In this document: positions 1-64,000 of the stretch, piece by piece
Position numbering within the stretch: the first letter of the stretch is position 1
Layout: the number at the start of each line of letters is the position of its first letter
Assembly (NCBI RefSeq): GCF_026229185.1
Contig: NZ_JAGGJA010000004.1
Span: forward strand, 186,001 to 250,000
Length of the DNA: 64,000 nt
Source: Fodinibius salsisoli
Lineage (GTDB): Bacteria; Bacteroidota; Rhodothermia; Balneolales; Balneolaceae
Reading direction: 5' to 3'
Notes under the pieces: generated by a model
Told to the model about the DNA's origin: nothing
The model's input: only the letters and a program-made list of their open reading frames with translations
Database searches by the model: none
Made by a program: the position numbers and the translations under genes

Positions 1-1067
1 AAGAGTGCTCCGATGCCTACAAGCAGGAAAAAGAGGTGAGGCAGGATTGCCGCCAGCAGCGGAGGAATTTCTCCTGTTCCGCCAAATGGTTCAATTACTT
101 TCATCATGACCAGGTAAATGAAGCTTACTGCAAATCCGGCTGCAATATAAAATCCTTTGCCCCCTGCCCGGCGCACCGATGCAAGGGCGAAGCCAACAAT
201 TAGGACCACAATCATCGAAAAGGGATAGGCGTACCGGCCATAAAGCTTTACTTTGGGTGATTCCACATTGCCGGCCCCACTGCGTTCAATAGATTGGATG
301 TAGTTGCGTGCCTCGGGATACGTTAACTGGTAAATATCGGAAGTAGTCCGGGCAAGGTCGCGAGGGTAGATATTAAGTGTGGTATCCATCGAATCGACAT
401 GGACATGTTTATACCCCAACGGTGTTAAAATACGTTTGTCAATTCCTTTGAGTTTCCATTGTTTTTCTTCTTCTACCCAGGTCATCCGCTGAATATACAT
501 GGTTTCGGAGACGCTGTCACCGGCAAAAGTAGTGGCATCTACGCGATATCCCGTTTTCTCATCGGGATTAAAATAACCAATCTTAAAGATGGTATCGTCC
601 GATTCTTGTCTGAATAGTTGGTTTCGGTCCATTTTTTCCGACTTTCCATCCAGGTATTTTGCTTCAAAAGCAATCCGCTTTTCATTCGCATCTGGTATCA
701 GAAAGCCATCGACATAACTCATAATTCCTGTAACCATAAAACCAACTATCAAGTAAGGAACAAGCAACCGATAAAGACTAATACCTGCTGCTTTAAGAGC
801 TATTATTTCGAGACGTTCCGCCATCTGTCCGGTAAGAAAAAGGCACGCGATAAAAACAGCCACAGGTACGATAAGCCGGATGATTTCCGGTATATAATTT
901 AAATAATAGACCCCAAAAATTTGGGTAAAAGTGGCACCGCGATCGGTAAACTCCTCGCTATGCTCTGAAAAGTCTATGACGACAAAGATAAATATCAGCA
1001 CCATGAGCACAAAAATTGTGATGGCAAGCAAACGGGTGATGATATATCGGTCAAACTTTTTAATCAC
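1..1067 (-). CDS. LptF/LptG-family LPS export permease (LptG-like, partial at window edge)
   Basis: Inner-membrane permease of the YjgP/YjgQ family, which with LptB extracts lipopolysaccharide from the inner membrane. I translated it from the GTG at 1067, giving about 355 codons before the window edge cuts the C-terminus. The protein has an N-terminal membrane helix rich in I/L/V/F (VLMVLIFIFVVIDF), then a second helix, the family motif around ALKAAGISLYRLL, a long periplasmic domain, and returning helices (SMIVVLIVGFALASVRR). The GTG lies 8 nt inside the end of the upstream permease gene, so the two are almost certainly translationally coupled and make a heterodimer. Which of the two is LptF and which LptG cannot be told firmly; order alone suggests LptG here. 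Confidence 0.88.
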   Translation of the reverse strand, partial: MIKKFDRYIITRLLAITIFVLMVLIFIFVVIDFSEHSEEFTDRGATFTQIFGVYYLNYIPEIIRLIVPVAVFIACLFLTGQMAERLEIIALKAAGISLYRLLVPYLIVGFMVTGIMSYVDGFLIPDANEKRIAFEAKYLDGKSEKMDRNQLFRQESDDTIFKIGYFNPDEKTGYRVDATTFAGDSVSETMYIQRMTWVEEEKQWKLKGIDKRILTPLGYKHVHVDSMDTTLNIYPRDLARTTSDIYQLTYPEARNYIQSIERSGAGNVESPKVKLYGRYAYPFSMIVVLIVGFALASVRRAGGKGFYIAAGFAVSFIYLVMMKVIEPFGGTGEIPPLLAAILPHLFFLLVGIGAL

Positions 1068-2502
1068 GGTTTTTCCAGAGGTTTGAAATTTTTAATGAGG
1101 TAGATACCCTTATGATCAGGTAAATACCGATGATTCCAAGCACAATATTTGAAAACCACATACCGGTTGCAGGAGCGATAAAAAGCCGATCAGCAAGTTT
1201 CTCGCCCTGAATAATAGAAATCCAGTAGATGGTAAGAAATACAGCACCGATGAGTGCAGCGTAGCCAATGTTTCCTTTTCGGGTGAACATGCCAATAGGA
1301 GCTCCTAACAACACGAAGATAATGCAGGCAAAAGGAATAGAGAATTTCTTGTGAATCTCTACAAGGTATCGCGCAATTTTACTTATCCGCCATTCTGTGT
1401 CAACGGCCAAGTCTTCAAACAGAGAACGATAGCTCCTCAGTTTGGAGAGGGTAAGGTCATGCAGTGAAAGCTGTTGAGATCTGGAATCAAAAAGTGCATT
1501 AAGAGCCAGGTATTGGCTTTCATAAGGTGGGCTTTTTAACGAATCCGGCTTTGATTGGAAACGGCGCGTATAGCGCTCGCGTTCAACATCTTCTCTGGGT
1601 GGGGGAGTAATGTAGCTATTGATTCCTAAAATACGGTTTTTCTGATCCTCAATTTCCATATTAAGAGAATCGACCACTGCCTGCATTGCCTGTACATTCA
1701 TCGTACGATCGTTGCGGGAGCGGTCTTGTGGATTAGATCTGGAAAAGGCCATTTCTGAAAGATCAAAACTAATGCGGTAGCGATTGAAGGCCGTTTTTTC
1801 GAGAACGGTGATTTTTCTGCCATCCTTACGGCGATCAAGGTATCGTAGAATCGAACCATCTTGCAAAAAGAGCGTCATGGTTTGGCCAGTGCTGTCACTT
1901 TCCAGCTGTCCCTCTTGGGCCTTAATAATAGCTTCCTTACGGTTATTATCCGGTTGTTGGTAGATGGTGACATTGCGGAGCGAATCTGATTCATCGGTCA
2001 TATCCTGTACAAGAAACGTATAGCCGTCAATGCCTTTGTAGAATTCTCCAGGCTTTAAATCAAATCCCGGTTTTTTAAGTCGAATATCTAAAAAAAGCGA
2101 TCGTGCTTTCTGATTGGCATCGGGCAACACATCGTTCGAGAACCAAACCAGAAATACGGAAAGAAGAATGCCTGTGATAAGCACCGGTCGGACAATATGT
2201 ATGGGATTAATTCCGGCCGCTTTGAGGGCTGTCAGCTCATTGAGTTCTGTTATCTTGCCGAAGGCCATAAGGCAGGCTACTAATACGGCCATAGGCATGG
2301 CCAGTACCACCATAGAGGCAAGATTGGTGATGATAAGCTCTACAATGACTCCAAACGGCAGTCCCTTGCCAACCAGCAGATCAATATATAAGATAAGGAA
2401 CTGCATAAGAAGCAAGAACATCAGGGAGATAAAACATAATACAAAAGGTCCCAGATGACGCTTCAGTACATCAAGTTGTAACTTATTAGGTAAAAAATGC
2501 AT
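1060..2502 (-). CDS. LptF/LptG-family LPS export permease (LptF-like)
   Basis: Second YjgP/YjgQ-family permease (480 residues, longer than the usual ~360). Three membrane helices precede and three follow a periplasmic domain. The conserved cytoplasmic loop reads ELTALKAAGINPIHIV near residues 90-105, followed by NDVLPDAN. The extra length sits in the periplasmic part (about residues 260-370, charged, coiled-coil-like), as is seen in some Bacteroidota members. The C-terminal helices include FACIIFVLLGAPIGMF and a final hydrophobic segment. It is the first gene of a two-gene unit, with the partner's GTG inside its 3' end. Likely role: half of the LptF-LptG transmembrane dimer moving LPS to LptC/LptA. 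Family assignment is firm; the F/G label rests on order only. Confidence 0.9.
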   Translation of the reverse strand: MHFLPNKLQLDVLKRHLGPFVLCFISLMFLLLMQFLILYIDLLVGKGLPFGVIVELIITNLASMVVLAMPMAVLVACLMAFGKITELNELTALKAAGINPIHIVRPVLITGILLSVFLVWFSNDVLPDANQKARSLFLDIRLKKPGFDLKPGEFYKGIDGYTFLVQDMTDESDSLRNVTIYQQPDNNRKEAIIKAQEGQLESDSTGQTMTLFLQDGSILRYLDRRKDGRKITVLEKTAFNRYRISFDLSEMAFSRSNPQDRSRNDRTMNVQAMQAVVDSLNMEIEDQKNRILGINSYITPPPREDVERERYTRRFQSKPDSLKSPPYESQYLALNALFDSRSQQLSLHDLTLSKLRSYRSLFEDLAVDTEWRISKIARYLVEIHKKFSIPFACIIFVLLGAPIGMFTRKGNIGYAALIGAVFLTIYWISIIQGEKLADRLFIAPATGMWFSNIVLGIIGIYLIIRVSTSLKISNLWKNRD

Positions 2503-3060
2503 AGGTATTATTCGTTGAGCAAGCTTTAAATTACATCTCTGTGCGATTTTTACAAAACGCTTTCTGCATCAAAACCAGCTTCTTTACGATTAGGATTTTT
2601 AGAACTGCATCTGCATGGGTTGGCATGAACGACTTCAATTGTAGAGTTATCAGAAGACTGTTATTATTATCTGTTAATATTTTAAACTCACAGAGATCAA
2701 GATATATTACCTTGGCCAAGGGCATGAATCGTTATTATTAACGGGTTCATCAGGATGTGTTATTTTGGGCCAGCAAAAAAGCTATGCTAAATGTAGTGGG
2801 CCAGGTGTTTTTACTTTTCCCAAAAAAGATTAATCTTATAAAAAGTTTATTACCTTTTATTATCGAGGTAAGTGCCTGCTATTCAGTTCTATAGCATAGC
2901 ATTATGTATGATTGATTTTGGCAGCGCACTGAAATCTTGAGCGAATGGCCGGGGAGTGAACATAATGTTAGACCTAATCACAACAGATAAGGAGCAGCGT
3001 ATAGAAAAAAGGTACCATTATTTGTCCGATCAGATCAACAAAAATATGTAATAGCTATAC
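2503..3060. other. Non-coding gap between divergent lptF-like gene and sprA
   Basis: 558 bases separating divergently transcribed genes, so it must hold at least two promoters. The short open frames here (up to ~65 codons on both strands) overlap each other and look random in composition; I do not support them as genes. A 12-base palindrome, CCTTGGCCAAGG, occurs near 2711. A purine-rich AAGGAG near 2990 lies about 65 bases before the sprA start, too far to serve as its ribosome site. I see no other recognisable element. Confidence 0.5.
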
Positions 3061-6000
3061 GTGCAATTCAAAGCGAAAATATTTTGGGTTCCATTTTTAT
3101 TTTTATGGTTGATCGGGGTATCGGCTGTTCATGGACAGGCCCAGGAATCCTCAGATTCAGTCATGGTGCCGGTTTTGTTACCGACCGCTAATGATACGCT
3201 ACCACGGTTGGCCTTACCCTCCATAATTTCCTTTCCCTTTAGCAACCAGCAGCCCAATCTCTTTTATATCCACCTGCCGGAAGAAGAAGTAACCATTCAG
3301 CGCGACTCGCTGGGACAATATCGGAGCCAGCGGTGGTTATATGGAGAGCCTATCGCGCTTCCCTATGTCATGGATTTTGAAGAATATGCCCGCCAGTATC
3401 GCCAGCAGTCTATGCGAGAGAACTGGAACCAATTGCTGCGGGAAGGGGCAAGCCGTGAGGATGAAGGCGCAGGTTTGGGCCTTAAAGTAGGTTTGCCTGG
3501 AGGAGATGAGTCCACCTTTACAAGTATATTTGGCAAGCCCGAGGTTAACTTGAGTATTAATGGTACGGCCAATTTGAATGTGGGAGCTTCTATCCAAAAG
3601 ACGGAAAACCCAAGCATTCCGCCAGACCAACAGACGCAGATAGATCCCACCTTTGAACAAAACCTGCAGCTTAATATCCAGGGAACTATTGGTGATAAAC
3701 TGTCCATACAGACCGACTGGGATACCGAACGGGCATTCGATTTTATGAACCGGGTAAGCGTAGTGTATGAGGGCTATGAGGATGAAATTTTGCAACGGCT
3801 GGAGATGGGGAACGTCTCCATGCAGACCGGAAATTCCCTTATTCGCGGAGGGAACGCCCTTTTTGGTATAAAGTCGATTGTACAGCTGGGGTCCTTGCGA
3901 TTAACCTCTGTCCTTTCTCAGCAGGAGGGAGAGGGGCGGACTGAAACCATCACAGGGGGTGCCCAGGAAAAGGAGCTTTCTATACGTCCGGTCGATTATG
4001 AGGATGACCGTCACTTTTTTATGGATTTCTTTACGCGGCAGGAGTTCGAGAATAATGTCTCCAATCCTCAGCAACTGGGGCAGGCGCTGCAGCTCACGGA
4101 AGTGAACGTGTGGGTATTGCGTGAGACCTCACAGCCCGTAGAAGGAGAACGCCAGGCGATAGCACTTGCGGACCTGGGGGTGGTTCAGAACCCGGATGGA
4201 AGCTATGAACTGCCCGATGAAGATCAGGATGCTTTTCCGGAATCCACGCTCAATCAGTTTCGGGATCCCGCCCAGGGCGTCTCTGCCGGTGATTTTGCCG
4301 TTGACCCTTCTACTTTTGTCGAAGGATATTTTATTCCACTGCAGGAAGGCGTGGATTACGAATTAAACCGCTACCTGGGATATATTTCGCTCAAGAGGAA
4401 CCTGGGCTCCCGACAAGCACTGGCTATTTCCTTCAAATATGCTGATCCCCAAACCGGTCAGACCATAAATATTGGAGATGTGAGCCCCGGCGGAGGTAAC
4501 CGCATTTACCTGAAGCTTATTCGTCCCCAAACAGTGACCACCAGCAACCCGCTCTGGGACCTGATGATGAAAAATGTGTATTCCCTGGGAGCTACTAATC
4601 TCACTGCCGATGGGTTGGAGCTCGATGTGAAATATACCGAGCAGAATGTGCCGAGCAGCTCATTACCGGGTCGCAGCAGTATCCTTATGCAGGACTTGGG
4701 ACTTGATCGTGTAGACCAGCAGGGAGCCCTCAATCCGGACAATAAAGTTGACTTCAGCACCAGCGTACTTAATCCGACTACCGGTAAAATCGTTTTTCCC
4801 TACTTACAGCCTTTCGGAGATCGTATTGAAGAGCTGTTGACCCAGTCAGGGCTCCCCCAACCCGAGATTGAGGCTATAACCTTTAATGAACTCTATACCG
4901 AGCGGAAGGTAAATGCCAGTCAAAATTCGAAAAATAATTTTTATTTACTTGACGGGCTGGCCAAAGGAGCTGTTTCTGCCAGTTATAGCCTGGGATATTC
5001 GCTGGTAGATGGTTCGGTAAAAGTATTTGCCAACGGGCAGGAATTACAAGAGGGTACAGACTATGCCGTTGATTATTCAATCGGAAGTATCACTATTTTG
5101 AATAATCGATATCTCCAAAAGGGACAGCAGATAAAAATTGAGTATGAGAATAATCAGCTGGCTCAAATTGGACAGAAAAATTTTACCGGGATGCGGGCAG
5201 AATACAATATTGCAGATAACATTAACATTGGGAGCACGTATTTTAAGCTAAAGGAGAAACCACTGCAGGATAAAATTCGCATTGGTGACGAGCCGGTCAA
5301 TAACTCAGTCATTGGCTTAGATGCCAATGCCTATTTCGATGCCCCATGGCTCACCCGTCTTATTGATGGTATCCCCCTCTTGCAAACCAAAGAGCCTTCG
5401 GCCATAACCCTGAGCGGAGAGTTTGCTCAACTGCGGCCCGATGTGTCCCAGACAGCAGCAGTCAATGATGCGATTGATCAGGAGCGCCTCTTCGCAGATG
5501 AGGAGCGTGGGCTATCCTTTATTGATGATTTTGAAGGTTCAGACATTGGGCTCAGTTTTATGAATCCATCCCGCTGGAGTCTTGCTGCAGCACCGGCCGC
5601 TATTCCCGGCTATCAGCCAGATGAACTTTTCTTTGATGAAAACCCACCGACGGATCCATCCAACACCATCCCGGATAAGATCGCCCGTTCAGATTTGCGC
5701 AGCGCCTTTGCGTGGTACACCGTACCCCAAAATATTGAGAATATTCTGCAGGGTGTTCAACGAACGCCTGAGACCCAGCGTGTAGAGGTAACAGATGTAT
5801 TCCCCAACCGAGATGTATTAACCGAAGAGAATTTCATACGAACCCTGGATGTGCATTATGATCCCACAGAACGTGGACCTTACAATTATAATGATGACCT
5901 TCGTAACCTCTTACAGAACGAAACAGAACGTACCTGGGGCGGAATGACGACAACATTACCCGCGGGGCAAGAAGATCTGACACAAAATAACATTGAGTTC

Positions 6001-9000
6001 CTGGAGTTTTGGGTACAGCCTGTCTTACCGGGAGGCAGAGCTCCTACCATCGAAGATTTACAGGATTATGAGGGCCAAATATATATCGATGTTGGAGTGG
6101 TCTCCGAAGATGTTGTACCCAATTTTAAAACCAATACCGAGGATGGGCTGGTTCGTCGGCCTAATGATTTGCAACAGGATAATGTGAGCAATGAACCGCG
6201 TTCGTATTTGCCCATTCCACCGCCTGCACCCGAGGGGCAGTTCTCCAACGAAACCCGGGATCAGGAAGATGTGGGACTGGATGGAGCACCTAATACCGAA
6301 GGGGTTGGTAACAGGAATGAACAGGTCCTCTTTTCCGACTTTATCGATGCCATGCGTGCTTCTTATGGAAGTGGTAGCTCCGAGTTTCAGGATATACAGG
6401 CTGACCCTTCGAACGACGACTATGTCTATTATGGTCAGGATGAAGTAGGCAATCGGTCGCTTAACGAACGTTTCCACCGCATGTTTGGATATCATGATGG
6501 GAACTCGCCCACAAATGATGGGGATAAACGAGCAGTCACTAACCAGCCAGACACAGAAGGGCTCATTACCCCCTCGATTGTTGAACAAAACAACGCCTAT
6601 TTTCAATATGAAATTGACTGGAATCCTGCGACTATTAATGATACTGAAGTTGGAACTCAGGAAAGCTACATCGTAGATAAAGTGGATGGGCCTAACCAGT
6701 CAGATCGTTGGTACCAGTTGCGCATTCCGCTCGAAGATTGGATTCGGAAGGTAGGAGGCATTGAAAACTTCCAGAACGTATCGTACATCAGGCTGTGGCT
6801 TTCGGGCTATGAACAACCTTTCACCATGCGTTTTGCCACCTTTGAGCTGGTTGGTAGCCAATGGCGCAACGCTGACAATGTTGATCAAGAGCAGGGGCCC
6901 CTGCAGGGCGAGCTTGATATTGCTTCGGTCAATATTGAAGAAAACAGTCAGCGTCGACCGATTCCTTACCGTCAACCAGAGGGCGCCATTCGGTCGGTTA
7001 ACCGAAGTCGCCAGCGCCAGACGATTGCCAATGAACAATCTATTTCCATGAACATACAGAATTTGGGTCCCGGCGAGCTGAAGATGATGAAACGGGTTTA
7101 TCCCGGTGGACTGAATATGATTCACTATTCGAATGTACGCATGTATGTGCATGGGGAAGGATATGATAATCGGGGAGATGCTGAGCTGGTGGTTCGCTTC
7201 GGTACGGATCTTACCAACAACTATTATGAGTATCGGCAACCCATTTCACCCTCAGACCCAGACTATCCCTATAGCCAGGAACCTTCCAGTGAAATTGGGA
7301 ATGGGGTTTTGATGCAGGAAGCTGAAGAAGTATGGCTTTATAATGAAAATAGTATGAATATTTTGTTGCGGGCTTTCAATCAGCTTAAACAGCTTCGAAA
7401 TCAACAGAGCAGTGATGTAACGCAATTGTATGAACGAAGCGACATCCTGGATCAGGCCCCACCGGGAGCAGCAATTGGCATCAAGGGTAACCCTTCGCTC
7501 GATCGTGTAGGTGAGATAGGCATGGGCATCCGCAATCCATTTGATCCGCAGGATCCTTCGGGCGGGGGTATTTCTTCGCTGGATGGAGAATTTTGGCTAA
7601 ACGAACTTCGTGTATCTGGTTTTGATAACCGATCGGGGTGGGCGGCGAATGCAAAGGCAGAAGTACAACTGGCCGATTTCGCTTCTATCAATGCCAACCT
7701 GAACCGAGAGACCGACGGATTTGGGGCATTAGATTCGAGGCTCGGCCAACGAAGGATATCCGATATATTTGCCTTCGATGTCAACTCTACGGTAAATATG
7801 GATAAATTTTTACCGAATAGATTTGGTTGGTCTATCCCTGTTACGCTGTCAACACGTCAATCCAACTCGACACCACGATATCTGCCGAACCAGGGCGATG
7901 TCCGTCTGGAGGATTTTAAGAATGCCGTCAATGCTCGCAATGACATCAGTGACCAGCAGAAAGAGCAGCTTATTGATCGACAGGTACGACAGAGTCAGAC
8001 AGCCGTTGAAAGCTATTCGCTCAATATTTCAAATGCCACAAAATCCCGATCACGGTCGCCGGTTGCAAAATATACGCTCGATAAAACAACACTGAATTAT
8101 GTGTATAATACCACCGAGCGCCGGAATCCTGAATATTCGCTACAGGATGACTGGAATTACAGTGGCTCCCTGCAATATAGTCTCAACTTTCGGAGTACGC
8201 CGCTATTCCGGCCATTTGGTTTCCTGGGAGAAGTCCCGCTTTTACATCCATTGGCTGGCATTAAGATGGGATATACCCCAGCCTCCATTAATGCTTCGGT
8301 AGGCATTGATCGTGATTACGATGAGCAACGTCGGCGTTTTACAGAGGGACAGCTTCAGAATCCGTTGCAGCAATCCCACAGCTTTACCTACGACACTCAA
8401 TTTGGCATTGGATACAATTTAACTCCTTCAATTCGAACCAGCTTTCAGTCTCGGTCTGTCTTTGATCTTTCCAGAGCGGGCATCAACAGAGGAGGCTTGG
8501 CCGATTCATCCCAGTTTTCAGTTCGTTCCAGTATAGATGTATTGCAAGATCTGGCCTTCGATACGCTGTCAGCTCGCCGAAGTAACTACCAGGAAGAATA
8601 TACCGCAGGATGGCAGCCTAACCTAAATGCTATTGAGGCTATCGACTGGGCCAATTATTCGGCCAATTACGGCGGCGGATACCAATGGAGAAACAGTCCC
8701 TTGGGCTCTGGGTTGGGCGCCAGTTTGACCAATAACCTAACGCTTAGCCAGTCCCTGGATTTAGATTTCCAGGAGTTATTAGAGCGAATGCCATGGTACC
8801 AAAACTTGTCAGAATCGAGGCAGAATTATCGAGGTAACCAAGAAAGTGCAGCTGACACAACCGCCGGAGGCAGAGGGTTGGCCAACCTTGCGCAGCAAAG
8901 CCTTCATACGCTGCTTAGTATTGAATCCCTCGATGTGTCGTTTAATATTTCGAAAAGTTCTATGCAGAGTGGTTATGCCGGTGGCCCCCAATTCTTCGAC

Positions 9001-10251
9001 ATGTTTAACCAAGGGGGCGGGGTCTTTTCACCAGCTTTTGGATACCGAACAGGGTTAGCTGACCATATCGACCGTGACCAGCTTATCCGAAACCCGGGTA
9101 ATAACAGTGTACAGTTGCCTTCTAATCGTAATCTGTCGGATGATTTATCCGTCGGGGCAGAATTTCGTCCATTTGAAAACCTTACTATAGATTTTAACTG
9201 GAATACCCAGTGGAATAAAACCAATACGGAATCCATGACGCTTAGTCCCGGAGAACAGATAAATACCGTTCGCACTCAGAGTGGACAAATCAGCTCCAGC
9301 GTCTGGGCTTTTGGAGGAGGATACGATGCCTTCTTCCGCCGTCAGTTGAAAACGGCTTTGGGGGATATTAACGATCAGAGTAACGTGATCTCTGACTCGA
9401 CGGGAAATCAGGATGGACGGTCTGTCTTGGGCAAAAACACCCTCCAGCGGGATTTTCGAAAGGCTTATTTGGGTATTGGAACCGGGGCCATTGGAGAACG
9501 GAACTTTACCCCCTTTCCACTGCCGGGCTGGCGTATTACCTGGTCGGGGTTGGAGTCCTTCATTCCTTTTGTGGGAGGTGTAATAGCTCGTGCATCATTA
9601 ACACACAATTACAGTGGACTTTATCGGCTGGGGTGGGTGTTTAATGCTGATCAAGATCAGTTGCCCGAGGTTTCTCTGGCTGATTTTTCAGTACAAAATC
9701 GACGGCCAGAGTACGAGGCCAATACGATTAATATTGAAAAGCGATTTAGTCCTTTATTAGGCCTCAACATTACGTGGGATTCCGATCTTCGATCCAATGT
9801 AGAGTACGAGTATAGCAAAGTTACCAGCCTGGCACTGTCTAACTCTACCATTATCGAGCGGCTCTCGCGGGGACTTCGACTCACCTTTGCATATACGGTC
9901 CGAGGGTTCAAGCTACCGCTGTTTCCTCGTATTGATAATGCGGTAGATTTTACCATCAATGGAAGCTATATCGAAGATGAAGAGAAGAAATATGTTCTCG
10001 ATTCGGATTTGGGTAATGCCCTTGAGCAGGGGGTACCCTTGAATCCGGATCAGTATGATTTGACCAGCAGTTTTACTGGAGGACAATCTCGAATTAATGG
10101 CTCGGCTATAATTGGTTATCAATTTTCCCAAACCATCCAGGCTAATCTTGAATATACCTACAACCGGTTGCTCCCAAAATCATCGAATATTTATGCCCGT
10201 ACGGACCACGATATCCGTTTTAATATTGTGGTTTCTATTCGCTCGGATTAA
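3061..10251 (+). CDS. sprA: Cell-surface protein SprA (type IX secretion outer-membrane translocon)
   Basis: SprA is the very large outer-membrane beta-barrel through which type IX secretion (Por) substrates pass; it is also needed for gliding in motile relatives. The 2396-residue length matches the family (~2400). A signal peptide spans about residues 1-26 (hydrophobic WVPFLFLWLIGV, then VHGQAQ). The diagnostic N-terminal region, residues ~220-285, carries FDFMNRVSVVYEGYEDEI, EMGNVSM and LIRGGNALFGIKS. The rest is alternating amphipathic strands ending with an aromatic-rich terminal strand. The start is a GTG; TAA and TAG lie in frame just upstream, so translation cannot begin earlier. No other type IX genes are seen in the window. 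It is followed by a palindrome array before the convergent lnt gene. Confidence 0.96.
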   Translation: MQFKAKIFWVPFLFLWLIGVSAVHGQAQESSDSVMVPVLLPTANDTLPRLALPSIISFPFSNQQPNLFYIHLPEEEVTIQRDSLGQYRSQRWLYGEPIALPYVMDFEEYARQYRQQSMRENWNQLLREGASREDEGAGLGLKVGLPGGDESTFTSIFGKPEVNLSINGTANLNVGASIQKTENPSIPPDQQTQIDPTFEQNLQLNIQGTIGDKLSIQTDWDTERAFDFMNRVSVVYEGYEDEILQRLEMGNVSMQTGNSLIRGGNALFGIKSIVQLGSLRLTSVLSQQEGEGRTETITGGAQEKELSIRPVDYEDDRHFFMDFFTRQEFENNVSNPQQLGQALQLTEVNVWVLRETSQPVEGERQAIALADLGVVQNPDGSYELPDEDQDAFPESTLNQFRDPAQGVSAGDFAVDPSTFVEGYFIPLQEGVDYELNRYLGYISLKRNLGSRQALAISFKYADPQTGQTINIGDVSPGGGNRIYLKLIRPQTVTTSNPLWDLMMKNVYSLGATNLTADGLELDVKYTEQNVPSSSLPGRSSILMQDLGLDRVDQQGALNPDNKVDFSTSVLNPTTGKIVFPYLQPFGDRIEELLTQSGLPQPEIEAITFNELYTERKVNASQNSKNNFYLLDGLAKGAVSASYSLGYSLVDGSVKVFANGQELQEGTDYAVDYSIGSITILNNRYLQKGQQIKIEYENNQLAQIGQKNFTGMRAEYNIADNINIGSTYFKLKEKPLQDKIRIGDEPVNNSVIGLDANAYFDAPWLTRLIDGIPLLQTKEPSAITLSGEFAQLRPDVSQTAAVNDAIDQERLFADEERGLSFIDDFEGSDIGLSFMNPSRWSLAAAPAAIPGYQPDELFFDENPPTDPSNTIPDKIARSDLRSAFAWYTVPQNIENILQGVQRTPETQRVEVTDVFPNRDVLTEENFIRTLDVHYDPTERGPYNYNDDLRNLLQNETERTWGGMTTTLPAGQEDLTQNNIEFLEFWVQPVLPGGRAPTIEDLQDYEGQIYIDVGVVSEDVVPNFKTNTEDGLVRRPNDLQQDNVSNEPRSYLPIPPPAPEGQFSNETRDQEDVGLDGAPNTEGVGNRNEQVLFSDFIDAMRASYGSGSSEFQDIQADPSNDDYVYYGQDEVGNRSLNERFHRMFGYHDGNSPTNDGDKRAVTNQPDTEGLITPSIVEQNNAYFQYEIDWNPATINDTEVGTQESYIVDKVDGPNQSDRWYQLRIPLEDWIRKVGGIENFQNVSYIRLWLSGYEQPFTMRFATFELVGSQWRNADNVDQEQGPLQGELDIASVNIEENSQRRPIPYRQPEGAIRSVNRSRQRQTIANEQSISMNIQNLGPGELKMMKRVYPGGLNMIHYSNVRMYVHGEGYDNRGDAELVVRFGTDLTNNYYEYRQPISPSDPDYPYSQEPSSEIGNGVLMQEAEEVWLYNENSMNILLRAFNQLKQLRNQQSSDVTQLYERSDILDQAPPGAAIGIKGNPSLDRVGEIGMGIRNPFDPQDPSGGGISSLDGEFWLNELRVSGFDNRSGWAANAKAEVQLADFASINANLNRETDGFGALDSRLGQRRISDIFAFDVNSTVNMDKFLPNRFGWSIPVTLSTRQSNSTPRYLPNQGDVRLEDFKNAVNARNDISDQQKEQLIDRQVRQSQTAVESYSLNISNATKSRSRSPVAKYTLDKTTLNYVYNTTERRNPEYSLQDDWNYSGSLQYSLNFRSTPLFRPFGFLGEVPLLHPLAGIKMGYTPASINASVGIDRDYDEQRRRFTEGQLQNPLQQSHSFTYDTQFGIGYNLTPSIRTSFQSRSVFDLSRAGINRGGLADSSQFSVRSSIDVLQDLAFDTLSARRSNYQEEYTAGWQPNLNAIEAIDWANYSANYGGGYQWRNSPLGSGLGASLTNNLTLSQSLDLDFQELLERMPWYQNLSESRQNYRGNQESAADTTAGGRGLANLAQQSLHTLLSIESLDVSFNISKSSMQSGYAGGPQFFDMFNQGGGVFSPAFGYRTGLADHIDRDQLIRNPGNNSVQLPSNRNLSDDLSVGAEFRPFENLTIDFNWNTQWNKTNTESMTLSPGEQINTVRTQSGQISSSVWAFGGGYDAFFRRQLKTALGDINDQSNVISDSTGNQDGRSVLGKNTLQRDFRKAYLGIGTGAIGERNFTPFPLPGWRITWSGLESFIPFVGGVIARASLTHNYSGLYRLGWVFNADQDQLPEVSLADFSVQNRRPEYEANTINIEKRFSPLLGLNITWDSDLRSNVEYEYSKVTSLALSNSTIIERLSRGLRLTFAYTVRGFKLPLFPRIDNAVDFTINGSYIEDEEKKYVLDSDLGNALEQGVPLNPDQYDLTSSFTGGQSRINGSAIIGYQFSQTIQANLEYTYNRLLPKSSNIYARTDHDIRFNIVVSIRSD

Positions 10252-10288
10252 GCAAAAGTTGGCCTTCATTCAATAATTGATTTGCTTC

Positions 10289-10321
10289 AACCCTGAAAGG
10301 GTTTGAAACCCTTTCAGGGTT
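10289..10321. repeat. Perfect 16-bp palindrome, 1-base loop
   Basis: The left arm AACCCTGAAAGGGTTT (10289-10304) pairs perfectly with the right arm (10306-10321) around a single G. Each arm is itself nearly palindromic (CCCTGAAAGGG). The right-arm sequence reappears alone at 10709-10724, at the far end of the same gap, so the array is bracketed by two copies. It starts 37 bases after the sprA stop and could terminate that transcript, although the following T-tract is short. Confidence 0.85.
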
Positions 10322-10598
10322 TATTAGAACGCCAACCCCAGCAATTTAACGTACTTTACACTCGCCGCACATCAAATACAGATGCACGACGAAGAGTATA
10401 TAATCTTCGTCCGGCTTCTGGGCTTGAAGTCGGGCGAATGGGAGAGGCTACTAATCTTTTATGTCTCTACTGGCGCGAGCGTCTCGCTCGTGACTGTATT
10501 GTTCTATTATGCACTCACCGGACATCGACACCAAGCGCCCGATGAGGGCATATTAGCACGGGTATTATTTCCTCGCCAGAGATGGGGTTATATGATCA

Positions 10599-10631
10599 AC
10601 GTGCCGGGCACTTCGGAAGTGCCCGGCACGT
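10599..10631. repeat. Perfect 15-bp GC-rich palindrome, loop CGG
   Basis: The arm ACGTGCCGGGCACTT (10599-10613), loop CGG, and the exact reverse complement at 10617-10631. A decayed relative with CCCGGGCACTT, loop GCC and a partial second arm lies at 17563-17584, so the motif is dispersed rather than unique. Confidence 0.85.
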
Positions 10632-10739
10632 GTTAAGATTTAAAGCTCCCTCACAGCTAATACGTTTGTCAGGCGTGTTTTTAAAGGCAGGTACGGCTAT
10701 TTTACCTTAAACCCTTTCAGGGTTAACCCCCCATAAACA

Positions 10740-12314
10740 CTACTTTTTCGAACGGAGCAACATAAATCCAAACCCTCCGAAAGCCAACAGTAGCAGAAAC
10801 TGAGGCAACCAATCTCCAAAGCGGGCATAAAACGTCTGGGATTCTAAGATGGGTACGTCATAGCGAAAAGCTGTGGACGTCCAGTAGTCCGTTTTTACTT
10901 CTATTGATCCGTTGGGGGCAATAATACCTGAAATGCCGTTGTTAGCGCTACGTACAATCCACCGGCCAAATTCTATGGCCCGAAGCCGGGCATAGGCAAA
11001 GTGTTGATGGTGACCGCTCGTGTTGCCCCACCAGCCGTCATTAGTGATGATGGTCAGGTAACCCGCGTCGTTTTGTACGTAGCTTCGTATCCAGCTGGGG
11101 TAAACGGAATCATAGCAGATGAGCGCCGGTGTTTTGGTGATGCCAACCGTAAATTGATTGGCTTTTTTGCCTTTACCATATCTTTGAATTTGGTTCCAAT
11201 TGATCCATCCAAAGACATCTATAGCATTGAGGAAATGCACAAAGGGCACGCGTTCTACAATAGGAACCAGGTTGTGCTTGCGATAAACATCCATGGGTTC
11301 ACGGGCGGAAAATTTAAGGGCAGCATTAAAAGGTAAATAGGCACGATCCTTTGAATCATAATAGGGCAGCCGCGGAGCATTTTCTTCCTTATAAAACTGT
11401 AGGTAGGTTGACCCGCCTAAGATAGTCGTCCCCCAGTCCAGCAGTTTTTGCTTAATGACAATTTTATCGCGATTAGGCGCAAGCCCAAACTCATCCAGGT
11501 TGGTAATGCGCGACTGTATGGCATTTTCCGGCCAGACAATCAGCTCGGTATAAGATGTTCGGAGGGAATCACTGAGCTGCAACAGATGATCCAGCGCCTG
11601 TGCAGAGTTGGGGTATCCGCCATTGGGGTAGTAGGAATCAAAATTTGGTTGTACCACGACGATTTCTTGCTCAGGTGCATCCGCATTACGGCTGTCGGTC
11701 CAGAAGAGTCCCACGGAAACAAGCGGAAAAATCAGGAAAACAGAGCCAAAGGCAATGATTGTACGGCGCCTGGAATGTTTGATAACTTGGTAGCCTAAGC
11801 TGGCTGTGAGCAGCACCCAAAACGAGATGCCCCAGTAACCGGTGATTGAAATATACTGGATGAGGGCCGGAACGTTAGACCACGCATTGCCGATTGTCAG
11901 CCAGGGCCAGGCCAGATCCCAGTGGTGGTGCAGATATTCAAAGCTAAGCCAGCTGGCTGCTTGGAATAGGGCAATGAGGCCGGCTGAAAAGCTGGAGCGC
12001 TGGAACTTATATTGCAGCATTACGGGGATGGTCATGACGGCAGAATTCGCAATAATAGCTGCAATACCCCCGGCCATGGTTGCCATCATCAGCCAATAAG
12101 TGGCAATGAGGTTCCAGATTATAAATCCCGGATATACCCAGAAAGCGGCCTCACGATACGAAGAGGAGAGATCGACGATTCGGAAAATGCATATAAAAGC
12201 AGGAAACGTCAGAAAGGGTAAAGGCAGGGGCGGAAAGCTGATGCCCAGCAGTACTCCGGCTATAATGGTGAGCGCTCCCTTGGAGTGCCAGATATTATTC
12301 AGATGTTTATTCAT
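10740..12314 (-). CDS. lnt: Apolipoprotein N-acyltransferase
   Basis: Lnt adds the third acyl chain to the N-terminal cysteine of outer-membrane lipoproteins, using phospholipid as donor, at the periplasmic face of the inner membrane. The 524-residue protein has about six N-terminal membrane helices (residues ~15-205), a nitrilase-fold domain (~215-490) and a last helix (~500-518). The nitrilase triad is visible: E263 in VWPENAI, K346 in YRKHNLVP and C400 in ALICYDSVYP. The start ATG overlaps the rsmI stop by 4 bases (ATGA), so the two genes are coupled. Many lipoproteins in the window would be its clients. Confidence 0.95.
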   Translation of the reverse strand: MNKHLNNIWHSKGALTIIAGVLLGISFPPLPLPFLTFPAFICIFRIVDLSSSYREAAFWVYPGFIIWNLIATYWLMMATMAGGIAAIIANSAVMTIPVMLQYKFQRSSFSAGLIALFQAASWLSFEYLHHHWDLAWPWLTIGNAWSNVPALIQYISITGYWGISFWVLLTASLGYQVIKHSRRRTIIAFGSVFLIFPLVSVGLFWTDSRNADAPEQEIVVVQPNFDSYYPNGGYPNSAQALDHLLQLSDSLRTSYTELIVWPENAIQSRITNLDEFGLAPNRDKIVIKQKLLDWGTTILGGSTYLQFYKEENAPRLPYYDSKDRAYLPFNAALKFSAREPMDVYRKHNLVPIVERVPFVHFLNAIDVFGWINWNQIQRYGKGKKANQFTVGITKTPALICYDSVYPSWIRSYVQNDAGYLTIITNDGWWGNTSGHHQHFAYARLRAIEFGRWIVRSANNGISGIIAPNGSIEVKTDYWTSTAFRYDVPILESQTFYARFGDWLPQFLLLLAFGGFGFMLLRSKK

Positions 12315-12994
12315 TCGGAATAGCTTTTGGGGGCAATGATGACAACAATTTCTCCTTTAACTTCCTCTCTCAGCTCAAAGCGATCAAAGACGGATTTTAA
12401 CGGACCTCGTACCACTTCTTCAAACTTTTTGGTCAGCTCGCGGCATACAGCTACCATGCGCTGGTCGCCCATATATTTTCGAAGTTCTTTCAACAGTTTT
12501 TGCAGTCGATATGGACTTTCATAAAGTACGACAGAGCGTTCCTCATCAACCAATTGCTTAAGTTGTTTCTGGCGTCCCTTTTTTTGTGGAAGGAATCCTT
12601 CAAACACATATTTATCACAGGGTAAACCACTGGCCACAAGTGCGGTGGTGGCAGCATCAGGGCCTGGAATGACGGAAACCGTATGGCCCGCCTGATGAGC
12701 AGCACGAACGGCCAAAAAGCCAGGGTCTGAAATGCCCGGCATGCCGGCATCCGAAATGACGGCCACATCCTGATGTGCATCAAGAATGTTAATCAGATGT
12801 TCTACTTTTTGATGTTCATTATGCTGGTGGAAAGCAAAGGTCGAAGCGTTAATTCCCAAGTGGTTTAACAGAACGCCCGAAGTGCGTGTATCTTCACAAG
12901 CAATATAATGGACGGAAGCCAATACCTCTTCAGCACGTTTAGAGATATCACCTAAATTACCAATGGGGGTTGCAACAATATATAGGGTACTCAA
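12311..12994 (-). CDS. rsmI: 16S rRNA (cytidine1402-2'-O)-methyltransferase
   Basis: SAM-dependent tetrapyrrole-methylase-fold enzyme that 2'-O-methylates C1402 in the decoding centre of 16S rRNA. The 227-residue protein begins MSTLYIVATPIGNLGDIS, the hallmark N-terminus, followed by ACEDTRTSG and VISDAGMPGISDPG. It is slightly shorter than the E. coli protein (~286) and lacks the C-terminal extension, as many homologues outside Proteobacteria do. It is the first gene of a two-gene unit with lnt downstream, overlapping by 4 bases. Confidence 0.95.
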   Translation of the reverse strand: MSTLYIVATPIGNLGDISKRAEEVLASVHYIACEDTRTSGVLLNHLGINASTFAFHQHNEHQKVEHLINILDAHQDVAVISDAGMPGISDPGFLAVRAAHQAGHTVSVIPGPDAATTALVASGLPCDKYVFEGFLPQKKGRQKQLKQLVDEERSVVLYESPYRLQKLLKELRKYMGDQRMVAVCRELTKKFEEVVRGPLKSVFDRFELREEVKGEIVVIIAPKSYSE

Positions 12995-13205
12995 TGCAGA
13001 AAAATTATAAATGAATTTTCCTTGAAAATAAGAGCTATATCGGATAATGCCACATCCAATTTATTTAGTACCACCACAGGCAGTCTCTTCATTGAAATTG
13101 GATGAACTTTGCATCGAAAAAGGCTATACTAAGTTGCAATTGGATTGATGATTGCTGGTAGCATATTTATCAGTTTGTGACAAATTATTTTAACTCAATA
13201 TTATT

Positions 13206-13598
13206 ATGGCAGATTTTAATCCTTCAGGTATTAATCATATAACCATTCGAGTGAATGATATTGAACGGGCAGAAGAATTTTATGGCGAAATACTAGGTTT
13301 TGAACTGGTCCGTAAAATGGGGAAAAGTATGGCGGTATATCGGATAGGCTCCGAAGATACCATCGTGTTAGTGGAAGCAGAAACAAGCTATGATACTTCT
13401 TCACGGGACTATCGGGTCGACCATTTCGGTTTTTACCTCGAATCGGAGGAGAAAGTGGATGAGATGGCAGAATATTTCCGGGAAAAGGAAGTTACCGTAT
13501 TAAGTGGTCCTGCGAATCGCAAGCGAGGCCGTTTTATCTTTATTTCAGATCCCGATGGGAATATGATTGAATTTTTCTATGAGGAAGATGATGAATAA
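13206..13598 (+). CDS. VOC (glyoxalase/dioxygenase superfamily) protein
   Basis: Small vicinal-oxygen-chelate protein of 130 residues: two beta-alpha-beta-beta-beta modules. Likely metal ligands are H11 (GINHITIRV), H73 (DHFGFYL) and E122 (MIEFFYEE), matching the H/H/E pattern of metal-dependent members; E57 in VLVEAE is another candidate. The DPDGN turn before the final strand is typical. The substrate cannot be told from sequence; glyoxalase I, fosfomycin-resistance and extradiol dioxygenase types share this fold. It stands alone on the + strand, 160 bases before grpE, and is divergent from rsmI. Confidence 0.82.
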   Translation: MADFNPSGINHITIRVNDIERAEEFYGEILGFELVRKMGKSMAVYRIGSEDTIVLVEAETSYDTSSRDYRVDHFGFYLESEEKVDEMAEYFREKEVTVLSGPANRKRGRFIFISDPDGNMIEFFYEEDDE

Positions 13599-13759
13599 TT
13601 TCCAATCCTATACAACTGACAGCTTTGAGGGATAAATCTGCTGGAGATCGAAACCTGTGCAACTTTGTCAGCAGTTTGGTTGGTGTATCTTAATGGCATG
13701 TTATTTGCATAATTCCCATCACAACACATAAACAGTATTTAATATAGAATTTTTAGTAC

Positions 13760-14350
13760 ATGAGCGAATCTAAAGAGCAGGTTTCAGAACAGGAAACGAC
13801 CGACGAGCAAGAACAATCTTCAGTTGATGAAAACAAGGATACATTGTATGCTGATCTGGATGTCGAAGAGCTCCGCGAACTACTGATTGCCCGTGAACAA
13901 AAGGTTGAAGAGCTGGAGGATGAACTGTCCAAGGCGAAAGATACGCACCTTCGGAAGGCAGCGGAATTACAGAACTATCGAAAGCGGGTACAGCGGGAAC
14001 GTTCACAAATTTACGAAACTGCTAAAGCCAATGCCTTAGAAGAGTTTCTGGATATTAATGACGACCTGCGTCGTTCGCTTAAAGCTGCCGAAGATCTTGA
14101 GGTTGATGATACCTTTATGGATGGTGTAATGCTTGTGGCCAATAAATTTGATGAAGTGTTGAAAAAATATGGTGTTGAACGAATTGATGAATCAGGAGTT
14201 CCATTTGATGTCGATTTGCATGATGCCATGATGCGACAAAAGCCTCAGGATGATGATATTGGCAGCGATGTTGTTCTGGATGTTATTGAAAATGGTTATC
14301 GGATGGGAGATCGTACTATCCGTCATGCAAAAGTAATTGTAAGCGAGTAA
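13760..14350 (+). CDS. grpE: Nucleotide exchange factor GrpE
   Basis: Exchange factor that releases ADP from DnaK. The 196-residue protein has an acidic, glutamate-rich N-terminus (1-35), a long coiled coil (~40-100, KAAELQNYRKRVQRER) and the C-terminal beta domain with GYRMGDRTIRHAKVIVSE, the family signature. It is followed 24 bases later by dnaJ on the same strand. No CIRCE element (TTAGCACTC with a 9-base spacer) is visible in the 160-base upstream gap, and hrcA and dnaK are not adjacent, so heat-shock control is not evident here. Confidence 0.96.
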   Translation: MSESKEQVSEQETTDEQEQSSVDENKDTLYADLDVEELRELLIAREQKVEELEDELSKAKDTHLRKAAELQNYRKRVQRERSQIYETAKANALEEFLDINDDLRRSLKAAEDLEVDDTFMDGVMLVANKFDEVLKKYGVERIDESGVPFDVDLHDAMMRQKPQDDDIGSDVVLDVIENGYRMGDRTIRHAKVIVSE

Positions 14351-14374
14351 GTTTAAGGTTTAAGTAAGTTTTAC

Positions 14375-15532
14375 ATGTCTAAACGAGACTACTACGAAAT
14401 TTTAGGTGTCAACAAAGACGCATCGGATTCTGAAATTAAGAAGGCCTATCGAAAGCGGGCCATGAAATTTCATCCCGACCGTAATACAGATGATCCCGAA
14501 GCTGAACGAAAATTTAAAGAAGCCTCAGAAGCCTATGAAGTGCTGAGCGACGATCAAAAGCGCCAGCGGTACGACCAGTTCGGCCATCAGGGCGTGAATG
14601 GTGGCTTTAGGGGGCGTGGAGGAGCTGGCTTTGAAGATATCGGCTTTGAAGATATCTTTAGCCGCTTCAGCGATATTTTTGGAGGTGGTGATCCCTTCGG
14701 AGGCGGAGGACAGTCACGCGGGCGACGATCGCCAGGGCAACCCGGATCAGATATGAAGCTTCGCATTGAGTTGAATCTCGAAGAGATCGCCTTTGGCACT
14801 GAAAAGAAGCTGAAGGTTAAGAAACAGATTAAGTGTGAGGAGTGTAACGGTATTGGTGCTGCTACAGAGGAAGATTTCGAGACATGCAGCACCTGTAACG
14901 GTATGGGCCAAGTTCGTCAGGTTCGTAAGACCATGCTGGGGCAAATGGTGAATGTACAACCATGCCCTGACTGTCAGGGCGAAGGCCGTATTATCAAGAA
15001 AAAGTGTTCTAAATGCCACGGGGAAGGACGGTATAGAGGCGAAGAGATGGTTCAGGTTCGCATTCCTTCCGGTGTTTCTGAAGGAAATTATATTACCTTG
15101 CGTGATCAGGGAAATGCCGGAAAACGAGGAGGTAATCCCGGTGACTTAGTCGTTCTTATTGAGGAGAAAGAGCACGAACATTTTGAGCGTGATGGCAATG
15201 ACATCTATTATGATCTTGTCTTAAGCGTACCGGATGCAATCCTTGGAACAGAAGTAAAAGTACCTACCCTTAAAGGGAAAGCTAAGATAAAGATTGAACC
15301 GGGTGTTCAGCCGGGTAAGCTGCTTCGAATGAAGGAGAAAGGCATTCACGGGTTAAAACGATCGGGCATTGGTGATCAGTACGTGCGGATTAATGTCTAT
15401 ATCCCTAAAAACCTGTCTGGCGAAGAACGTGAACATATCGAAGCCCTGAAAGGCAATGATCACTTCGAAGCTTCCAATAAAGAAGATGATGGCAAAGGAT
15501 TCTTTTCTAAAATTAAGGATGTGTTTGCCTAA
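14375..15532 (+). CDS. dnaJ: Chaperone DnaJ
   Basis: Type I J-domain co-chaperone that delivers clients to DnaK and stimulates its ATPase. Of 385 residues, the J domain covers ~4-70 with HPD at 33-35, followed by a Gly/Phe-rich linker (~72-125, [15 protein letters not shown]). The zinc-binding region has four CxxCxGxG repeats with cysteines at 154/157, 171/174, 197/200 and 211/214, then the client-binding C-terminal domains. It forms an operon with grpE. The C-terminus ([14 protein letters not shown]) is typical of Bacteroidota DnaJ. Confidence 0.97.
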
Positions 15533-15593
15533 AGGCCAGATTGAGTATAGTATCACATAAGATATACTAAATGGTAAGCAACAAGCGTAAAGG

Positions 15594-15635
15594 TCATCCA
15601 GAGCTAATCCGATTATTGGGTGTGGCTCTGGGTGA
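15594..15635. repeat. Imperfect 11-bp inverted repeat between convergent dnaJ and ATP-grasp genes
   Basis: The left arm TCATCCAGAGC pairs with GCTCTGGGTGA at 15625-15635, with one G-U pair, around a 20-base loop. It may be a bidirectional terminator for the convergent genes, or a member of the TCATxCxGAGC-type repeats common in this phylum. No clear T-tract follows on either strand. Confidence 0.4.
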
Positions 15636-15668
15636 TAGGGCTATTTCGTACCAATTAGCTTATTCCTT

Positions 15669-16544
15669 TTAATTTGATCCTTGAACCCAGTTATGGAAGA
15701 CTTCGGCAAACCGTTGAGGTGATTCCGGATCCATATTGAAGTAGAGTGAGGGCTCAATAAGTTCCAGCTCCATAAGGGCAAAACTGTCTTGCTCCGTACG
15801 AACAAAGTCAACACGAGTGTAGAGCGGGGCTGGATTGAGTTGCTCAAGGATCTCTTGGCCCAGGCTCCTTAGTTCTTTTTCGGGCTCTACTTTCTTAAGA
15901 CGTCCCCCGTGTTCTTCCTGAACCCGAAAGTCGTTCTGTTCCGGAGTCTTCAGTATTGTATGGCTGTAGGTATCACCAAAATAAAAAAGAGAAAACTCTC
16001 CTTCTTCAACAATGTGAGGCATAAACGGCTGCACGATAAACGGGCGTTGCTCAAAAAGTTTGGCTAACTGATCGGTATACTGCTTGTGGTCTTTTCGTTT
16101 TATACGGAAGGTATCATCGGCCCCGGCACTGATAGTTGGCTTTATAATAATTTCGCTGCTCGAAAGTTCTTCAAAAAATCGCGGATACTGTTCTATTGAG
16201 AAGGTGTCTTCCCAAATGCTGGGTACAATCTCTATACCTCTGCTTTCGAGATCGCGCAGGTAGGTCTTATCAATATTCCATTTGATGAGATCCAGTTTAT
16301 TCTCGAGGCGTGCCGTGGAGCGATCAATTTCCTGAAGCACCTTAAAAAAAGCTTCCGGATCTTTCTGATAATCCCACGGACTTCGTACGACGACGACTTC
16401 AAACTGATTCCAGTCCACCTGCTTATCCCTCCATGAAACTTCCTCGACTGCCCATCCTTTATCGGCCAGTGGATTGAACAACAAGTGGTCGTAGCAATCA
16501 AAATTTTCAAGGCTGTCCATTGACAGGAAGGCACACTTTCTCAT
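15669..16544 (-). CDS. ATP-grasp domain protein (DcsG/RimK-like ligase)
   Basis: Probable ATP-dependent carboxylate-amine ligase of 291 residues. The N-terminal preATP-grasp region (1-90) includes VVVRSPWDYQKDPEAF, typical of the small family that contains the cycloserine-biosynthesis ligase DcsG. The ATP-grasp core carries IIIKPTISAGADDTFRI (residues ~132-148) and VQPFMPHIVEEGEFSLFYF. The metal-binding end has YTRVDFV and ALMELELIEPSLYF. The substrate is unknown. It stands alone, convergent with dnaJ and 77 bases downstream of the cation-efflux gene on the same strand. I would not infer cycloserine synthesis, since no partner genes are nearby. Confidence 0.78.
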   Translation of the reverse strand: MRKCAFLSMDSLENFDCYDHLLFNPLADKGWAVEEVSWRDKQVDWNQFEVVVVRSPWDYQKDPEAFFKVLQEIDRSTARLENKLDLIKWNIDKTYLRDLESRGIEIVPSIWEDTFSIEQYPRFFEELSSSEIIIKPTISAGADDTFRIKRKDHKQYTDQLAKLFEQRPFIVQPFMPHIVEEGEFSLFYFGDTYSHTILKTPEQNDFRVQEEHGGRLKKVEPEKELRSLGQEILEQLNPAPLYTRVDFVRTEQDSFALMELELIEPSLYFNMDPESPQRFAEVFHNWVQGSN

Positions 16545-16621
16545 GGAAAAATATTTTAAATTGGTTAGGCGATAGAAATTTTCAAGAAGAAAATAGGATA
16601 TCTGACTCTATAAATAAATGC

Positions 16622-17503
16622 TTATTTGGCATGGAGGGAATCATCCAGATCGGCTTGCTCAAGTTGCAGTGTGCTATGCTCAATACCAAATTCTTCGTGC
16701 AGAGCATGCTTTAACTTTTTTAGCAACTCATCGGATGCAGCATCCGTAACCAGATGCACAGACAGCGCATTTTCGGTCGTACTCATGGCCCAGATATGCA
16801 AATCATGCACTGCCTTAACGCCTTCATGGTCTTTTAAAAACTCCCTTACTTTCTGATAGTCGATGTTCTCTGGTACTGCATCCAGTGCCAGGTTAATAGA
16901 ATCTATAAAGAGCTGCCAGGTGCTGTAGACGATAATGATCAGGATAAGGAAGCTGGTTACCGGATCGATCCAGTTATAGCCCGTGATGTTAATAAGCAGC
17001 CCTGAAATAACCACACCCACCGATACTCCCGCATCGGCTGCCATATGCAGGAAAGCCCCTTTAATATTGAGATCACTTTTCTGTCCTTTAATAAATAACA
17101 GGGCCGTGATGGTATTTATCACAATGCCAATTCCTGCCACAATCATAACTTTGGTGCCGGCAATCTCAGCAGGTTCAAAGAACTTTTGCCAGGCTTCCCA
17201 GCCGATGATGCCCGCCGCTCCAAATAACAAGAGGGCATTAAGGATGGAAACCAGGATTGTACTTCTCCTTAATCCATACGTATACTTTAGCGAGGGTCGT
17301 TTTTGGGCTACCGCCATTGCAAACCAGGCAAAGACAAGACTTAGCACATCACTGGCGTTATGGCCGGCATCCGCCAGCAGGGCCGAGGAATCAATGAGCA
17401 ATCCATATACGATTTCAACTGCGACATAAACGATATTTAAACCAATGCCGATAGCAAAGGCTTGGCCATAGGTTTGAGCGTGAGGGGAATGATCATGCGT
17501 CAT
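16622..17503 (-). CDS. Cation diffusion facilitator (zinc-type) transporter
   Basis: Inner-membrane Zn2+/H+ antiporter of the CDF/ZitB-CzcD family, 293 residues. There are six membrane helices (~15-205) followed by a cytoplasmic metal-sensing domain. The transport site is seen as ALLADAGHNASD in helix 2 (H48, D52) and HMAADAGVS in helix 5 (H153, D157). That His-Asp/His-Asp arrangement is the one associated with zinc. The N-terminus has a short His stretch (THDHSPH). A CDF exporter 2 kb from an RND heavy-metal pump suggests a shared detoxification role, although the intervening YihY-type gene is divergent and they are not one operon. Confidence 0.93.
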   Translation of the reverse strand: MTHDHSPHAQTYGQAFAIGIGLNIVYVAVEIVYGLLIDSSALLADAGHNASDVLSLVFAWFAMAVAQKRPSLKYTYGLRRSTILVSILNALLLFGAAGIIGWEAWQKFFEPAEIAGTKVMIVAGIGIVINTITALLFIKGQKSDLNIKGAFLHMAADAGVSVGVVISGLLINITGYNWIDPVTSFLILIIIVYSTWQLFIDSINLALDAVPENIDYQKVREFLKDHEGVKAVHDLHIWAMSTTENALSVHLVTDAASDELLKKLKHALHEEFGIEHSTLQLEQADLDDSLHAK

Positions 17504-17560
17504 AAAGAGAATGAATTCGTTAGCGATAATTACATGCTACTGATTACTAATAGGTTTATC

Positions 17561-17587
17561 ATCCCGGGCACTTGCCAAGTGGGGAAC
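17561..17587. repeat. Decayed palindrome related to that at 10599
   Basis: CCCGGGCACTT, loop GCC, then AAGTGGGG. Only the inner five pairs (CACTT/AAGTG) remain, but the left arm shares GGGCACTT with the perfect palindrome 7 kb away. It lies in the divergent gap between the CDF exporter and the YihY-type gene. Confidence 0.5.
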
Positions 17588-17741
17588 GGTGACCTTAAAC
17601 GTTCAATAGTAAGTATAGAGGCTTTGTTTTACCAAAGCTTGCATCATATTGTGTTTTCCGTGCAGAATTTTGTGGATAACTGAAACTGGCAACAAAAACC
17701 AAGGTCTACAAAGTCCTTAATATTTTCTATTTTTGTGCGCC

Positions 17742-18641
17742 ATGAAGAAGACAATTTCTGATATCTCACTGTTACTGCGTAAGACGCTTCATACCTTTGG
17801 AGAAGATGATCCTATTATTTTGGCGGGTGCGCTGGCTTTTTTTACGGTCTTTGCCATTCCGCCTATCTTAATCATGGTCATTTTTAGCATTGGATTATTT
17901 ACGGGACAGCAGGTAGCCTCCACAGAAGTATTTAACCAGATTCAGCAGCTTATTGGGCCGGCGAGCGCTGATGTATTGCAAAATATTGTGTCGCATTATT
18001 TTGTAGAGGATCAGAATATCCTGCAGCGCTTAATTGCCATCGGGATCTTCCTATTTGCTTCGAGTTCGTTTTTCCTCATTATTCAGCATGCCTTGAATCG
18101 TATCTGGAGCGTCAAACCCCGATCCAAAAAGAAGGTGATTAAAACATTAGAAAACCGAGCGCTTTCGTTTGGGATTATTATGTTTATGGGATTCATCCTG
18201 GTTCTTTCGTTGGGAACCCATTCAATACTATTATTGGTCCGCGAAGAGCTTAATCAACTTTCACCATTACTGACGCCATTTGTGTTAACTACAATTGGTG
18301 TTGCTATTTCATTTATGCTGGGCATGCTTAGTTTTGGGGTTATTTTTAAGTTTTTGCCGGATGTCATTATCGAGTGGAAGGTCGTCTGGGTGGGGGCCGC
18401 TATCACCTCATGTCTGTTTTTACTGGGTAAATACATCATCGGCTTTGCTTTAACCAGCAGTAATATTCAGGCCATGTACGGCACGGCCGGTTCCATGGCT
18501 ATCTATTTGCTTTGGGTGTTCTATTCATCATTGATTCTCTTTTTTGGAGCCAAGATGACCCAGCAATACGCCTATCTCTTTGCGGAAACTATCCAACCCA
18601 AAGAGCATGCAGTGAAAATAAAGAAGATGGAAGTAAAGTAG
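17742..18641 (+). CDS. YihY/BrkB family inner-membrane protein
   Basis: Polytopic membrane protein of the YihY/virulence factor BrkB family (formerly mis-annotated RNase BN), 299 residues from the ATG at 17742. An in-frame TTG nine bases earlier is possible but less likely. It has about six membrane helices. Family features are the N-terminal DDPIILAGALAFFTVFAIPP, a central FASSSFFLIIQHALNRIW and the late MYGTAGSMAIYLLWVFYSSLILFFGAK. The function is not established. Stress protection or lipid-related roles have been suggested for the family; nothing here discriminates. It is divergent from the CDF gene and convergent with the P-II remnant. Confidence 0.9.
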   Translation: MKKTISDISLLLRKTLHTFGEDDPIILAGALAFFTVFAIPPILIMVIFSIGLFTGQQVASTEVFNQIQQLIGPASADVLQNIVSHYFVEDQNILQRLIAIGIFLFASSSFFLIIQHALNRIWSVKPRSKKKVIKTLENRALSFGIIMFMGFILVLSLGTHSILLLVREELNQLSPLLTPFVLTTIGVAISFMLGMLSFGVIFKFLPDVIIEWKVVWVGAAITSCLFLLGKYIIGFALTSSNIQAMYGTAGSMAIYLLWVFYSSLILFFGAKMTQQYAYLFAETIQPKEHAVKIKKMEVK

Positions 18642-18659
18642 CCTTTGAGCTCAGCTTAT

Positions 18660-18962
<303 letters not shown>

Positions 18963-18981
18963 GGTAAAACTTTTTAAACCC

Positions 18982-19006
18982 GTCAGACCGTTTGGAACGG
19001 TCCGAC
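18982..19006. repeat. 11-bp palindrome, loop TGG, just downstream of cusA
   Basis: The arm GTCAGACCGTT, loop TGG, then AACGGTCCGAC, with one G-U pair. It has the same arm/3-base-loop/arm design as the elements at 10599 and 22191. It lies between the cusA stop and the P-II remnant and may act as a terminator or processing site. Confidence 0.7.
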
Positions 19007-19021
19007 TGGTATATTTAAAAA

Positions 19022-22000
19022 TTAAAGTCCAACGTGTTCGACGGGTTCAGCAAACCAGCGGTAGATCGTGGGCAGTACCACCAGCGTGAGCAGGGTGGAG
19101 GTAAACAATCCCCCGACGACAACAGCTGCCAGTGGACGCTGAACGTTGGAGCCAATATCATTGGCCAACAGCAGGGGCAGAAGCCCCAGACCGGTAGTCA
19201 GGGCGGTCATCAAAACGGGCCGCAGGCGTAGCAGCGAAGCTTGAACCACCGACTTGTCCATGGGCATGCCTTCTTCCCGAAGCTGGTTAATATAGCTCAC
19301 CAGTACCAGCCCGTTGAGAACAGCGATACCAAAGATGGCAATGAAGCCAACGGCTGCGGGGACGGAGAGGTACAGCCCGGAAATCCAGAGTGCAAAGATA
19401 CCGCCGATCGTGGCAAAGGGAATGTTCAGGAAAATGAGCACGGCATAGCGCCAGCTCCCAAAAGTGGAAAACAGCATAAAGAAGATAAGTGCCAGCGTAA
19501 TGGGCACCACTACATAGAGCCGGTTCATGGCCCGGCGCTGGTTTTCAAACTGACCGCCGTATTCCATGAAGTAGCCGGCCGGCAAGTCAACCTGCTGCTC
19601 GACTTTTTGTTGTATCTCATTGACCACACTGCCCATATCGCGGCCGCGCACATTCAGCTGCACGTAGGTCCGCCGACTGGCTTTATTCCTTGATATCTGC
19701 TTGGGACCGGTAAACACTTCAACATCCGCAATTTGGGAAAGTGGCACGAGAGCGCCTTTGGCCGTACGAATGGGCAGGTCGCGGAGCTGGTTTATCTGGC
19801 TTCGCTGCTGCTTTTGCAGGCGAACAAAAATATCAAAGCGCCGGATACCTTCGAACACCTTGCCGGCTTTGGCCCCGCCGATTCCGGTTTCGACTGTATT
19901 CAGGAATTCATCGATGTTGATGCCCAGGCGTGCCAGCTGCCGCCTGTCCGGCCGAACCAAAATTTGAGGCTTGCCGCCCTGCTGTTGGGCACGTACATCA
20001 ACAGCCCCTTCAACATCCTGGATCACATTTTTAATCTCCTGCGCTTTCCCCGCCAGTGTATCAAGGTCATCTCCGTAGAGGCTGGCCACAACCTGGGCGC
20101 GGACACCGCTGAGCAGTTCATCCGTTCGAAGCTGTATGGGTTGCGAGAAGTTGGAGGCCACACCCGGTAAATCTTCCTGAAGCCGGGCTGCCATCGCAGA
20201 CTGCAACTCTTCATAGGTTCGCCCTTGGTCCCACTGGTCCAGCGGTTTTAGGTTTACCACATTAAAGATAACATTGACTGGTTCAGGATCGCCGCCTACT
20301 TCCGCACGACCCACTCTGGAATAGACGCCCTCCACTTCGGGAAATGTTTTCATTGATTTCTGGATGCGCTTGGTATAGTCAGTGGTCGTCGGTAGATTTG
20401 CCCCGGGTGGTAAGACCGATCGAACGGCAAAGGTCCCTTCACGCAACGTCGGCTGAAACTCGGTTCCCAGGAAAGGGAATACAATCATGCTGGCAGCAAA
20501 GAGGGCCAGGGCAATGCCAAAGACGGCCTTGGGGTAGTTGGTACTTTTCTCAATAACCGGGCGGCAAGAGGACTTCACCTTGCGCACCAGCCAGGGTTCC
20601 TGGTCCATGCCTTCATCCGGTAAGATATAGCTGGAAATAACGGGAATATAAGTCAGGGCTAAAAAGATGGCACCCGCCAGCGCAAAGGTGATGGTAAAGG
20701 CCAGGGGCTTGAACATTTTGCCTTCGACCCCTTCCAGCGAAAAGAGCGGAAGGAAAACGATGATAATGATACTGGTGGCAAAGACGACCGGTCGAATCAC
20801 CTCACGGGCAGCCTCGCCGACCGTCCTCAGTAAGGACACGTTTTTCCCTTTTTGCTCCTCCAGCAACCGGTAGGTGTTCTCGACAATTACTGTGGCACTG
20901 TCACCGATCATCCCGATGCTGATAGCCAGTCCACCCAGGCTCATCAGGTTGGCCGAAAGTCCGGCAATCTTCATCCCGATGAAAGCGATCAGGAAGGCCA
21001 GGGGCACGGTAGAAATGATGATCAGGGTGGATCGCAAGTCGCCCATGAAGAAGAACAGGACCACCAGCACCAAAATAGCACCTATATACAGCGCATTGGT
21101 GACGGTACCTACGGCTTTGCTGACAAGCTCGCCCTGCGAATAAAACGCTTCCATGACCATGCCTTCGGGCAGGGCGCTGTTGATAGCCTCCACCTTTTGA
21201 TCAATGCTGGTCAGCAGATCCTGGGTATTGGTGCCGATTAGCTTAAGCACAAAGCCGCCTACCGATTCCTTACCGTTGGCAACGAGCGTACCCCGCTTGA
21301 TCTCTGAACCGAACTCAACCTTTGCGATGTCTTCCACGTACACCGGGGTGCCGTCTTTGTTCGCCACGATAATATTTCGGATATCTTCCAGCCCCTTTTG
21401 GTCGGCTGAAATCCATCCATAGCCGCGAACCAGGTATTCTTCACCGCCGCGTTCGATGAAAGAAGCGCCGACATTTCGGTTGTTTTTGTTCAGGGCCTGC
21501 TCAAGGTCGTTGAGTGTGAGTCCGCGGGAGACCAGGGCATTCATATCCACATTCACCTGGAACTGCCGCACATTGCCGCCCAGCGACAACACGCCGGTGA
21601 CCCCGGGCACGGTTCGAAGCTGCGGCTTGACAATCCAATCCTGGGCCGTACGGATATCCATCAGAGAGTTCTGTGCTCCTTCTTTATTCTTGACCTCGTA
21701 CATCATCACGGTTCCGAGACCGGTGGTAATGGGTCCCAGCTGCGGATTTCCCAGTCCCTTGGGGATCTGCTGCTTGGCTTTGCTGAGCCGTTCGTTGACC
21801 AGCCGGCGGGCAAAATAGATATCGGTGGCTTCCTCGAAATAGATGTTTACACGCGAGAGCCCGAAAATGGAGGTACTCTGCACGCGGTCCAGCTTGGGAA
21901 GTCCGTACATGGATATTTCTATGGGATAGCTGATCTGCGTTTCCACATCCACCGGGGAGAGCCCGGGGCTGGAGGTAAATACCTGGACCATCGTGGGAGA

Positions 22001-22126
22001 TACATCCGGGAAGGAATCTATGGGCACATCCCGAAAAGAGAAGTATCCATAGCCGGCTACGGCCGCTACCACCAGCAGGACGGTCAGCCGGTTTTTTAAA
22101 ACTCGATCTATAATTTGTTGAAGCAT
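19022..22126 (-). CDS. CusA/CzcA-family heavy-metal efflux RND pump
   Basis: Inner-membrane proton-driven RND pump of the heavy-metal (HME) class, 1034 residues. It has an N-terminal helix (~12-30), the periplasmic porter domain with FPDVSPTMVQVFTSSPG, a helix bundle ~335-530, a second porter domain, and final helices ~855-1025. The helix-4 proton-relay stretch reads GLAISIGMIGDSATVIVENT, carrying the D and E expected in HME pumps. The metal (Cu/Ag against Zn/Co/Cd) cannot be fixed from this sequence, as the methionine ladder of CusA is not obvious. It is the last intact gene of a same-strand set: exported His protein, outer-membrane factor, fusion protein, pump. A decayed P-II gene follows it. 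Confidence 0.94.
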   Translation of the reverse strand: MLQQIIDRVLKNRLTVLLVVAAVAGYGYFSFRDVPIDSFPDVSPTMVQVFTSSPGLSPVDVETQISYPIEISMYGLPKLDRVQSTSIFGLSRVNIYFEEATDIYFARRLVNERLSKAKQQIPKGLGNPQLGPITTGLGTVMMYEVKNKEGAQNSLMDIRTAQDWIVKPQLRTVPGVTGVLSLGGNVRQFQVNVDMNALVSRGLTLNDLEQALNKNNRNVGASFIERGGEEYLVRGYGWISADQKGLEDIRNIIVANKDGTPVYVEDIAKVEFGSEIKRGTLVANGKESVGGFVLKLIGTNTQDLLTSIDQKVEAINSALPEGMVMEAFYSQGELVSKAVGTVTNALYIGAILVLVVLFFFMGDLRSTLIIISTVPLAFLIAFIGMKIAGLSANLMSLGGLAISIGMIGDSATVIVENTYRLLEEQKGKNVSLLRTVGEAAREVIRPVVFATSIIIIVFLPLFSLEGVEGKMFKPLAFTITFALAGAIFLALTYIPVISSYILPDEGMDQEPWLVRKVKSSCRPVIEKSTNYPKAVFGIALALFAASMIVFPFLGTEFQPTLREGTFAVRSVLPPGANLPTTTDYTKRIQKSMKTFPEVEGVYSRVGRAEVGGDPEPVNVIFNVVNLKPLDQWDQGRTYEELQSAMAARLQEDLPGVASNFSQPIQLRTDELLSGVRAQVVASLYGDDLDTLAGKAQEIKNVIQDVEGAVDVRAQQQGGKPQILVRPDRRQLARLGINIDEFLNTVETGIGGAKAGKVFEGIRRFDIFVRLQKQQRSQINQLRDLPIRTAKGALVPLSQIADVEVFTGPKQISRNKASRRTYVQLNVRGRDMGSVVNEIQQKVEQQVDLPAGYFMEYGGQFENQRRAMNRLYVVVPITLALIFFMLFSTFGSWRYAVLIFLNIPFATIGGIFALWISGLYLSVPAAVGFIAIFGIAVLNGLVLVSYINQLREEGMPMDKSVVQASLLRLRPVLMTALTTGLGLLPLLLANDIGSNVQRPLAAVVVGGLFTSTLLTLVVLPTIYRWFAEPVEHVGL

Positions 22127-22317
22127 GATAAAAAAGATTATTTAACGAATATCTTTATTGATACATCATTTATGATTACCCACCCCTCAATCCCCTCCCG
22201 AGGAGGGGAGAAAAGTCTTCCTGCGAAGGGGAGGATAGCTTATAGCGTGAGCGCCTGTTCTACAAAGTTTTAGATCCGCTCGTGCTTTTTTACGAGCTAG
22301 AGGCTTGTGATAGTACG
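22127..22317. repeat. Palindromes in the cusB-cusA gap
   Basis: 191 bases between the fusion-protein stop and the pump start. TCCCCTCC (22191-22198), loop CGA, and GGAGGGGA (22202-22209) form a perfect hairpin inside a stretch resembling the widespread Bacteroidota repeat with CCCCTC blocks. Further on, GCTCGTG (22278-22284) pairs with TACGAGC (22291-22297). Tightly packed operon genes are usual for these pumps, so the repeat-filled gap is odd. Confidence 0.65.
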
Positions 22318-23598
22318 CTAATGACTGTGCGAGGCACTACGGGACTGAGCCGTCAGGGCTGATTTCAGGTCAAAGGCCCCGGCAATAACTGCCCGGTCGC
22401 CCGGTTGCAAGCCGGAGGCGATCTCGACCATGCCCTCATTTTCGGTACTCAGCATCACCTTTGTTGCCCGGAAGCTGCCGGGCTCTTGGCCGGGTACAAA
22501 GACCATAGATTCACCTTCAATGGTCTGCACGGCATCCACCGGAATCATCGCGATCTTTCGTTCGGTATCAGTCTGGATACGGACCGTGCCAAACATCCCG
22601 GAGCGTAGCTGGCCGCCGGTGTTTTCGAGATGTGCCCGTACCGGCATTGTGCGGCTGTCTTTTTGCAGGGCATATGAAATCCAGTCGATGGTGCCTTTGA
22701 AGGTGGCACTGGGCAAACTACGCACCGAAAGGCTTATCGATTGCCCCTGCTCGAGGTACCGGATATCCTGTTCGTAGGCATCAATCATCACCCACATTTT
22801 TGAAAGATTGGCAATATGGATGGGCGTCTCGCTGGAGGATACCGTCTGCCCCGGGGAAAGATTGCGTTCCTGGACCACACCGTTAATAGGGCTGGTGATG
22901 TAGAAATGCGAGAGGGGAGCCTCCGTGCCGGCTTCAATGCTTTGGATAGCCTCGTTCGACAACCCATACAGGCGGAGGGCTTCGGCTGCGGCATCACGTT
23001 CAGCCCTGGTCTGCTCATACTCAGCCTCCGCTTTAAGCAACTCCGCCTGGCTGGAAATATCCTGCTCAAAGAGGGACTTCTCCCGCTTATAATGAGCCTG
23101 TTCTCTCTTCAGAGCCGCCCGCAGTCGAATGTAATCGGCTTTAACCTTGCCCAGCTCCACGCTGCTCATCAGTACGAGTCGCTCTCCTTGCTGAACATTA
23201 TCCCCCAGATCTTTCAGAACACGAATCACCTTGGCTTCAATGCGGGGACCCACTTTGGCAATCTCATCCAGGTCGTAGGTGATACTGGCCGGGCGCGCAA
23301 TGGTGGAGGATGCGCTGCCGGAGTTCAAGGTATCAACTTTAATGCCCAGGTTGTTCCGCTGCTGCTTGCTCAGGTGTACTTCCCGGGCCTGGTGTTCGCT
23401 TTCCCCGGAGTGGCCTTCGGTCTCGCTACTTTTGGCATGCTGTTCCTCATCTTCAGCATGTTCCCCCCGGTGCTGGGAGGGTTTCTTCGTATGGTTTTCA
23501 TTGTTGTTATTGGAACTAGAATTCGAACTGCAACGGGTTAAAAGCGGCCCTGTTGCAATCAATGTTATAAAATTTAAAAGTATGATTAATTTCTTCAT
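22318..23598 (-). CDS. CusB/CzcB-type periplasmic membrane-fusion protein
   Basis: Adaptor linking the RND pump to the outer-membrane channel, 426 residues. It has an N-terminal signal with a cysteine at 23 (LLTRCSS), likely a lipoprotein although arginine before the cysteine is unusual. There follows a Ser/Asn/His/Glu-rich linker (~24-75, with HRGEHAEDEE and HSGESEH) that probably binds metal. Then come the barrel-sandwich, a helical hairpin (~155-205, EQAHYKREKSLFEQDI), the lipoyl half (ITSPINGVVQERNLSPGQTV) and the beta-barrel and proximal domains. The C-terminus is SRSASHSH, another small His cluster. It is transcribed with the outer-membrane factor and the pump, but separated from each by palindrome-bearing gaps. 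An open frame of ~241 codons on the opposite strand is a shadow of this gene. Confidence 0.93.
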   Translation of the reverse strand: MKKLIILLNFITLIATGPLLTRCSSNSSSNNNNENHTKKPSQHRGEHAEDEEQHAKSSETEGHSGESEHQAREVHLSKQQRNNLGIKVDTLNSGSASSTIARPASITYDLDEIAKVGPRIEAKVIRVLKDLGDNVQQGERLVLMSSVELGKVKADYIRLRAALKREQAHYKREKSLFEQDISSQAELLKAEAEYEQTRAERDAAAEALRLYGLSNEAIQSIEAGTEAPLSHFYITSPINGVVQERNLSPGQTVSSSETPIHIANLSKMWVMIDAYEQDIRYLEQGQSISLSVRSLPSATFKGTIDWISYALQKDSRTMPVRAHLENTGGQLRSGMFGTVRIQTDTERKIAMIPVDAVQTIEGESMVFVPGQEPGSFRATKVMLSTENEGMVEIASGLQPGDRAVIAGAFDLKSALTAQSRSASHSH

Positions 23599-23951
23599 GG
23601 TTTTCGTTCTTTAGGATTCAAGAGTCCTTTGAAATACTGACATCATATTTCTACTTCGTCGTGCTGCGCTCAATATGACGTCAGTCTGAGCGCAATGAGT
23701 CCCGATTTCTCGGGACGAATGAAGTCGAAGAGTCTTAAATGTATTTTTGTAAAGGCATTTATAAATGAGATTTCTTGTTTTGCTTGTCGTCGCAGGATGT
23801 GTGGACATCCCCCGTCCCCGATACTCGGGGCACCCCCTTCGAAGGGGATTTCTTTTAGTCAGAAGGATTTTTTATGCTGTGATAAGCGTCCACGCTTATC
23901 TGCAATTTCTTCAAGCGTGGACGCTTGAAGAAGCCAGTAAAGAGGTTTGCA
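23599..23951. repeat. Dense palindrome array between outer-membrane-factor and cusB-type genes
   Basis: 353 non-coding bases holding at least six hairpins. GCGCTCA pairs with TGAGCGC near 23666-23692. GTCCCGA, loop TTTC, TCGGGAC lies at 23699-23716. CCCCGA, loop TAC, TCGGGG lies at 23816-23830. CCCCTTCGAAGGGG, with no loop, lies at 23834-23847. GATAAGCGT, loop CC and its exact reverse arm lie at 23881-23900. TTCTTCAAGCGT, loop GG and its exact reverse arm lie at 23907-23932. The last two share the core AAGCGT/ACGCTT and have complementary loops. The CAGTCTGAGCG text resembles a repeat family widespread in Bacteroidota genomes. Short open frames across it are composed of repeat sequence and are not supported. 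Confidence 0.8.
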
Positions 23952-25328
23952 CTATTCTTCTATTCTAACCTCAGAAAGTGGGGTGCCGATTAGTCGCTCG
24001 ACGTCAGCGACACTTCGGTGATACTCGGCCAGCGCCTGGATATGACGGGTACGGCTTGCAAAAAGCGTGCGCTGGGCATCCAGCACTTCCAGGTAATCAA
24101 ACTTGCCTTGCCGGTAGCCGATTTGGGCGGCCTTGAATGCCTCTTGGGCTCCGGGCAGTACCTCTTCTTCGAGTTGCTGAACCTCATGCTGTGCGCTTTG
24201 AAGTCGGTTATAGGCCTGTTGCAGGTCCCGGCTGGTTTCGGTCTCGACGGCCCGGCGTTGTGCATCTGCCTGGTTCAACCGGTATTTGGCTGCTTTGATA
24301 TCTCCCTGGTTGCGATCAAAGAAAGGCAAGGGTATGGAGACGCCAACCAGCGCCGCTTCAGCCCCTGCATCTTCAAACCGTTTATAACCACCCGTAATGT
24401 TGATGTCGGGAACACCTTCAGCGCGCTGCAAATCAAGGTCGGCCTCGCGCTGCTGTATTTCGGCCGACCACCGCGCCACATTGGGATTGCGTTCGATGAA
24501 GCCGGTGAGTGATGAGTAGTCCGGCAAGGGCGTTGGGGGAGCCAGCTGTCCCGAAAGTTGTTGGAACCGGGGATTGCGGCTGCCCCAATAGGAGGCGAGG
24601 TTACTTCGGGTGGTGGCAAAGGAACTGCGAGCGTTGTCCAGGTCGATGCGGGCACGGGCGAGTTCTACGTTGGCTTTGGTCTGTACGAGTTTGGAGACCT
24701 TGCCGGCCTCGACCTGCGCGGCAATGGACTTGTACAACTTATTGGCGACCTTCACCAGCTCTTTCTGCTGCTGCCACTGTTTTTGGGCCTCCAGGGCGGA
24801 TATGTATGACTTGGTGACGCCTGTCAATACTTCCAGCCTCTGGGTTTCATAGTCCCAGCCGGCCAGTTGTTTATTCGCATCGGCCAGCCGCTTTTGCTTT
24901 AGTTTGTCGGCACCCAGCAGGATCTTTTGGCTGAGGCGGATCGTGATTTCACGGTTGTCCAGTCCTTCAAACTGTTTCGTGCCGCCAAAGTTTTCCATCT
25001 CGGCTTGCAGTCGTGGATTGGGAAGCAGCGAGGCCTGGATGCGTTCGGCTTCTCTGACCCGCATCTGCCATCCGTAGCTTTGCAGCCCGGGATTCTCAAG
25101 CAGGGCTTTAGAGAGGGCATCCTCAAAAGATAATGTGTCGGATACGGTAATGGACGCCGAAGTACCCGGCTTGTTCTGGTTTTGATTCAAGTTCAGGGCG
25201 GGAGACTGTTCATAGGTTCGTTCTCCCAGGGTGCTTTTTGACGGTGGTTCAATAATAGATTCTTCGGTGGCACACCCGGCAGCAAGCACAAGCAAACCGA
25301 AGGCTATAACGAGTTTTAGGTTATTCAT
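23952..25328 (-). CDS. TolC/CusC-type outer-membrane factor lipoprotein
   Basis: Outer-membrane channel of the heavy-metal efflux complex, 458 residues from the ATG at 25328. An in-frame ATG 93 bases upstream would put 31 residues before the signal peptide, so I reject it. The lipoprotein signal reads MNNLKLVIAFGLLVLAAGC. Two OEP repeats follow, with long amphipathic helices (LSFEDALSKALLENPGLQSY; ATTRSNLASYWGS; VETETSRDLQQAYNRLQSA). The motif VSIPLPFFDRNQGDIKAA is characteristic of CzcC/CusC proteins. It is the first of the three tripartite-pump genes and lies 181 bases after the small exported His protein. Confidence 0.93.
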   Translation of the reverse strand: MNNLKLVIAFGLLVLAAGCATEESIIEPPSKSTLGERTYEQSPALNLNQNQNKPGTSASITVSDTLSFEDALSKALLENPGLQSYGWQMRVREAERIQASLLPNPRLQAEMENFGGTKQFEGLDNREITIRLSQKILLGADKLKQKRLADANKQLAGWDYETQRLEVLTGVTKSYISALEAQKQWQQQKELVKVANKLYKSIAAQVEAGKVSKLVQTKANVELARARIDLDNARSSFATTRSNLASYWGSRNPRFQQLSGQLAPPTPLPDYSSLTGFIERNPNVARWSAEIQQREADLDLQRAEGVPDINITGGYKRFEDAGAEAALVGVSIPLPFFDRNQGDIKAAKYRLNQADAQRRAVETETSRDLQQAYNRLQSAQHEVQQLEEEVLPGAQEAFKAAQIGYRQGKFDYLEVLDAQRTLFASRTRHIQALAEYHRSVADVERLIGTPLSEVRIEE

Positions 25329-25509
25329 ATAGGTAATCCAGCCAATTCTATAGTTTAAAGAGAGGCAAGAGCTGTTTGTTAGTATATTCGTTATTGGTTG
25401 AACAGAGAATAGGTTGAGCATATCTGTACCAAATAACAGATAACCATTAACTAATAACGGTTAGATCAGTCTTGCTTTAAAAGAATGAATTGTGGGTAGG
25501 CTGGACGAC

Positions 25510-25989
25510 CTAGTTCAGCAGTACGACGGTCTGCAGGTTGGTGATAAGCAGATCTTCGATAAGAGGAGGGATAAAAGAGGCCAGCTGAAAAACCCGCGAG
25601 CGGGGCAGTATCTCGATACTGGTTGTAGCAATGTCTTCCAGGAAGGCGAATATTTTGCTTTGATCAAAGCGGGTGACCTGCTGTTCTTTAGAACAGATAA
25701 CGGATAGCGCCACATCACTGTGATGGTCCCCAGAGGCATCAAAGGTGGGATTCTTATGCTGATGTGCTTCGGCGTGAACCACTTCTTCGGAAGGAATGGA
25801 AAAGAGACTTCCGGCTTCGGATTCGATGTTCACTTCTCCGTTGTCTTCGAAGCACAACACCAGTGCGTCGGCAAAGCCGTGGATACTTAAAACATGCAGA
25901 CCGAACAGCAATAGCAACAGAACGGTGATTTGTTCGGTGCATTTTTTATGAGTTGTCCGAAATGCCTGCATTAGCTTTGGTAGATTCAA
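25510..25989 (-). CDS. Small exported His-containing protein upstream of the efflux genes
   Basis: 159 residues; I do not recognise a named family. A membrane/signal segment (~20-40, ITVLLLLLFGLHVLSIHGF) precedes CFEDNGEVNIESEAGS, a His-rich patch (HAEAHQHK, then GDHHSDV) and a single later cysteine (VICSKE). The C-terminal half is hydrophobic-alternating. With the outer-membrane factor, fusion protein and pump on the same strand downstream, it is plausibly the first gene of the efflux locus, perhaps a periplasmic metal-binding or sensing partner. It resembles in layout, not clearly in sequence, the exported His protein at 62313. An overlapping minus-strand frame of 75 codons is a shadow. Confidence 0.65.
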   Translation of the reverse strand: MNLPKLMQAFRTTHKKCTEQITVLLLLLFGLHVLSIHGFADALVLCFEDNGEVNIESEAGSLFSIPSEEVVHAEAHQHKNPTFDASGDHHSDVALSVICSKEQQVTRFDQSKIFAFLEDIATTSIEILPRSRVFQLASFIPPLIEDLLITNLQTVVLLN

Positions 25990-26325
25990 GAATTAAATCC
26001 AAATATAGGCAATTTGAGGAATATAGAAAATGAGGATTATTACTCGTTACTTTTGAAAGTGCAATAACAATTACCTTTTTACAATCCCATTTTTTTGTAC
26101 CACCCCTACTCTACAAAGACTAGGAAAGTTGGAATCCCTAAAAGCCACGAGCTGAGTAAATTATCACTGCACTTACTTATGCTAAGCTTGGTCCGCCATG
26201 AGGTTCCTCAAACAGGCAACGATGTTGAAACTTCGGCTGATTAGTGGAGGCTACGTCATTGAATAATGTTTAGGTTTAACTGTGAAGCAGGAATATTATT
26301 TGTTAAAACAGAAGAATAGCGAGAT
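25990..26325. other. Gap of 336 bases between efflux locus and GNAT gene
   Basis: It presumably carries the efflux-locus promoter at its left end. The right end reads into the 3' side of the acetyltransferase gene. I see no hairpin, repeat or convincing gene. A short minus-strand stretch ending at about 26190 would translate to ...SFNIVACLRNLMADQA, but it has no start or family match that I can recognise. Confidence 0.4.
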
Positions 26326-26820
26326 TTATGTATCCAACCGTTTATAAAAATACAGATGATCCCGGAACTCATCCTGGTGATGATACGCATCCGGGATACG
26401 TCCGCCTTCTTCAAACCCAAAATGTTCCAGCAGCCTGATGCTGGGCGCATTTTTGGTTAGCAAAATAGCGACTAAAATTCGGTAGTTTTGATTAGTGCTA
26501 AAAGCGACGGCTTGCTTCATCAGTTGGGTGGCAATGCCACGGTTCTGGTGATTATAATCCACATAATAGCTGACTTCCACGACTTCATTGAGAGCCTGTC
26601 GTCCGGGACGATAAGCCGATACTGAAAGCCAGCCTGCCACTTCATCCTCTTCCAGGTAAACAAATACCGGGTAGCACTCTTCGGGATGTCGGGAAAACCA
26701 TTCGTGCCGATAATTTATATCTACCGGCTGGCTGTGAGCCGTTCGAAATCCGTCACGTACCGCCTGATTATAAATACGGTTGATTGACTCCAATTGAGAA
26801 GGCTGCGCAAGCGAAATCAT
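26326..26820 (-). CDS. GNAT-family N-acetyltransferase (phosphinothricin/methionine-sulfone type)
   Basis: Acetyl-CoA-dependent N-acetyltransferase, 164 residues. The acetyl-CoA loop is seen as HQNRGIATQLMKQAV (~88-104), preceded by VVEVSYYVDYNH and followed by NAPSIRLLEHFGFEEGGRI, the usual motif order. The N-terminus (INRIYNQAVRDGFRTAHSQP) resembles the Pat/MddA subgroup, which acetylates phosphinothricin or methionine sulfoximine/sulfone; the true substrate is unknown. It is 35 bases downstream of the Fur-family gene on the same strand and may be co-transcribed with it. Confidence 0.85.
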   Translation of the reverse strand: MISLAQPSQLESINRIYNQAVRDGFRTAHSQPVDINYRHEWFSRHPEECYPVFVYLEEDEVAGWLSVSAYRPGRQALNEVVEVSYYVDYNHQNRGIATQLMKQAVAFSTNQNYRILVAILLTKNAPSIRLLEHFGFEEGGRIPDAYHHQDEFRDHLYFYKRLDT

Positions 26821-26855
26821 GCTCTTATCTTATCCCGGGGAAAATCTTAGGCAGC

Positions 26856-27365
26856 TTATTGATTTACCTTGGAGTGCTTCTTGCCGGTGTTGCTTTCCAG
26901 TCGTTTTTCGCAGGCTTCTACATCTTGGCAGGTACCAAAAAAGTGTAAGGAATGGCCTGTAATATTGAAGTCATGCATTTTGCCCATCATCGTTTTGATC
27001 TCCTGGATGCGAGGGTCACAGAATTCCAATACGGTGCCGCATTTTTTGCAAATGATGTGGTCGTGCTGCTGGTAGGCATAAGCACGTTCATAATAATACT
27101 GATTCTTACCGAATTGCTGGCGCTGCACAAGTCCACATTCAACCAGCAGGTCGAGTGTATTATAAACCGTTGCGCGCGAAACACGGGTACCGCCGTCTTT
27201 CATGTTAAAGAAGATGTCATCAGCGTCGAAATGACCATCAGCACTGTAAATTTCTTCCAGCACCATAAACCGTTCCGGCGTTTGGCGTTGATTGTGTTCT
27301 TTCAGGTAGGAGCTGAAAATCTCCTTAACCAAATCAATTGTTTCTTCCGTTGCTGGATGTGCCAT
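26856..27365 (-). CDS. Fur-family metal-responsive repressor
   Basis: Metal-dependent transcriptional repressor, 169 residues. The winged helix covers ~15-95 (RQTPERFMVLEEI, then TRVSRATVYNTLDLLVECGLV, the recognition helix). The dimerisation/metal domain carries H101 and H103 with C106/C109 in HDHIICKKCG. A second cysteine pair, C146 and C152 (GTCQDVEAC), has five residues between its members, wider than the common spacing. Whether it responds to iron, zinc or peroxide cannot be told. Possible targets in the window include the efflux locus and the TonB-receptor operon near 62.7 kb, but no Fur box was proven. It is divergent from the acyl-CoA ligase gene. Confidence 0.92.
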   Translation of the reverse strand: MAHPATEETIDLVKEIFSSYLKEHNQRQTPERFMVLEEIYSADGHFDADDIFFNMKDGGTRVSRATVYNTLDLLVECGLVQRQQFGKNQYYYERAYAYQQHDHIICKKCGTVLEFCDPRIQEIKTMMGKMHDFNITGHSLHFFGTCQDVEACEKRLESNTGKKHSKVNQ

Positions 27366-27548
27366 ACATAAATTTTTCTTTTAATATAAGGAATTGCAAC
27401 AGCTAAAAAAACTAACTCTGCAAGTTGATTACAACCGAAAAAAGGCTGAAGTGCTGAATTTTCCATTCATAATGTTATATTCGGGTTTAGGGTTCCTTTT
27501 TTGAGATTATTTAGGGACGATATCAAGAATATTAACCAATGTATCCAT

Positions 27549-29426
27549 ATGCCTACAGTTGTAGCTTTTGAAACACTTACGGATTTATTTCTAAACCTAT
27601 CTAAGAAATACGCCAACACAGATAAGGTTGCCTTTGCCCGTAAGCCTTCGAATGGGAAACCGTATGAAGAAATTCGCTGGGATGAGGTTTATGATGACGT
27701 CCAAACAATGGCTGCTTATTTGATTAAGCATGGCGTAGAAGCCGGGGATCGGGTGGCCTTGCTGAGCGAAAACCGCTATGAATGGTCTATCGTTGATTTG
27801 GCCTTACAGCTTATTGGCGGGGTGAATGTCTCTCTTTACACTTCGTTGCCTGCTAAGCAATGTGAATACATCCTACAGAATTCCGGGGCTAAGCTTTTCT
27901 TTGTATCAACCGGCATACAGCTTAAGAAGGCCCAGAAAGTGTTTGATAACTGTGAGGAACTCAAGCAGGTTATCGCCTTCGACGAACCCAATGTAGAACG
28001 CTATCTGGATGATCCGTACGTCACTCTTTTTGAAAAAGTGATGGCAGAAGGGCTGAAACTGGTTCCGGAATTAGAAGAAGAAATTCAGCGACGAAGTCAG
28101 GTCGTGGCGCCTGAAGATCTGGCTACGCTTGTTTATACATCGGGCACAACGGGTAAGCCGAAAGGAGCCATGCTGACTCACCGTAATATTGTGAGTAATG
28201 TTAAGGCCGCCCATCAGATGATAGATATTTATGATGAAGATCGGTGCCTTTCCTTTTTGCCTCTGTGCCACTCATTTGAACGGACGGCCGGATACTATGC
28301 AATGATGGCCGGTGGAGCGGAGATTTATTATGCGGAAAGTGTAGATACGGTGGCCAAGAATATGACCGAAGCACGACCAACCATCCTGATTAGTGTTCCC
28401 CGACTATTTGAAAAGATTTATAACTTGGTGACCAAAAGTATTGATGAGGGAACCGCGATTAAACAGAAAATTTTTGAATGGGCACAGTCAGTAGGACAAA
28501 AATACGCCGCCGGACAACGTGGGTTAGTCTCTTTGCAAAAAAAGCTGGCTGATAAACTGGTCTTTGATAAACTGAAAGAGCGAACCGGCGGACGTATTCG
28601 ATTTTTTGTATCGGGTGGGGCCGCTTTGCCTCCCAAAATTGGTGAGTTTTTTATGGGCGCAGGGCTCAACATCCTGGAAGGGTATGGATTGACGGAAACC
28701 TCACCCGTAATGTGCTGTAACACGCTGGGTGATGAACGCATGGGGACCGTTGGTAAGGTGCTGCCCGGGGTAACGGTTGCCATCCAGCGGCTGGAAGACA
28801 GCCAGGTGATTGGGGAGTTGAGTGGCGAAGATTATCCCTCGGATTTTAACTCCGAGCAGGGAGAGATTCTCTGTAAAGGTCCCAATGTGATGAAGGGATA
28901 CTGGAAAAATGATGAGGCCACGGCCGAAATGATTGATTCAGAGGGATACCTGCATACCGGGGATGTGGGCCGGTTTAACAGGGGAAATTTGCAGATTACG
29001 GATCGCATCAAGCATATGATCGTCAATGCCGGCGGAAAGAATATTTACCCGGGCCCGATAGAAGATCTGTTTAAGACCAGCAAATGGATCGATCAGCTGG
29101 TGGTCGTGGGTGAGCGACAGGCTTATATGGCAGCGCTGGTGGTACCAGATTTTGAAGTTCTTGAAGCGCATGCCGAGGTCAAAGACATTGAATATTTGTC
29201 GATGGAGGAACTGATTGGGAAAGAAGAAATCCAAAATATCTACCGGCGCGAAATAAGAAGCTATGCCCATGAGCTGGCCTCCCACGAGAAGATTCGCGAT
29301 TTCCGTCTGGTACCTAATGAGTTTACGGTGGAGACGGGTGAACTGACCCCCACGCTGAAGGTCAAACGGCGCATCATTGAGGAAAAGTATGGCTATTTAA
29401 TTGATGATATCTTTGAAACTGACTAA
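27549..29426 (+). CDS. Long-chain fatty-acid-CoA ligase (AMP-forming, FAA1-type)
   Basis: Activates fatty acids to acyl-CoA through an acyl-adenylate. The 625-residue protein starts at the ATG at 27549. A TTG 48 bases upstream is in frame but would add an unlikely leader. The AMP-binding core shows LVYTSGTTGKPKGAMLTHRN (~196-216, phosphate loop), GYGLTETSPV (~396) and YLHTGDVG. The C-terminal lysine region has KNIYPGPIEDLF, and IKHMIVNAGGKN is close to the long-chain class. Size and motif spacing fit the FAA1/COG1022 group. It precedes a small membrane-protein gene by 37 bases. Confidence 0.94.
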   Translation: MPTVVAFETLTDLFLNLSKKYANTDKVAFARKPSNGKPYEEIRWDEVYDDVQTMAAYLIKHGVEAGDRVALLSENRYEWSIVDLALQLIGGVNVSLYTSLPAKQCEYILQNSGAKLFFVSTGIQLKKAQKVFDNCEELKQVIAFDEPNVERYLDDPYVTLFEKVMAEGLKLVPELEEEIQRRSQVVAPEDLATLVYTSGTTGKPKGAMLTHRNIVSNVKAAHQMIDIYDEDRCLSFLPLCHSFERTAGYYAMMAGGAEIYYAESVDTVAKNMTEARPTILISVPRLFEKIYNLVTKSIDEGTAIKQKIFEWAQSVGQKYAAGQRGLVSLQKKLADKLVFDKLKERTGGRIRFFVSGGAALPPKIGEFFMGAGLNILEGYGLTETSPVMCCNTLGDERMGTVGKVLPGVTVAIQRLEDSQVIGELSGEDYPSDFNSEQGEILCKGPNVMKGYWKNDEATAEMIDSEGYLHTGDVGRFNRGNLQITDRIKHMIVNAGGKNIYPGPIEDLFKTSKWIDQLVVVGERQAYMAALVVPDFEVLEAHAEVKDIEYLSMEELIGKEEIQNIYRREIRSYAHELASHEKIRDFRLVPNEFTVETGELTPTLKVKRRIIEEKYGYLIDDIFETD

Positions 29427-29463
29427 TCCGGAAATACATAGATTACGATAATTCCGTCACCGT

Positions 29464-29946
29464 ATGTCATATCAGGTTTTCTACTGGATTCACATCATTT
29501 CTTATATTTCTTGGCTGCTTGCCTTTGCTCTAAGCATTGCGCTGGCTGCTAAAGTAAGAGGATCCAGAATGTTTGCAGAACAAAAAAGGTATATGCACTT
29601 AGAAAGATTAACCACCAATGTTGGAGCTCATCTGGGAGCCCTCGGTATTTTAATAAGCGGCAGCGCCATGGCCTCAATTTCCAGCGGACCGCAATGGGGC
29701 TGGCTGCCTTTTCAGCTCTATCCGTGGTTGGCTCTCAAGCAGATTATATTTGCTGCCATTTTAGTATTAGTTTTCTTTTCAATCCGGAGAAGCCGAATAG
29801 TAAAGCGGTTGCTAAAGCAAGAAGAAGTGGAAAAGGAATCGACGATGAACCAATGGTCTGCTGCCTACCGTATATCACTGTTGGTATATCTTTTTGTTCT
29901 TATCAACACCTTTCTGGGATTAGTAAAGCCCTATCTTTTAGGTTGA
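29464..29946 (+). CDS. Four-helix membrane protein, unknown
   Basis: 160 residues with four membrane helices (approx. 10-30, 55-75, 85-108 and 135-155), joined by short basic loops. Histidines H10, H46 and H56 lie in or beside helices, as in small CopD/DUF2269-like proteins, but I cannot assign a family with confidence. It follows the acyl-CoA ligase by 37 bases on the same strand and is probably co-transcribed. It is convergent with the DUF1499 gene. Confidence 0.75.
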   Translation: MSYQVFYWIHIISYISWLLAFALSIALAAKVRGSRMFAEQKRYMHLERLTTNVGAHLGALGILISGSAMASISSGPQWGWLPFQLYPWLALKQIIFAAILVLVFFSIRRSRIVKRLLKQEEVEKESTMNQWSAAYRISLLVYLFVLINTFLGLVKPYLLG

Positions 29947-29973
29947 TAATTGAAAAAGATAGAATGTGCTAAT

Positions 29974-30393
29974 TTATGTAGCCAATACTCGTTCCAACTT
30001 TTCCATAAACGTAGATACACGACGCCGATTAACCCCAAGATCGCTGTATCCTTCACGACTGGCACTCTTTATGTGGAGCAGCGTTTGATGGTTATCAGCA
30101 GCAGGAGTGAGTTGGATAGTATAGTCATCCCGAAACAAAAATACTTTAAAGGTGGCTTCAATCCGATAATGGTCCCGATCAATAGAGATTGTTTCAGGTT
30201 TCATTTGTTCTACCACAGAAAGGCAGCTCTCAAAGGTATAATCTATAGAAGCCGGTGTAGACCGGCTGTAGCGGATACAGTTGGGCGAGTCGGGGCAGGG
30301 CGGCAACGGGTTATTCGATAGATCGAGGCTCTCTAAATCGGATGACTCCGATCCAAAGCGTGACAAGAGTGACCGGAAAGAAAAGTTTTTCAA
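29974..30393 (-). CDS. DUF1499 family protein
   Basis: 139 residues with the DUF1499 hallmarks PPCPDSPNCIRYS near residue 31 and REGYSDLGVNRRRVSTFMEKL at the C-terminus; the function of the family is unknown. The only plausible start is a TTG three bases after the stop of the LOG-family gene (no ATG occurs before residue 64), so it is likely coupled to that gene. It is last in a tight same-strand set: cysteine desulfurase, LOG protein, DUF1499. Confidence 0.85.
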   Translation of the reverse strand: MKNFSFRSLLSRFGSESSDLESLDLSNNPLPPCPDSPNCIRYSRSTPASIDYTFESCLSVVEQMKPETISIDRDHYRIEATFKVFLFRDDYTIQLTPAADNHQTLLHIKSASREGYSDLGVNRRRVSTFMEKLERVLAT

Positions 30394-30396
30394 TGA

Positions 30397-30948
30397 TTAG
30401 GGATTTGAGGGTAAAAAGTTAAAGCAATCTTCTATACAATCAGCGATGCGTAAGGATTGCTCATGGTTAGCGTTGATAAAACCCTCATTCATAGCTTGTT
30501 CAATAAATTCGATAAGTTGATTGTAATAGCCATCTATGTTAAAGAGGATAACGGGTTTGTCATGCAAGCCGTGCTGGGCCCAGGTAATAATTTCCATGAG
30601 TTCTTCCAGGGTTCCATATCCACCGGGAAGGGTAATAAAGGCGTCTGCGAGTTCAGCCATAAGGGCTTTACGCTCATGGAGGGTACTGGTGATGTGTCGC
30701 TTGGTCAATAGAGGATGCGCATGATCTTTATCATCAAGAAGAGTGGGAATGACGCCCTGAACTTCTCCACCGCGAGAAAGAGCCCCATCGGCTATTTCAT
30801 TCATGAGTCCAACCGACCCACCACCATAGACTACACCAAAGTTATGGGAGGCCAGCTCTTGACCCAACATTTTGGCTTGCTTGGCGTAAGCAGGGTTGTC
30901 TCCTTTACTGGATCCACAGTAAACGCAGACGCGCTTGGATGGTCCCAT
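30397..30948 (-). CDS. LOG-family protein (TIGR00730; nucleoside 5'-monophosphate phosphoribohydrolase)
   Basis: 183-residue Rossmann-like enzyme of the LONELY GUY family, which splits nucleotide monophosphates (for example cytokinin riboside 5'-monophosphate or AMP) to base plus ribose 5-phosphate. It has VCVYCGSSKGDNP at the N-terminus, YGGGSVGLMNEIAD (~41-54) and the catalytic PGGYGTLEE (108-116). A physiological substrate in bacteria is unsettled, so I do not claim cytokinin synthesis. It begins two bases after the cysteine-desulfurase stop and ends just before the DUF1499 start, a compact operon. Confidence 0.92.
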   Translation of the reverse strand: MGPSKRVCVYCGSSKGDNPAYAKQAKMLGQELASHNFGVVYGGGSVGLMNEIADGALSRGGEVQGVIPTLLDDKDHAHPLLTKRHITSTLHERKALMAELADAFITLPGGYGTLEELMEIITWAQHGLHDKPVILFNIDGYYNQLIEFIEQAMNEGFINANHEQSLRIADCIEDCFNFLPSNP

Positions 30949-30950
30949 CG

Positions 30951-32111
30951 TTATACCTTGGCGGTGCCTGCCATACGGTTCACAACAAGCTCTAACTTTT
31001 CAATCAGGTAGTCGATATCTGCGGGCGTATTATCTTTACCCATGCTGATGCGAATGCTGGAATTGGCCACTTCAGTATCGAGGCCGATATTATTTAGTAC
31101 ATGTGATGGCTCAACGGTTCCTGAGGTACATGCTGAACCGTTGGACACACAGATACCTTCCACATCGAGGTTGAGGAGTAGCATCTCGCCATCAAGTCCG
31201 CCTTCAGTGCCGGTAAAGGCAAGGTTCAGGATATGGGGCACGCCTTGCTCAGGGTCGCCATTGATGCAATAGTTATCTCCAAAAGTCTCATCCAGGCCAC
31301 GGATCAGCTGCTTACGTAGTTTCTTAAAATGTCGGGTATGTTCTTCCATATCAGTCAGAGAAAGTTCAAGTGCTTTGGCGAGTCCAATAATACCCGGCAC
31401 GTTCAGTGTCCCGCCCCGGCGACGTCGTTCCTGGGAACCGCCATGCATCCACGGCAGCCAAGGCGTACCGTGACGCATATAGAGCACACCAATGCCTTTG
31501 GGGCCGTAAATCTTGTGACCACTCATGCTTAGAAAGTCCAGGCCGAGGGTATCCACATCCACCGGAATTTTGCCAATACTTTGTACGGTATCGGAATGGA
31601 AGGGGATACCATGCTCTTTGCAAACTTCCGCAATTTCACTGAGCGGATTAATCGTGCCAATCTCATTATTCACGTGCATGAGCGAAACCATGGCTGTATT
31701 CTCGGTGATAGCATCGGCAACGTTCTCCGCGCGGATAATACCCTTGGCATCAGGCTCTGCATACACTGGTTTGATTCCCTTTCTTTTGAGTGCCTCTGCC
31801 GAGTGAAGTACCGCATGATGCTCCAATGGCGAAGTGATGACTTCCGTTTTGCCCGTTGCATTAACCACGCCCTTGATAGCCGTATTGTCACTCTCGGTGC
31901 CCCCGCTGGTAAAAATAATTTCGGCGGGCTCGGCGCCAATAGCCTCTGCAATGGTCTCTCGTGCTTCTTCTACCGCTACTTTGGCATTATTACCAATCTG
32001 ATGGGCTGAATTGGGATTGCCAAAATGTTCGGTCAGGTAAGGGGTCATCGCTTCCAATACGCGCTGGTCTACCGGCGTAGTGGCAGCGTGGTCGAAATAA
32101 ACGGTTTTCAT
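30951..32111 (-). CDS. Cysteine desulfurase (NifS/IscS-type)
   Basis: PLP enzyme that removes sulfur from cysteine for Fe-S clusters, tRNA thiolation and related uses. Of 386 residues, the N-terminus is VYFDHAATTPVD. LEHHA holds H99, which stacks on PLP. The Schiff-base lysine is K200 in MSGHKIYGPKG. The persulfide cysteine is C328 in SNGSACTSG. The long loop with the catalytic cysteine makes it group I (IscS/NifS) rather than SufS. It is first in an operon with LOG and DUF1499 genes. No scaffold gene (iscU) is adjacent, suggesting a role in tRNA or general sulfur transfer. Confidence 0.94.
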   Translation of the reverse strand: MKTVYFDHAATTPVDQRVLEAMTPYLTEHFGNPNSAHQIGNNAKVAVEEARETIAEAIGAEPAEIIFTSGGTESDNTAIKGVVNATGKTEVITSPLEHHAVLHSAEALKRKGIKPVYAEPDAKGIIRAENVADAITENTAMVSLMHVNNEIGTINPLSEIAEVCKEHGIPFHSDTVQSIGKIPVDVDTLGLDFLSMSGHKIYGPKGIGVLYMRHGTPWLPWMHGGSQERRRRGGTLNVPGIIGLAKALELSLTDMEEHTRHFKKLRKQLIRGLDETFGDNYCINGDPEQGVPHILNLAFTGTEGGLDGEMLLLNLDVEGICVSNGSACTSGTVEPSHVLNNIGLDTEVANSSIRISMGKDNTPADIDYLIEKLELVVNRMAGTAKV

Positions 32112-32360
32112 CTTCGAGTTTTAATTATTAGAAATTACCCCAGTAAGATATCGAAATTTGGATAGAAAAACAGGTAGGTACTTCCTGTAAAATGAAGACT
32201 CATAAGAATGTGAAAGACAGAAAAGTTATGGCTCAACTTTTTTAGGCTACTTGCTTCAGTAAAGATAATTATGCATGTTAGCATCGGCTTTAAGAATCTA
32301 TAGCCCTCTCTTTACGGTCGATAGATTCGTTCTTTTTAACAACTTCAAGTTTCTGATAGC

Positions 32361-32861
32361 ATGTCGCTCGAGTCGGATATTCTTAATTCTGGTTACAAAA
32401 CAATGGCTGTTTCGTGCATCATTGAATACAAAAATAAGATATTGCTTTTGCGGAGGAATAAAGAGCCACATGATAAATTATACTGCCCTGTAGGTGGAAA
32501 GGTAGAAGCTTTTGAAAGTCCCAAAGAGGCTGTAATGAGAGAAGTAGAAGAAGAGACCGGACTGAAAGTTAAAGATCCAAACCTTGCAGGGATTATGGTG
32601 GAGACTTCACCTACAAAATTTAACTGGATCAGCTTTATCTATTATCATAAGCTACCGCAGAAGGTTACACTCCAACGGATGGATACAGTAGAAGGGCATC
32701 TGGAATGGGTGCCTTGGGCGGGTATCGCTGATCTTCCTGTGCCGGAAACCGATCCTCCCATTTATAAAAAAGTGCGAGAACAGAAACCGTTTGTATACAA
32801 TGTAGAGTATGATATGTCTGGCTCTCTTACTTCAATGTCTAATGAGATTAACGATACCTGA
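32361..32861 (+). CDS. NUDIX hydrolase
   Basis: 166-residue diphosphate hydrolase. The Nudix box GKVEAFESPKEAVMREVEEE with the following TGL occupies ~46-68 and fits Gx5Ex7REUxEExGU exactly, so the Mg2+ glutamates are present. N-terminal strands (AVSCIIEYKNKILLLRR) and the WVPWAGIADLPVPETDPPI region suit the MutT/ADP-ribose superfamily. The substrate is unknown. It stands alone on the + strand, convergent with PhzF (24 bases between stops) and divergent from the cysteine desulfurase. Confidence 0.9.
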   Translation: MSLESDILNSGYKTMAVSCIIEYKNKILLLRRNKEPHDKLYCPVGGKVEAFESPKEAVMREVEEETGLKVKDPNLAGIMVETSPTKFNWISFIYYHKLPQKVTLQRMDTVEGHLEWVPWAGIADLPVPETDPPIYKKVREQKPFVYNVEYDMSGSLTSMSNEINDT

Positions 32862-32885
32862 TGGTTTTTTAAAGCCTTCTATTAC

Positions 32886-33680
32886 TCAGAGCTCCAGGAA
32901 GACCGTTCCCTGTGAAAATGTTCTGGCCGTTCCTCCAATATAAACGCGATCTTCCCGATATTCACAAAACAGGATGCCGTGTCGCTCGGAAAGTTGATAT
33001 GCGTTTAGGCTCTTCTTATCCAACTTGTTGGCCCAATAGGGAATTAGCGAACAGTGGGCGGAACCGGTCACCGGGTCTTCAAAAATAGGAGACTGGGGCG
33101 TGAAGTATCGGGATACGAAATCAGCTTTCTGTCCTGGAGCGGTTACTGCAATTCCACCGGGATCCAGATTGATGGCTTCTAAGGCGCGCTTATCCGGAGA
33201 TAACTTCCTGATCTGTTCCTCATCTTCATAAATCAACACATAATCTCTGCTTTTAAACACGTCTACCGGCGGTATATTGAGACTTTGACTGATAATATCT
33301 GGCAAAGACGACGTGCTTGGCATCCGTGAGGGGAAATCAAGATAGTATCGTCCGTCCCCATGCAATACCTGTAACGGTCCGCTATTGGATTGTAACCGAA
33401 TGGTGCTCCTATTGTAATCCAGATGATGCCACAACACATGCGCTGAGGCCAGCGTCGCATGTCCACACAGATCCATTTCTATGCGGGGCGTAAACCACTT
33501 GATGGCTTGGGGTTCAGCCCCATCAAACAGAACAAAGGCGGTCTCGGGCAGAGCATTTTCGGATGCGATCTGTTGCATCGATCCGCTTGGAATATTTTCT
33601 TGCAGCAGACAAACCGCAGCCGGATTGCCACCAAATTGTTGGTCGGTGAATGCATCAACGACAAATTGTTGAATCTCCAT
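32886..33680 (-). CDS. PhzF-family isomerase/epimerase-like protein
   Basis: 264-residue PhzF fold (two-lobed, diaminopimelate epimerase-like). The catalytic glutamate is E46 in NALPETAFVL. FTPRIEMDLCGHATLASAH and DPVTGSAHCSLIPYW are the other family motifs. No phenazine genes are nearby, so this is most likely one of the many housekeeping homologues of unknown substrate. It lies 39 bases downstream of the PLP decarboxylase on the same strand. The divergent MocR regulator could control both. Confidence 0.9.
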   Translation of the reverse strand: MEIQQFVVDAFTDQQFGGNPAAVCLLQENIPSGSMQQIASENALPETAFVLFDGAEPQAIKWFTPRIEMDLCGHATLASAHVLWHHLDYNRSTIRLQSNSGPLQVLHGDGRYYLDFPSRMPSTSSLPDIISQSLNIPPVDVFKSRDYVLIYEDEEQIRKLSPDKRALEAINLDPGGIAVTAPGQKADFVSRYFTPQSPIFEDPVTGSAHCSLIPYWANKLDKKSLNAYQLSERHGILFCEYREDRVYIGGTARTFSQGTVFLEL

Positions 33681-33719
33681 GATACTATTTTTTCGAATTT
33701 GAATTAAATTTGGATGGTT

Positions 33720-35210
33720 TTATTCTTCTTCAGATAAAAATGCTTCGCCCAGCACGTCTTCGCCTATAGCCACTGAGGTTTCAATCAGCTTGATCAGATC
33801 TTTCTGTTTGGTACGATGGTTGGTTATGCTGACCCTAATAACATATTGCCCCTCCAGAAAAGTATAGGTTGGAGCAGCCACGCCGGACTCATGGAGGCGC
33901 ATCAACAGCTCTTTGTTGAGCCGGTTGAGGTTAAAGCCATCCAGCTGCCCCGGATTAAACCGGTAGCAAACAATATTCATCGGGATGCCGGCCATGAGCT
34001 CCAGGTTCGGATTTTCTTTGACCAGTGATCCCAAGTATGACGCCTGGGTTATATTTTGGGTGATGAGTTTGCGATACTTTTCAATTCCATGTTCTTTCAG
34101 CGACATCCAGACCTTCAGTGCTTTAAAGCCCCGGGACAACTCCATCCCGAAGTGTGAAAAGGTTTCGGGACCCGCTGCAAGTCCCCGGTCATGAGCTGTC
34201 AGATAATCAGCCTCCGTTGTAAAGGCTGCCCGGTGTATTTCAGCATTGCGGACCAACACACAGCCCACTTCATACGGCATGTACATCCACTTGTGCAGAT
34301 CAAAGGCGATGCTGTCGGCCTGTTCCAAGGACCGCAGTTTGTCTTCGTAAGCCGGAACCATTTTAGCCAGGGCACCGAAGGCACCATCCACATGGAACCA
34401 GAGGTCAAACTCCCGAGCGATGGTAAGAAGCTCATCCATCGGATCGATGGCGCCAGTGTTCACCGTCCCCGCATTGCCAATAATGCAAAAGGGCGTATAG
34501 CCCTCCTGTTGATCCCGGATAATCTGCTCTTTCAGGGCATCCGTTTTCATTTGATACCGCTCGTCAACCGGAATTTCCCGCAGTTGGTTATGTCCAAGAC
34601 CGATAACTTCCATTGCTTTGACAATACAGTTGTGGGTCTCGCTACTGCAGTAAGCCGTAAGTTTGCCATCCGTTGCATCCACTCCACCAGCTTTGATGGC
34701 ATCTGAAGCGGTATTGCGTGCCACAAGCAGTGCCGTAATATTGGCCATACTCGCGCCACTGAGCAGTATACCACTGGAATCGGAAGGATAACCCAGCAGC
34801 TGTTTGCACCAGTCCAGCACCTGCCTTTCAACATACATGGCGCTGTGTTCGCCAATTCCCACATTGGGATTCATAACGCTGGCCAGCAGTTCTGACAGGG
34901 CTCCCAGAGCCGTACCGTTCCCTTCTACCCATCCGAAAAAACGGGGATGAATATTTCCTTTGGGATAGGGAAAAATATTCTTTTTGAATTCTTGGTAGAC
35001 CGCATTGGGATCGCTTGGCCCTTGAGGCATAGCCTGCTTTAAATTTTCTTTTACGTCGGCTGGCACTCCCTTCCAAACCGGCTGGTCATCGAGATCTTTA
35101 AGATAATCAACCATATCTTCGATGATTTGATGTCCCAGCTCCCGGATGGTATTCCAGTCCTGGGGATCTAGGTCTATCTCTTGTTCTGTAGTCGTTTTAG
35201 TTTTTTCCAT
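33720..35210 (-). CDS. Group II PLP-dependent amino-acid decarboxylase (aromatic/tyrosine type)
   Basis: Decarboxylates an L-amino acid, most likely aromatic, by the DOPA-decarboxylase fold. From the ATG at 35210 it has 496 residues; an in-frame GTG 24 bases upstream is an alternative start. Key residues: H193 in SSETHNCIVKAM (stacks on PLP), D275 in WFHVDGAFGALA, and the Schiff-base lysine K307 in IAFDLHKWMYMP. NIHPRFFGWVEGNG and MNPNVGIGEHSAMYVE lie in the N-terminal substrate region. The same fold covers tyrosine, tryptophan, glutamate and diaminobutyrate decarboxylases and aldehyde synthases, so substrate is inferred only. It is divergent from a MocR regulator and followed by PhzF. Confidence 0.88.
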   Translation of the reverse strand: MEKTKTTTEQEIDLDPQDWNTIRELGHQIIEDMVDYLKDLDDQPVWKGVPADVKENLKQAMPQGPSDPNAVYQEFKKNIFPYPKGNIHPRFFGWVEGNGTALGALSELLASVMNPNVGIGEHSAMYVERQVLDWCKQLLGYPSDSSGILLSGASMANITALLVARNTASDAIKAGGVDATDGKLTAYCSSETHNCIVKAMEVIGLGHNQLREIPVDERYQMKTDALKEQIIRDQQEGYTPFCIIGNAGTVNTGAIDPMDELLTIAREFDLWFHVDGAFGALAKMVPAYEDKLRSLEQADSIAFDLHKWMYMPYEVGCVLVRNAEIHRAAFTTEADYLTAHDRGLAAGPETFSHFGMELSRGFKALKVWMSLKEHGIEKYRKLITQNITQASYLGSLVKENPNLELMAGIPMNIVCYRFNPGQLDGFNLNRLNKELLMRLHESGVAAPTYTFLEGQYVIRVSITNHRTKQKDLIKLIETSVAIGEDVLGEAFLSEEE

Positions 35211-35328
35211 TGTAAAACTGGTTGTTTTAATCACAAATTAGCTTTCGCTTGTTTCTTGACTGAATATGACGGATCTTCTGAAAAGAAAACAGATTCAGAT
35301 TTTAGAAATATGACCATATCAGATAGCA

Positions 35329-36771
35329 ATGGCAGACTCTCTGAAAAATACCAGTGACGATCTTTTTCTGTACGAACATATTGCCCGAACCATCGAAAAA
35401 AGCATCCAAAAAGGGGCTTTACAAGTAGGCGATAAACTGGATTCGGTACGAATGTTGAGCCAGAAAATGGATGTCAGTATGAGCACAGTCTACAATGCCT
35501 ACTACGAGCTGGAGGCCAAGGGACTTATTGAGTCCAGGCCGCGCTCCGGATATTACGTAAAATTTATTCCGAATCATGAGCTCCGGGCTCCGGACTTCCG
35601 GAACCATACGGTGGATGTGCAGGAAATCACCAACCGTGAAATCATAGATGAAGTGATTCAGCAATCCATTACGGACGATTATCTCGAACTGTCAACAGCC
35701 GTTCCGGCACCAGAGTTGCTCCCTCTGAAAAAGATTAAACGAAGCATACAGGCGGCCTATAGGAATGATCCGGAGAACGGCATCCGCTACGAACATCACC
35801 GCGGAAATCCCGGGCTGCGAAGGCTGATCAGTAAACAGGCCATCAGCTGGAATCGTACCTTTCACGAAGATGATATAATCGTCACGGCTGGATGTATGGA
35901 AGCGTTGTCAGTGAGCCTCCGGGCGGTTACCAGTCCGGGTGATACGGTTGTCATTGAGAGTCCCACATATTACGGCCTGTTCCAGCTTCTGGACAGCATG
36001 AATCTAAATGTGATTGAAATTCCTGGCCGCCCTGACGAAGGTATCAATCCGGACAGGCTGGCAGAGGTACTCAAAGAAAACGAGGTACAGGCTGTGGTGT
36101 TAATTCCCAATTTCAATAATCCACTGGGCAGCTGCATACCCGACGAAGCCAAGCAGCAAATTGTGGACTTGGTGGCTCAGCATGAAATTCCTCTCATCGA
36201 AGATGATATTTATGGCGAGCTGTTTTATGGGGACCATCGCCCGAAGACCTGCAAGACGTACGACGAGGAAGGCTGGGTTATTTACTGCTCCTCCTTTTCT
36301 AAAACCCTGGCACCGGGCTATCGCATCGGATGGTGTATCCCCGGCAGGTTTAATAAGGATGTGTACTATCAAAAGTATATTAACAGCGTATCAGGCCCTA
36401 CGATTACGCAAAAAACCATTGCTCATTTTCTGGAAAACGGTCGCTACGACCTGCACCTAAAACGACTCCGCAAAGCCTTGCATATTCAATGCCTCAAATA
36501 TTCTAAAGCAATAACTGATTCCTTTCCGGACAGTACGCGCATCACCCAGCCCAAAGGTGGCTTTGTACTTTGGATAGAACTGGATGAACATATCAACGCA
36601 GTTGAGCTTTACAGGAAGGCGATGAAGCAGCATATCAGCATATCACCGGGACACATTTTCTCCACCGGGGATCGATATCAGCATTTTATCCGGATTAGTT
36701 TTGGGAAACCCTATAGTGAAAATGTAGATCAAGGGTTGAAAGAATTGGGAAATTTAATCAAAACTCTTTAG
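35329..36771 (+). CDS. MocR/GabR-type regulator (GntR domain fused to aminotransferase)
   Basis: 480-residue PLP-sensing transcription factor. The GntR winged helix covers ~12-80 (VRMLSQKMDVSMSTVYNAYY, then GLIESRPRSGYYV). A class I aminotransferase-like domain covers ~120-475 with IEDDIYGELFY and Schiff-base lysine K325 in CSSFSKTLAPGYRIGW. The PLP site is intact, so it can probably bind PLP or form an external aldimine. Divergent placement, 118 bases from a PLP decarboxylase, strongly suggests it controls that gene and PhzF. It is on the same strand as the VOC gene and pgk, but gaps of 73 and 158 bases separate them. Confidence 0.9.
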   Translation: MADSLKNTSDDLFLYEHIARTIEKSIQKGALQVGDKLDSVRMLSQKMDVSMSTVYNAYYELEAKGLIESRPRSGYYVKFIPNHELRAPDFRNHTVDVQEITNREIIDEVIQQSITDDYLELSTAVPAPELLPLKKIKRSIQAAYRNDPENGIRYEHHRGNPGLRRLISKQAISWNRTFHEDDIIVTAGCMEALSVSLRAVTSPGDTVVIESPTYYGLFQLLDSMNLNVIEIPGRPDEGINPDRLAEVLKENEVQAVVLIPNFNNPLGSCIPDEAKQQIVDLVAQHEIPLIEDDIYGELFYGDHRPKTCKTYDEEGWVIYCSSFSKTLAPGYRIGWCIPGRFNKDVYYQKYINSVSGPTITQKTIAHFLENGRYDLHLKRLRKALHIQCLKYSKAITDSFPDSTRITQPKGGFVLWIELDEHINAVELYRKAMKQHISISPGHIFSTGDRYQHFIRISFGKPYSENVDQGLKELGNLIKTL

Positions 36772-36844
36772 TTCTAAGGTGTACATAGCTCAGAATGAAG
36801 AAGGAAGGGGATAAAAATATCAGGAAGATTTTAAGTGTAATCCC

Positions 36845-37519
36845 ATGAAGACTTTTATACATACGCCGGCAAATAACCTGAAAGATAGCTTATACTTTTA
36901 TAGGAAACTGAATTTTACGGTTCTTTCGGAAGAAAGTCCCACTATCGTTTCTGATGGAACTCTCTGTATAGAAATTAGTACTGATCATTTTGCCCGGAGG
37001 GGTATCAAATTGGTTAGCCAAAGCTGGGAGCAAACTATCAACAAGCTAAAGGAAGTAACGACCATCAAAAAAACTGATAGTGGTTACCTGCTTTCTGATG
37101 TCAGTGGCACGTGGATATATTTGGTAGAGGAGGCCAACGAACTGAATGTTGAGCTGCCAAACTCAAAGTCAGCCCTGGGAAATAATATGGGAATCAGCAT
37201 AGAGACGATAGACATTAAAAAATCTACAGAAATTTGGATGACCTTGGGCTTTAGTCGTAGTTCAGAAGAGTGGCCCTCATTTACCAATGAAGATGGAGTG
37301 ACCGTTACATTTTATGAGCCAAACAGCTGCCCGCACTTATTTTTCAATCCTTCGCTTACCTATTTTAATGGGGATGAAAACCTGCAGATAATCGAATATA
37401 TCAGGAGTCAGCAAATTCCTATTACCGAAGAGATCACCTACTTCAATGAACAGGGAATTGTCGATAATATCGTGCTCCGCGATCCCGGTGGGTTGGGATT
37501 CTTTCTTTTCAATGATTAG
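36845..37519 (+). CDS. Two-module VOC-fold protein, unknown substrate
   Basis: 224 residues that divide into two VOC-like halves: SLYFYRKLNFTVLSEE at ~15 in the first and STEIWMTLGFSRSSEE at ~127 in the second. The second ends with VLRDPGGLGFFLFND. Few of the usual metal-binding His/Glu residues sit at the canonical strand positions, so a non-catalytic binding role (as in bleomycin-resistance-like proteins) is possible. It is on the same strand as the MocR gene upstream and pgk downstream. Its AT-rich composition and weaker motif conservation make the call tentative. Confidence 0.65.
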   Translation: MKTFIHTPANNLKDSLYFYRKLNFTVLSEESPTIVSDGTLCIEISTDHFARRGIKLVSQSWEQTINKLKEVTTIKKTDSGYLLSDVSGTWIYLVEEANELNVELPNSKSALGNNMGISIETIDIKKSTEIWMTLGFSRSSEEWPSFTNEDGVTVTFYEPNSCPHLFFNPSLTYFNGDENLQIIEYIRSQQIPITEEITYFNEQGIVDNIVLRDPGGLGFFLFND

Positions 37520-37677
37520 TCCCCCGCTAATGAGCCCAAAAATTTCTTTCTTCGAGGGTAAGAGTTGGTTTAAATTGGCAGAATAAAGGCAACAAAATTT
37601 TAATTTTGATTATCCATTGATCAATGTACATTGCAACCGTATTTTGAGGCAAATTTTAATGAAATTAGTGTAGAATC

Positions 37678-38871
37678 ATGGATAAGATGACGCTCAAAGA
37701 TGTAGAAGTAGAAGGCAAAAAAGTATTGATGCGGGTGGACTTCAATGTGCCGATTGAAGATGGCAAAATTGGAGATGATAACCGTATTGTGCAGGCCTTG
37801 CCATCCATCAAAAATGTAATAGAACGCGGAGGCAAATTGATTTTGATGAGCCACCTCGGGCGTCCCGGTGGATCAGTGGATGAATCTCTGAGCTTGCGTC
37901 CGGTAGCAGAGCATCTGCAAACACTGGTTGATACGAATGTACATTTTGCTGCTGATTGTATTGGCGAGGAGGCCACATCGATTATTGAGCAAGCTGAAGA
38001 AGGAGAAATTGTACTGCTGGAAAATGTGCGGTTCCATGAAGGCGAAAAAGCCAATGATGCAGAATTTTGTAAGCAGTTAGCGGCACATGGGGATCTTTTC
38101 TGTAACGATGCGTTCGGAAGCAGTCACCGTGCCCATTCATCCGTAGCTGGCGTTACACGCTTTCTTCAACCGGCGGTTTCTGGCTTCCTGCTCGAAAAGG
38201 AGATTAAGTACTTAAATAATTCTGTAAATAATCCCAAGCGCCCGTTTGTAGCTATATTGGGAGGAGCCAAAGTATCCGATAAAATTGGCGTTATCGAAAA
38301 TCTGTTGAGTAAAGTTGATACTATTATCGTTGGCGGTGGAATGACCTACACCTTCTATAAAGCAAAAGGATTACCCATCGGTGATTCGCTGGTAGAAGAA
38401 GAAAAAGTGGATCTGGCCTCCGAACTTCTTGAGAAGGCTGACGAGCAAGGCATTAAATTTATGCTTCCGGTTGACTCGGTGGTAGCCAAAGAATTTAAGA
38501 ATGATGCCGAGCAGAAAGTAGTGGATGAAGACGGCATCGAAGATGGCTGGCTGGCCCTGGATATTGGTCCACAGTCGGCTATTGCGTTTGGCAATATTAT
38601 CAAGAATGCGAAAACAGTGGTCTGGAATGGACCGATGGGCGTTTTTGAGATGGAAAACTTTGCCCACGGCACCAACGCTGTGGCCGAATCGCTGGCTGAA
38701 GCAACGGAACTGGGGGCTACGACTATCATTGGTGGAGGAGACTCGGCCGCAGCCATCAAGCAGGCAGGACTTGAAAGCGAGGTTTCCCACGTTTCCACGG
38801 GAGGCGGAGCCAGCCTGATGTTCCTGGAAGGTAAAGATCTGCCCGGCGTTGTAGCCCTGTCGGATAAATAA
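37678..38871 (+). CDS. pgk: Phosphoglycerate kinase
   Basis: Glycolytic enzyme interconverting 1,3-bisphosphoglycerate + ADP and 3-phosphoglycerate + ATP. The 397-residue length is standard. The N-terminal domain shows VLMRVDFNVPIEDGKI (~16-31), SHLGRPGG (58-65) and ENVRFHEGE. The C-terminal nucleotide domain shows FVAILGGAKVSDKIGVIENL, VWNGPMGVFEM and the closing GGGDSAAAI with HVSTGGGASLMFLEGK. The first ATG is used, though a second Met at codon 4 could serve. It is followed by a strong intrinsic terminator at 38901, so it is probably monocistronic. Confidence 0.97.
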   Translation: MDKMTLKDVEVEGKKVLMRVDFNVPIEDGKIGDDNRIVQALPSIKNVIERGGKLILMSHLGRPGGSVDESLSLRPVAEHLQTLVDTNVHFAADCIGEEATSIIEQAEEGEIVLLENVRFHEGEKANDAEFCKQLAAHGDLFCNDAFGSSHRAHSSVAGVTRFLQPAVSGFLLEKEIKYLNNSVNNPKRPFVAILGGAKVSDKIGVIENLLSKVDTIIVGGGMTYTFYKAKGLPIGDSLVEEEKVDLASELLEKADEQGIKFMLPVDSVVAKEFKNDAEQKVVDEDGIEDGWLALDIGPQSAIAFGNIIKNAKTVVWNGPMGVFEMENFAHGTNAVAESLAEATELGATTIIGGGDSAAAIKQAGLESEVSHVSTGGGASLMFLEGKDLPGVVALSDK

Positions 38872-38900
38872 TAGCTTGGTAAATGTCGTTAAGCATTATT

Positions 38901-38936
38901 ACTCCCCTGGACATGAAAGTGTGCAGGGGAGTTTTT
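38901..38936 (+). terminator. Intrinsic terminator of pgk
   Basis: ACTCCCCTG (38901-38909) pairs perfectly with CAGGGGAGT (38924-38932) around a 14-base loop, followed directly by a run of T on the + strand. It lies 30 bases past the pgk stop. Confidence 0.9.
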
Positions 38937-38981
38937 AATTTTGTCACTGTTACCTTTAAAGTAGACTTATAAGATATTGAT

Positions 38982-39172
38982 GTTCGTTTTGGCTTGATCC
39001 AAAACGAACCAAAAGAGTCAAGACTAAAAATTCCTTGGCGACCACTCACAGTAGCTGTGTTGCACAATTTTGATGGTCCATTTTCATTATATAGATGTGA
39101 TTGAAGATTTATACGGGTAACAAAATTGTGCGTTCACACATCTATCAGCTCGTTTTTCTCTCCAAGGAATTT
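38982..39172. repeat. Nested inverted-repeat element between pgk and a DUF2207 gene
   Basis: A compact hairpin comes first: GTTCGTTTTGG (38982-38992) and CCAAAACGAAC (38999-39009) are perfect arms around CTTGAT. Next, AAATTCCTTGG (39028-39038) pairs with CCAAGGAATTT at 39162-39172, enclosing TGCACAATTTTG (39061-39072) against CAAAATTGTGCG (39121-39132). A further pair, ATAGATGTG (39091-39099) and CACATCTAT (39137-39145), interleaves with the last. The GGCTTGATCC text and TCAAG tails resemble a repeat common in Bacteroidota genomes. No gene lies here. It could be a mobile non-autonomous element, a processed RNA or both. Confidence 0.75.
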
Positions 39173-39200
39173 AAGGTCAAGGCTTGAACAGGCACTGTCA

Positions 39201-40979
39201 TTACCCCGCACCGCCGGCCGCGCCTCCGCCAGCTACCCCGGCCGAAGCTCCAGTGGCACCCACAGCTCCGCTCGATACAGAACCAGGAAAAGAGGTCGCC
39301 CCGGAAGCCGTTAAACTGCTGAAAGCCCGGGCAAAATTTGAGCTTGAATGAATGCTATTTGGATATATTACAAACCAAATAAAAGCAGAAGAGGGATCCT
39401 CATTCCGGGAGATCATCGTTTTGATTTCTTTTTCCGAGAGTCCAAAAGCAACAGAATAAATGGCATGTTTGTCCAGTAAATCACTGCCTATAGAGTACCT
39501 TTCAGCATTTTTGAGTCCTGCTTTATATGCTTTCCAGCGTTTATACGTAGCTTCGCCTTCAGGAGTACGCCGGATGATTCCTGCAGATCCCGCCATGAGG
39601 CCGAGGGTTATAAGGATGGGAACCACTCCAATGGCCCCGGCCCAAATAGTGGCAATGACACTGCCTATCAGCAGAAGCACTTGAACGGCGATATTGGCAT
39701 AGACGCCTTTGTAACTTTGGGCGTCATACCATTCTTGTGCTTCGCAGTAGTCATTGAGCTGGGTCTTCCAGTCGGAGAACCACTTGGATGCCTGGTATGA
39801 ACTTCTGGAAAACAGTTGGTCAATTTGTTGATTGCCTTTCGCTATTTGTTCTTTAACAAAATTCTTTAGGTTGGCCTCCCATTCGGTTAGTTCATCTGAA
39901 GGTGTAGCATCAGTTTCCTTGACTTCAAACTGCTGTTCTTCACTGCCAAACCAACCCTTTTCTGGTTCTTTTTCTTCGATAACGAAATACTTTCGCCTGG
40001 CCAAATCAAGCAGGGTAGCCATCAGGTGGAGGCTGGAAATGGTTTTGCCCTGTAAAAGCCAGCCTGCCACTGCCGGTTCCAAGCGACCGGGAACCATAAT
40101 AGTTTCCGTTGCTGATATGTGATTTGCAGAGTGTCGCTTGCCAAATTTTCGGTAGAAAAACAGGAAAAAACCGATGCTAAGCAGGGAAGTAATGATCATC
40201 AGCTGCCTGCCATAATGGGCAAAACGTGCATCCTTTCTTTGCTGCTCTGCCAATGCCTGTTGATGCTCTTTTTCATCCTCCCGGGCAGAAACAAGCGTAT
40301 AATCTGGGTCGGTCACGGAGACCAGCTGTTGATCAAAAACACTTCGGGGAAAAATAGCACGAATTTTTACCGACTCCTCTTCATCCAGGTTGGCTGCGGT
40401 TAGCTGATATCCTTCTGTACTGTTAATGAGCGATATTTTCGATTGTGGACCACGAGTCCAGCTGAAGATCGAGTCCGTACCAACGGACTGGGGAAGTTGA
40501 AGTTGGATGTCCAGCGAATCCGTATCCTTCTCCCGATTGGAACTGATGTAATTCCAGAAAAATTCCGACCACTCGGGACCTATGACAATGGCTCCTTCCA
40601 GCGTGTAGGAAATGGAAAACGTTCGTTGCTCATCATCGGCATTATAAAACCACTGTACCCGTATTTCTTCATCGCTACGTTGAACCCGGAATGTCCCCGG
40701 CTTTTCGCTGTTGCTATTAGTATAAGGTTGATGTTCTTCAGCTACCCGGATATTGCCAATGGAAGAATAACCCTCTAATGGCAAACGATAGTCTGCCCAG
40801 GAGAACGAATCCTCAAATTCATATGTACGGTATTCCGTTATTTGGATAGAGCCATCCGACTGGATGGAAACTTCTACCCGGATGCTGGGAATTTCGTACG
40901 ATTTTGCCAGTCCGCCCTGGGGTAGTGAAAAAGTGATTGCCAATACGAGGATTAATAAGCCTTTCAAATGATGTTTCAT
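39201..40979 (-). CDS. DUF2207 exported/membrane protein
   Basis: 593 residues from the ATG at 40979; an ATG 27 bases earlier is the alternative. I prefer the later start because MKHHLKGLLILVLAITFSL is a clean signal peptide. The extracytoplasmic DUF2207 domain follows (~30-240, VSIQSDGSIQITEYRTYEFE, EFFWNYISS). A membrane helix at ~265-285 and a cytoplasmic region with LDLARRKYFVIEEKE come next, then helices near 440-480, and a Gly/Ala-rich tail (AGVAGGGAAGGAG). The function is unknown; the order signal peptide, beta domain, helix, Gly tail is that of the whole family. It is divergent from the AidB-like gene. Confidence 0.87.
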   Translation of the reverse strand: MKHHLKGLLILVLAITFSLPQGGLAKSYEIPSIRVEVSIQSDGSIQITEYRTYEFEDSFSWADYRLPLEGYSSIGNIRVAEEHQPYTNSNSEKPGTFRVQRSDEEIRVQWFYNADDEQRTFSISYTLEGAIVIGPEWSEFFWNYISSNREKDTDSLDIQLQLPQSVGTDSIFSWTRGPQSKISLINSTEGYQLTAANLDEEESVKIRAIFPRSVFDQQLVSVTDPDYTLVSAREDEKEHQQALAEQQRKDARFAHYGRQLMIITSLLSIGFFLFFYRKFGKRHSANHISATETIMVPGRLEPAVAGWLLQGKTISSLHLMATLLDLARRKYFVIEEKEPEKGWFGSEEQQFEVKETDATPSDELTEWEANLKNFVKEQIAKGNQQIDQLFSRSSYQASKWFSDWKTQLNDYCEAQEWYDAQSYKGVYANIAVQVLLLIGSVIATIWAGAIGVVPILITLGLMAGSAGIIRRTPEGEATYKRWKAYKAGLKNAERYSIGSDLLDKHAIYSVAFGLSEKEIKTMISRNEDPSSAFIWFVIYPNSIHSSSNFARAFSSLTASGATSFPGSVSSGAVGATGASAGVAGGGAAGGAG

Positions 40980-41059
40980 GAACGTTCTATATTGATTCTT
41001 GATCATGAGTGATGTTACTTAATAGTAGCATGTTTGAATAAAACAAAAAATAGATACTT

Positions 41060-42745
41060 ATGACTGAGGTAACCAACCAGGTTCTCACCGACGATGCCCG
41101 TCAGAGTCAGAATTTTTTTACGAGTGATCAAATTCTCCGTCATTATGTAAACAAACATCTTGATCCTGCTGCCGTGGATTATATGGAACCTCATTTGGAC
41201 CAGCTGGGTCACGAGGCCGCAAACCGGATGAACGATCTTTCTCAGGCAGCTGACCAATATACCCCAACGCTCAACAAACGAACGAAATTGGGTAAAACAG
41301 TGAACCGGGTAGATTTTCATCCCGCCTATGAGCAGCTGGTGGATATCGCCGCTCAATCAGAAATGTTTTACGTAAAATATCATCCCCGGTTACGAAAACA
41401 GTTTATGGGCCATCGACATACGCTAGGTTTTGCCGCTGGTCAGCTTTACGCCATGAGTGAACTGGGTGTTTACTGTCCGCTGTGCATGACGGATGGAGCA
41501 GCTCATTTGGTTGATAGGTATGCGCCTGAATCGATCAGGGAAAGACTGTTGCCCAAACTATCGGCTAATGAGGGAGCACATCTTGCGACCGGAGCGATGT
41601 TTTTGACAGAGAAATCCGGAGGATCAGATGTAGGTCGTAATCTTGTGACTGCTGAACAGGTAGAAGGAAACCAATATCAACTGAATGGCGAAAAGTGGTT
41701 CTGCAGCAATGTTAATGCGGAGGTTATTATGGCGTTGGCCCGGACCGGGAAGCAGGAAGAAGGTACCCGGGGACTCTCTCTGTTTTTAGTGGAAAAGGAT
41801 CTGCCGGATGGGACTGCTAACCAAATGAATATCATACGGTTAAAGGAGAAGTTAGGGGTGCGGTCAATGGCGACTGGTGAAGTAGAATTTAACGATACGA
41901 TAGGTATCCGGTTGGGAGCAGAAGGCAAGGGCTTCAAGCTCATGGCAGAGATGATCAACATTTCCCGAACCTATAATGCTATTGCAGCCATTGGGGGCAC
42001 CCGGCGCGCTATTGTTGAAGCCTATCAGTATTTAAATCACCGGCTAACATTTGGCAAACGAGCCATTGAACATGCATTAATTCGTCAGAAATTTCAGGAA
42101 CTGGGGGCTCTTTATGTGGGAGACTTTCTACTGGCTTGGCGCGCTATACGAGCGATGGATGCAGCCGAGGAAGGAGCTCAAGATGAGCAACAGTTAATGC
42201 GGTTGCTGGTGCCCATGGCCAAGTGGCGGACGGCTGAGCAATCAGTGTATATCGTAAGAGAGTGCATGGAACTGATGGGCGGCAATGGGTATATCGAGGA
42301 TTTCGTGATGCCGAAGCTTTTGCGCGATGTGAATGTTCTGCCAATTTGGGAGGGATCAGGAAATATCATTGTGCTGGATATTCTACGGGCTTCCCAGAAG
42401 TCAGAAGGCCTTCAATTGGTGATTGAGCAAATAAGGGAGGTCAGTGATGAATCGGAAGAATATGGTGAGATTATTAAAAGAGAGCTGACGCATTTATTGA
42501 GAATCTGGAAGAAGCTAAGAGAAACGGAAGATCGGGATGTCGTTGAAGCTACCGTTAAGCCTTTATTTAAGCAACTTATCCTTCTGTATGAGATGGCACT
42601 GATGATTGAAGAGCGAGATAAGACCAGCAAGGCATGGATAGATCCAGCCCTGAACTACCTGGCATCGACGCTTGAAACGGATATTAGGATTCAACATCCT
42701 GCTAATAGACAAGAAGTTGCTGATCTAATAGCGTGGGATTATTAA
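41060..42745 (+). CDS. AidB-like acyl-CoA dehydrogenase family flavoprotein
   Basis: FAD enzyme of 561 residues, longer than typical acyl-CoA dehydrogenases (~380) because of extra N- and C-terminal helical domains, as in E. coli AidB. Motifs: FLTEKSGGSDVGRNL (~192-206), GEKWFCSNVNA, GVRSMATGEVEF, MELMGGNGYIEDFVMPK and LPIWEGSGNIIVLD. AidB is linked to alkylation damage but its reaction is unclear; some relatives oxidise acyl-CoA. An ogt gene for alkylated DNA lies 12 kb away, which is too far to support a link. It is convergent with an amidohydrolase (7-base gap). Confidence 0.87.
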   Translation: MTEVTNQVLTDDARQSQNFFTSDQILRHYVNKHLDPAAVDYMEPHLDQLGHEAANRMNDLSQAADQYTPTLNKRTKLGKTVNRVDFHPAYEQLVDIAAQSEMFYVKYHPRLRKQFMGHRHTLGFAAGQLYAMSELGVYCPLCMTDGAAHLVDRYAPESIRERLLPKLSANEGAHLATGAMFLTEKSGGSDVGRNLVTAEQVEGNQYQLNGEKWFCSNVNAEVIMALARTGKQEEGTRGLSLFLVEKDLPDGTANQMNIIRLKEKLGVRSMATGEVEFNDTIGIRLGAEGKGFKLMAEMINISRTYNAIAAIGGTRRAIVEAYQYLNHRLTFGKRAIEHALIRQKFQELGALYVGDFLLAWRAIRAMDAAEEGAQDEQQLMRLLVPMAKWRTAEQSVYIVRECMELMGGNGYIEDFVMPKLLRDVNVLPIWEGSGNIIVLDILRASQKSEGLQLVIEQIREVSDESEEYGEIIKRELTHLLRIWKKLRETEDRDVVEATVKPLFKQLILLYEMALMIEERDKTSKAWIDPALNYLASTLETDIRIQHPANRQEVADLIAWDY

Positions 42746-42752
42746 TTTGATC

Positions 42753-43520
42753 CTATGAATCTGCAGCTTTGTCCCCAGGCTGGTATAACGATACGGCATT
42801 CCGGTAGAAGATTTTTTCGATAGTCTCCGGGGCATCTGCTGCTTGTTTTATCAGCTCAATATCCTGCTTACGAAATGGACGTGGAGCGCGTGTGGAGGGT
42901 AGGTCGGTACCAAAGAGAATAGCATCCGGATTGGTATGGATGAGATCTCGCAGGGCAGAGGAGATATCAAAATTGACTCTACCGAATCCTGTGGCTTTAA
43001 CGAAGGTGCCTTGGTCTACCAGTTTGAGCAGGGTAGGGAATCCTTTCTTAGATAATCCAAGATGGTCGATAACAGCGATCGGGAGTTCTGTGATAAGCGT
43101 GTAAAGGTCCGCCAGCTCACTCGAATCGACATACAGTTCGGTATGCCAGCCGACCAGGTCGTAGATCCGATGGGCAAATGAAGACATGCCATCAATACCG
43201 GCGGAACCACCGCGTCTTAGGTTAAACCGTACAGCACGGACCCCTGCCTGGTGAAGTCGCAATATCTGCTCATCTATGGTGGAAGAGGGAATTTGAGTAA
43301 CTCCCACAAATGAAGGACCGAGTTCTTTCAAAGCAGCTTTGAGATAGCTTTGGTCAAACTCATGAAACGAACCGGATACGATAGCTCCACCAACAATGTC
43401 GAATTCTTTGGTCTCTCGCCGATAATCATCACAAGTAAATTCATCAGGCAGAAAACCATGGTTGGGTGTTAGGGGAAATTCATGGTCAATGATATGAAAG
43501 TGGGCATCAAAGAGTTTCAT
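42753..43520 (-). CDS. Amidohydrolase family (amidohydrolase_2-type TIM barrel)
   Basis: 255-residue metal-dependent hydrolase. The barrel starts with LFDAHFHIIDHEFP, containing the HxH metal motif at ~7-9. A later His appears in AVIDHLGLSKKG, and the last strand has LFGTDLPSTRAPRPF with the metal/proton-transfer Asp. It resembles 2-pyrone-4,6-dicarboxylate lactonase-like and fuconolactonase-like proteins; the substrate is unknown. It is on the same strand as the downstream-neighbouring permease gene (119 bases apart). Confidence 0.85.
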   Translation of the reverse strand: MKLFDAHFHIIDHEFPLTPNHGFLPDEFTCDDYRRETKEFDIVGGAIVSGSFHEFDQSYLKAALKELGPSFVGVTQIPSSTIDEQILRLHQAGVRAVRFNLRRGGSAGIDGMSSFAHRIYDLVGWHTELYVDSSELADLYTLITELPIAVIDHLGLSKKGFPTLLKLVDQGTFVKATGFGRVNFDISSALRDLIHTNPDAILFGTDLPSTRAPRPFRKQDIELIKQAADAPETIEKIFYRNAVSLYQPGDKAADS

Positions 43521-43639
43521 AAATAGCTTTTAGACAACACCAGTACTTGCTTGCAAAGCTTTACCTGAGGATACAAGAATAATCCGCGAATAACAGGTGG
43601 ATTAGGCCATTTAGCTTATAATTATTTTTTGCCTGACCA

Positions 43640-44710
43640 TCACAACAGTTTTTTGACAGAACCAAATGTCAGCGAATGCTCTTCGGTACCCCTGGTGCCA
43701 AGCAGGAATCCAATCGGTTTGAGACTGTCAATATTCTCGCAGACAATCTTGAGCATGGCCAGGTAAGGGATCACCATAAACATACCGGGCAGCCCCCAGA
43801 TCATTCCACCTGCCACCAGCGAAAGTATGGTAACCAATGGATTAATCTGTACATACGAGCCCGTGATGTTCGGGGTAAGAATATTATTTTCAATAAACTG
43901 GATAACAAAAAATTGGCCAATGACGCCGAGCGCTAGACCGGGTGATTGAGTAGCCAGCACAAATATCAGGGCGATGCCATAGCCGATAACGGTCCCCAAG
44001 TAAGGAATGAGGTTGAAGATAGCGGCAATAATGCCCAACAGAAGTGCATATTCGATTCCAATCAGGTAGAATCCCAGGCTGTTTAAACCAATTAGAATAA
44101 AGCAGACAATGAAAAGTCCTTTCAGATATTTTGGAACCACTTCTGCAGCTTGGTCAATAATATCCTGCGTTACTTTGTGCTGGTTTGATGGTACAAGTTT
44201 AGAAATAAATGTGCGGAATTTATTCCGGTAAAAAAGGAGTAAAAAAGTATAGACAGGGAGCAGACCAACAGTCAGTATGGTATTAGCTGTGCCCGTAAAG
44301 AAACCGGCAACATACTGTCCCGAACCTCTGATACTTTCAACAATTGAATCCAGTTGCTCAGCAGTAACTCCAAATGTACGTCCCAGGGCCCACCGAAAGC
44401 GAGTGATATTGGTATCAATTTGTTCTTGCAGGTTGGGCAGATCGCTTGCAAACATCGTAACGAGCAGAACGATTCCATAGACGGCTCCAATAACCAGAGA
44501 AAACGATCCGATGATTAGAATCAGGTTGGTTGCAATGCGGGGTAACTTCCAATTTTCCATACGCTCTGCTGCGGGATAGAGCAGGTAAGCAAAGAGGATG
44601 GAAAGAAAAAGCGGAACCAAAAGCTGTTTGGTGATGATCAAAGCTGCGATAATAGCAAAAGAAAGAAGCAATCGAATTAAGTATCGTACTGCAAGAGGGT
44701 ATTCTTCCAT
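43640..44710 (-). CDS. AI-2E (YdiK/PerM/TqsA) family permease
   Basis: 356-residue polytopic membrane protein with about eight helices and the family motifs LFLSILFAYLLYPAAERM near the start, IGVIQ-type helices, and IWGLPGMFMVIPYLAMLKIVCENI near the end. The family includes TqsA (AI-2 export) and Na+/H+ antiporters, so autoinducer transport should not be assumed. It sits between the amidohydrolase and the D-amino-acid oxidase genes, all minus strand, with 106 bases or more between genes. Confidence 0.9.
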   Translation of the reverse strand: MEEYPLAVRYLIRLLLSFAIIAALIITKQLLVPLFLSILFAYLLYPAAERMENWKLPRIATNLILIIGSFSLVIGAVYGIVLLVTMFASDLPNLQEQIDTNITRFRWALGRTFGVTAEQLDSIVESIRGSGQYVAGFFTGTANTILTVGLLPVYTFLLLFYRNKFRTFISKLVPSNQHKVTQDIIDQAAEVVPKYLKGLFIVCFILIGLNSLGFYLIGIEYALLLGIIAAIFNLIPYLGTVIGYGIALIFVLATQSPGLALGVIGQFFVIQFIENNILTPNITGSYVQINPLVTILSLVAGGMIWGLPGMFMVIPYLAMLKIVCENIDSLKPIGFLLGTRGTEEHSLTFGSVKKLL

Positions 44711-44816
44711 ATTAAGCCTAAAGAATTATTTTGATTGCCTTAAATGAAGTTACTCGATTTTCAAGTTATCACTTTATCAATGGTTTTATAATTATAAGCA
44801 GGTGTGCTAAAATAGC

Positions 44817-45965
44817 TTACAACTCCTGTAGTAATGCTGACTTCAACTCGGGTATCTCTTGTCGCGCTATTTTTTGAGCTACTGCTAAGGCGCATCCCCA
44901 GGAAAGCGTAACACCAGCCCCGCCGTGACCATAATTATGGATAATCATTTTACCCTCCTTTTCTTCTTTCTCTAACCGTAGACCGTTATTTTTGTTTCGA
45001 ATATACCGATATCCAATTTGGGCCGTCAGCTCATCGGGATTAGCAAGTTCCTTATTGTAGGTATGAGTTAGAATCTGGTGGTTGAGATCGATAATTTGTG
45101 CCGGCACCGAACAACCGTCTATCTGATAAGTTTCATCATCACCAAATGGAGGCCACCTTTGTTCATGAAGTCGACCAATTTGTCGACTTCCGCCCAGAAC
45201 CCATCCATCTTTGCGGGGATAGCAGTAGACGTCACAGGGTTGGCCTTCAAGATCCGAGTACAGAGAAGCTTGGGGCGTATAATTATAGGAGACAACCTGG
45301 TCTTCTGAATTCTTGATTAGTGGCGTACCTGCTTTGTGGAGAATATGTCCGCGTGAAACTTTTGGCTCGTCGACAGGATCTTTAAATAAGGTGTCACTGC
45401 CGGTTCCACTGCAGTTAATGATAATGGGGGCTGGTAACTGGGAGATATCATCAGTGGATAGTTTTTGCTGCGTAATGGTACCACCATGCTGTGTATAGCG
45501 ATTATTTAAAGCCGTAAAATAGTTCGGCCAGTCGGCGAATAAGCCATCAAATGACCAGCCATAGAGCTTTGGACTTTGGAGGCGTCTCGGGACACTATCT
45601 GGATCTAATTCATCCATGAATTGAACATTCAGCATCTGGTCAAGGTAGGAGGGAGGATCGACTTCATACTCAAAAACCTCATAATGCTCGTGAAAAGTTA
45701 TTCCGGGAAAGGCCTGCTTGCGCAGGTTAAAGAACAGCGCCTGCGAACTGGAAAAGATAGCTTGAAGCTGATCGGTATGAGCGGAGTGAGGAATAATAGA
45801 AGCAGCCGGAAAGAGGCTGGCAAACTCTGGGAGAGAGCCGGCATCAGGAAGGTCATCATAGGTATGTTTAGCAATAATTTCCGTGTCATATCCCAGACAT
45901 TGCAAAGTCAGGGCGGTGGTAACACCGCTCACGCCCGCACCGATGATGATAACATCTTTACTCAT
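44817..45965 (-). CDS. D-amino-acid oxidase-type FAD oxidoreductase
   Basis: 382-residue flavoenzyme of the DAAO family. The dinucleotide-binding loop is VIIIGAGVSGVTTALTLQ (~5-22). A mid-region has PEFASLFPAASIIPHSAH, and the C-terminal FAD motif is HNYGHGGAGVTLSWGCALA, closely matching the DAAO signature. It would convert a D-amino acid to the 2-oxo acid, ammonia and hydrogen peroxide. The serine-racemase-like gene lies 37 bases upstream on the same strand, so D-serine is the attractive but unproven substrate. D-aspartate oxidase is the nearest alternative. Confidence 0.85.
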   Translation of the reverse strand: MSKDVIIIGAGVSGVTTALTLQCLGYDTEIIAKHTYDDLPDAGSLPEFASLFPAASIIPHSAHTDQLQAIFSSSQALFFNLRKQAFPGITFHEHYEVFEYEVDPPSYLDQMLNVQFMDELDPDSVPRRLQSPKLYGWSFDGLFADWPNYFTALNNRYTQHGGTITQQKLSTDDISQLPAPIIINCSGTGSDTLFKDPVDEPKVSRGHILHKAGTPLIKNSEDQVVSYNYTPQASLYSDLEGQPCDVYCYPRKDGWVLGGSRQIGRLHEQRWPPFGDDETYQIDGCSVPAQIIDLNHQILTHTYNKELANPDELTAQIGYRYIRNKNNGLRLEKEEKEGKMIIHNYGHGGAGVTLSWGCALAVAQKIARQEIPELKSALLQEL

Positions 45966-46002
45966 AGTAAATATTTAAAAATAATCATTCTTAATTCTAA
46001 AC

Positions 46003-46950
46003 TTATGATTGCCACGGGAGGTGTTTTAAATCAATATTACCCCCGCTAATAATGATGCCTATCCGTTTATCGGTACAGTCAATATGATGTAAGGCCGCTG
46101 CTATAGGAACGGCAGAGGAAGGCTCAATAATAATTTTCATGCGCTCCCAGATAAATCGCATGGCATCGATAATCTGTTGCTCAGTAACGGTAACAATTTC
46201 ATCTACATGCTTTTGGATACAGGCAAAGGTCAGCTCGCTGAGGGAGGTACGGAGTCCATCGGCAACGGTATCGGTACTCTGAACCGGATGCAAGGTCCCC
46301 GTCTGAAAAGATAAAAAAGCATCATTAGCGACTTCTGGTTCGGAACCAACTATTGCGATTTCGCGAGAGAGGCCGGATGTAGTAATAGCCGTGCCACTCA
46401 TTAGTCCACCGCCGCCAATAGGGGCTAACACCATATCCAGATGAGGCTGCTGCTCAAGGAGTTCTAAGGCCGCCGTACCCTGACCTGTAATGATATGCGG
46501 ATTATTATAGGGATGGATAAAGGAAGCACCGGTCTCATCCACCACGTCCCGGAGTGTAGATTCTCTTGCATCCTGAGTAGATTCACAAAACGTAATATTT
46601 GCTCCATAATCTTTAACAGCATTGACTTTAACCTGTGGAGCATTTTTCGGCATCACGATATAAGCGGGGATTCCTCTTTTTTTAGCTGCAAGGGCTACCG
46701 CCTGCGCATGGTTTCCAGAAGAATGTGTGGCTACCCCTTGCCGGGCCTCCTCATCCGAAAGTTGGCTAATGGCGTACGTAGCACCACGAATTTTAAAGGC
46801 ACCTACCTTTTGGAAGTTTTCACACTTTAGATAAATATGCCCCCGGGTTCGTTCATCAAGCTGTTGGTTAGTCAACACAGGTGTTTGGTGAACCTCAGGT
46901 TGGATAATTTGATATGCTTCCTGAATATTAGAGAATGTGGGTATTTGCAT
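46003..46950 (-). CDS. Serine racemase / threonine dehydratase-like PLP enzyme
   Basis: 315-residue fold-type II PLP enzyme. The Schiff-base lysine is K53 in QKVGAFKIRGA. HSSGNHAQAVALAAK puts S78 at the place of the catalytic re-face serine of eukaryotic serine racemase; biosynthetic threonine dehydratases usually have SAGNH instead. PIGGGGLMSG (phosphate/PLP) and IIISGGNIDL are also present. There is no C-terminal ACT domain, so it is not the isoleucine-feedback-regulated IlvA. Serine racemase, serine/threonine dehydratase and hydroxyaspartate ammonia-lyase share these motifs. Its neighbour, a D-amino-acid oxidase, favours the racemase reading. Confidence 0.8.
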   Translation of the reverse strand: MQIPTFSNIQEAYQIIQPEVHQTPVLTNQQLDERTRGHIYLKCENFQKVGAFKIRGATYAISQLSDEEARQGVATHSSGNHAQAVALAAKKRGIPAYIVMPKNAPQVKVNAVKDYGANITFCESTQDARESTLRDVVDETGASFIHPYNNPHIITGQGTAALELLEQQPHLDMVLAPIGGGGLMSGTAITTSGLSREIAIVGSEPEVANDAFLSFQTGTLHPVQSTDTVADGLRTSLSELTFACIQKHVDEIVTVTEQQIIDAMRFIWERMKIIIEPSSAVPIAAALHHIDCTDKRIGIIISGGNIDLKHLPWQS

Positions 46951-46977
46951 AATAGGAGAAAGCTTGGGTCTTAAATT

Positions 46978-48657
46978 TTATTTCGTCATAGAGTCTTTAA
47001 TGCCTGTAAGTAATGATTTCCACCAGTAGTTAAAGATAGACTTATGTTTAATCCGTTGAAATTTAATCTGCCCTGCCTGCATACCCGTTTCGGGGGTATT
47101 ATTTTCACGGACGACCATATTATTGGCAAAAAATGTTTTAAGGTTTTCTATCAATCCTTTTTGTTCAACAGATTGTTTATCGAGTACGGATATTTTGGCA
47201 TCTTCGTAATCCATGATCAACGAGCCGCTGGACTGGTCGTCATTGAGCCTCATCTCAAATTTAAGACTGTTGAGGTTGCCCCGGTCTATCCTTACAAAGG
47301 CCACATGCTCTGTTATGCGGTTAAAATCCGTAATATCCATGGGGGCTAAATTACCCCTGATCGTATGAAAGCCCATTTCTGTATCCATTGGAAATTCAAA
47401 ATGGGTTTCAAGCAATCCGGCGCCCATTACTTTCGATTGTGTTTCCAGGGTGGTAGTAAGGCCTTGTTGGATATCTCCTTCAAAGTTACTGATGTTTCGG
47501 AAAGTAGCGTCGAGATCTTCGAACGTAACGGTACCAGCCCGGGGCGTGTTACCGACATATTCGGAGTAGGAGATGAAGCCACTCCGTATGTGTAGTGAGT
47601 CAATTTTAATTTTTTGTTTCAGATCGCGAAATGTGACAAAAGGGAGAGGTTTGGGTTGAGGTGGTCCGCCGGGTAGGCCCCGATTCAGATAATCTTCCAG
47701 CGAGAGATTATTAATGGTGGCACTTTGGGCATAAAAACGCCCTGTGCTGATGAACTGAGCATAATCAAAGGATTGAATTTCCAACTTAGGAACGCTCAGA
47801 TCGATGCGGTCAATGCGACTACCATGCTGACGGGCAAATGCCAGCTTTGAATATTTGGGGATCAGTTTCAGGGAGTCCAGAATGATGTTCTGATCCACCG
47901 ACGATAGTGTTAATTGATCAAAGGCAATGGTATTGAGACTATCCGATAGGTGATAGGTGAAGTTTTGAGCATTTATCGCGATATCATCCGTAACAAATAT
48001 GCGACCCGACTGGGCAGAAGCAGAATCAACTCTGATATTTCGAAGAGACAAATTTAGTTTTCCCAATGAGGCAATCGTGTCAGCTTTATGCGTAAATAAA
48101 CCATGGCCGTCATCGATAATAAATTCATCAAGTTCGAGAGCCGTATACTGATCAGAAATAACCGCGTAGATAGAAGAGTCAATTGATCCAAAGCTGCTTT
48201 TACTGCTGTCCGATGATAGTTGATAGGGATTTTTGAGGGCCGATATATCCGGATTTGAGAGCGTGATGTTGCCAATATGCAATTCATCACCCGTCAGTGT
48301 AGAAAAGAGACTAAAACCGCTGACCTCAACCTCTCCCACAGACCCTTGCAGTAGCATGCGGGACGGGGCAGAGGCAGAAGTGTCAGAAAAAAAGGTGGTA
48401 TCCGCTTTAATTTGAAGGTTTTGAATGCTGGCAGAGCCTGTGAAAATATTAAGATCCAACTCCTCAAAATCTAATGTATAAGCAGATTCGGAAGATTGTT
48501 CGAAGCGTTCTTTTATCGTATTAGCAGCATAATCGTCCGCAAAAAGACTGATGATGATTTGGAAAATGAGCAGAAGCAGTAGCAGCCCCCCAAAGAAATA
48601 GGCAATGCCTCGGATAAGAGGATTTAAATTATTAAATCGTTCTCTGATTTTCGTCAT
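46978..48657 (-). CDS. AsmA-like/DUF748-type envelope protein
   Basis: 559 residues with one N-terminal membrane helix (~17-40, IAYFFGGLLLLLLIFQIII) and a long beta-strand-rich periplasmic part with repeated short strands (LDLNIFTGSASIQNLQI; LRNIRVDSASAQSGRI; FEDLDATFRNISNFEG). This matches AsmA-like/DUF748 proteins, which resemble lipid-transfer bridge proteins of the inner-to-outer membrane. The exact family is uncertain. It is on the same strand, 27 bases upstream of the racemase gene, and may share its transcript by position only. Confidence 0.6.
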   Translation of the reverse strand: MTKIRERFNNLNPLIRGIAYFFGGLLLLLLIFQIIISLFADDYAANTIKERFEQSSESAYTLDFEELDLNIFTGSASIQNLQIKADTTFFSDTSASAPSRMLLQGSVGEVEVSGFSLFSTLTGDELHIGNITLSNPDISALKNPYQLSSDSSKSSFGSIDSSIYAVISDQYTALELDEFIIDDGHGLFTHKADTIASLGKLNLSLRNIRVDSASAQSGRIFVTDDIAINAQNFTYHLSDSLNTIAFDQLTLSSVDQNIILDSLKLIPKYSKLAFARQHGSRIDRIDLSVPKLEIQSFDYAQFISTGRFYAQSATINNLSLEDYLNRGLPGGPPQPKPLPFVTFRDLKQKIKIDSLHIRSGFISYSEYVGNTPRAGTVTFEDLDATFRNISNFEGDIQQGLTTTLETQSKVMGAGLLETHFEFPMDTEMGFHTIRGNLAPMDITDFNRITEHVAFVRIDRGNLNSLKFEMRLNDDQSSGSLIMDYEDAKISVLDKQSVEQKGLIENLKTFFANNMVVRENNTPETGMQAGQIKFQRIKHKSIFNYWWKSLLTGIKDSMTK

Positions 48658-48778
48658 TCGCCATGATAGATAAGTAATTGGATATCAGCGAATAAGCTAC
48701 ATAGAAATATGACGACTTAAAACAGGCTTTTTCTTATGTACCCAGGGAGTCAGATAATTGGTAAAATACTCAGCCTTG

Positions 48779-49171
48779 TCACTCTGACTCTAGTTTCTTG
48801 AGCTCGATCTCGCCTTCCAGCGGTTGATCGGCAAACATATATTTTTTGACGGGTTTTCCACCAATCAAATGTTCCTGGATAATACGCTCAAGGACGGCTG
48901 GCTTACACGAATGGTACCAGATTCCTTCGGGATAGACCACCGCGATGGGCCCTCGTTTACAGACTCTGAGGCAATTAGCTTTGGTACGAAAAACTCCACC
49001 TGCTCCATCAAGATTCAGTTCTCGTAATCTCATTTTGAGAAAAGCCCAGGCTTTGAGACCTATTTCTTTTTTACAGCATTTAGGCTTGGTTTGATCTGCA
49101 CAAAGAAAGATGTGGCGTTGAATTTTATCAATATGCAGTTCTTCAGCTTTCTTTCGAACGCGCTTATTCAT
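48779..49171 (-). CDS. Thioredoxin-like [2Fe-2S] ferredoxin
   Basis: 130 residues of the (2Fe-2S) ferredoxin family with a thioredoxin fold. Cluster cysteines are seen at C24, C32/C33, C67 and C71 ([24 protein letters not shown]), followed by the conserved [13 protein letters not shown] and [12 protein letters not shown]. Similar proteins include the NuoE-related and cyanobacterial cobalamin-locus ferredoxins. Its electron partners are not evident here. It sits alone between the AsmA-like and FG-GAP genes. Confidence 0.9.
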
Positions 49172-49242
49172 GTATTCGGTTTAAGTGCTCAATTAAAATT
49201 AGGGTATTCAAAATACCAGAATTATCTGCAAGTAGATACCCA

Positions 49243-52200
49243 CTAGTGATCGCCGACCTTCTGATATGCTTTAAGAGGTTGACCATTTATGCCAAATAAA
49301 AGGGTATGGTCAAGCATGAGTATATTCCTTAAATCACCGACCAGGTTAAATCCGGATTGGTGTTGCGGTACATAGTTGAAATCGCCTTTTCCATCGCCTT
49401 TTAACAGTATACCGTAGTTGGCATCGTACTTTCCCAACCGTATGGGTGAATGATTCTGATTACCGCCCAGAAATAAATCCTTCTGTCCATCATTGTTGTA
49501 GTCTAAACTATGGCTGACAAAAATGGGAGAAAACTGTGCCTGAATCGGAAGTTCTTTTTTAACCCACTTTCCATCGTCATTACTGAGAAATAAGGAGGTA
49601 GGCAAGTGGGTGGTCTGTAACTTTTTGGCATCTTCAAGCTCACTTCCTGTAAAAACATCTTCGAGAGTTGCTCGCCCATATTCTTCATGGCTGGAGAAAC
49701 GGGATTCCATCATGGGAAGTTGCTGCGTCAGTTCCGGAAGTGTTGGGAAGGGGTGGCTTGTTCCCTGGATATGGTAAAAAAGAATGGGATTGATGGAGCC
49801 ATTTTCATCAAAATCGTGGTAGTACAGTTCGGCAGGTTCTTGCGTGTTTGCATTGAGCCGGGAGTTAGTTCCCAGGTTTCCAGCCAGCAGATCTGGCTTG
49901 CCATCATTATTGAAGTCTTCGATCAGGATGTTATTCCAGAGTCCACGGTAGAGGCGGTCAAAATAGGTGTCCGTAGCGTCGGCTAACTGCCCATCCACAA
50001 TTTCAAAGATACGCAATGGCATCCAGTGACCGGCTACCACTAACTCTTTTGCCTCATCTCCGTTGAGGTCATGCCATAGGGCATCACGTACCATCCCGAT
50101 GTTGCGCAGTAGTGGTGCTATTTGAGAAGTTTGATCCATAAACTGTCCATTACCATTGTTGATTAACATATAGCTTCGGGGTGATTCCGGATACTTGCCC
50201 GGGATTACATATCCGCCCACAAAAAGATCAAGAGCTCCGTCGTTATTGATATCGGTCGTTGTTACCGCAGAACTGCTGGTCGGCATATCGGGAAGGCCGT
50301 CGGAGGCATCCGCAAAATTTCCTTGCCCATCGTTGAGATAGAGTCGATCCTGCAGGGCCGGGTCAACAGGAGCATAGCTGCCATAACCTCCGCTGGCCAC
50401 ATATAGATCGGGATGCCCATCGTCATTGGCATCGAAGAAGAGTGCACGGGCATCGGTACTATTTTGGGCTGCCTGAAAAGCAGGCTGGGGCTTTTGGGTA
50501 AAGGACCCATCTGTTTGCTGTAGGTAAATTTTGGCTGGCTGACCATAGCCACCACCCACAAAAATGTCTTCAAATCCATCTGCATTGAGGTCGGCTTTGG
50601 CCATAGCAGGACCCACCGTGGATTGTGCATTCACCATCAGGGGCTGTCGTTTAAAATCATTGGTATTCTGTTCCTGTTGATGGCTATAAGAAATAGGTGA
50701 GGAAAATTCCTCAAATAGTGGAGGCGAGGCAGGATTGTTTTCTTGGGTCGGTGAAGCCTCTTGCTGGCGCAGGGTTATCTGTTGATCAGCGGAAATAGCA
50801 GTCAACGTCTGCTCCTGTCCATTGGGCCAGGTAATATGGAGAGAATCCACGGTACTATAACTCCCCAGGCCAAAGTGCAGGATTGGAGAGACGCTTGACA
50901 GATAGCCGCGCATGGGCATTTGCTCGAGATACTGTTTTTCATCTTTTGTATAGATCGTAACTTTGGACCCAATGCCGTATGTATTTTGCCCTTTCCCTTC
51001 TAATGCTACCTTCAGGTAATGGTGATTGGTCTGAGCGATGGTCTCGTTTTCAAAAACAAAGGCGGGATCGTTAATATTGCTGGTAACGAGATCCAGGTCA
51101 CCATCGTTATCAAGATCGGCATAGGCAGCTCCCTGACTGTTAGAAGGAAGATCTATACCCCACTTGCTGGAGGTGTTCTTGAAAGTGAGATCACCATTAT
51201 TTTGGAATATATAGTTCTTAAGCTTGGTGCCTGGCAGTTGTTGCAACAGGTGCGCCACATCAGAAGATTGGAGATTCGAGTTTTGCTGCTGAATATATTG
51301 CCGTTCATACTGAATGTAATCTCTGTTCGTGACGTCGCGTACATTGCCGTTGGTTACAAAGAGATCTTTATGGCCATCATTATCGTAGTCGGCAATTAAA
51401 GGAGCCCAACTCCAATCCGTTTTAGCGACCCCTGAAAGGTGACTGATTTCACTGAAGGTATTATTTCCGTTATTGAGCTGCAACACATTCCGGGTATACT
51501 GATGATGGAAGCCAACCTCTATATTTTTTTCGAATTCTCCCCAGTCGTTGGGACTGTTTAATATTTTTTGGCGCCTGTTATCGGCCGGCAGCATATCGAG
51601 TACATAAATATCCAGCAGGGCATCGTTGTTGATGTCCGCAATGTCGATACCCATGGAAGCAAAAGAAGTATGCTGTACATACTGGCCCAGTTTGTCGGTA
51701 AAGGTGCCATCCTGGTTATTGATATATAAGTAATCGGGCGGAGAGTAATCGTTGGCGATATAGATATCGGGCCATCCGTCTTTGTTGATATCTGCAATGC
51801 CGGTTCCCAATCCATACATGAGGAGTGAACTCTGAATGCCCGCCTTCTCTGTAACATCGGTAAACCGTCCCTCGTCATTCCGATATAGCCGAACGCCATT
51901 CACAGGATCCTGTTTTGCCAGCTGTCTTCGCGTATCTTCTTTGTCGAGAATGGGAAGCGGCTTAACGTTATGGTTGAGTAAAAACAGATCCAGATCATTA
52001 TCCCGATCATAGTCAAAGAAGGAAGCCTTATTACTGGAATGGGGTTGGGCTAACCCATAGGCTTTGGCCTGCTCTTTAAAAACAGGGATACCGTTCTCGC
52101 TAACCCCCTGGTTGATGTAGAGCTCATCGATGCGGCGGTTCAGTGGAAGCTGACCGGTGTAACAGACATAAATATCAAGCAGGCCATCGCCATTTACATC

Positions 52201-52587
52201 TGCCATCGTGACTCCGCTTTTCCAGGTGTTTTTGCGTCCCCCAACAGCTGCAGCTCGGGTGATATCCTGAAATTTCATATCGCCTTTATTCAGGTAGAGC
52301 TTATTGTAGCTCATATTACCGGTAAAGTAGAGATCCTCAAGGCCATCATTATTCAGATCGCCCACTGCCACGCCGGCGCCGTTATAGAAATATTCATACA
52401 TCAGAACGTTACGGTTAATGCCCGTGCCTTCAGGAAGGGTATTGTTGAAATGGATGTTGGTTTCTTCCGGTGAGAGTAAAGTAAATAACGGCTCTTCCTT
52501 TGGGATAACCTCAGACTGCTTTTCCTCGGAAGAACAGCTGATCCCTACCAGAAATATGGAGACAATAAGTGATATATAAACTTTCAT
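49243..52587 (-). CDS. FG-GAP/VCBS repeat lipoprotein with ASPIC/UnbV domain
   Basis: 1114 residues. The lipoprotein signal MKVYISLIVSIFLVGISC is followed by FG-GAP/VCBS propeller repeats with many acidic Ca2+ loops (DLNNDGLEDLYF, DVNGDGLLDIYV, DYDRDNDLDLFL, DINKDGWPDIYI). An ASPIC/UnbV domain covers ~530-620 (IGSKVTIYTKDEKQYLEQM, LGSYSTVDSLHITWPNGQE). A second set of propeller repeats follows. It is the typical Bacteroidota CRTAC1-like outer-surface protein, probably adhesive or sugar-binding. Its N-terminal cysteine makes it an Lnt client. The C-terminus lacks an obvious type IX sorting domain. Confidence 0.9.
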   Translation of the reverse strand: MKVYISLIVSIFLVGISCSSEEKQSEVIPKEEPLFTLLSPEETNIHFNNTLPEGTGINRNVLMYEYFYNGAGVAVGDLNNDGLEDLYFTGNMSYNKLYLNKGDMKFQDITRAAAVGGRKNTWKSGVTMADVNGDGLLDIYVCYTGQLPLNRRIDELYINQGVSENGIPVFKEQAKAYGLAQPHSSNKASFFDYDRDNDLDLFLLNHNVKPLPILDKEDTRRQLAKQDPVNGVRLYRNDEGRFTDVTEKAGIQSSLLMYGLGTGIADINKDGWPDIYIANDYSPPDYLYINNQDGTFTDKLGQYVQHTSFASMGIDIADINNDALLDIYVLDMLPADNRRQKILNSPNDWGEFEKNIEVGFHHQYTRNVLQLNNGNNTFSEISHLSGVAKTDWSWAPLIADYDNDGHKDLFVTNGNVRDVTNRDYIQYERQYIQQQNSNLQSSDVAHLLQQLPGTKLKNYIFQNNGDLTFKNTSSKWGIDLPSNSQGAAYADLDNDGDLDLVTSNINDPAFVFENETIAQTNHHYLKVALEGKGQNTYGIGSKVTIYTKDEKQYLEQMPMRGYLSSVSPILHFGLGSYSTVDSLHITWPNGQEQTLTAISADQQITLRQQEASPTQENNPASPPLFEEFSSPISYSHQQEQNTNDFKRQPLMVNAQSTVGPAMAKADLNADGFEDIFVGGGYGQPAKIYLQQTDGSFTQKPQPAFQAAQNSTDARALFFDANDDGHPDLYVASGGYGSYAPVDPALQDRLYLNDGQGNFADASDGLPDMPTSSSAVTTTDINNDGALDLFVGGYVIPGKYPESPRSYMLINNGNGQFMDQTSQIAPLLRNIGMVRDALWHDLNGDEAKELVVAGHWMPLRIFEIVDGQLADATDTYFDRLYRGLWNNILIEDFNNDGKPDLLAGNLGTNSRLNANTQEPAELYYHDFDENGSINPILFYHIQGTSHPFPTLPELTQQLPMMESRFSSHEEYGRATLEDVFTGSELEDAKKLQTTHLPTSLFLSNDDGKWVKKELPIQAQFSPIFVSHSLDYNNDGQKDLFLGGNQNHSPIRLGKYDANYGILLKGDGKGDFNYVPQHQSGFNLVGDLRNILMLDHTLLFGINGQPLKAYQKVGDH

Positions 52588-52779
52588 AAAAATCGTGATC
52601 CCTGCTCCTAATTAGCTGAACAAATTATAGTATCCGGATTCGCCTGAAGAATAATTCAGTGACAATGGTAAATGGGTTAAAATATATGGATGTCCTTCGA
52701 ATCCACACAAATTTACTAATAATATCGACAGTTGCCAGCGGAGAATCTGAAAGGTTTTTTGGAGTTTAGGAGGTGTTGA

Positions 52780-54375
<1,596 letters not shown>

Positions 54376-54492
54376 AGATCATCAATTTAGCACAGATTAT
54401 AAATGTTTGGATAAAATAAGCATTGATATAAAGCCTGAACGTAAAAATATTTTAAGTACATAGGCATAGTAGGAGATCGAATAGTATTCTTC

Positions 54493-54954
54493 TCAAAGAA
54501 GTAGCGCCCCTTCGTGTTTTAACAGGAACTGCTTGCGACTGATACCCCCGGCATATCCCACTAAATTATTATCTGATCCGATCACCCGGTGACAGGGTAT
54601 AATAATAGGGATGGGGTTTTGGCCATTAGCGCGCCCCACAGCCCTTACTTTTTTTATATCGCCAAGTTTTTGAGCCAGCTGACCATAATTTATAGTTTGT
54701 CCGTAGGGAATATGGCACAATTCTTTCCAAACTGTTTGTTGAAAATCGGTGCCTTCAGGACCCAGCGGAATACTAAATGTCTTCCGCTCTCCGCTAAAAT
54801 ATTCAGATAATTCAGTTTCGGTCTGTTGGATAATAGTATTAGTCTCCTGCGGATAATAGTCTGGCTTTGTTTCCAGAAATTTGATCCCCTTAAGGACCTC
54901 ATCTGAAGCGAGGAGAGCTAACCATCCCACTGGAGAGTGCCAAAAACTTTTCAT
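54493..54954 (-). CDS. ogt: Methylated-DNA--protein-cysteine S-methyltransferase
   Basis: Suicide repair protein that moves the alkyl group from O6-alkylguanine to its own cysteine. Of 153 residues, the acceptor is C121 in PIIIPCHRVIGS. The helix-turn-helix and arginine finger are in GQTINYGQLAQKLGDIKKVRAVG, and NGQNP precedes the active site. The short N-terminal domain marks the Ogt type rather than Ada. It is 117 bases upstream of the amidohydrolase gene on the same strand and probably has its own promoter. Confidence 0.95.
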   Translation of the reverse strand: MKSFWHSPVGWLALLASDEVLKGIKFLETKPDYYPQETNTIIQQTETELSEYFSGERKTFSIPLGPEGTDFQQTVWKELCHIPYGQTINYGQLAQKLGDIKKVRAVGRANGQNPIPIIIPCHRVIGSDNNLVGYAGGISRKQFLLKHEGALLL

Positions 54955-55131
54955 AGAAGATATAAGAGGATCGTGTTAAATCTTAATCAAGTCTAAGCAA
55001 GGGGAATCTATTTTGCAAGACTGTGGTTGGGAAGTGCTTGCAGTTGTAAGCAAACATCTCATCACCGTTGTTTTGCACAGAGACTAACAGAGCTATGAGA
55101 AGAATTTTGGGAAATTATAGTGAAGTTATCC

Positions 55132-57591
55132 TTATTCCCAAAAATCCTCCAAAAATTTGTTCCAACGCTTGCTGTTGGTTTCAAAGACCCTTTCTAAATC
55201 AGACAAAATTTCCTGGAAATCTTCATTATCCTTAAGGGGTTGCCATACAGGGTTTTCCAAAACCCATGGATAATTTTCGTATCCCAAATAAATAGCTTTA
55301 CGCAGCCAGTGCAATGCTTCCGAAATATTATCTTCCACAACAAAATAGGAGGCCAGCCTGAAAGCCATTTCACAGTCCGTTGAAGCAATAGAAAGTAATT
55401 CGTCGGTAATCAGTTCTGCGGCTTTCTCGGCTTCTCCATTCCTTACATAACACATGGCCAGCGTAGGGTGTGTTACCCGTCGCTTTGGGTCTTCTTTGAT
55501 AACCGACTCCAAAATGGGGATAGCTTTTTCATATCCACCCTCTCTAAAATAAAGGTAGCCTTCGGTAGTCCGGAGCAGAGAATGTTCAGGCTCCAGCGTT
55601 AAGCCCTTATTGACTTCCAGCCAGGCAAGATCAAGCTGTCCCAGGTAATGATTGAGTCGTGCTCTTCGGTTATATATTTGAGTGGCTGCTGCCGGACTTT
55701 TTTGCAGAGCCCGCCCCAGCAGTCGCAGTGCCTCTCGGTGCAGACCATCCAACTGGATGATAATACCGGCTCCCAGCAAGACTTCCGGATTACGGTCGTT
55801 ATGTTTAAGAAGATATTGAATGTCCCGTCGAGCCTGCTCCTTTTCCCCCCGCCATAAGTAAGTGTAGGCACGCTGTAGTTTGGCTTCGACATTCTCCGGA
55901 TCAAGTTCCAGAGCCCGTTCTAAATGTCGCTGCGCTTTCATAAAGTGGGTGGGACCACCAAAGCCGTTGGTAACATAATTTAGGTGCGTACGGCCCAGCC
56001 CACCGTGTGCAGCTGCAAATTTGGGGGCTTTTTCAAGGACCTCCTCAAATTTAAGTCGTGCTTCTTTCAGGTCTTTGGGATTATTGGAGCCCCATAAAAA
56101 TCGAGAAAGTATGGCCTGAGCCTCAAGATACTGCTCTGACAGATCGATAGGTAAGTTCTCAAAGGTGGCTTTTTCCTGTCGTGCCTCGAGTTTGCCAAGG
56201 TTAAATAGAGTATCAAAAATTTCGTCTGTAATCTCACTCTGAACCTTTACCAGATCAAAAGAAGGTACAGAAATGGTATTGCCGGCATAAATTGTTTTAC
56301 TGGAAATTTCCAGTAGTTGCCAATTTAGGGTAAAGCCATCTTCTGAACTAAAAAAAGAACCGGTTAATACGTATTCGGTTTCCAGCTTGTGGCCGGCTTC
56401 AATTTCATCAACAGATTGGTCGGATAGCGACAGGAAGGTGCCCGGGGGACGTATAGTCACAGATGCGTTTTGAGCCAGGCGAGTAGCAATGGCATCGGCC
56501 ATGGCCAGCCCAAAATAACGAGTGTGATGACCATTCTTATCTTCTACCTGCTTAAAGGGTAGAACGGCAATAGAATTCTCTGGCACATCATTTTTATCTT
56601 TTTGCAAGAAGAATTCCGTCAACATAGAAAAGACACCCGTTCGCTGCCCTTTATCACGCTCCTTGTCTTTTTTGTTTTGAGGAGAGGGGGAAGGCAGAAG
56701 TGCCGAACTTTCGCCTGGAATCATACCCTGCTCAAAATCCATCGTTTTCATCAGTGTCTTCAGGGCCTCATGCAGCTCATTGACGGACTTAAAGCGGTTG
56801 GTGGGCTGTTTTTCAAGAGCTTTTAAAATGAGGCTTTCAAGCGTATCGGGAATTTCGGGACGTAGTTTACTGGGCGGCGTGGGTTTCACCGCTCGAATTT
56901 TGCGGATAATCTGAGTCTGGTCGGAATTATGAAGCATCGAAAAAGGATGGGTCCCGGTAATAATTTCATACAGAATGACACCCAAAGAAAAAATATCGGA
57001 CTGTTGGCTACTTCTCAGGGTCACAAATTGTTCAGGAGCCATGTAGGCTGTAGTGCCGAACCGAGAAGACTCTGGATTTACACTCTTTTCCATATTTTTC
57101 TGGGAAGTATCGGGAAGCTCGACCGACTCTTTGCGCTTAGCCAGGCCAAAGTCCAGAATTTTGACCAGACCACCATCCGTGACCATGATATTGGCGGGTT
57201 TTAGGTCTCGGTGCAGAATACCCAGCTTGTGGGCTTCTGCCAGACCATCCGCAATTTGAATGCTGATAGATAGCACAAACTGGAGGTTCAGTCCTCCAGT
57301 TTCAAGAAGTTCTTCCAGGGTTCTGCCCGGCACATATTGCATTACAATGTAGGGACGTTTCTCGTATTCGCCTACTTCGTAAATGGCACTCACATTGGGG
57401 TGCTGAATGGCGGAAGCAATGCGGGCTTCTTCCAGAATTTGTTCCCTTATTTGCTTTTCGGTAGAACGCTCGGGGTGAACAATTTTAATGACTACCGGTC
57501 GCATAAGCTTGGTATCGGTAGCATAATAAACGGTGCCGTATGACCCAGACCCCAGTTCGTGATGTATATCGTAATGGTGAATCTTATCCAT
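55132..57591 (-). CDS. Cytoplasmic Ser/Thr protein kinase with TolB-like and TPR regions
   Basis: 819 residues. A Hanks-type kinase covers ~6-275: glycine loop LGSGSYGTVYYA, K36 in VVIKIVHP, catalytic D129 in LHRDLKPANIM and DFG at 147-149, with TAYMAPEQF in the activation segment. After a low-complexity linker, a TolB N-like domain (~340-470, NSIAVLPFKQVEDKNG) precedes many TPR repeats (~480-815, VLEKAPKFAAAHGGLG; LDPENVEAKLQRAYTYLWRG). No membrane helix is seen, so it is soluble, unlike most PASTA kinases. This kinase-TolB-TPR order is common in FCB and Acidobacteria. Targets are unknown. Confidence 0.9.
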   Translation of the reverse strand: MDKIHHYDIHHELGSGSYGTVYYATDTKLMRPVVIKIVHPERSTEKQIREQILEEARIASAIQHPNVSAIYEVGEYEKRPYIVMQYVPGRTLEELLETGGLNLQFVLSISIQIADGLAEAHKLGILHRDLKPANIMVTDGGLVKILDFGLAKRKESVELPDTSQKNMEKSVNPESSRFGTTAYMAPEQFVTLRSSQQSDIFSLGVILYEIITGTHPFSMLHNSDQTQIIRKIRAVKPTPPSKLRPEIPDTLESLILKALEKQPTNRFKSVNELHEALKTLMKTMDFEQGMIPGESSALLPSPSPQNKKDKERDKGQRTGVFSMLTEFFLQKDKNDVPENSIAVLPFKQVEDKNGHHTRYFGLAMADAIATRLAQNASVTIRPPGTFLSLSDQSVDEIEAGHKLETEYVLTGSFFSSEDGFTLNWQLLEISSKTIYAGNTISVPSFDLVKVQSEITDEIFDTLFNLGKLEARQEKATFENLPIDLSEQYLEAQAILSRFLWGSNNPKDLKEARLKFEEVLEKAPKFAAAHGGLGRTHLNYVTNGFGGPTHFMKAQRHLERALELDPENVEAKLQRAYTYLWRGEKEQARRDIQYLLKHNDRNPEVLLGAGIIIQLDGLHREALRLLGRALQKSPAAATQIYNRRARLNHYLGQLDLAWLEVNKGLTLEPEHSLLRTTEGYLYFREGGYEKAIPILESVIKEDPKRRVTHPTLAMCYVRNGEAEKAAELITDELLSIASTDCEMAFRLASYFVVEDNISEALHWLRKAIYLGYENYPWVLENPVWQPLKDNEDFQEILSDLERVFETNSKRWNKFLEDFWE

Positions 57592-57684
57592 TCTTATCTA
57601 ACTTTGGTGCCTCTTGCTTAAGTTACAGACAAACAGGTTGAACTTCTAATAACTTGTTAAGTTCTGTAGAGAAAATGTATGGTA

Positions 57685-58572
57685 TTATCGGTTGATGGGA
57701 ACCTGTCCGGATCGATTGAAATCAAAATTGGTACTCCCCAGAAGCTCATGAAGAGGGTTGAAGTCAAAATCCCCTTTAAGCTGGTAATCAAGGGGTTCAG
57801 AACCCGAAAGAATACGGTAAGCCGAGGTCCCAATTTGAGCAATATTGAGAGAAACAGGAATGTTGAGTTCGGTAACACCATCCTCTTTGATGTTAACACC
57901 TTTCAACGCATTCCCTACGGCCCACTGATTTCCATTTACCACCAGGTCATAATTGAATTGGTTGATGTTAAGACCAAATCCATTGGGATTGTCGAACTGT
58001 AGTTTTAGATTTATATCGGCCCCGTTGAAACTCAGGTTCTCCAATTGAACATTTGACAGGTTCAGTTTGGGTAGTTTTAACAAAGGAATAGATCCTTGTT
58101 TTTTAACCGGAATTGCAGTCTCTCCCAAAACGGGCAGATCAAATCGAAGATGGCTGATGAAGTTGTAAGAAGTCTCCTTTTCGTTGGCAAGGCCCGAGAT
58201 AGTACGGTACACATCCCTAAAATTTAGCGTCATCGGCATTTGGATAATACTTGCATCCGAAGCTTTGACAGTAACTTCTTTGGTCTGATTACCATCGAGA
58301 AATGAATTCCCGTTCAGATCCAGATCGTAGTCGTAACCAAGCATTTGGAGGGAAGCGGCGTTAGGGTTGTTAATTTTGATATCGTAAGTTAGCTGCATCT
58401 CTTGAAAATTAAATCCTGTAACCCTCACATCATCAACCGAAAGCGTAGGTTTTTGGATACTATCGGCTAAATCCTGAATAGTCTGGCATCCCCCGATAAG
58501 CAGTACAAGGGAAAATAAATAGATGAATCTTTTAACGGATAAAAGAGGGGTGCTGGTAGAATGTGTTATCAT
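57685..58572 (-). CDS. LEA-type (WHy/LEA14-like) lipoprotein
   Basis: 295 residues with an N-terminal lipoprotein signal (YLFSLVLLIGGCQT, lipobox IGGC). Two LEA14-like beta-sandwich repeats follow: VRVTGFNFQEMQLTYDIKIN with NPNAASLQMLGYDYDLDLNG, and LNLSNVQLENLSFNGADIN with NPNGFGLNINQFNYDLVVNG. The duplicated NPN turn supports two WHy modules. WHy domains are linked to stress and desiccation tolerance in plants and some bacteria; the function here is unproven. It lies 93 bases upstream of the kinase gene on the same strand. Confidence 0.85.
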   Translation of the reverse strand: MITHSTSTPLLSVKRFIYLFSLVLLIGGCQTIQDLADSIQKPTLSVDDVRVTGFNFQEMQLTYDIKINNPNAASLQMLGYDYDLDLNGNSFLDGNQTKEVTVKASDASIIQMPMTLNFRDVYRTISGLANEKETSYNFISHLRFDLPVLGETAIPVKKQGSIPLLKLPKLNLSNVQLENLSFNGADINLKLQFDNPNGFGLNINQFNYDLVVNGNQWAVGNALKGVNIKEDGVTELNIPVSLNIAQIGTSAYRILSGSEPLDYQLKGDFDFNPLHELLGSTNFDFNRSGQVPINR

Positions 58573-58797
58573 ATAAAGATAAAATACTATTTAACGGTGT
58601 AACGTCTGTTTATAAGAAGAACAAAGTTACGCTAAATATGATCTATCAACAAATATACAGAGAGGCTAAATAATTACGCTAAGCATTATTCTTGACTCTA
58701 GTCTGTTAAAAAAGTAGGCGGCCTGCGGTAGGAAATTCTGAGCACACAAGAACCCCCATTTCGAGCAATAATAATTTAATAATTTCAACGATGATAA

Positions 58798-58846
58798 ATT
58801 TTATGCCAGAAAAAATATTTCCAACATAATTTTTTTGGCATAAAAT
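58798..58846. repeat. AT-rich inverted repeat, 11-bp perfect outer stem
   Basis: ATTTTATGCCA (58798-58808) and TGGCATAAAAT (58836-58846) are perfect arms. An inner A-tract/T-tract pair extends the stem after a bulge. It lies ~130 bases upstream of the RNA candidate and could be a regulatory operator, a leader structure or a hairpin unrelated to it. Confidence 0.7.
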
Positions 58847-58973
58847 ATTGTGTTTAAACAGTATGGGAGGCATTTTTGCCTAAGTAAGTAAAAGATTTGA
58901 TTCACTTTAATAAATATTAAAAAAATCTAATATTTTTTGTAACAATCAGCTGGAATTTCACTCTTGTACATAG

Positions 58974-59086
58974 GAGACAGTTTTAATATTAGGTTACAAT
59001 CCTGAATCTGTTCTCTAACTCTAACTTAACTGAGCCCTGAAGCAATAACAAAGACCCGGGACGGATACTCCCGGGTCTTTTTATTT
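58974..59086 (+). ncRNA. Candidate small RNA, about 110 nt, ending at an intrinsic terminator
   Basis: A first hairpin uses GAGACAG (58974-58980) against CTGTTCTC (59008-59015) with a one-base bulge. An unstructured pyrimidine-rich linker (CTCTAACTCTAACTTAAC) follows, then the terminator at 59050. No ribosome site plus open frame is seen between them. The 5' end is only guessed: TGTACATAG just before 58974 is a possible -10-like box. I do not recognise 6S, tmRNA, SRP or RNase P RNA features. Confidence 0.5.
59050..59086 (+). terminator. Strong intrinsic terminator with no upstream gene
   Basis: AAAGACCCGGGA (59050-59061) pairs perfectly over 12 bp with TCCCGGGTCTTT (59069-59080) around CGGATAC, and T-rich sequence follows on the + strand. 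On the minus strand the following bases are mixed, so it is directional. Confidence 0.92.
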
Positions 59087-59302
59087 AAAAAAGTTTTCCT
59101 TCCTAACGTTTGCTGTAACGGCTTATTATTTCTTCAGGATTGGCATAAAAGTATCAAGAAACGAAGCCTTATTTATTCTGCGAATCAAACTGTAAGATAA
59201 CAGAGAAAGGAAGTTGAGAAAAGGTCAGATGCTTGTAGGCTAATCAGTAGTTTTAACCAAAGTTAATTTTTCTATGCTACTCTCGAGATCGTTGAGATTC
59301 TA

Positions 59303-61570
59303 CTAAAAATATAGTTGATATAATAGCGAAATATTTCGTCCTGGTTCGGGCATCAGATTTTTGATACGGGATAGGTGGTCGCGATAGGTGGTATCAAAGA
59401 TGTTTTCGGCGTTGATAGAAAAAGTGTGTAAGAGATTACCAGACTGAAAGCGATATTGGCCGAACAGATCGACGACCGTATAACCATCAGTTGAGGTTTC
59501 AAAGTCACCAGTTCTGGTTTGTTTGGCTGCTATACGTGCTTTGCCGCCAAACTGAAATCCATCGTCGGCATAAGTAAGCCCGACAGTCGACTTAAGTGGT
59601 GGAATCATTGGCAGGGGTTGAATGTCATTAGCTTCGGGATCGATCTCCTGTTCGTTTTGAGTCAGCTCGCGTTCGCCATGAGTATAGCTTAACATACCGT
59701 TGAGGGCGATGTTTGAAAAAAGCTGAATCTCCGTTGCCACCTCGACACCATAAATGCGAGCATTGGCTCCTTTAAACTGATAGTCGTTGAGGGAGGGAAA
59801 ACGAGAATTTTGCCGACCCGTATTTCGGGGATAAATGTAGTTAGAGAAGCCGTTGTGGTAGCCAGTTACTTCGGCCGAAATATCATCTCCACGATAGCGT
59901 ACAAAAAGTTCCTTGCCTAAGCCCCGCTCCGGGTCGAGGTCCGGATTGCCTATTTCATAGGAGTAGGAGGCCAAGTGAGGGCCTTCGGAGTAGAGCTCTT
60001 CTTGCGAAGGCGGACGGAACGAATGCATGAGTGTACTTCCCAGGTAGTATCCCTGGCCAAAGTTGTAAATTGCTGATACGGAACTGGCCAGGGCATGGAA
60101 AGTGCGGCTGCGGATATGTCCAATTTCAGAATCAGGATTTTCTTCGGCAGGCACGGCACGGGAGTAATCATACCGCAGCCCACCTTCAAGATGCAGGCTG
60201 CCCCAATCGGTCTCTTCAACAATAAAAGCAGAGAAGCTATGGGCATCAGAGTCGGGGGTGTTAGCCCCATTGACAGCATAATCTTTGGTTTCAGCCCAGA
60301 GTCCCATGGTTCCTTTAGAAAAGATACCGAGGTCGGAATGATGGGCTTTCACCGAGGCATTGGTCGTCAGTAATCCGAATTCAGTACCGATAATGCCACC
60401 CGATTCGATTTCTTTATGGAAGTAATGTTTGTAGGAGATGTCAGCCGTGATAGAACGAAAACTGCTCTTCGGCAGGTATACTTCGGTAGCTCCTTCCACT
60501 TGATATTTTTCCATCTCAATATCTACACCCTCCGCATGACCACCCTCCGGATCTGGTGGAATACCATAATTGTTGAGGTACAGACTGGAGGCTGCCCCGA
60601 GATATCCCCAGGGACGAATATAGCTAAGGCCAAGAGCATTGTTGGTTGATTGGAGATCCGAATTTTCGAGCGTGCCGGCGGGAGTATTGAGATCACTGGC
60701 CGTACGATAATTGAGATCGGCTTGTACTGCAAAACTACCGATGGGCATACCGGCCTCTACAGCAGCATTTCCCCCTGTATTGACGGTCTCGCCCTGTAGC
60801 GTTGCTGTGCCATGAATATGGTCGGGCATGCTGTTGGCAATTTGATTGCGAACCACATTCACTACGCCTCCAATGGCATTGGAACCATAAATAAGAGCCG
60901 CCGGACCTCGGGCAATTTCAATTTCTTCGGCCGCCATGGGATCAATGGTTACCGCATGATCAGCTGATTGTGAGGAAACGTCGCCCGTGCGTTCGCCATC
61001 TTGCAGAATGAGCACACGTTCTCCGCCTAACCCCCGGATGACGGGCCGTGCAGGGGCAGAGCCCATGGAGCGAGAGCTGAAGCCGGGTAGATCATCCATC
61101 GTTTCGGATAGCGTAGTGCCGAGGTTTTGGCGCAGATCGGTTCCTGAAATCGATTTGGAGGCATGTTCAAGATTGGCATTACCGCCATTATCTTGACTAC
61201 CGACAACTTCTATTGCCCCTGAGCTGAATACCGTAGGTTGTAAGCTTATATCGACTACTGTGGTCTCATTTGCAGTAATTTCGATGGACTGGGAGACGGT
61301 TCGATATCCAATGCGTGTAACACGCAGGGTGTAGGTACCGGCCGGGATGTCACGAAATTCGTAAGTACCGTCGCTATGGGCGGTGATTGTTCGATTGGCT
61401 TCCTCCAGATACAAGTAGGCAAAACTAATGGGTTCGGATGTCTCACGATCTGTAATGGTACCGACTAACGTTCCGGCCTGGGTATCAGGGTCTGCTGCAG
61501 AAGTTTTCTTTATAGGCAAAAACATCACCAAAAAGAGTAGGAATAGGAGAAATGGTTTGGCTGAAAACAT
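59303..61570 (-). CDS. TonB-dependent receptor with carboxypeptidase-like domain (ZnuD-like)
   Basis: 755-residue outer-membrane receptor. A signal peptide (~1-25) is followed by a carboxypeptidase-regulatory-like domain (~33-115, GTLVGTITDRETSEPISFAY). The plug (~140-240) has RPVIRGLGGERVLILQDG and IARGPAALIYGSNAIGGVVNV. The 22-strand barrel ends in ISLLYQLYF. The plug segment SSQSADHAVTIDP and the loop GGHAEGVDIEM resemble ZnuD-type zinc/haem receptors. Its operon partners upstream on the same strand are His-rich exported proteins, which supports metal uptake. The substrate is inferred, not shown. Confidence 0.88.
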   Translation of the reverse strand: MFSAKPFLLFLLFLVMFLPIKKTSAADPDTQAGTLVGTITDRETSEPISFAYLYLEEANRTITAHSDGTYEFRDIPAGTYTLRVTRIGYRTVSQSIEITANETTVVDISLQPTVFSSGAIEVVGSQDNGGNANLEHASKSISGTDLRQNLGTTLSETMDDLPGFSSRSMGSAPARPVIRGLGGERVLILQDGERTGDVSSQSADHAVTIDPMAAEEIEIARGPAALIYGSNAIGGVVNVVRNQIANSMPDHIHGTATLQGETVNTGGNAAVEAGMPIGSFAVQADLNYRTASDLNTPAGTLENSDLQSTNNALGLSYIRPWGYLGAASSLYLNNYGIPPDPEGGHAEGVDIEMEKYQVEGATEVYLPKSSFRSITADISYKHYFHKEIESGGIIGTEFGLLTTNASVKAHHSDLGIFSKGTMGLWAETKDYAVNGANTPDSDAHSFSAFIVEETDWGSLHLEGGLRYDYSRAVPAEENPDSEIGHIRSRTFHALASSVSAIYNFGQGYYLGSTLMHSFRPPSQEELYSEGPHLASYSYEIGNPDLDPERGLGKELFVRYRGDDISAEVTGYHNGFSNYIYPRNTGRQNSRFPSLNDYQFKGANARIYGVEVATEIQLFSNIALNGMLSYTHGERELTQNEQEIDPEANDIQPLPMIPPLKSTVGLTYADDGFQFGGKARIAAKQTRTGDFETSTDGYTVVDLFGQYRFQSGNLLHTFSINAENIFDTTYRDHLSRIKNLMPEPGRNISLLYQLYF

Positions 61571-61685
61571 ATTAGTAATGGAAAAGTTTGATGAAATGCA
61601 GGCGTTTTGCTATACAATTTTTTGACAGCAAAACAATATGATACGACCGGTCAATCCCGGCCGTATCACTTAGATTAGCTGGACA

Positions 61686-62225
61686 TTAGTGCTCGTGCTC
61701 TCCATCACTATCGGCATCGATATGAAATTCGATGGCGTCATCCTGAGTTGTTGCAGGAGTTTCCAAGTGAGAGTGGGCATCTTCACCGCTGCCATGGTTA
61801 AGCAGAAATTGAATTTTAGACCCGCCTTCTGCCATTCCTTCGAGGTGGAATTCCCATTGGCCGTTGTCATCGTGCTGGTGGATGGCCAGTATATCCGTAT
61901 TTTCAATTTCCCATCCAAGGGAGTAGCCTTCCCCCAAATCTTCGGCGTGGACGTGCTCTCCTTCTTCATTGAGGAAATGTACTTCAAACAGGTATTCTTC
62001 ACCTACATGATAGTGCAGATGACTGTGTTCGGTTACTTCCCCAGTTATATCTGAATATTCATAAATAACTTCGCCGTCGTGAACGAGTTCTATTATCTCA
62101 GGATCGGTGTGTTCGTCGTCACTGCTGGCGGGATTGTCACTACAGGCGGTAACAAGAAGGGTGCTGAAAAGTGTTAATACTAAAAGAGTACGGGTATTGG
62201 TTGGTAAAGACTTAAAAATATTCAT
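61686..62225 (-). CDS. His-rich exported lipoprotein beside TonB receptor
   Basis: 179 residues. The lipoprotein signal is LVLTLFSTLLVTACSDN with the cysteine at ~28. The mature part is acidic and strongly His-rich: EHSHLHYHVGEEYLFEV, GEHVHAEDLGEG, IHQHDDNG, DAHSHLET and a C-terminal DSDGEHEH. No named domain is recognised. It is well suited to binding zinc, copper or nickel at the outer membrane, handing metal to or buffering the adjacent TonB receptor, whose start lies 115 bases downstream. A perfect 14-base palindrome sits 30 bases before its start codon, outside the gene. Confidence 0.78.
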   Translation of the reverse strand: MNIFKSLPTNTRTLLVLTLFSTLLVTACSDNPASSDDEHTDPEIIELVHDGEVIYEYSDITGEVTEHSHLHYHVGEEYLFEVHFLNEEGEHVHAEDLGEGYSLGWEIENTDILAIHQHDDNGQWEFHLEGMAEGGSKIQFLLNHGSGEDAHSHLETPATTQDDAIEFHIDADSDGEHEH

Positions 62226-62254
62226 GATTTTAATATAGATTTATTTGGGTAGGG

Positions 62255-62268
62255 GTATATCGATATAC
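62255..62268. promoter_or_regulatory. Perfect 14-base palindrome upstream of the His-rich lipoprotein
   Basis: GTATATCGATATAC, fully self-complementary, in the gap between the two His-protein genes. It could be an operator or chance in AT-rich DNA; no binding protein is implied by sequence alone. Confidence 0.35.
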
Positions 62269-62312
62269 TCATCGTATAGCCCTATAATAATGTGATAAGA
62301 TGCGTCGGGAAT

Positions 62313-62633
62313 CTATACCAAAACCGGAGGAGAGCGGCCAGGATTTGTAGTAGTGGTGTGGTCATATACCTGAATATTTTGTTCAATAATGATTGTCCTG
62401 GCATCAAACAAAATATCACCTGAGGGAGAACCACTAAGAACTTCTTTCTCGTATAAATGAGCTACGATTGGACAGAAAGTAGTATCAGCGGACAGACAAT
62501 GACCCGTATCTGCGAAATCCGGCGGATGACTTAGCTCAAGGTGATGGTGCGAGTGAAGCGTAGTAATCGTGAGGCCGATGCCAGTAAGCATCAGCAAAAA
62601 CAGACTGATTTTTAATCGGATACTACGTTTCAT
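62313..62633 (-). CDS. Small exported His-cluster protein at head of the receptor operon
   Basis: 106 residues from the ATG at 62633; an in-frame TTG 30 bases upstream is less likely. A signal helix (LKISLFLLMLTGIGLTITTL) leads directly into HSHHHLELSHP, then FADTGHCLSADTTFCPIVAHL with two cysteines, and a Thr/Pro-rich tail (YDHTTTTNPGRSPP). No family is recognised. The His cluster right after the signal peptide, plus paired cysteines, suits a metal-handling periplasmic protein. It precedes the His-rich lipoprotein and TonB receptor on the same strand (87 and 115 bases between). Confidence 0.65.
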   Translation of the reverse strand: MKRSIRLKISLFLLMLTGIGLTITTLHSHHHLELSHPPDFADTGHCLSADTTFCPIVAHLYEKEVLSGSPSGDILFDARTIIIEQNIQVYDHTTTTNPGRSPPVLV

Positions 62634-62686
62634 ACGTCTCAATGATATTTTAACCAAAGACAAACCTAAAGTTAGACTTTTACTGT

Positions 62687-62699
62687 ATTTGTAACAAAT
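62687..62699. promoter_or_regulatory. 13-base palindrome in the divergent gap, possible operator
   Basis: ATTTGT, A, ACAAAT lies ~54 bases before the ATG of the exported His protein and 100 bases before the divergent membrane-protein gene. It is compatible with a half-site spacing of a metal regulator, but it does not match a strict Fur box. Confidence 0.35.
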
Positions 62700-62799
62700 A
62701 AATCGTCGTAAAAATATTTAATTTTGTAAAGATTCATAAAAGAGGTAAGATTTTTGTGGATGTCAGAGTCTATGCAATTACAAACAAATAAATTTACAT

Positions 62800-63159
62800 A
62801 TGGCTGAAGTTATTGAATCGTTGAGAGTTTGGTTTTGGGGATTAGGGGAACAATATGGCGTTAATCCCATTATTTTTGGCAGTATCTATGTAGGGGCTAT
62901 TCCTTTTTTTACGGCTTCTCTTGCATGGCTTTATCGGAATTATCGACTAAATAAATCCATTATACTGCCAGCCTTTAGTGCAATAGGATTTTTTATATCT
63001 GCCTATATCTATCTCCTTTTTGCAGGGGAAAATATTCCCTGGTGGGTCTATGGATTAGTCATTTTGATGGTGATATTAGGGGCTTATTCAACTTGTCAAA
63101 AGGTACGACGGAAGATTAAAAAAATAGACAAAAAGATTTCTACAGATGGCAAAATATGA
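62800..63159 (+). CDS. Small three-helix membrane protein coupled to a flavoprotein disulfide reductase
   Basis: 119 residues; no family recognised. Three helices are seen (~24-45, VNPIIFGSIYVGAIPFFTASL; 53-74; 78-98), preceded by an amphipathic N-terminus and followed by a basic, lysine-rich C-terminus (KVRRKIKKIDKKI). It overlaps the next gene's start by 14 bases in a different frame, so the two proteins are probably made together. Its position suggests an inner-membrane partner or anchor for the soluble reductase, analogous in arrangement to TVP38-type proteins often joined to similar reductases, although this protein is shorter and does not show that motif. Confidence 0.75.
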   Translation: MAEVIESLRVWFWGLGEQYGVNPIIFGSIYVGAIPFFTASLAWLYRNYRLNKSIILPAFSAIGFFISAYIYLLFAGENIPWWVYGLVILMVILGAYSTCQKVRRKIKKIDKKISTDGKI

Positions 63160-64000
63160 TTTTGATGCTATAGTTATCGGTGGCGGAGCTGCAGGTCTAA
63201 CGGCCTCAGGCATTGCGGCCAATTTTGGTGCCAAGACGATGATGATCGAAAAAGACCGTCTCGGGGGTGACTGTACCTGGACCGGTTGCGTGCCGAGTAA
63301 GGTACTGCTTAAAGCAGGTAAAGTAGCTCATCAGATAAAGCATGCCAGCCAATTTGGACTGATTGATCAACAGCCGGAAATCAATTTTGAAAAGGTTATT
63401 GAGCATATCCACCAAACACGGCAGGATATCTACGAAGATGCTGATCGACCGGAAATTTTTGAAGACATGGGGATTGAAGTCGTTAAGGGAGTAGCCCATT
63501 TTTTGGATGATCATCAAGTAGCGATACAGCTTGAAGACGGTACCACACGCCGGGTAAGTGCCCGCTATTTCATTATCTGTGCCGGGGCCAGTGCTTTTAC
63601 TCCACCAATTGAGGGACTTAATAATGTTAGCTACTTAACGAATGATTCACTTTTTGAAATTTCAGACTTGCCACAGGAGTTAACGGTTATAGGAGCAGGG
63701 CCTATCGGTACAGAGATGGCTCAGGCACTGGAACGATTGGGCTCAACTGTTACGGTAATTGACGTAGCTGATCGTATTATGACTAATGATGATCCTGAGC
63801 TTACCGGTAAGTTAAAAGAGTCACTTGAGAAAGAGGGCATCAAGTATGTGCTTGGGGCTGAGGTAAAAAGGGTGTCCCAGAGGGGGGATGCAATTATTAC
63901 TGCGGTTGAGTGCCAAGGTGAGGAAAAGCAAATAACCGGGGATCAGCTTTTGATGGCAACCGGCAGGCGAGCTAATGTAGACGGTCTTGGGCTGGATGCT
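63146..64000 (+). CDS. Mercuric-reductase/lipoamide-dehydrogenase-type flavoprotein (partial, runs off window)
   Basis: Class I pyridine-nucleotide disulfide oxidoreductase; 285 codons are visible. The FAD loop is AIVIGGGAAGLTASGIAAN (~8-26). The redox-active pair is in GGDCTWTGCVPSK, the CxxxxC motif typical of this class. A second nucleotide loop is VIGAGPIGTEMAQALERLG, followed by LLMATGRRAN. It lacks an N-terminal HMA domain, unlike many MerA proteins, so mercury is not implied. The catalytic C-terminal residues lie beyond the window. Its start codon overlaps the membrane-protein gene. Confidence 0.9.
   Translation, partial: MAKYDFDAIVIGGGAAGLTASGIAANFGAKTMMIEKDRLGGDCTWTGCVPSKVLLKAGKVAHQIKHASQFGLIDQQPEINFEKVIEHIHQTRQDIYEDADRPEIFEDMGIEVVKGVAHFLDDHQVAIQLEDGTTRRVSARYFIICAGASAFTPPIEGLNNVSYLTNDSLFEISDLPQELTVIGAGPIGTEMAQALERLGSTVTVIDVADRIMTNDDPELTGKLKESLEKEGIKYVLGAEVKRVSQRGDAIITAVECQGEEKQITGDQLLMATGRRANVDGLGLDA

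What the first reader, a model, noticed from the sequence alone, without database searches (positions are those of the whole stretch)
58974..59086. Orphan terminated transcript: possible new small RNA
A 12-bp perfect GC-rich stem plus T-tract is one of the strongest terminators in the window, on the + strand, yet the nearest + strand gene upstream ends 16 kb away at 42745. A second hairpin and a pyrimidine-rich single-stranded linker precede it. The most economical reading is a ~110-nt non-coding RNA.
Basis: inference. Interest (0 to 1): 0.65.

Follow-up and report, generated by a model that had tools for sequence, protein, structure and literature searches.

The report
Conserved stress-sigma-controlled small RNA
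A short stretch between two genes of a salt-loving bacterium appears to make a roughly 110-letter regulatory RNA that is conserved throughout its family (Balneolaceae), carries the promoter of one particular stress sigma factor, and is found almost only where that sigma factor is found; it looks like an undescribed member of a known class of regulatory RNAs.

Summary
The finding is real and can be taken much further. The + strand terminator (59050-59080), the 5' hairpin and the lack of an upstream + strand gene are confirmed. Covariance models plus promoter and synteny checks found homologues in 55 of 92 genomes of the family (Balneolaceae), mostly at one syntenic locus (LEA/MGMT/amidohydrolase genes on one side, a ZnuD-like TonB receptor or MFS gene on the other). 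The terminator stem covaries (11 of 12 pairs). The promoter, not part of the models, lies upstream of nearly all members with fixed spacing, and beside an ECF sigma gene in 9 of 9 genomes examined. sRNA and sigma co-occur (52 both, 3 sRNA only, 2 sigma only, 35 neither). Two congeners without the sigma lack the sRNA although the locus persists. No Rfam family matches; Hfq is absent. Best reading: noncoding arm of an ECF stress regulon, pairing with mRNAs through a conserved C-rich core. Targets are unknown: prediction did not beat shuffled controls. It works like MicA/RybB or FoxI/FoxJ but is an unrelated, apparently undescribed family.

The parts
58938..58944 (+). -35 element TGTAACA of an ECF-type promoter
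   Evidence: Same element with 28-nt total spacing upstream of 49 of the 52 CM hits examined (a 50th has 29 nt), though not part of the model; exact match in the window
58961..58966 (+). -10 element CTCTTG
58973..59085 (+). predicted small RNA, about 112 nt; start inferred from the -10 element, end from the terminator
   Evidence: CM R1 E 4.8e-13 and R2 E 8.2e-7 in the own genome; homologues in 55 of 92 family genomes
58974..59015 (+). 5' hairpin GAGACAG...CTGTTCTC, lineage-specific
   Evidence: predicted fold; other genera have different 5' hairpins
59016..59045 (+). conserved core (putative pairing region), aligned with ACUCCU...GCUGAAACCUAAAGC of relatives; drifted in this lineage
   Evidence: alignments; motifs mostly unpaired on average over 50 transcripts
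59050..59085 (+). intrinsic terminator, 12-bp stem and T-tract
   Evidence: covariation in 49 sequences
57685..58572 (-). divergent neighbour, LEA_2-domain protein; syntenic marker
   Evidence: Pfam PF03168 2.6e-28; synteny
59303..61570 (-). convergent neighbour, TonB-dependent receptor resembling ZnuD; syntenic marker

Best explanation
This is a trans-acting small regulatory RNA, the noncoding arm of an ECF sigma factor regulon of Balneolaceae. Under an unknown, probably envelope-related, stress the ECF sigma factor (gene at G000:C42:206996-207571) directs transcription from TGTAACA-N16-CTCTTG at 58938-58966. A ~112-nt RNA ends at the terminator near 59085. Its C-rich, mostly unpaired core (59016-59045) then pairs with mRNA leaders and most likely represses them, giving an activator sigma factor a negative output without Hfq. 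Supported here by sequence evidence: RNA family, promoter class, sigma co-occurrence, absence of Hfq. Inferred: transcription, dependence on this sigma factor, pairing and repression. Component confidence: real sRNA family 0.93; controlled by this sigma factor 0.85; acts by base pairing on mRNAs 0.6; envelope mRNAs among the targets 0.35.
For: Homologues by CM in the family, E to 6e-19, with a model that excludes the promoter; terminator covariation 11 of 12 pairs, 0 of 500 shuffles; promoter with fixed spacing in 49 of the 52 hits examined; promoter pattern 2-9 copies in most genomes of the genus, 0 in reversed controls, 6 sites against 0 in 1.55 Mb; the same promoter 164-318 bp from an ECF sigma gene in 9 of 9 genomes; co-occurrence 52/3/2/35, Fisher 2e-19 uncorrected for phylogeny; loss of sRNA and promoter in G001 and G011, which lack the sigma orthologue, while the LEA-TonB locus persists; sRNA found at the syntenic place in G027, which has the sigma but had been missed by the CM; single-copy core; no ORF in the window RNA.
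Against: No expression data. No target: genome-wide prediction was not better than shuffled seeds, and the best-looking site (PepF start) is not conserved. The core of the window's lineage differs from the canonical one, and its pairing motifs are only partly unpaired in the predicted fold (0.72 and 0.22). G070, G083 and G022 have the sRNA without a full sigma orthologue (incomplete assemblies or partial gene). The co-occurrence is partly inherited.
Confidence: 0.7

Rival explanations
1. A real sigma-dependent sRNA, but it acts by binding a protein (an RNA-binding regulator or polymerase), with the conserved terminator loop and GAAACCU motif as the protein site, rather than by pairing with mRNAs.
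For: The terminator loop keeps a YUGAUA-like pattern across genera while the stem changes; no target found.
Against: The conserved core is unstructured and C-rich as in pairing sRNAs; loop letters vary (GGAUAC, UGAUAC, UGAACC); no 6S or Csr-type Rfam match.
Confidence: 0.17
2. The promoter is read by the housekeeping sigma factor (TTTG-N19-TAnnTTTG type) and the link with the ECF factor is incidental.
For: In the window TTTG (58936-58939), 19 nt, CACTCTTG (58959-58966) resembles that consensus.
Against: The TTTG is lost in several genera (AAAGTGTAAC) while TGTAAC is kept; only a handful of sites per genome; presence and absence follow the ECF gene.
Confidence: 0.08
3. A cis-acting antisense or terminator element for the convergent TonB receptor gene, not a trans-acting RNA.
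For: Tail-to-tail arrangement with the receptor gene in many genera; the hairpin can end transcription on both strands in G006.
Against: 216 bp separate the two in the window; the downstream gene is an MFS or other gene in many genomes; the conserved parts are promoter and core, neither needed for a shared terminator.
Confidence: 0.06
4. A short peptide gene rather than a noncoding RNA.
For: Some relatives have an AUG in the core (AAUGCUGAAACC).
Against: No closed ORF in the window RNA before the terminator arm; only 7 of 50 homologues have one of 10 codons or more; the core changes by single-base indels (GCTGAAACC against GCTGAACC).
Confidence: 0.02

Closest known systems
FoxI and FoxJ, sigmaE-dependent sRNAs of Fusobacterium nucleatum (PMC11005410)
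   Same: ECF-type sigma control, C-rich putative seed, host without Hfq, role as noncoding arm (the last inferred here)
   Different: Different phylum; no sequence relation tested or apparent; targets here unknown; FoxJ is about 156 nt
MicA, RybB and MicL, sigmaE-dependent sRNAs of enterobacteria (general knowledge; paper hits)
   Same: ECF sigma factor with an sRNA output; 80-110-nt class with intrinsic terminator
   Different: No Rfam match in the window or relatives; Hfq absent here
Rfp18 and other sRNAs of Flavobacterium psychrophilum (PMC9723704)
   Same: sRNA in a related bacterial group with atypical promoters and little SD use
   Different: Rfp18 is described as strongly structured and is not described there as ECF-controlled; no relation seen
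ncr1015 (RF02449), Bacillus sRNA
   Same: Similar terminator stem; highest bit score among sub-threshold Rfam matches (28 against a gathering score of 60)
   Different: Matches on both strands, i.e. terminator likeness only

Membership tests
Intergenic trans-acting sRNA (general kind) | own promoter and own intrinsic terminator in an intergenic region | tested here: met
Intergenic trans-acting sRNA (general kind) | conserved, noncoding, with an accessible core | tested here: met
   (average over the family; partly accessible in the window member)
Intergenic trans-acting sRNA (general kind) | pairs with and regulates mRNAs | tested here: inconclusive
   prediction not above shuffled controls, best site not conserved
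Intergenic trans-acting sRNA (general kind) | transcript of the predicted size detected | not testable with these tools
   no RNA data held
ECF-sigma-dependent sRNA (functional class) | promoter of the ECF class shared with the sigma locus | tested here: met
ECF-sigma-dependent sRNA (functional class) | phylogenetic co-occurrence with the sigma factor | tested here: met
   52/3/2/35; co-loss in G001 and G011
ECF-sigma-dependent sRNA (functional class) | expression lost in a sigma mutant | not testable with these tools
   needs experiment
Hfq-dependent sRNAs (MicA/RybB type) | host encodes Hfq | tested here: not met
   PF17209 absent in 15 genomes including the own one; control rings in 5 of 14 known genomes
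Any Rfam 15 family | match at or above the gathering score | tested here: not met
   window and eight homologous loci: none; relaxed search shows only terminator likeness

The most novel reading that the evidence does not exclude
The sRNA is the object of an RNA-level conflict: an element in the same genome that carries a serine recombinase gene also holds a terminated hairpin whose loop is antisense to the sRNA's core (G000:C22, 26 of 28 nt), acting as a sponge that silences the host's ECF stress sRNA; the drifted core of this lineage may reflect that conflict.
Probability: 0.12. Interest if true: 0.8.

Novelty: new member of a known kind. Interest (0 to 1): 0.56.

Why it matters
I found no described sRNA for this family of bacteria (no hits in the held paper library; no Rfam family). 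The locus offers a compact, testable regulon: one ECF factor, a few genes and one sRNA, in a lineage without Hfq and with weak Shine-Dalgarno use. If confirmed, it adds another phylum to the pattern that ECF stress responses carry a noncoding arm, and gives a system for asking how sRNAs work where both the usual chaperone and the usual ribosome-binding target are missing.

Tried and rejected
Rfam at gathering and relaxed thresholds: terminator likeness only. tRNA/tmRNA: none. The generic sigma-70 scan did not flag the promoter; it was found by comparison. CM hits without the promoter (G080, G108, G110, G111, G133, second hits in G066 and G075) were set aside as chance or unrelated terminators. 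Target prediction in 1.55 Mb of G005 was no better than shuffled seeds; the PepF start-codon site was tested in relatives and is shared only by the three closest genomes. Anti-SD mimicry as a global mechanism is unlikely given weak SD use. Other exact copies or complements of the canonical core in the genomes: none apart from the sRNA itself.

Full report
Observation. 58974-59086 folds far better than shuffles (z -4.1). The last + strand gene upstream ends at 42745. The neighbours are a divergent LEA_2 gene (57685-58572, -) and a convergent ZnuD-like TonB receptor gene (59303-61570, -).

Homologues. A DNA search of 58 relatives gave clear hits in several other genomes, with a promoter-like stretch and the terminator co-linear in some. 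The eight loci lined up share TTTTGTAACA, a short core and a terminator with a similar loop. A covariance model of the 3' part alone (R1, 73 positions, no promoter) found the RNA across the family, down to E 6e-19. A second model from 49 sequences (R2) gave about 50 clear carriers among 92 family genomes and nothing convincing outside the family among 394 phylum genomes. R2 raised G073 from 0.003 to 4e-8. The weak hits in G058, G060, G061 and G063 have the promoter, and G027, missed by R2, has the sRNA at the syntenic place: 55 carriers. Extra tandem copies occur in G007 and G066. Record titles and matching contig lengths place the group in Balneolaceae (Fodinibius/Aliifodinibius, Rhodohalobacter, Balneola); the species name of the window's own genome was not obtained.

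Structure. In 49 sequences 11 of 12 terminator pairs show changes on both sides, 81 double-changed cells against 23.6 in shuffles (0 of 500), and sliding the partner destroys it. RNAalifold on the full transcripts found only the terminator as consensus structure. The 5' half varies and each lineage folds its own hairpin. The core ACUCCU...GCUGAAACCUAAAGC is conserved and mostly unpaired on average (about 0.7 against 0.42 for the 5' part). The canonical core is single-copy per genome apart from the tandem in G007. In G000 (the window) and G006 the core has drifted to AACUCUAACUUAACUGAGCCCUGAAGC and AACCCUAACAUAACUGAGCCCUGAAGC.

Locus. The sRNA lies in one orthologous place in most of the family: upstream the LEA gene, an MGMT-like gene (recognised by its PCHRV motif, not by a model search) or an amidohydrolase, downstream a ZnuD-like TonB receptor or an MFS gene (read from the protein ends). 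The same genes flank it in the window.

Promoter and regulon. Of 52 CM hits examined, 50 have TGTAACA-N-CTCTT-like boxes upstream, 49 with identical 28-nt spacing; one of the other two (L045) has a close variant on inspection. The TTTG of the Bacteroidota housekeeping promoter is not conserved, TGTAAC is. The strict pattern occurs 2-9 times per genome in most of genus g1 (0 in G001, G007 and G011) and never in reversed controls. In 1.55 Mb of G005 a weight matrix gave 6 sites above 17 bits and none in the reversed sequence. Other sites precede a small lipoprotein gene next to a TPR-CHAT gene, a probable anti-sigma factor (inferred from its topology), a single-domain response regulator, a probable HU-like protein and a pilin-like protein (the last three named by eye). 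The promoter lies 164-318 bp from the start of an ECF sigma gene, facing away, in 9 of 9 genomes; the protein matches NCBIfam sigma70-ECF at 1.6e-13.

Co-occurrence. Orthologues of that sigma (E at most 1e-40) and the sRNA: 52 both, 3 sRNA only (G022 with a partial sigma gene at 44% identity; G070 and G083 incomplete assemblies), 2 sigma only (G084 and G103, incomplete), 35 neither; Fisher 2e-19, not corrected for phylogeny. Absence occurs in several separate genera. Most telling are G001 and G011: same genus, LEA and TonB neighbours kept, no sigma orthologue, no promoter and no sRNA between them.

Mechanism. Transcription by the ECF factor and action in trans by pairing through the C-rich core is the economical reading, as for FoxI and FoxJ in Hfq-less Fusobacterium (PMC11005410). 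Hfq is absent here too. Weak SD use argues against a general anti-SD role. Target prediction failed to beat controls; this remains the main gap. No step of the mechanism has been shown by experiment.

Extra copies of the core. In G000 an antisense match (26 of 28) to 59020-59046 lies at C22:53279-53306 in the loop of a hairpin followed at once by a terminator, about 700 bp from a serine recombinase gene; its duplex with the sRNA without its terminator is -48.8 kcal/mol against at best -35 in 200 shuffles. In G006 a 19-nt antisense match lies about 130 nt upstream of the glycogen phosphorylase ORF. These are leads only.

Verdict. A real, conserved, apparently undescribed sRNA family; a new member of a known kind (ECF-dependent sRNA).

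Noticed in passing
L126:2780-2807 (G000:C22:53279-53306), + strand: A terminated hairpin whose loop is antisense (26 of 28 nt) to the core of the window's sRNA, near a serine recombinase gene (L126:3529-5190): possible sponge RNA carried by a mobile element.
   Followed up: partly
L127:2770-2790 (G006:C3:271269-271289): A second copy of the drifted core, antisense to the leader of a glycogen phosphorylase gene (about 130 nt upstream of the ORF): possible target or remnant; not conserved in G000.
   Followed up: partly
L069:2216-3016 (G066:C11) and L080:2127-2636 (G007:C1): Tandem copies of the sRNA: three in G066, each with its own promoter; two in G007, the second apparently without the promoter.
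   Followed up: partly
L111:2994-8466 (G000:C42): ECF sigma gene, small lipoprotein gene, TPR-CHAT protein gene and a membrane protein with C-terminal TPR (probable anti-sigma factor) sharing the TGTAACA promoter: an apparently undescribed ECF module.
   Followed up: partly
window:61686-62225 (-): Histidine-rich putative lipoprotein (179 aa, no Pfam match) upstream of the ZnuD-like receptor gene; probably a metal-uptake partner.
   Followed up: no

What the first reader, a model, noticed from the sequence alone, without database searches (positions are those of the whole stretch)
59303..62633. Three-gene His-rich metal-uptake operon
A small protein with HSHHH right after its signal peptide, an acidic His-rich lipoprotein and a ZnuD-like TonB receptor lie on one strand. 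The two small proteins match no family I know. The set looks like a dedicated outer-membrane metal-acquisition unit with its own surface and periplasmic chelators.
Basis: partly seen in the sequence, partly recalled or inferred. Interest (0 to 1): 0.6.

Follow-up and report, generated by a model that had tools for sequence, protein, structure and literature searches.

The report
Metal-sensing leader ORF before zinc importer
The three genes form a zinc-uptake unit, but the first small protein is probably not a metal sponge: it looks like a sensor read while the ribosome is still making it, which switches the uptake genes on or off, a type of control so far shown for copper and here apparently adapted to zinc.

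Summary
In detail: a small HSHHH protein (ATG 62633), a His-rich lipoprotein and a ZnuD-like TonB receptor lie in tandem on the minus strand, and the order is conserved across Balneolales and beyond. The receptor keeps all four zinc ligands of Neisseria ZnuD (131 of 132 non-redundant relatives), and Foldseek ranks ZnuD first. The small protein, however, carries the signature of a CruR/CutF-type upstream ORF: an N-terminal membrane segment, His/Cys ligands, a Cys 45 residues before an R-S-P-P arrest motif, and a stop codon three residues later. Among 131 related receptor genes, 99 have such an ORF upstream on the same strand and 0 on the opposite strand; all 88 non-redundant ORFs place a Cys 38-52 residues before the motif although the linker is about 8% identical. 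The mRNA around its end is C-rich and G-poor, as in the Rho-dependent terminator of CruR. The same ORF family also heads znuABC-type operons and the zinc chaperone gene zigA. Best reading: a nascent-chain metal sensor, probably for zinc, that controls zinc import post-transcriptionally. It is a new variant of a known kind (CruR senses copper). Metal response and stalling are untested.

The parts
62313..62633 (-). small protein gene, proposed metal-sensing arrest-peptide upstream ORF (106 aa from ATG; in-frame TTG at 62663)
   Evidence: conserved in position and motifs across relatives
62541..62555 (-). codons of HSHHH just after the membrane segment; HxH invariant in 29 of 29 aligned members
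   Evidence: invariant H27, H29
62472..62474 (-). codon of Cys54 (CPIV; second Cys of CXXC lost here), 45 residues before the R of RSPP
62325..62336 (-). codons CGC TCT CCT CCG of the RSPP arrest-like motif, followed by VLV and stop
   Evidence: R100, P102, P103 invariant in 29 of 29
62226..62390 (-). last 78 nt of the small ORF plus 87-nt intergenic region, C-rich and G-poor (skew +0.30), candidate Rho-utilisation/termination region
   Evidence: function inferred by analogy with CruR
61686..62225 (-). acidic His-rich Ig-like lipoprotein
59303..61570 (-). ZnuD-like TonB-dependent receptor
60956..60961 (-). codons of Asp204-His205, aligned with ZnuD zinc ligands Asp99-His100
60410..60412 (-). 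codon of Glu387, aligned with ZnuD zinc ligand Glu340
59975..59977 (-). codon of His532, aligned with ZnuD zinc ligand His499

Best explanation
The locus is a zinc-import operon led by a regulatory uORF. Proposed working: the operon is transcribed from upstream of 62633. While the 106-aa leader protein is translated, its N-terminal segment is targeted to the membrane and the ribosome pauses with R-S-P at the P site and Pro at the A site. At that moment the Cys (45 residues back) and the His-rich stretch have just cleared the exit tunnel. When zinc is scarce the stalled ribosome covers the C-rich end of the ORF and keeps Rho from ending transcription, so the lipoprotein and the ZnuD-like receptor are made. 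When zinc is plentiful it binds the His/Cys cluster, pulls the chain forward, releases the ribosome, and Rho stops transcription before the lipoprotein gene. The lipoprotein and receptor then bring zinc across the outer membrane. Shown here: gene order, conservation of motifs and spacing, zinc-ligand conservation, C>G bias, zinc-gene contexts. Inferred: stalling, metal identity, Rho step, sign of the response, and the role of the lipoprotein (zinc capture or hand-off).
For: uORF anatomy: 29 of 29 aligned members keep HxH, Cys54, R100, P102, P103; C-to-R spacing is 45 residues in nearly all, close to the 45 between CXXC and RAPP in CruR. Position: of 131 ZnuD-like receptor ORFs with at least 1200 nt upstream, 99 have a 60-170 aa ORF with the tail on the same strand, 0 on the opposite strand; 88 of 88 non-redundant ORFs have a Cys 38-52 residues before the motif, linker identity 7.9%. 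An earlier count on overlapping loci: 54 of 70 loci against 16 of 1926 control ORFs. In the window only 1 of 186 ORFs of 60-170 aa has such a tail. C>G skew around the ORF end: median 0.27 in 29 loci, 0.00 in 115 control gaps, p 5e-12. Zinc: four ZnuD ligands kept in 131 of 132 non-redundant receptors, Foldseek ranks 1-4 ZnuD, NCBIfam best hit ZnuD although below cut-off. Context: znuA-C-B-Fur directly before the uORF in L156; the uORF heads ZnuA/ABC-3 operons in L163, L145 and (second copy) L040; uORF before ZigA in L167; ZigA directly after the receptor in L216 and L222, all three ZigA hits over the NCBIfam cut-off. In L145 (same genus) the same uORF beside the same divergent gene pair carries an ABC importer instead of lipoprotein and receptor.
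Against: No expression, stalling or metal-binding data. The window member has lost the second Cys of CXXC, which CruR needs for copper sensing; 45 of 88 relatives keep CXXC. RSPP was only partly permissive in other arrest peptides. Only 1 of 29 members passes the DUF2946 cut-off. The uORF is missing in 6 of 38 order loci and 8 of 29 phylum loci with the lipoprotein. No common hairpin in the gap (8 of 25 with z below -2). The C>G bias in the coding part partly follows from its amino acids: third positions show no excess. The ABC components are below NCBIfam cut-offs and score nearly as well as manganese systems. No ZnuA in this genome.
Confidence: 0.68

Rival explanations
1. Same kind of arrest-peptide uORF, but it senses copper (as CruR) or several metals rather than zinc.
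For: The characterised relatives CruR and CutF sense copper; about half of the relatives have CXXC; OprC, a copper receptor, is the second structural match; one member is a DUF2946 by Pfam.
Against: Receptor keeps the complete ZnuD zinc site and has no Cys; neighbours in relatives are znuABC-like, Fur and ZigA; the window member lacks CXXC.
Confidence: 0.17
2. One reading: the small protein is an exported periplasmic or surface metal chelator/chaperone serving the receptor.
For: Export-type N terminus, HSHHH, conserved next to the receptor. The CutF authors at first took their protein for a chaperone (stated).
Against: Sequence between Cys and RxPP drifts freely while its length is fixed; conserved residues sit at the very C terminus; the ORF also precedes ABC-importer genes and a cytosolic GTPase.
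Confidence: 0.1
3. The operon is controlled mainly by a Fur/Zur-type repressor and the small ORF is incidental.
For: A Fur-family gene adjoins the unit in L156; zinc receptors elsewhere are Zur-repressed.
Against: Only one Fur-family gene in this 98%-complete genome; no palindrome shared by the upstream regions of 29 loci was seen; incidental ORFs would not keep motif and spacing.
Confidence: 0.05

Closest known systems
CruR (Bp2923, DUF2946) leader of cruR-bfrG/crtA-bp2921, Bordetella pertussis
   Same: Short exported ORF heading a TonB-receptor operon; C-terminal RxPP a few residues before stop; Cys about 45 residues upstream; C>G bubble at its end.
   Different: CruR senses copper through CXXC; here RSPP, CPIV without CXXC, many His, an extra lipoprotein gene, a ZnuD-type receptor and zinc-gene contexts.
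CutF leader of cutFOG, Rhodobacter capsulatus, and CutF-like proteins
   Same: Exported nascent metal sensor with proline motif near the C terminus; the published survey already includes Bacteroidota and TonB neighbours.
   Different: CutF switches on a multicopper oxidase through an mRNA stem-loop; no comparable common hairpin found here; the main text does not mention zinc.
ZnuD, Neisseria meningitidis
   Same: TonB-dependent receptor with Asp-His-Glu-His high-affinity zinc site; best structural match.
   Different: About 24% identity, an extra N-terminal carboxypeptidase-regulatory domain, well below the NCBIfam ZnuD cut-off; lipoprotein and uORF partners not reported in the passages read.
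RAPP/RGPP small proteins upstream of TonB receptors (EMBO J 2025 survey)
   Same: C-terminal RxPP uORFs with signal sequence before TonB receptors throughout Gram-negatives.
   Different: No zinc role assigned: the word count for zinc in that paper is 0.

Membership tests
CruR/DUF2946 metal-responsive uORF | Pfam DUF2946 match over gathering score | tested here: not met
   Window protein: no match. One of 29 relatives passes (25.7 vs 23.7 bits, L040).
CruR/DUF2946 metal-responsive uORF | RAPP motif a few residues before the C terminus | tested here: met
   RSPP + 3 residues in the window; R[A/S]PP in 29 of 29 aligned members, which were picked by that tail; RSPP is a variant.
CruR/DUF2946 metal-responsive uORF | CXXC metal motif | tested here: not met
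   Window has CPIV; 45 of 88 non-redundant relatives have CXXC at the conserved distance.
CruR/DUF2946 metal-responsive uORF | fixed spacing of about 45 residues between Cys motif and RxPP | tested here: met
   45 residues in the window; 88 of 88 relatives within 38-52, mean 44.3, sd 2.5.
CruR/DUF2946 metal-responsive uORF | first gene of a metal operon, followed by TonB receptor or other metal genes | tested here: met
CruR/DUF2946 metal-responsive uORF | translation arrest at RxPP, metal response and Rho-dependent termination | not testable with these tools
   Only C>G bias could be measured.
ZnuD zinc receptor | Asp99, His100, Glu340, His499 zinc ligands | tested here: met
   D204, H205, E387, H532 aligned; invariant in 36 of 36 and 131 of 132 non-redundant.
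ZnuD zinc receptor | NCBIfam NF038289 curated cut-off (950 bits) | tested here: not met
   230.6 bits, though the best of 30 families.
Zur-regulated zinc operon | Zur box upstream | tested here: inconclusive
   No palindrome shared among 29 upstream regions; one Fur-family gene in the genome.
SusD/HmuY-like surface lipoprotein partner of a TonB receptor | lipoprotein encoded beside the receptor and sharing its substrate | tested here: inconclusive
   Adjacency conserved; Ig-like fold; surface location and zinc binding not testable here.

The most novel reading that the evidence does not exclude
A family of zinc-responsive arrest-peptide uORFs (His/Cys cluster, 45-residue ruler, RxPP-stop) controls zinc import in Bacteroidota and neighbouring phyla (seen also in records labelled Gemmatimonadetes, Latescibacterota, KSB1, Zixiibacteriota and Neomarinimicrobiota): one leader type fronts receptors, znuABC-type importers and the ZigA chaperone, giving a post-transcriptional zinc switch in lineages such as this one with only one Fur-family regulator.
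Probability: 0.57. Interest if true: 0.8.

Novelty: new variant of a known kind. Interest (0 to 1): 0.62.

Why it matters
CruR and CutF established that a nascent protein can sense copper. A zinc version would show that the scheme is general, with exchangeable metal ligands in front of a constant ruler and arrest motif. [quoted passage not shown] It also turns many hypothetical small proteins into testable sensors, and adds a conserved Ig-like His-rich lipoprotein as a probable zinc-uptake component.

Tried and rejected
Small protein as chelator: rejected as main reading because of the C-terminal motif, the spacing ruler and the gene contexts. Zur box: the window has a palindrome (TATTTGTTACAAATA upstream of the small ORF) but nothing comparable is shared by the 29 upstream regions. 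Conserved terminator or RBS-masking hairpin in the gap: not found as a common feature. DUF2946 as a direct family label: rejected for the window protein, kept as a distant link through L040. Sequence relatives of the lipoprotein in PDB: only weak Ig-like matches. Literature on zinc arrest peptides: searches in the open-access library showed none; subscription papers and preprints were not searched, supplements were not read. Papers: PMC9426467 abstract, outline, second of three parts of Results, sections 9 and 10, Discussion; PMC9973294 abstract, outline, sections 10-12 and passages; PMC12992588, PMC10987492, PMC12914433, PMC4176598, PMC4557270, PMC10951233 passages only.

Full report
WHAT IS THERE. 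On the minus strand: small ORF 62313-62633, lipoprotein 61686-62225, receptor 59303-61570. The next minus-strand genes (LEA_2 protein, a kinase-like protein by reading) show no metal link. The window lies in a 4.85-Mb, 98%-complete genome. Contigs of two same-genus genomes have the lengths of Fodinibius sediminis DSM 21194 and Aliifodinibius salipaludis WN023 contigs (206747 and 77017), so the source is a Fodinibius-like member of Balneolales (inference).

CONSERVATION. The lipoprotein was found in 38 of 58 relatives and, with a profile, in 98 of 394 genomes of the phylum; the small protein profile found 58 of 394. Thirty-seven order loci plus the window were compared after dropping L066, a spurious second hit: the receptor follows directly in 36, is split in L046 and cut off in L058; the small ORF with R[A/S]PP precedes in 29, with three further cases at contig edges or with RDPP and six without. 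Among 29 phylum-wide loci with the lipoprotein, 21 have the tailed small ORF upstream.

THE SMALL PROTEIN. Alignment A1 (29 members, picked by the tail; 26% mean column identity) keeps only H27, H29, C54, R100, P102 and P103. The stretch from Cys to Arg is 45 residues in nearly all although its sequence drifts. For 131 ZnuD-like receptor ORFs with at least 1200 nt upstream, 99 have a 60-170 aa tailed ORF on the same strand, 0 on the opposite one (the 131 include some duplicates from overlapping locus sets). Of 88 non-redundant ORFs, 57 end in RAPP, 16 in RSPP, 12 in RGPP, one each in RDPP, KAPP and KSPP; 76 have two or three residues after PP; 88 of 88 have a Cys 38-52 residues before the motif, 45 with CXXC; 84 have HxH or HH; the linker is 7.9% identical. 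An earlier count on 80 named loci gave 54 of 70 against 16 of 1926 control ORFs (Fisher p about 1e-76, not corrected for relatedness). In the window, 1 of 186 ORFs of that size has such a tail.

LITERATURE LINK. CruR is a DUF2946 uORF in front of a TonB receptor: CXXC senses copper, RAPP arrests the ribosome, 45 residues lie between, and release lets Rho end transcription from a C>G bubble. Arrest of CruR was later shown in vitro, and RxPP small proteins before TonB receptors were found throughout Gram-negatives. CutF-like proteins are common in Bacteroidota and often precede TonB genes. [quoted passage not shown] The window protein fits by anatomy, but it lacks CXXC and is not itself a DUF2946 by Pfam. 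That a Cys 45 residues back would lie near the tunnel exit is general knowledge, not from a call.

RNA LEVEL. The last 78 nt of the ORF plus up to 78 nt of the gap have more C than G in all 28 loci compared; median skew 0.27 in 29 loci against 0.00 in 115 co-directional control gaps of the same loci (p 5e-12), and the window's gap, 0.30, is the highest of its 16. This matches a Rho site, but the coding part is partly explained by amino-acid use (third positions show no excess) and the loci are related. No shared hairpin was found.

THE RECEPTOR. Best NCBIfam hit ZnuD (4e-68, below cut-off), best PDB sequence ZnuD 4rdr (2e-44). ZnuD's zinc ligands Asp99, His100, Glu340, His499 (passage) align with D204, H205, E387, H532 (mapping by a constant offset of 14 in the chain numbering, worked out by hand) and are kept in 36 of 36 and 131 of 132 non-redundant relatives, the exception having a gap in the split gene of L046. 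The AlphaFold2 model (pLDDT 84) matches ZnuD at ranks 1-4, then OprC. Lower-scoring receptors in the same loci carry mostly R-H-S-H or E-H-E-H instead.

ZINC CONTEXT. L156: ZnuA, ATPase, ABC-3 permease, Fur, uORF, lipoprotein, receptor on one strand. L163 and L145: uORF, a 393-395 aa probable outer-membrane protein without Pfam match, ZnuA, ABC-3 permease (ATPase also in L163). L040: first unit uORF-lipoprotein-receptor, then a second RSPP ORF very like the window's, followed by the same kind of protein, ZnuA and permease. L167: uORF, then ZigA. L216, L222: receptor, then ZigA. ZigA hits exceed the NCBIfam cut-off; ABC proteins do not, and manganese models are close. In L145 the ORF stands beside the same divergent gene pair as in the window, so the downstream cargo was exchanged while the leader stayed. 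This genome has two ZIP genes over cut-off and no ZnuA, so inner-membrane import may run through ZIP (inference).

THE LIPOPROTEIN. Lipobox Cys, W124, H144 and H151 (LxHxxHSDF) are the conserved points; the long His/Asp stretches of the window protein are lineage embellishments. The model is an Ig-like sandwich (pLDDT 87; weak Foldseek matches to S-layer and other Ig-type domains). In other classes the domain is often duplicated. A role in zinc capture or hand-off is inferred.

VERDICT. A zinc-uptake operon with a CruR-like leader. Arrest-type uORF: very likely from sequence. Zinc as the metal: likely. Mechanism details: by analogy.

Noticed in passing
L143 5703-6054, L144 5335-5707, and downstream of the receptor in L034-L037 and L041: A second type of leader ORF, ending in N-K-S-P-P where complete (truncated in L034), with HxH and usually CxAC, precedes a paralogous receptor whose ligand positions read R-H-S-H: probably a sister switch for another substrate.
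   Followed up: partly
L145 2169-3350 (-), L163 5678-6865 (+), L040: A 393-407 aa protein family without Pfam match, probably outer membrane, sits between the leader ORF and ZnuA in three genomes.
   Followed up: partly
window 62800-64000 (+): A 119-aa membrane protein and a FAD-containing oxidoreductase (MerA/lipoamide dehydrogenase-like) diverge from the operon; the same pair flanks the leader ORF in several relatives (L032, L041, L143, L145, L172, L173).
   Followed up: no
window 26862-27362 (-): The only Fur-family regulator found in the genome lies in this same window.
   Followed up: partly
L152, L153, L156, L160 and others: Lipoprotein with two tandem Ig-like domains (about 270-290 aa) in other Bacteroidota classes.
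   Followed up: no
L046 6477-8702 (-): Receptor gene split into two ORFs in one relative, apparently a frameshift or assembly error.
   Followed up: no
window 25421-25509 (-): Another intergenic gap with strong C>G skew (0.28); no RxPP-tailed small ORF there.
   Followed up: no
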